From Akkermansia muciniphila (GTDB taxonomy: Bacteria; Verrucomicrobiota; Verrucomicrobiia; Verrucomicrobiales; Akkermansiaceae), in NCBI GenBank assembly GCA_945870545.1, contig CAMBTF010000009.1, forward strand, positions 1 to 15,018: 15,018 bases of DNA, written 5' to 3'. The notes under the pieces were generated by a model, which was not told the origin of the DNA, made no database searches, and was given only the letters and a program-made list of their open reading frames with translations. The translations under genes were made by a program, and so were the position numbers. Below are positions 1 through 15,018 of the stretch, one piece after another (position 1 is the stretch's first letter; each line of letters begins with the position of its first letter).

Positions 1-3
1 AAT

Positions 4-1560
4 ATGACCAGACGACATCCAATGACATTGCGAGCCCTTGCCCTTGCGGCTGCGGCTTGCTTCGCAGTGCCCCTCATGCCAACGACCAGCTACGGTCAGG
101 AAGAGGCGGCTCCGGCGCCAACCGAAGAAGTGGCTGAACCAGCACCAGCAACTCCTGAGGCTCCTCCGGTAGAGGAGGCCCTCCCTGCGGCCAACGTCGA
201 GCAACGGCTCGCCGACCTCGAGAGTTACTTTGGTAACGTCGGCGTAGGCGCAGAATGGGACTCGAATATCGACGCCACCCCTGGACCGGGCCACAATAGC
301 TGGCTGATGACCTGCGCGGCATTGGTTCTCTTTATGACTCTTCCCGGCCTCGCGTTGTTCTACGGCGGTTTGGTGCGGAAGAAAAACGTCCTCAGCGTCT
401 TGGCCCAGTGCCTTGGATGCGCCGGAATGGTCACCGTGATCTGGTGGGCGGTCGGCTACAGTTTGATTTTCGGAAAAAGCTTCAACTCGCCATTCATCGG
501 CGGAACCGAGTTCTTTTTCCTCAAGGGCGTTACCAGCGCACCTAACACCGACTACTGCTACTGGGTCTCCCAGAACGTATTCGCGATGTATCAGCTCATG
601 TTCGCGATCATCACCCCCGCGCTCATTATCGGTGCCACTGCCGAGCGTATGAAGTTCTCCGCCATCATGGCGTTCATCTTCATCTGGATGTTCGTGGTTT
701 ACATCCCGATGGCTCACATGATCTGGGGTGTGACCGGCCTGATGAACGGTGTCTGGAACGGCGACGCCGCCATCCAGTCCATCGACTTCGCCGGTGGAAC
801 GGTGGTTCATATGACCTCCGGCTGGAGCGCTCTCGTGCTCTGCATCATCCTTGGCAAGCGCCTCGGCTTCGGCAAAGAAAAGATGTCCCCACACAGCATG
901 GTACTCTGCATGGTCGGCACCGGGATGCTCTGGGTGGGCTGGTATGGTTTCAATGCCGGATCGGCGCTAGCCGCTGACGGTGTCGCCGCCAACGCGTTCA
1001 TGACCACCACGCTCGCCGCCGGAACCGCCGGATTCGTCTGGGCGATCATTGAGAAGATCCTCAAGGGTCACGCTTCCATCCTCGGCATCTGCTCGGGTAT
1101 CGTGGCAGGCTTGGTGGTAATCACACCTGCTTGCGGATTCGTTGACGCCACCGGCGCGATGATCATCGGGGTCCTAGCCGCCATCGTCCCTTATGTGTTC
1201 GTGATGTTCGTCAAGAAAGCCATCGGCTACGACGACGCGCTTGACACCTTTGGCATCCACGCCGTCGGCGGCACCTTGGGCGCAGTGCTCACAGGCGTGC
1301 TCGCTACCAGCGATGTCAATGGCAACCTCACCTCTGTCAATACCTACGCCGCCGCAAACGGTCTGGACAAACTGGTGGCAGACGGTGGTCTTCTTGGCCA
1401 ACAGTTGATCGCCATCGGCATCACGCTGGTGATCTCCGTAGTTGCGACAGCGGTAATCGCACTGGTTTTGAAAGCGGTCATGGGCCTGCGCCCAACCGCT
1501 GATGAAGAGACCGCCGGTCTCGATATCAATGATCACGGCGAAGAAGGCTACAATTACTGA
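4..1560 (+). CDS. amt: Ammonium transporter (Amt/Mep/Rh family) with signal peptide
   Basis: Inner-membrane channel that takes up ammonium/ammonia, 518 aa. An N-terminal signal peptide (about residues 7-31, ending near SYGQ) is followed by a Pro/Ala/Glu-rich periplasmic stretch (32-62) and a short helix containing VEQRLADLESY, as in other signal-bearing Amt proteins. About eleven membrane segments follow. The twin pore histidines are H269 (in DFAGGTVVH) and H419 (in DTFGIHAVGG). The early GGLVRKKNVLS motif and the C-terminal GLRPTADEETAGLDINDHGE tail, the latter used for PII/GlnK contact in the family, are both present. The ATG at 4 is so near the window edge that a start further upstream cannot be excluded; ATG at 22 is an alternative that keeps the signal peptide. 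No glnK lies downstream; it may lie upstream, outside the window. A terminator follows at 1588-1616. Confidence 0.97.
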   Translation: MTRRHPMTLRALALAAAACFAVPLMPTTSYGQEEAAPAPTEEVAEPAPATPEAPPVEEALPAANVEQRLADLESYFGNVGVGAEWDSNIDATPGPGHNSWLMTCAALVLFMTLPGLALFYGGLVRKKNVLSVLAQCLGCAGMVTVIWWAVGYSLIFGKSFNSPFIGGTEFFFLKGVTSAPNTDYCYWVSQNVFAMYQLMFAIITPALIIGATAERMKFSAIMAFIFIWMFVVYIPMAHMIWGVTGLMNGVWNGDAAIQSIDFAGGTVVHMTSGWSALVLCIILGKRLGFGKEKMSPHSMVLCMVGTGMLWVGWYGFNAGSALAADGVAANAFMTTTLAAGTAGFVWAIIEKILKGHASILGICSGIVAGLVVITPACGFVDATGAMIIGVLAAIVPYVFVMFVKKAIGYDDALDTFGIHAVGGTLGAVLTGVLATSDVNGNLTSVNTYAAANGLDKLVADGGLLGQQLIAIGITLVISVVATAVIALVLKAVMGLRPTADEETAGLDINDHGEEGYNY

Positions 1561-1587
1561 TTGATATCGGTATTTGAATGAATCCAA

Positions 1588-1616
1588 GGGCGGGCTGGCA
1601 ACAGTCCGCCCGTTTT
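1588..1616 (+). terminator. Rho-independent terminator after amt
   Basis: Stem gggcgggctg (1588-1597) pairs with cagtccgccc (1602-1611), with one G-T wobble. The loop gcaa is a GNRA-type tetraloop, and gttttcgttt follows. It lies 28 bases after the amt stop. It also argues against the ATG at 1578 as start of the next gene, since that start would place the terminator inside coding sequence. Confidence 0.85.
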
Positions 1617-1646
1617 CGTTTGCCCATGAAGCGGGATCGGATAGCA

Positions 1647-2126
1647 ATGGCCTCGATGAAACGTCCGCTCCTGCGCCTGTTGATCGCCGCGCTTCTGGTC
1701 GCCGTGACGTTTTTCGCGGTGAAGCTGTGGACGGGGAAATACGCCCGCGATCCCGATCCCCGTGCCCGCTACCGGATCGAAGCTGCGCGATTGGAGTCCG
1801 ACCGTTCTTTTAAGTGGCTGGAAATCCATCTCCGGAAAAATGGCGACAAGGATCACGACATGCTCCTGCCCGTCCGCCTAGTCACGGCGGATGGCAAAGA
1901 GCACGAACCCGCCGATACGACTTTCGGCGGCGGGCCGGAAAAAGGCTTCACCGACATTTGGTTCAAGTTCTGGCTGGAAGACGAGTCGCTTGTGGGGAAA
2001 ATCGATCTTCGCATGAACGGCGGCACATTGCGGGTGAAAACAAACGAAGGCGCGCCCACCTTCGACAAGGACGGCAAAGCGGTGCTGAGATCCGCGGACT
2101 GGGGAAAAACATGGCCTGGCTTCTGA
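1647..2126 (+). CDS. Hypothetical membrane-anchored protein upstream of coaX
   Basis: About 159 aa from ATG 1647; I do not recognise the family. The N-terminus is basic and then hydrophobic (KRPLLRLLIAALLVAVTFFA), giving one transmembrane anchor or uncleaved signal. The roughly 125-residue remainder is charged, with alternating beta-type segments (RYRIEAARLES, KWLEIHLRKNG, LPVRLVTADG, IDLRMNGGTLRVKTNEG), and is probably periplasmic. ATG 1578 is rejected because the amt terminator lies inside that extension. ATGs at 1626, 1647 and 1656 remain possible; 1647 is preferred because ggga lies 10 bases before it. The 3' end overlaps the coaX start by 16 bases, so the two are probably translated from one message. 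Function unknown. Confidence 0.65.
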   Translation: MASMKRPLLRLLIAALLVAVTFFAVKLWTGKYARDPDPRARYRIEAARLESDRSFKWLEIHLRKNGDKDHDMLLPVRLVTADGKEHEPADTTFGGGPEKGFTDIWFKFWLEDESLVGKIDLRMNGGTLRVKTNEGAPTFDKDGKAVLRSADWGKTWPGF

Positions 2127-2902
2127 TCGACAACTCGAACTCCCGCACCAAGCTCGCCCTCGGCGACGCGGGCGGCCTGCTGGCATGGCGGTCGGTGATC
2201 CCGACCGCTGATCTCTGCGCCGAAACGCTTGCCGCCGCGCTGGGTGAAATCCGCTTCGACGCGGTCGCCTGCGCTTCCGTGGTGCCGGAAAAGGCAGCAT
2301 GGCTTGCGGAATTTTTCAGCGGCCAACCCTTTCATCAGATCACCTCGCGCAGCCCGCTCGGCTTGAGTTTCGGCGTGCCGCAGCCGGAAACAATGGGAGC
2401 TGACCGCCTCGCGAACGTCGTGGCGTTGAAAAGCAAATACGGCAGCCCTGGCATCGCCATCGACTTCGGCACGGCGGTGACCTTCAGCGTGCTTTCACCG
2501 GAGGGAATTTTCATCGGCGGCGCGATCGCTCCCGGCATGGCGGCGATGACCGGATACCTCGCCGATCGCACTGCGCAGCTTCCATTGGTGGATCTTTCCG
2601 AGCCAGCCTCGCCCATCGGCACGACTACCGCCGAAGCGATCCTCTCCGGCGCGGTCATCGGCCACCGGGGCATGGTTCGGGAAATTTTGCGGAAAATCAT
2701 TTCCGCGTGTGGAGGCCAGCCGAAGGTTGTGGCTACCGGCGGTGGCGCGGAATTCGGAACGAAAGGAATCGACGAAATCAGCACCATCGACCCCGACCTC
2801 ACGTTGGAAGGCGTGCGCCTTGTCGCGGCGTTGGTTTTCGTAAGCGCAGGCGCTAACAGATGGAAAATTGAACCGCAGATGGACGCAGATGGACGTGAAT
2901 GA
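2111..2902 (+). CDS. coaX: Type III pantothenate kinase
   Basis: Cytosolic ASKHA-fold kinase phosphorylating pantothenate in the first step of CoA synthesis; 263 aa, usual length. The N-terminal phosphate-binding segment LLIDNSNSRTKLALGD (4-19), GADR (96-99), DFGTAVTF (118-125), GGAIAPG (136-142) and the late ATGGGAEF (208-215) plus DPDLTLEGV (228-236) match the type III family. The ATG at 2111 is chosen because ggggaaaaac precedes it and the protein then begins exactly at the phosphate-binding strand. The open frame extends upstream to 1814 but reads as a shadow of the preceding gene. Two oddities: the usual aspartate after the DxGTAxT motif is serine (S126), and the last ~14 residues (about 250-263) are encoded by an intergenic-type inverted repeat that also lies next to the stop codon. 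Confidence 0.93.
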   Translation: MAWLLIDNSNSRTKLALGDAGGLLAWRSVIPTADLCAETLAAALGEIRFDAVACASVVPEKAAWLAEFFSGQPFHQITSRSPLGLSFGVPQPETMGADRLANVVALKSKYGSPGIAIDFGTAVTFSVLSPEGIFIGGAIAPGMAAMTGYLADRTAQLPLVDLSEPASPIGTTTAEAILSGAVIGHRGMVREILRKIISACGGQPKVVATGGGAEFGTKGIDEISTIDPDLTLEGVRLVAALVFVSAGANRWKIEPQMDADGRE

Positions 2903-2964
2903 GAAAATTTGCTTCCCTGCTATTCACCTCTTCCATCTGCGTGAATCTGCGTGAATCTGCGGTT
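2871..2964. repeat. CGCAGAT-type imperfect inverted repeat
   Basis: The left arm (2871-2893, aaccgcagatggacgcagat and on) is complementary to the right arm (2933-2964, ending in gtgaatctgcggtt). Each arm is built from a 10-base unit, (C)CGCAGAT with NN-AC spacers: GG spacers on the left and TC on the right, so paired segments of 8-10 bases alternate with 2-base mismatches. The central ~40 bases are AT-richer. The left arm overlaps the coaX 3' end. I associate this word (accgcagat...acgcagat) with dispersed repeats of Verrucomicrobiota and some other phyla; whether it recurs in this genome cannot be seen here. Confidence 0.75.
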
Positions 2965-3069
2965 GTATTTCTTATCATTTGCCGTCGCCTCACTCCGATC
3001 GTAATCACTTGGAAATGATTGGTTTTCTTGTCGCTTTTCCCCCCGCCGCCGCCTAGGCAGTGCGTGGAA

Positions 3070-4011
3070 ATGAGTGAATATCCTTTGGCCATCGGCATCG
3101 ACTTCGGAGGCACCAGCGTGAAAACGGGTGTCGTGCGTGGAGGTGAAATCATCGACCTCGCACCGCCCATTGAGACTCAGGATTTCAGCGGAGCCGACGA
3201 GATTAGTGCGGCGATTATCCGCACCGTTGGCGACCTGCGCGTGCGGCACGAGGGTATCCGCGCGGTCGGGATCGGCGTGCCGGGTATCGTGGATTTCGAA
3301 AGGGGGGTCGTCTTCGATCTAACCAACGTCCGCGGTTGGGCGAACGTCCCGCTGCGCGAAAAACTCTCGCAAGCCCTCGGCCTCCCGGTTTCCGTTGATA
3401 ACGATGCAAACTGCATGGCCTTCGCGGAGTGGAAACTCGGAGCCGGAAAAGGATTCAGGCATCTGGTTTGCGCCGCGCTAGGAACGGGAGTCGGCGGCGG
3501 CATCATTGCCAACGGGCAGATGGTGCGCGGCGCGAAGTTCGGGGCAGGCGAGATCGGCCAGACATCCATCGATTACCAAGGCCGCCCCGGTCATTATGGA
3601 AACCTTGGCGCGCTGGAAGATTATATAGGCAACCGTGAGATCGCCCGCGATGCGCAGGCCGCTTACGCAGCGGCGGGCATCGCGCGGGATATCGAGGACT
3701 GCTCGCCCCACGCCCTTGCCGAGGCGGCGAGAAGCGGCGATGCCATCGCCCGCGCCCGCTGGGAAGAGATTGGGCGTATGCTCGCCACCGCCATGATGAA
3801 CGCCTGCTGGCTACTCAACCCCGAGGCACTCGTGATCGGCGGCGGTGTCGCCCGCGCGGGGGATTTGCTTTTCACTCCTTTCCGCGAACATCTACTTCGC
3901 CAGCTTTCCGGTCCCTTCCGCGACGGTCTGGCCATCCTTCCCGCCGCCTTCGGACATGAGGCGGGAACGGTGGGAGCCGCCGCGCTTGCGTTGGAGGAAG
4001 CGGGTTTTTAG
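3070..4011 (+). CDS. ROK-family sugar kinase lacking the zinc motif
   Basis: Cytosolic ASKHA-fold kinase, 313 aa, typical ROK length; substrate is probably glucose or another hexose/amino sugar. The ATP phosphate motif DFGGTSVKTG is at 11-20, VGIGVPGIVD at 66-75, catalytic-base motif VDNDANCMAFAE at 109-120 (D112), ALGTGVGGGI at 136-145 and the adenosine-side IGGGVARAGD in the C-terminal half. The zinc site that defines most ROK proteins is gone: GEIGH is GEIGQ (160-164) and the CxCGxxGCxE segment reads PGHYGNLGALE (173-183) without cysteine. Zinc-less ROK members, such as polyphosphate/ATP glucokinases, are known, so it may be active. ATG 3070 is chosen; a TTG at 3019 would add a proline run unlike the family. 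It stands alone between two inverted repeats. Confidence 0.85.
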   Translation: MSEYPLAIGIDFGGTSVKTGVVRGGEIIDLAPPIETQDFSGADEISAAIIRTVGDLRVRHEGIRAVGIGVPGIVDFERGVVFDLTNVRGWANVPLREKLSQALGLPVSVDNDANCMAFAEWKLGAGKGFRHLVCAALGTGVGGGIIANGQMVRGAKFGAGEIGQTSIDYQGRPGHYGNLGALEDYIGNREIARDAQAAYAAAGIARDIEDCSPHALAEAARSGDAIARARWEEIGRMLATAMMNACWLLNPEALVIGGGVARAGDLLFTPFREHLLRQLSGPFRDGLAILPAAFGHEAGTVGAAALALEEAGF

Positions 4012-4038
4012 GGCAGTCTGCAAAATGGCCTATAGCCA

Positions 4039-4143
4039 TTTGATTGACGATTGTTGATTGTTGATTGTTGAATGGTGATCGGATGAAGAGTCGTTCCGTC
4101 AAATCAACAATCCAAAATCAACAATCATCAATCGTCAATCAAA
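4039..4143. repeat. TTGATTGTTGATT-type inverted repeat between convergent genes
   Basis: The left arm (4039-4071) begins tttgattgacgattgttgat. The right arm (4100-4143) ends atcaatcgtcaatcaaa, its reverse complement with few mismatches. The arms contain a tandem 7-base unit (gattgtt), and the ~28-base centre differs. It lies between the stops of the ROK kinase (+) and the GreA-like gene (-). Long transcripts from either side would form a hairpin, so it could act as a transcript 3' end, but no T-tract terminator is obvious. Confidence 0.75.
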
Positions 4144-4152
4144 CCGCTTCAC

Positions 4153-4611
4153 CTAGGAAACCCCGCGCACTCGGAAAGGCGGCGCATCAAGCGTATCTCC
4201 CGCCTTTTTCCCGACCAGAGCCTGGTAGAGAGGACTCTCGGGGCTGAGCAGGGTGATCTCCTTTCCCTCATGAAAAACTTCGAGCCCACCCGCAGCGGGG
4301 ACGAGTAGGAAAAACAGCCTTTCCGCGCCCCTTTCCACTTCGACCAGCGCGCCCGATCCAATCTCATCTCTATTTGAGAAATCGATGGTCCGCAGGTTTT
4401 CAAAAATCCGCAGGGTGTCCGCGAGTTCCCGCACCTGCCGGGCCTGTCCGGTGGCGAGATAGGATTCTTCCAGGCTGCGCGTGTCATATTTGCTCTCCGC
4501 CTTCGAGCCGGGATCCGTAGCTGCCGCGTGCGCGTCCATCGCCGCCTTCGCGAGGCGCTCCAAACGTGATCGCAACTCCACGCGGATGAGTTCAAGCAGG
4601 TCGGATTTCAT
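4153..4611 (-). CDS. GreA/GreB C-terminal-domain protein (transcription-factor-like)
   Basis: 152 aa. The C-terminal half (about 85-145) has the GreA/GreB FKBP-like fold signature: GSGALVEVE, then [21 protein letters not shown] (about 121-141). That pattern, SP-x-S-P-L-x-x-A-L-x-G-K-K-x-G-D, is the Gre hallmark. The N-terminal ~75 residues are helical and probably coiled coil, but lack the canonical GDLSENxEY tip; instead they carry [17 protein letters not shown] (about 40-56). Short relatives with a DKYET-like motif occur in Bacteroidetes and are often misnamed. RNA polymerase secondary-channel binding is inferred, transcript cleavage is doubtful. ATG 4611 is chosen because upstream codons to 4707 read unlike protein. 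No Shine-Dalgarno is visible. Divergent from ilvC. Confidence 0.75.
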
Positions 4612-4751
4612 GGGGAAAAGGACTCTCACGATCCCGTCAAGGTTTGGCAAGAGGAGGCTTGACCCCGTGCAGGTGGATAGGCAGCTTGTCCGCCCGGTCG
4701 CTGCCATGGAGGCGGTTTACCGGCTCAAACGAAATAAGAAATCGACAAGGT

Positions 4752-5798
4752 ATGGCCGCTAAGATCTACACCAACAAGGACGCGAACCTCGCAACGCTCA
4801 AGAAAAAGACACTCGCCGTGATCGGCTTCGGCTCACAAGGCCACGCCCACGCGCTGAACCTCAAGGACAGCGGCCTCAAGGTCGTCATCGGCCTTTACAA
4901 GAAATCCAAATCCCGCGAGGTCGCCAAGAAACTCGGCTTCGAGGTGATGGACACGGCAGACGCCGTGAAAGCCGCGGATGTGATCTTCGTCGCCACGCCG
5001 GACACCGTGATCCCCTCCGTCTATAACAAGGACATCGCGCCAAACCTCACCAAGGGCAAGACCCTCCTTTTCTCCCACGGCTTCGCCGTTCATTTCAAGA
5101 CAATCACCGTCCCCGCCGATGTGGATGTGATCCTCGTCGCGCCGAAAGGCCCGGGTCACACTGTCCGCTCGCAGTTCGTCGATGGCAAAGGCGTTCCCGG
5201 CCTGATCGCGATCCACCAGGACGTTTCCGGAAAAGCCAAGGACGTTGCGCTCGCATGGGCCCGCGGCATCGGCTGCACCCGTGCCGGTGTGTTCGAGACG
5301 AACTTCCGCGAGGAAACCGTCACCGACCTCTTCGGTGAGCAGGTCGTGCTTTGCGGCGGCGCCACCGCCCTCGTCAAGGCGGGCTTCGAGGTGCTGGTCG
5401 AAGCCGGTTTCCAGCCCGAGATGGCCTACTTCGAGTGCCTCCATGAGCTCAAGCTCATTGTCGATCTCATGAACGAGGCGGGCATCGCCGGCATGCGTTT
5501 CTCGATCTCTGAAACCGCCGAGTGGGGCGACGTTTCCGTGGGGCCAAAGATCATCGACGCCTCCGTCAAGAAGCGCATGGTCAAGCAGCTCAAGGAAATC
5601 GAGAGCGGCAAGTTCGCCAAGGAATGGATCGCCGAATACGAAGGTGGCTACAAGGTTTTCAACGCCCTCCGCAAGGAAGGCGCAGAGCACCAGATCGAGA
5701 AGGTCGGCGCGAAACTCCGCTCCACGATGAGCTGGATCAAGCAAACCAAGCTCAAGAAAGGCGCAAGCCAAGCGAGCTACGTTTCCTCCTCGAAATAA
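4752..5798 (+). CDS. ilvC: Ketol-acid reductoisomerase (class I)
   Basis: Second step of isoleucine/valine synthesis: Mg2+-dependent alkyl migration followed by NAD(P)H reduction of acetolactate or acetohydroxybutyrate. 348 aa, slightly long for the short class I form. The Rossmann motif [13 protein letters not shown] is at 25-37, SHGFAVHF at 108-115 (H109) and [11 protein letters not shown] at 129-139. The metal ligands are D192 and E196 (TDLFGEQ) and E228 and E232 (ECLHELKL), with [10 protein letters not shown] at 251-260. In the cofactor-specificity loop, GLYKKSKS (47-54), tyrosine stands where NADPH-type enzymes usually have arginine, though lysines and serines remain. ATG 4752 is chosen because the homologous N-terminus begins MAAKIY; the frame is open to 4644 but that stretch is not family-like. 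No ilvB/ilvN neighbours are present. Confidence 0.97.
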
Positions 5799-5815
5799 GC
5801 GAATCGAATCTCACG

Positions 5816-5852
5816 AAACGCCCGTCCATCGCAAGGTGGCCGGGCGTTTTTT
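5816..5852 (+). terminator. Rho-independent terminator after ilvC
   Basis: aaacgcccg (5816-5824) pairs with cgggcgttt (5841-5849), with a 16-base loop that can pair partly within itself, followed by a T-tract (5847-5852). It lies 17 bases after the ilvC stop. A second small hairpin, gggcga/tcgccc, follows at 5857-5875 without T-tract; it sits before the stop of the convergent epimerase gene. Confidence 0.85.
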
Positions 5853-5905
5853 GTGGGGGCGATCTTCGGTCGCCCTCCGAATGGTAATTCTTGCACCTCC
5901 CAGAT

Positions 5906-6907
5906 TCACCTTGTGGAGGCGGGCAGCCATGCCCTCGCGCCCGCGCTGCGGCGTTCCGTCTCGCGGAAAAAACCGGTGAGGCCGCGTCTCCGTTCGAGGT
6001 CGTCGATGGCATCGGCCGCCTTGGGATGACGCCAGCGGAAGCCCGCCTCGCGCAGCCGCAGCGGATCCGCCCAGCGGCTTTTCAGCACAAGCTCTGTTTC
6101 CGTGTCCATGAACGCCGCGCCAATCTCCAGCATCCACTTCGCGGCGGGAACGCCGATCGGCATGCCGACGGTTTCGCGGAAATGGCGCATCAGCTCGCAG
6201 TTCGTCGGGAAATCGGGGGCGGTGACGTTCACGATGCCGTCCATGAATGGATCGCGGGCGATGAATTCCACGGCGCGCAGGAAATCGTCCATGTGGATCC
6301 AGCTCACCCGCTGGTTGCCTCCGCCCATCGTGCCGCCGAGTGCACGGTTCGTCAGTCCGGTCAGAACGTCATATACGGTGTCCGGCTCGTTCGCGAGCAC
6401 CATGCCGATGCGCAGGGCGCACTTGCGCGTCTCCGCCGGGACTTTCGCGCCGAAGAACGCGTTTTCCCATGCCTCCGCCACGCTATGTGAGAAGCCATTT
6501 CCTGCCTCGCCATGCCACTCGTCCTGAGGCTTGTCCTCGGCGTGGCGATACCATGTCGCCGTGCTCGCGTTGAGCCAGAGCTTCGGCGGCACGCGGCATT
6601 CGGAGATCGCGCGCCCGACCGCCTCGGTGGATTTCACCCGGCTGGCCATGATCTTTTCGCGGTTCTCGGGGGTGTAACGGCAATTCACCGTGCTGCCGCT
6701 GAGATTGATCACAAGCTCCGCCCCCTCCAGCGCGTAGGCCCAAGGTCCGTGCGATTTTCCATCCCATTGGAGGAACATGCCGTCGCCGCTCCAGCCTTTC
6801 TTGTTGCGGGCGATGGCGACGACCTCCCGACCGTTCCTAGCGAAATGGCGGCACAGGTAACGGCCGAGAAAACCGTTCGCGCCGATGATGACTGTCGTTG
6901 TGTTCAT
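5906..6907 (-). CDS. TIGR01777-family NAD(P)-dependent epimerase (YfcH-like SDR)
   Basis: 333 aa extended short-chain dehydrogenase fold; substrate unknown for the family. The dinucleotide motif GANGFLGRYL is at 9-18, followed by VVAIAR and, near residue 45, LQWDGKSHGPW. The family block VINLSGSTVNCRYTPENR, then IMASRVKSTEAVGRAI, is present. NASTATWY replaces the more usual SAxGxYG, and RIGMVLA, GNQRVSWIHMDDF and GIVNVTAPD follow in the expected order. It starts at ATG 6907, only 19 bases after the stop of the GbsR-like regulator, so it is probably the second gene of that operon and controlled by it. A second family member lies at 14169-15018. The position of the catalytic Tyr/Lys is less clear than in typical SDRs. 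Confidence 0.85.
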   Translation of the reverse strand: MNTTTVIIGANGFLGRYLCRHFARNGREVVAIARNKKGWSGDGMFLQWDGKSHGPWAYALEGAELVINLSGSTVNCRYTPENREKIMASRVKSTEAVGRAISECRVPPKLWLNASTATWYRHAEDKPQDEWHGEAGNGFSHSVAEAWENAFFGAKVPAETRKCALRIGMVLANEPDTVYDVLTGLTNRALGGTMGGGNQRVSWIHMDDFLRAVEFIARDPFMDGIVNVTAPDFPTNCELMRHFRETVGMPIGVPAAKWMLEIGAAFMDTETELVLKSRWADPLRLREAGFRWRHPKAADAIDDLERRRGLTGFFRETERRSAGARAWLPASTR

Positions 6908-6926
6908 TGGAAATGGGGTGCAGAGC

Positions 6927-7451
6927 TTACCCGAGAATTTTAGCGGCGAGTTGGATCGCGAGTCCGTGCCTCATCGAGGAGACACGGTCGGACATTTTAG
7001 AGGCGAATCCGACGAAATCCTCGAGCTGCTTCATCTGATTGTGGAATGCCTTCGCCTCCGCCCCCTTCAAATCCTTCGTCTCCGCTGCGCACTTGTTCAG
7101 CAGAGCGAGCGCGGGATCGATCTCACGTCGCTTCCTCTCGCGGGCTATGATCGTGAAAATCTGCCATACATCCTTTTCCGCCTCGTAGAAATCACGGCGG
7201 TCGCCTTTCACCACGATCATCCGCACGAGTCCCCAGTTCACAAGCTCCTTCAGGTTTGTGTGGGCGTTGCCGCGGCTGGCGGCGAGCGACTCCATGACCT
7301 CATCCGTACACATGGGTTGCGGCGAGGTCATTAACAACGCATGGATCTGCGCCATCGTCCGGTTGATGCCCCATTGGGTGCCGAGGGCGCCCCACTGCGC
7401 CACAAACTCGTCTCTCGCCCGCTCTAGTCGCTTATCTGTCGCAACCTTCAC
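6927..7451 (-). CDS. GbsR/MarR-type winged-helix transcriptional regulator
   Basis: 174 aa. The start REFV-like helix (RARDEFVAQWGALGTQWG, about 10-27), NRTMAQIHALLMTS and the HTH-like MCTDEVMESLAASRGNAHTNLKELVNWGLVR are typical of the GbsR family of MarR-like regulators. The wing reads VVKGDRRDFYEAEKDVWQIF. The C-terminal helices (about 95-170) should form the dimer region. The start is GTG 7451; no in-frame ATG precedes it before stop, and the next ATG would delete the first helix. There is no ribosome-binding site: the predicted transcription start falls at the GTG itself (see promoter entry). It is probably autoregulated and controls the epimerase gene downstream. The ligand is unknown; in Bacillus GbsR the ligand is choline, which need not apply here. 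Confidence 0.87.
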   Translation of the reverse strand: MKVATDKRLERARDEFVAQWGALGTQWGINRTMAQIHALLMTSPQPMCTDEVMESLAASRGNAHTNLKELVNWGLVRMIVVKGDRRDFYEAEKDVWQIFTIIARERKRREIDPALALLNKCAAETKDLKGAEAKAFHNQMKQLEDFVGFASKMSDRVSSMRHGLAIQLAAKILG

Positions 7452-7457
7452 GTTTTC

Positions 7458-7485
7458 ATTATTTACCGAAAGTTCGGTATTTCAA
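7458..7485 (-). promoter_or_regulatory. Promoter with 16-bp palindromic operator filling the spacer
   Basis: On the minus strand, TTGAAA (-35, 7485-7480) and AATAAT (-10, 7463-7458) are separated by exactly 16 bases, TACCGAACTTTCGGTA (7479-7464). These form 7-bp arms TACCGAA/TTCGGTA around a 2-base centre. Six to seven bases beyond the -10 box is the GTG start codon at 7451, implying a leaderless transcript. A dimeric repressor on this site would block RNA polymerase directly, so autorepression by the GbsR-like product is the natural reading. Box matches are 5 of 6 each by eye. Confidence 0.65.
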
Positions 7486-7513
7486 GGTATTTTTCGGGTT
7501 TTTTCGTGGGCGC

Positions 7514-7544
7514 AAAAAAACCGCCTCCCTGAGGGGAGGCGGTT
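7514..7544 (-). terminator. Rho-independent terminator of the HTH/coiled-coil gene
   Basis: Perfect 11-bp stem aaccgcctccc (7519-7529) / gggaggcggtt (7534-7544) with a four-base loop. Read on the minus strand it is followed by seven Ts (7520-7514). It lies about 30 bases after the stop of the gene at 7576-7908 and insulates the regulator operon promoter downstream. Confidence 0.93.
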
Positions 7545-7575
7545 GGTTGGTTGGGTATGTTATTTAATTAACGGA

Positions 7576-7908
7576 TCAAAGGGAGGACTTGATCGAATCG
7601 AACTTGGCACGCTTGGCGCCGAGTTCCTTTTCGAGTTTCGAAATGTCCTGACCGAGGGTGAGCAGCGCGGCGAGTTTGCTTTGCATGCTTCCCTTGCTAC
7701 TGGCTTTCGAACTGCGCCCGGTCGTGCCTGCGCCCTTCAGCCAGGTGGAAATGGTGAGTTGCGAGACGCCAAACTTTTTGGCCGCCACGCTCTGGCCTCC
7801 GCGGCCGTTGGTTGCGTTGTGGCTCTCCACGAAGGAGACGATTTTGCTTTTTTCCTCTGCGGTGTAGCGTTTGCCGCGGACGATATCTTTCTTAGTTGAT
7901 GTGCTCAT
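7576..7908 (-). CDS. Small HTH protein with C-terminal coiled coil
   Basis: 110 aa. Residues 13-58 look like the IS3-type transposase OrfA / homeodomain-like helix-turn-helix: KRYTAEEKSKIVSFVESH, a GRGGQ linker, then SVAAKKFGVSQLTISTWLKG. A Ser/Gly/Lys-rich hinge (59-75) leads to a predicted coiled coil (about 76-108; LAALLTLGQDISKLEKELGAKRAKFDSI), suggesting a dimeric DNA-binding protein. No transposase catalytic partner or terminal repeats are adjacent, and it has its own terminator, so it looks like a domesticated or independent regulator rather than an IS remnant. Upstream (7909-7975) is a short AT-rich stretch in which I could not place a convincing promoter. From memory, proteins of this layout recur in Verrucomicrobiota, sometimes annotated as transposase. 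Confidence 0.8.
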   Translation of the reverse strand: MSTSTKKDIVRGKRYTAEEKSKIVSFVESHNATNGRGGQSVAAKKFGVSQLTISTWLKGAGTTGRSSKASSKGSMQSKLAALLTLGQDISKLEKELGAKRAKFDSIKSSL

Positions 7909-7975
7909 TGCGTGGCGAACCTACAAAACGAAATAGATCATGCAAGATAAAATATCAGTAGTTTAAGTAGGCGTT

Positions 7976-9088
7976 TTAATATTCCGATAACAAGGAAAGA
8001 ACAGCTGATTCCGCGAAGCTCTCCACCCAAACATCGGCTCCGGCTTTGACCTTTTCCCTAGAGACGATCCCGCCGAATCCAACCATCACATCGACATCAG
8101 GCTTGGTCTCAAGATCGGAGATCCCGTCGCCGATCATCACGACTCGGGCGGGCAAGGTCGCCCGTTTCCACTCGTTGATGATCTCGTTCTTGCCATGGTT
8201 GCGGGTTGTTGGGAAATCCGCGCCGTAGCCCGCGTAAGTGCCGTATTCATTGAAGAAAACCGGAACCGCCTCCACATGATTGATTCCGAGATGATCTGCC
8301 AGCGGCCTGATGAGCGGCTCGAATCCTCCGGAAAGAATCACCGGGATCCAGCCCTTCGATTTAGCCGTTACAATGAACTCACGCGCACCGGTAACGATAT
8401 GATCAATGTAAAGCCGGGCGACCTCGTCCGCCATGGATTGATTAGGTTTGATGATCTCCATCCTTTTTCCAAATACCTCATTCAAGGCCAAGTCACCGTT
8501 CATGGCAGCATTTGTCAAAGCGACGACTTGTGCAAAAATTGCAGGATCGGACAGGCGTGCCAGTTCGTCGATGCCTTCGATGGCGGACAATGTGGAATCG
8601 CAATCCACGAACAATAGTTTTGCTTTGGGTATGGTGACTGGATGGATGGTCACATTTGTTCCATCCGCGACTTCGTCGAATAGTTCGATCATATCCGTAT
8701 TCGCCAGGCGGATGCAGCCATGGCTCGATGGAGTGCCGAGCAGATCTTCGCGGTTCGTGCCGTGGATGTAGATGTAGCGCTCCAAGGTATTCGCGTTTTG
8801 ATCATCCAAGCCGTCGAGGCGCAGGATGCGGGATAAGATCAGGTCGCCGTCGCCACCATCCTGCGGATTCCAAATCCCGACCGGCACCCGCGCGTTGAAG
8901 CGGGTATAAATCGGCTCGCCGTTGCCGATTTTTCCCGCGATGGCGAAGTGTCCGGTGGGCGTGCGGAAACTACCGTCCACGAAGCCCATCCCCTTCTCGC
9001 CGCTGGAGATGCGGTAGGTGCGTATGAGTTCATCGCGACGGAAGAGGTCGAGTTCCTGGCGATCCAGGGAGATTTCAATGCGTGTCAT
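7976..9088 (-). CDS. YkuD L,D-transpeptidase/carboxypeptidase - phosphoserine phosphatase fusion
   Basis: 370 aa with two complete enzyme domains. Residues 1-150 are a YkuD domain: ISLDRQELDLF, YRISSGEKGMG, TPTGHFAIAGKIG, RYIYIHGT (H109) and the catalytic SSHGCIRL (122-129: H123, C125, R127). Residues 157-370 are a SerB-type HAD domain: FVDCDSTLSAIEGIDELA (D162, D164), LTNAAMNGDL, ILSGGFEPLI (S253), HGKNEI (K300), IGDGISDLE (D321, D325) and VGFGGIVSREKVK. The SerB domain should hydrolyse phosphoserine. YkuD proteins without a signal peptide, such as ElsL of Acinetobacter as I recall, act as cytosolic L,D-carboxypeptidases in murein recycling. ATG 9088 begins at the domain edge and overlaps the upstream synthase gene by 14 bases; longer starts to 9193 are unlikely. 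The linker between the domains is only about 6 residues. Confidence 0.9.
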   Translation of the reverse strand: MTRIEISLDRQELDLFRRDELIRTYRISSGEKGMGFVDGSFRTPTGHFAIAGKIGNGEPIYTRFNARVPVGIWNPQDGGDGDLILSRILRLDGLDDQNANTLERYIYIHGTNREDLLGTPSSHGCIRLANTDMIELFDEVADGTNVTIHPVTIPKAKLLFVDCDSTLSAIEGIDELARLSDPAIFAQVVALTNAAMNGDLALNEVFGKRMEIIKPNQSMADEVARLYIDHIVTGAREFIVTAKSKGWIPVILSGGFEPLIRPLADHLGINHVEAVPVFFNEYGTYAGYGADFPTTRNHGKNEIINEWKRATLPARVVMIGDGISDLETKPDVDVMVGFGGIVSREKVKAGADVWVESFAESAVLSLLSEY

Positions 9089-10241
9089 GGGAGTGATGGA
9101 AAACGGCGAGAGAGTTATGGCCGCCCAAGCCATGCGCAAGTTTGTAAACGGGGCCGAGGCATGGCGTGGTGGTCTCCGGTGCATCCATGCCACACGCTCC
9201 GAACGTTCCGGGAAGATTGGCGGGCAGCGTGGCGTCTTCCATGAAACGAAGCAAAATCACGCTTTCCAGCAAGCCGCTCGCCCCGACGGTGTGCCCGATG
9301 AACGGCTTGAGCACATGGAGCGTGGCTTTGCCGGAAAGGAAAGCCCGCTCGGCAGCGGCTTGCACTTTTGTACCGGTGGCGTGGGGGCAGATCGCGGCAG
9401 GTTCACTGCAGGTTGCGATCGCCTTATTGAGAAGCAGGCTTGTCCGACCACCACCTTTCGGGACGCCGACGGGATCCGCGCCATCCGAGTTGTTGGCAAA
9501 ATGCGTGATCACTGATTTGCCTTTTTCCGATTTGGAAAGCGCGATGGCGGCGGCTCCTTCGGCGGGGATGAAGCCGTCGGTGGCGGGGGAAAACGGGTTG
9601 AGCCGCGTGGCGGTGGCGAGCAGGCCGGAGTCCGCGTAGTTATCTAACAGTAGTGGCACGAGCGGAAGATCGACGGCGACCACTAGGGCGCGTTCCGCTT
9701 GGCCGGCATCGAGCAGGATTTTCGCGAGGCCTAGGGCGTCTAGGCCTGCCGAGCAGCCGCTGGCGACGAGGTGGTTCGGCCCGAACATGCCGAGCTCGAT
9801 GGAAATGGCAGTGGCGGGTTCACTGTGGATCGTGTTGCTGGCGGTCATCAGCTTGAAGGGCCGCCGCCCCGGCCACGAGCCGAGCCAGCCCGCCGCGTTG
9901 CCACGGCTGGTGCCGACGATGAGCGCTGCGTCGGCGAGTTGCTCCGCATCCCATCCGGCGGCGGAAACCGCCTGCCGCGCGACATGCAGCGCGGCCATCG
10001 AGGCGGGGCTCCATTTGCGATGGGTTAGCAATCGCCTTGGCTCGATCCAAGCGCCCGTCAGAGCGGCATGGCGGCTGTCGTTTCCCAACAGCTCGCCGAG
10101 CGGGCGGACCGCTGTTTCCCCACGTGAGATCGCCTGGAAATGCGATTCGACATCGTGCCCTAGGGAGGAGAGCGCGCCGAGGCCGACGATGGAAGGGTGT
10201 GAAGTGATGCCCTCCGGTAACAAGCCCAGCGCGAACGGCAA
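9075..10241 (-). CDS. Beta-ketoacyl synthase (KAS I/II-like condensing enzyme)
   Basis: Condensing enzyme of the fatty-acid/polyketide type, 388 aa. The N-terminal IVGLGALSSLG is at 18-28. The active-site cysteine is C163 (VASGCSAGLDALG), the first histidine H287 (CPHATGT), the lysine K312 and second histidine H317 (KPFIGHTVGASGLLE), so the Cys-His-His set is intact. The C-terminal GHNSLAVF glycine-rich strand is present. No ATG precedes the first motif; the frame starts at TTG 10241, with another TTG at codon 7 as alternative. No acyl-carrier protein, ketoreductase or malonyl transferase is nearby, so this is either a stand-alone enzyme or part of a scattered pathway. It overlaps the fusion gene downstream and is divergent from prmC, with 71 bases between starts. 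Confidence 0.88.
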   Translation of the reverse strand: MPFALGLLPEGITSHPSIVGLGALSSLGHDVESHFQAISRGETAVRPLGELLGNDSRHAALTGAWIEPRRLLTHRKWSPASMAALHVARQAVSAAGWDAEQLADAALIVGTSRGNAAGWLGSWPGRRPFKLMTASNTIHSEPATAISIELGMFGPNHLVASGCSAGLDALGLAKILLDAGQAERALVVAVDLPLVPLLLDNYADSGLLATATRLNPFSPATDGFIPAEGAAAIALSKSEKGKSVITHFANNSDGADPVGVPKGGGRTSLLLNKAIATCSEPAAICPHATGTKVQAAAERAFLSGKATLHVLKPFIGHTVGASGLLESVILLRFMEDATLPANLPGTFGACGMDAPETTTPCLGPVYKLAHGLGGHNSLAVFHHSHDTH

Positions 10242-10312
10242 CCCAAAACAGGCTCGTGCGTGGTTTTCGGCCTTTGCTCTTCCGGCGCGTGTGCCTCATA
10301 AGCGGCGCGGCG

Positions 10313-11149
10313 ATGAAGTCCGTTCTGGAAACAATCAATGGCGGCGCGGAATACCTCGGTAAACGCGGTATCGGGGAAGCGCGGCGCAACATGGAGCACC
10401 TGCTCGCGCACCGGCTCGGCTGCACGCGGATGCAGCTCTACACGCAGTTCGACCGCCCGCTGGAGGAGGAAATCCTTGCTCCGTTGCGCGAGTCGTTGAA
10501 AAAACGCGGCGAGGGGATTCCGCTCCAGCACCTGCTGGGAAGCGTCGGGTTCCATGGCCGTGACTTCCTCTGCGACGCCCGCGCGCTGATCCCGCGCCCC
10601 GAGACTGAGGAGCTTGCGGAAATGATCCTCAAGCTCCTGCCCGAAGGCCCGTTGGAAATCCTCGACATGGGCTGCGGCTCCGGCGTACTCGGCCTTACCC
10701 TCGCGGCAGAGCGTCCGGACTCGCATGTGACCCTTGCGGATATATCGGAGGATGCGCTTTCCCTTACGAAAGAGAACGCGGAGAAACTCGGCATACAAAA
10801 CATCACGCTCGTCCGCAGCGATCTCTTCTCTTCCATCAGCGGCCGCTTCGATCTCATTGCCGCGAATCTGCCCTATGTCCCGGACGGCGAGGCGGCGGAG
10901 ATGGCTCGCGAACTCCGCCACGACCCCGCGCTCGCCCTGTTTTCGGGAGCGGACGGGCTGGATCTGTTGCGGCGCTTCGTGCCGGAGTCTTTCGGTTTCC
11001 TGAAATCCAGCGGCTTGCTGGCCCTCGAAATCGGCCACGATCAGGCTTCCCACGTCCGCTCGGGTTTGGAATCCTGCGGCTTCGCGGAAACGGAAATCCG
11101 CCGGGATCTATCCGGCATCGCCCGTTTTCCCTTCGCCAGACACCCGTAA
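10313..11149 (+). CDS. prmC: Peptide chain release factor N5-glutamine methyltransferase
   Basis: Cytosolic SAM-dependent methyltransferase that modifies the GGQ glutamine of release factors; 278 aa, normal length. The N-terminal helical domain (1-80) leads into the PrmC block GIPLQHLLGSVGFHGRDF and IPRPETEEL (93-101). SAM motif I is ILDMGCGSGVLGLTLA (116-131) and the acidic ribose ligand is in LADIS (141-145). The catalytic NPPY motif reads NLPY (185-188); leucine for the first proline occurs in some family members. The end, RDLSGIARFPFARHP, is family-typical. ATG 10313 is chosen; the frame extends upstream to 10256 but that part is unlike PrmC. It is followed after 15 bases by murA, probably as one operon. 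Confidence 0.93.
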   Translation: MKSVLETINGGAEYLGKRGIGEARRNMEHLLAHRLGCTRMQLYTQFDRPLEEEILAPLRESLKKRGEGIPLQHLLGSVGFHGRDFLCDARALIPRPETEELAEMILKLLPEGPLEILDMGCGSGVLGLTLAAERPDSHVTLADISEDALSLTKENAEKLGIQNITLVRSDLFSSISGRFDLIAANLPYVPDGEAAEMARELRHDPALALFSGADGLDLLRRFVPESFGFLKSSGLLALEIGHDQASHVRSGLESCGFAETEIRRDLSGIARFPFARHP

Positions 11150-11164
11150 GAAAATCACGATCTA

Positions 11165-12433
11165 ATGGATAAACTCGTCGTCCACGGCGGCTCCGTCATC
11201 AAGGGAGCCATCAATATCTCCGGCTCCAAGAACGCCTCGCTGCCCATCCTCGCCGCCGCGATCCTCACTGGCGAGGACTGCATCATCCGCCGCGTGCCGG
11301 ATGTCTCGGACACGAACTACATGATCCAGATACTCAGTGCCCTCGGCGCGGATGTGGAGCGATCCTCCGGCACCGTCCGCATCACCTGCGCCGATATTTC
11401 CGACAAAGCTCCCTACGAACTCGTTTGCCGCATGCGCGCCTCGATCTGCGTGATGGGGCCGCTGCTCGCGCGGAAAGGTCGGGCCGTCGTCTCGCTGCCG
11501 GGCGGCTGCGTGATCGGCGATAGGCCGGTCGATCTCCACCTCAAAGGCATGGCCGCGCTCGGCGCGAAGATCGAGTTCGAGGGCGGCAACATCATCCTCA
11601 CCGCGCCCGATGGACTGCGCGGCGCGGAAATGGATCTGCGCGGCGAAAGCGGCCCCACTGTCCTCGGCACCGACAACGTGATGATGGCCGCCACCCTGGC
11701 CGAGGGTATCACCGTTATCGAATCCGCCGCCGCCGAGCCGGAAGTGCTCGACCTCGCGAATTTTCTCAACGCCATGGGCGCCAAGATCACCGGCGCAGGT
11801 ACTAGGCGCATCGTAATTGAGGGCGTGAAGGAGCTGAAAGGCGTCGAGCACACCGTCATCCCCGATCGCATCGAGGCGGGCACTTTTATGGCCGCCGCCG
11901 CGCTCGCCGGGGAGGGGGTGACGCTCCACCGAGTGAACCGCGACCATCTCAAGGCGATCACCGTTGCCATCGTGAAATCCGGCCACAAGGTCACGTTCAA
12001 CGAAAAGGGCGATTCCTGTTTCATCGAGCGCGGGGAAAACCTCATCGGCGTCGATCTGGTGACCGCGCCATTCCCGGGTTACCCGACGGATATGCAGGCG
12101 CAGATGACCGCCCTGCTAGCCACGACGCCCGGCATCAGCGTGGTCAAGGACACCATTTTCCCGCAGCGCTTCATGCACTGCGCCGAGCTGAAACGGATGG
12201 GCGCGGACATCAAGGTGGACAACGGCAGCGCCATCATCCGCGGCGTTGAGCAACTCTCCGCCGCCCCCGTCATGGCCTCCGACCTCCGCGCCTCCGCCGC
12301 CCTCGTCCTCGCCGCTCTCCGCGCGAAAGGAACCACGGAAATCTCCCGCCTCTACCACATCGACCGCGGCTACGAGCACATCGACGAAAAGCTCCTGATG
12401 CTCGGTGCGAATGTCGAGCGGGTGCGGGTGTGA
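11165..12433 (+). CDS. murA: UDP-N-acetylglucosamine 1-carboxyvinyltransferase
   Basis: First committed step of peptidoglycan synthesis: transfer of enolpyruvate from PEP to UDP-GlcNAc in the cytosol. 422 aa, close to the E. coli enzyme. K22/N23 lie in SGSKNASLP, the flexible loop LPGGCVIGDRPVDLH carries C115 at the same number as E. coli (so the enzyme should be fosfomycin-sensitive in principle), and R120 follows. TVLGTDNVMMAATLAEG, PDRIEAGTFMAAAA, FPGYPTDMQAQMTAL and the C-terminal YHIDRGYEHIDEKL are all present. The gene starts with ATG without a Shine-Dalgarno sequence, 15 bases after prmC. Confidence 0.98.
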   Translation: MDKLVVHGGSVIKGAINISGSKNASLPILAAAILTGEDCIIRRVPDVSDTNYMIQILSALGADVERSSGTVRITCADISDKAPYELVCRMRASICVMGPLLARKGRAVVSLPGGCVIGDRPVDLHLKGMAALGAKIEFEGGNIILTAPDGLRGAEMDLRGESGPTVLGTDNVMMAATLAEGITVIESAAAEPEVLDLANFLNAMGAKITGAGTRRIVIEGVKELKGVEHTVIPDRIEAGTFMAAAALAGEGVTLHRVNRDHLKAITVAIVKSGHKVTFNEKGDSCFIERGENLIGVDLVTAPFPGYPTDMQAQMTALLATTPGISVVKDTIFPQRFMHCAELKRMGADIKVDNGSAIIRGVEQLSAAPVMASDLRASAALVLAALRAKGTTEISRLYHIDRGYEHIDEKLLMLGANVERVRV

Positions 12434-12798
12434 GCAGAACCGGTAGGGATGACGCCATTGCATTGGGTTAACCACGAAAGACAAGAAGCCGGACATCCGG
12501 TATCCGGAGTGAGCGGGTGGGATTGTATCCGGTGTGTGGATCACGAAGCAGGTGTTGGAAGGTGCGTGCCGCGGATCCGTTGTCCCGGACGGGAACCGGA
12601 GCATACTTGGACTGCCAGCGGCGGAGGGCTGGGCAGTGATCGCGCCGGAAGATGCCAATGCCGTCCGGTTCGCAGCAGGCTGCATTACCGAAAGCTACAG
12701 CAGGCTGTAGCAGTCCAAGGTCTGCGGCAAGCCGACGCAGTGCTATCTCGCGTCTTTACCGCAGCGATAAACCTACCACTATCATCGCGATACCCGGT
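12434..12798. other. Intergenic region between murA and the acyltransferase-like gene
   Basis: 365 bases. Open frames here (+12449-12802 and the upstream extension of the next gene from 12652) read as Cys/Arg/Ser-rich low-quality protein and cross an inverted-repeat element, so I do not call them. Near 12468 a short ttaaccacgaaagacaag resembles the start of another widespread repeat word, and atccgg recurs several times at 12496-12530. The second half is the repeat at 12606-12719. No convincing promoter or terminator was found. Confidence 0.6.
12606..12719. repeat. CTTGGACTGC-bounded element with two internal CAGG hairpins
   Basis: cttggactgc (12606-12615) and its exact reverse complement gcagtccaag (12710-12719) bound 114 bases. 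Inside are two small palindromes around the same four-base loop: gcag-cagg-ctgc (12672-12683) and ctacag-cagg-ctgtag (12695-12710). They share the 10-base word cagcaggctg (12673-12682 and 12698-12707). The nesting suggests a folded RNA/DNA unit, REP- or MITE-like. The ends ttggactgc/gcagtccaa resemble a dispersed Verrucomicrobiota repeat as I remember it. Confidence 0.65.
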
Positions 12799-13848
12799 TT
12801 GAACCCCTCTCCTCCAGACTCCGTTGTTGTCAGTTCTTCCCGCCTCACCTGGCTGGATGCGTGGCGCGGGTTGGCTGTGTTGTGGATGATCGAAACGCAT
12901 TGTTTCAATGCCTTCAAAGATGCGGACTGGCAGCAATCGGCTTGGTTCCCGTGGCTGAATTACGCGAACGGGTTGGTGGCTCCGTCTTTCCTGTTCATCG
13001 CCGGATACGTTCAGGGACATGCCCTGCGCCGGGTGTGGGAACGGGGCGAATGGGTACGAATCGGCAAATCACGTGTCATCCGTCTGGTGCTTGTCTTTGC
13101 GCTTGGGTATGCGCTGCGATTGCCTTTGGTCGCTTGGGTCGGTGGCACGGAAAGCTTCGTCAGCGTCCTGGTGCGGTGGCTATGCACGGTGGATGTTTTG
13201 TCCTGTCTGGCGGTTTCGCTGGCCATGCTGCTGGTGCTGGGCAGGATCTGCCGGAACAGCCGGCAATTCGATCTGCTGGCCTGCGTTTTCGCGATCGGCT
13301 CCGTGGCACTGGCTCCGCTCGCTACCTCATGGACGCAGGGAAACCCATTTTCCAGCCTGGTGCTCACATGGACGAACGGCAGCTACGGCGCCTTGTTTCC
13401 GCTGCTGCCATGGTTCGGATTCGTCGCCCTAGGGGCGGTTTTCGCCCGCTGGCGTGGGCGTGTCGGGATTTTTGTGATGGGAGCGGCAGCGGCATGGCTG
13501 GCTTTGTGGCTGTTGCCTGAAATCAGCGGAAACACCCCGCATGCGCAGCCCGGATTCTTTCTGGAGCGCCTTTGCTGGGTGCTGCTGTTAGGAGCGGGCT
13601 TTGCGAGCTGCCGACCACTTTCCCAACTGAATCTCCTTCAGTTCGTGGGTAAAAACTCGCTGGTTCTGTATGTGATCCACCTTCAGATTATCTACAGCGT
13701 CCTGCTGAATTTGAGTGGGTTTAAAAACATGACGTCAGCGAGCGCGGTGTGGATTTCGCTGCCCATCACCTTGGCGGGTTCGTTGGGAGTGGTCTGGCTG
13801 CTGTCCCATTATGTTTATCCGAAAATACTGAAACGTCACTCTGCGTAA
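12799..13848 (+). CDS. HGSNAT/DUF1624-type polytopic membrane protein (acyltransferase-like)
   Basis: 349 aa from TTG 12799, with about nine or ten hydrophobic segments. The N-terminal signature RLTWLDAWRGLAVLWMIETH (15-34) matches the heparan-alpha-glucosaminide N-acetyltransferase catalytic / DUF1624 family, including the lDxxRGlA motif and the following histidine (H34). FLFIAGYVQG and a basic loop RIGKSRVIRLVLVF follow, as in the acyltransferase-3-like superfamily, and FVGKNSLVLYVIHLQII lies near the C-terminus. The likely role is transmembrane transfer of an acyl group to a glycan, but the substrate cannot be deduced. The frame is open from ATG 12652, yet that extension crosses the repeat at 12606-12719 and is not family-like. 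TTG 12799 is the only plausible start close to the conserved N-terminus. Confidence 0.75.
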   Translation: MNPSPPDSVVVSSSRLTWLDAWRGLAVLWMIETHCFNAFKDADWQQSAWFPWLNYANGLVAPSFLFIAGYVQGHALRRVWERGEWVRIGKSRVIRLVLVFALGYALRLPLVAWVGGTESFVSVLVRWLCTVDVLSCLAVSLAMLLVLGRICRNSRQFDLLACVFAIGSVALAPLATSWTQGNPFSSLVLTWTNGSYGALFPLLPWFGFVALGAVFARWRGRVGIFVMGAAAAWLALWLLPEISGNTPHAQPGFFLERLCWVLLLGAGFASCRPLSQLNLLQFVGKNSLVLYVIHLQIIYSVLLNLSGFKNMTSASAVWISLPITLAGSLGVVWLLSHYVYPKILKRHSA

Positions 13849-14168
13849 TTTACGGTTGGACGCTGAGTGCGGCCGGGTGTGATTTTTTCCGGTGAATGAT
13901 GATCGCACGGCGATATTCATCTGCCGGTAGGGCTGATCCGGCTCGGTCGGCCCTGATCAAAAACGGAGGAGCCGTAATTCCGGAAGGGTAGTGAAACCGC
14001 AGTGAGGCGGGCTTTTTGTTTCGGGATTTCACTCCCGCCAGATTGAGCGGTGCGTAAGATTTTGGAAATGGGCCGACCGAGCCGGATCAGCCCTACCCGA
14101 TGAATCACCAAATAGAATCATACCTGAGAGCGACCTTGCGACCGCCCGGATCGGTGCTTACATGCGGC
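13849..14168. other. Intergenic region occupied by a large inverted repeat
   Basis: 320 bases between the membrane protein and the second epimerase. Most is the inverted-repeat element described separately (13915-14105). The remaining ~60 bases before ATG 14169 should hold the promoter, but I see no clear -35/-10 pair. Open frames here are shadows of the repeat. Confidence 0.6.
13915..14105. repeat. Inverted repeat with perfect 28-bp arms
   Basis: 13926-13953 (beginning ggtagggctgatccggctcg) is exactly complementary to 14070-14097. Outside this, attcat (13915-13920) pairs with atgaat (14100-14105) across a small bulge. The ~116-base interior holds a nested pair agtgaaa (13990-13996) / tttcact (14027-14033) and a gcgggcttttt stretch at 14007-14017. 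No gene is inside. It is consistent with a MITE-like or REP-type element, or a very stable 3' structure of the upstream transcript. Confidence 0.85.
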
Positions 14169-15018
14169 ATGGGAAAACAGGTGGTGATCTACGGGGCGAG
14201 CGGTTTCATCGGCGGCGGCCTAGCCGGGATGTTGGCGGCGGAGGGTTATGAGGTGATCGGTGTGAGCAGGAAAGGGGAGGTGAGTGTGGAAGGTGTTTCC
14301 TCGTGGGTGAAGCCGGAGGCCGTGGATCTGCGGGGCTGTGCCGCCGTCATCAATCTCGCGGGCGCACCCATCGACCAGCGCTGGACGGTGGCGCGCAAGA
14401 AGGAATTTCATGCCAGCCGGGTCGGCGTGACAGAAGACATCGTGGCGAGGATCGCAGCGCTGCCTGCGGCGGAGCGGCCGGAGGTGCTGCTCAACGGATC
14501 GGCGGTGGGTTTCTATGGCGATGGTGGCAACGCGGTTCTCACGGAGGAGGCGGGCATGGGCGAAGGTTACCTTGCCGAGCTATGCGACGCCTGGGAAAAA
14601 GCGGCGCTGCCCGCACAGGAGCTGGGCGTGCGAACGATCCTTCTGCGCACCGGCGTGGTGCTCGGAAAAGGCGGGCAGGCTTTCGAGAAATTGATGACCG
14701 TTTTCAAACTCGGCATCGGTGGGAGATTGGGGAGTGGAAAGCAATGGATGCCGTGGATCCACATCGATGACCTGCGGGCGGCGATGGTTTTCTGCCTCCA
14801 AGAGCGCCGGATATCGGGTGTGTTGAACGGCACAGCTCCCGAGCCGGAAACAAACGCCGTGCTGACCCGCAAGCTCGCAAAGGCGGTGCACAGGTGGGAG
14901 TTCCTGCCCGTTCCCGGCATGGCACTCAAACTCGCGCTGGGCGGTTTCGGCGGCTTCCTGCTCGCCAGCCAACGCGCCGTCCCCGCGAAGCTGACCGAAG
15001 CCGGTTTCCGTTTCCGAT
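14169..15018 (+). CDS. TIGR01777-family NAD(P)-dependent epimerase (YfcH-like), partial
   Basis: First 283 codons; the 3' end is beyond the window. The dinucleotide motif YGASGFIGGGLA (8-19) is followed by VINLAGAPIDQRWT, KKEFHASRVGVTEDIV, LLNGSAVGFYGDGG (the SAxGxYG motif that the copy at 5906-6907 has changed), LRTGVVLGKGGQAFEKL, WMPWIHIDDL and GVLNGTAPEPETNAVLT. This is closer to the standard YfcH pattern than the other copy. ATG 14169 is used; another ATG at 14162 is out of frame. It stands downstream of the 28-bp inverted repeat, so probably has its own promoter. The catalytic role of the family is not established; a redox or sugar-nucleotide function is only inferred from the fold. Confidence 0.92.
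   Translation, partial: MGKQVVIYGASGFIGGGLAGMLAAEGYEVIGVSRKGEVSVEGVSSWVKPEAVDLRGCAAVINLAGAPIDQRWTVARKKEFHASRVGVTEDIVARIAALPAAERPEVLLNGSAVGFYGDGGNAVLTEEAGMGEGYLAELCDAWEKAALPAQELGVRTILLRTGVVLGKGGQAFEKLMTVFKLGIGGRLGSGKQWMPWIHIDDLRAAMVFCLQERRISGVLNGTAPEPETNAVLTRKLAKAVHRWEFLPVPGMALKLALGGFGGFLLASQRAVPAKLTEAGFRFR

Follow-up and report, generated by a model that had tools for sequence, protein, structure and literature searches.

A conserved gene fusion joins a YkuD domain to a SerB-like HAD phosphatase in Akkermansia muciniphila and its relatives

The window analyzed here is a stretch of 15,018 nucleotides from Akkermansia muciniphila (contig CAMBTF010000009.1). One of its genes codes for a single polypeptide chain in which a YkuD domain is followed by a HAD-IB domain (Table 1); the opposite (plus) strand of this region contains several stops. 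The YkuD domain was mapped with Pfam PF03734 (residues 3-148, 83.1 bits, cut-off 23.4), and the HAD domain with both PF12710 (residues 162-327, 44 bits, cut-off 27) and PF00702 (residues 157-327, 34.3 bits, cut-off 26.4). Catalytic residues of both domains are present, namely H109 and S122-H123-G124-C125 in the first, and D162/D164, S253, K300 and D321/D325 in the second. A preliminary description of this DNA had proposed exactly such a combination, YkuD and a phosphoserine phosphatase-like HAD in one frame of 370 residues, and the Pfam domains, the catalytic residues and the relatives all agree with it. The linker between the halves is short, as had been described, although it comes to about 7-8 residues (149-156) rather than to about six. 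The upstream ketoacyl-synthase-like gene has intact catalytic motifs, as judged by eye.

Table 1. Features of the window and the loci at which DUF1015 stands in place of the HAD half
Feature	Sequence	Position	Strand	Remarks
Fused gene, YkuD (ElsL-like L,D-carboxypeptidase, predicted) - HAD-IB (SerB-like phosphoserine phosphatase, predicted)	Window	7976..9088	-	370 aa; ATG at 9088, stop at 7976
YkuD half, residues 1-150 (about)	Window	8639..9088	-	No visible leader peptide
Junction, residues 149-156	Window	8621..8644	-	Corresponds to stop, short gap and ATG in two-gene relatives
HAD-IB half, residues 155-370 (about)	Window	7979..8626	-	D162, D164, E171, M196, R209, S253, K300, D321, D325 kept
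Ketoacyl-synthase-like gene, upstream of fusion	Window	9075..10241	-	Its stop overlaps the fusion start by 14 bases
Small helix-turn-helix gene, downstream of fusion	Window	7576..7908	-	Recurrent neighbour, one or two HTH repeats
DUF1015 in place of HAD half	L036	6621-7865	+	
DUF1015 in place of HAD half	L037	6040-7353	+	
DUF1015 in place of HAD half	L038	about 6531-7490	+	
DUF1015 in place of HAD half	L184	3938-5185	-	

All of the best 120 relatives (out of 2611 scored matches) contain both the YkuD and the HAD Pfam domains. The distribution of the fusion was followed in a panel of 59 genomes, comprising the source genome, 36 genomes of the same genus and 22 genomes of the same order from other families. 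The taxonomic spread of the two-domain proteins, a point raised in the preliminary description, can now be given: a frame extending across both halves occurs in 27 of the 36 same-genus genomes (the source genome not counted), and the fusion is found in none of the 22 same-order genomes outside the family. In G010, G011 and G035, which are among the 27, the spanning frame is truncated or broken at one end. Five same-genus genomes (G006, G014, G018, G026 and G031) have YkuD without HAD, G007 has HAD only, and G024 has only a HAD fragment, located at a contig edge; neither half was found in G020 (59% complete) and G036. The best 80 of 535 confirmed named loci consist of 52 fused loci, 11 with split but adjacent genes and 17 with HAD alone. 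These loci belong to Luteolibacter, Haloferula, Rubritalea (split genes) and MAGs of Akkermansiaceae or other Verrucomicrobiota, and the fused ones include isolates (Luteolibacter pohnpeiensis, L. marinus, Haloferula rosea and Haloferula sp. BvORR071). Homologs are thus not always encoded as two separate genes, in line with the preliminary description. At L027 and L029 (genomes G016 and G023), and also at L157 and L159, the HAD half is decayed, its catalytic Asp and Lys being gone, and the YkuD half is intact.

The YkuD-HAD fusion is real and conserved, the product of neither chance nor assembly. Fragmentation of the source assembly (317 contigs, 72% complete) might point to a sequencing or assembly artefact or to a frameshift, but this explanation is rejected because the same fusion recurs in isolates and in many independent assemblies. 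The fusion represents a new architecture built from known kinds of enzymes. No paper on a fusion of YkuD with a phosphoserine phosphatase was found among the open-access papers searched; one may have been published elsewhere.

The two-gene relatives bear on how the fusion arose. Nine of the 11 two-gene loci (found among the best 80 of 535) have their genes in phase, the YkuD stop preceding an ATG that opens the HAD gene (L147-L154 and L163), and the other two (L173 and L174) have genes in different phases that overlap through ATGA. The gap between stop and ATG is 6 bases in eight of the nine in-phase loci; that of Rubritalea profundi (L147) is longer and contains a second stop. In the YkuD tree (97 rows), 52 fused rows fall inside a clade of 58, and two further fused rows (L139 and L144) are loosely placed outside it. 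The fused label changes six times on the best tree, with two of the changes forced by well-supported branches (bootstrap not settled). Judging from the tree, the fusion may well have had a single origin followed by later losses. The most likely explanation for it is that two genes lying side by side lost the stop codon that separated them. Because relatives with the two-gene state exist, an accident of gene order followed by stop loss is sufficient to produce it.

The ancestral operon would have had the order ketoacyl synthase, YkuD, HAD, and the stop codon between the last two would then have been lost to give a single protein. The ketoacyl synthase gene is present in 45 of the 52 fused named loci (among the best 80 of 535) as well as in L147, and some of the seven exceptions are cut by contig ends. 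Over the 51 loci at which the two genes occur together (five are from YkuD-only genomes), the gap between ketoacyl synthase and YkuD has a median of 5 bases and stays within -30 to +60 in 50. A fatty-acid-type enzyme is thus tightly linked to a predicted wall-recycling YkuD. There is also a second kind of fusion, in which YkuD is joined to the C-terminus of ketoacyl synthase (G041 and G044; loci L045 and L047).

We consider it probable that the fused protein amounts to two independently working cytosolic housekeeping enzymes carried on one chain and joined by stop codon loss; the direction from two genes to one, and the lack of coupling between the reactions, we infer. An alternative is that the fusion couples the two functions, with shared dosage, assembly or allostery tying serine supply to wall turnover. 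The fused state has been kept in many lineages (52 of the 80 loci, the best of 535) and has a short linker, as such coupling might lead one to expect, but two-gene, unlinked, YkuD-only and HAD-dead states are all found in relatives, and HAD has decayed or gone missing while YkuD persists in G006, G014, G016, G018, G023, G026 and G031. A functional link of this kind is therefore unlikely, and the fusion can be explained without it, as it can without the co-regulation of serine and wall turnover that the preliminary description had left open. Among other HAD-IB fusions, the glycerol-3-phosphate dehydrogenase of Dunaliella (6iuy) likewise carries a phosphatase domain, a SerB-like HAD that shares its chain with a different enzyme. 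The two activities of the Dunaliella protein are consecutive steps, whereas the YkuD-HAD fusion joins reactions from unrelated pathways.

The best reading of the HAD half is that of the cell's phosphoserine phosphatase, which would make serine from phosphoserine in the final step of serine synthesis. It exceeds the cut-off of the HAD-IB subfamily model TIGR01488 (68.6 bits, cut-off 45). With the SerB model TIGR00338 it reaches 90.1 bits, below the cut-off of 144.15, which is passed in none of the 59 and none of the 191 genomes of the order, compared with seven of 14 controls. Of 56 distinct fusions, 54 retain the HAD motifs and the equivalents of the phosphoserine-site residues of human PSPH, and the other two have lost them. 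The best fold matches of the HAD half are phosphoserine phosphatases, and the HAD-IB cap is present. Compared with human PSPH and SerB, the HAD half is distinguished by its position behind a YkuD domain and by its score under the TIGR00338 cut-off; in the alignment with PSPH it also has Leu at the position of the lid residue Phe58. Another serB, which the preliminary description had suggested looking for, did not emerge: beyond the HAD half, neither the source genome (72% complete) nor any other genome whose fusion is intact gives a SerB match above 60 bits. The serine pathway is only partly accounted for: the SerC model TIGR01364 matches none of the 59 genomes, although SerA is present in 58 of them. 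A different SerC3 beside SerA in Akkermansia is described in PMC9026213.

Some HADs annotated as SerB serve as histidinol-phosphate phosphatases (Price 2018, PMC5764234). The HAD half might similarly act on another phosphate monoester (for instance histidinol phosphate, or else a phosphorylated amino sugar or muropeptide derivative), with serine coming from another enzyme. The score below the SerB cut-off would be compatible with this, as would the results for HisN, whose model cut-off is exceeded in only one of the 59 genomes, with sub-cut-off, inositol-phosphatase-like matches in 53, so that a histidinol phosphatase may be missing. However, the retained phosphoserine-site residues, the fold matches, the lack of a second SerB match above 60 bits and the mutual exclusion of HAD with both ThrH and DUF1015 (the model of the latter resembling kinases that bind phosphoserine) all favour phosphoserine. 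A changed substrate of the amino-sugar or muropeptide kind, left open in the preliminary description, is thus quite unlikely.

For the YkuD half, the most likely role is that of a cytosolic L,D-carboxypeptidase in murein recycling. This half would trim the terminal D-alanine off imported murein tetrapeptides, the job done by LdcA in other bacteria. H109 and C125 are invariant in all 56 distinct fusions, and H123 is found in 41 of them. The N-terminus (MTRIEISLDRQ) has no leader, as judged by eye, and since there is no signal peptide the YkuD half is predicted to be cytosolic. ElsL of Acinetobacter baumannii is a cytoplasmic, leaderless L,D-carboxypeptidase of the YkuD family that cleaves the tetrapeptide and can be replaced by LdcA; its orthologs have already been reported in all orders of Verrucomicrobia (2021, PMC8649774). 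The YkuD half resembles ElsL in being a leaderless domain of about 150 residues with a catalytic Cys, found in genomes without LdcA, and differs from it in having a phosphatase at the C-terminus. The words 'phosphoserine' and 'phosphatase' do not occur in the main text of the ElsL paper (PMC8649774). With this precedent, both the cytosolic location and the role in murein recycling put forward in the preliminary description hold as the best reading.

LdcA is above the cut-off in six of the 59 genomes, all of them among the eight without the cytosolic YkuD class. It is absent from all 51 genomes having this class, so that the two occur together in none of the 59. Because four of the six LdcA genomes come from one family, the independent exclusion events are few. 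As to another LdcA or YkuD in the source genome, a possibility considered earlier, the genome has no LdcA match and does have a second YkuD (L002, 1459-2046, minus strand), which carries a lipoprotein-type leader. The fused protein scores 102 bits with the ElsL model NF040925, below its cut-off of 270 bits, and is therefore filed as ElsL-like and not as ElsL proper. The exported-looking paralogue scores higher (119.6 versus 102 bits), and with the cut-off missed the ElsL score alone is insufficient to fix the class. These scores, and the fact that YkuD domains comprise both kinds, would allow the YkuD half to be a transpeptidase or some other peptidase. Such an assignment is nevertheless very unlikely for a leaderless domain joined to a predicted cytosolic phosphatase, in a genome whose own paralogue has the lipoprotein-type leader, and in view of the exclusion with LdcA.

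Genomes without a working HAD half usually have an uncharacterized DUF1015 protein, which may be its replacement. Intact HAD and DUF1015 occur together in none of the 59 and none of the 191 genomes, and one or the other is present in 186 of the 191; the genomes in these counts are related and not independent, and the P values ignore kinship. Intact HAD and ThrH likewise never occur together among the 59 genomes. ThrH was rejected as the main alternative to HAD, as DUF1015 is likewise present in 13 of the 14 genomes with ThrH, so that the exclusion pattern of ThrH falls within the DUF1015 pattern. The candidate enzymes sought are all absent in five of the 191 and two of the 59 genomes (G020 and G031). 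The exclusion of SerB and DUF1015 is not universal, because two control genomes, Bacteroides ihuae and Methanosarcina acetivorans, carry both. Both DUF1015 and ThrH are present in G016 and G023, in which the fusion is without HAD catalytic residues. In three genomes DUF1015 occupies the HAD-half position of the operon (Table 1).

DUF1015 comprises two subtypes, about 19% identical. The best matches of its predicted structure are the free serine kinases SerK and SbnI (5x0b, 5x0e, 6nr6 and 1vk1), with a low-confidence model (mean pLDDT 61.8) that covers one subfamily only; DUF1015 is larger than these kinases. At the sequence level it has no NCBIfam match and no PDB relative at 1e-3, and with 1vk1 its profile attains no better than E 0.55. 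On balance, we lean towards reading position three of the operon as a phosphoserine-to-serine slot, occupied either by HAD, whether fused or in an adjacent gene, or by DUF1015 (PF06245; SerK/SbnI-like fold), which would then be an unrecognized phosphoserine-consuming enzyme of Verrucomicrobiales. For instance, it could pass the phosphate of phosphoserine on to a nucleotide, as a serine kinase would when working in reverse. Among the open-access papers searched, none linked DUF1015 with serine, named PF06245, or linked a free serine kinase with phosphoserine phosphatase, although DUF1015 itself came up in two and together with phosphoserine in one; such papers may have appeared elsewhere.

None of the four known types of phosphoserine phosphatase is present in 450 gut genomes (PMC9026213), and the phosphoserine phosphatase gap in Desulfovibrio is described as unfilled (PMC5764234). 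If our reading of DUF1015 is true, this family would supply the final step of serine synthesis that is missing where bacteria lack SerB, and it is a testable candidate for the phosphoserine phosphatase still missing in many genomes. This lead may outweigh the fusion itself in importance. As for the fusion, two unrelated housekeeping enzymes would have been joined by the simplest route. Living relatives include two-gene and fused states as well as decayed and replaced ones, which makes it possible to trace what becomes of a fusion made by accident, and the case cautions against taking every fusion as a functional link.
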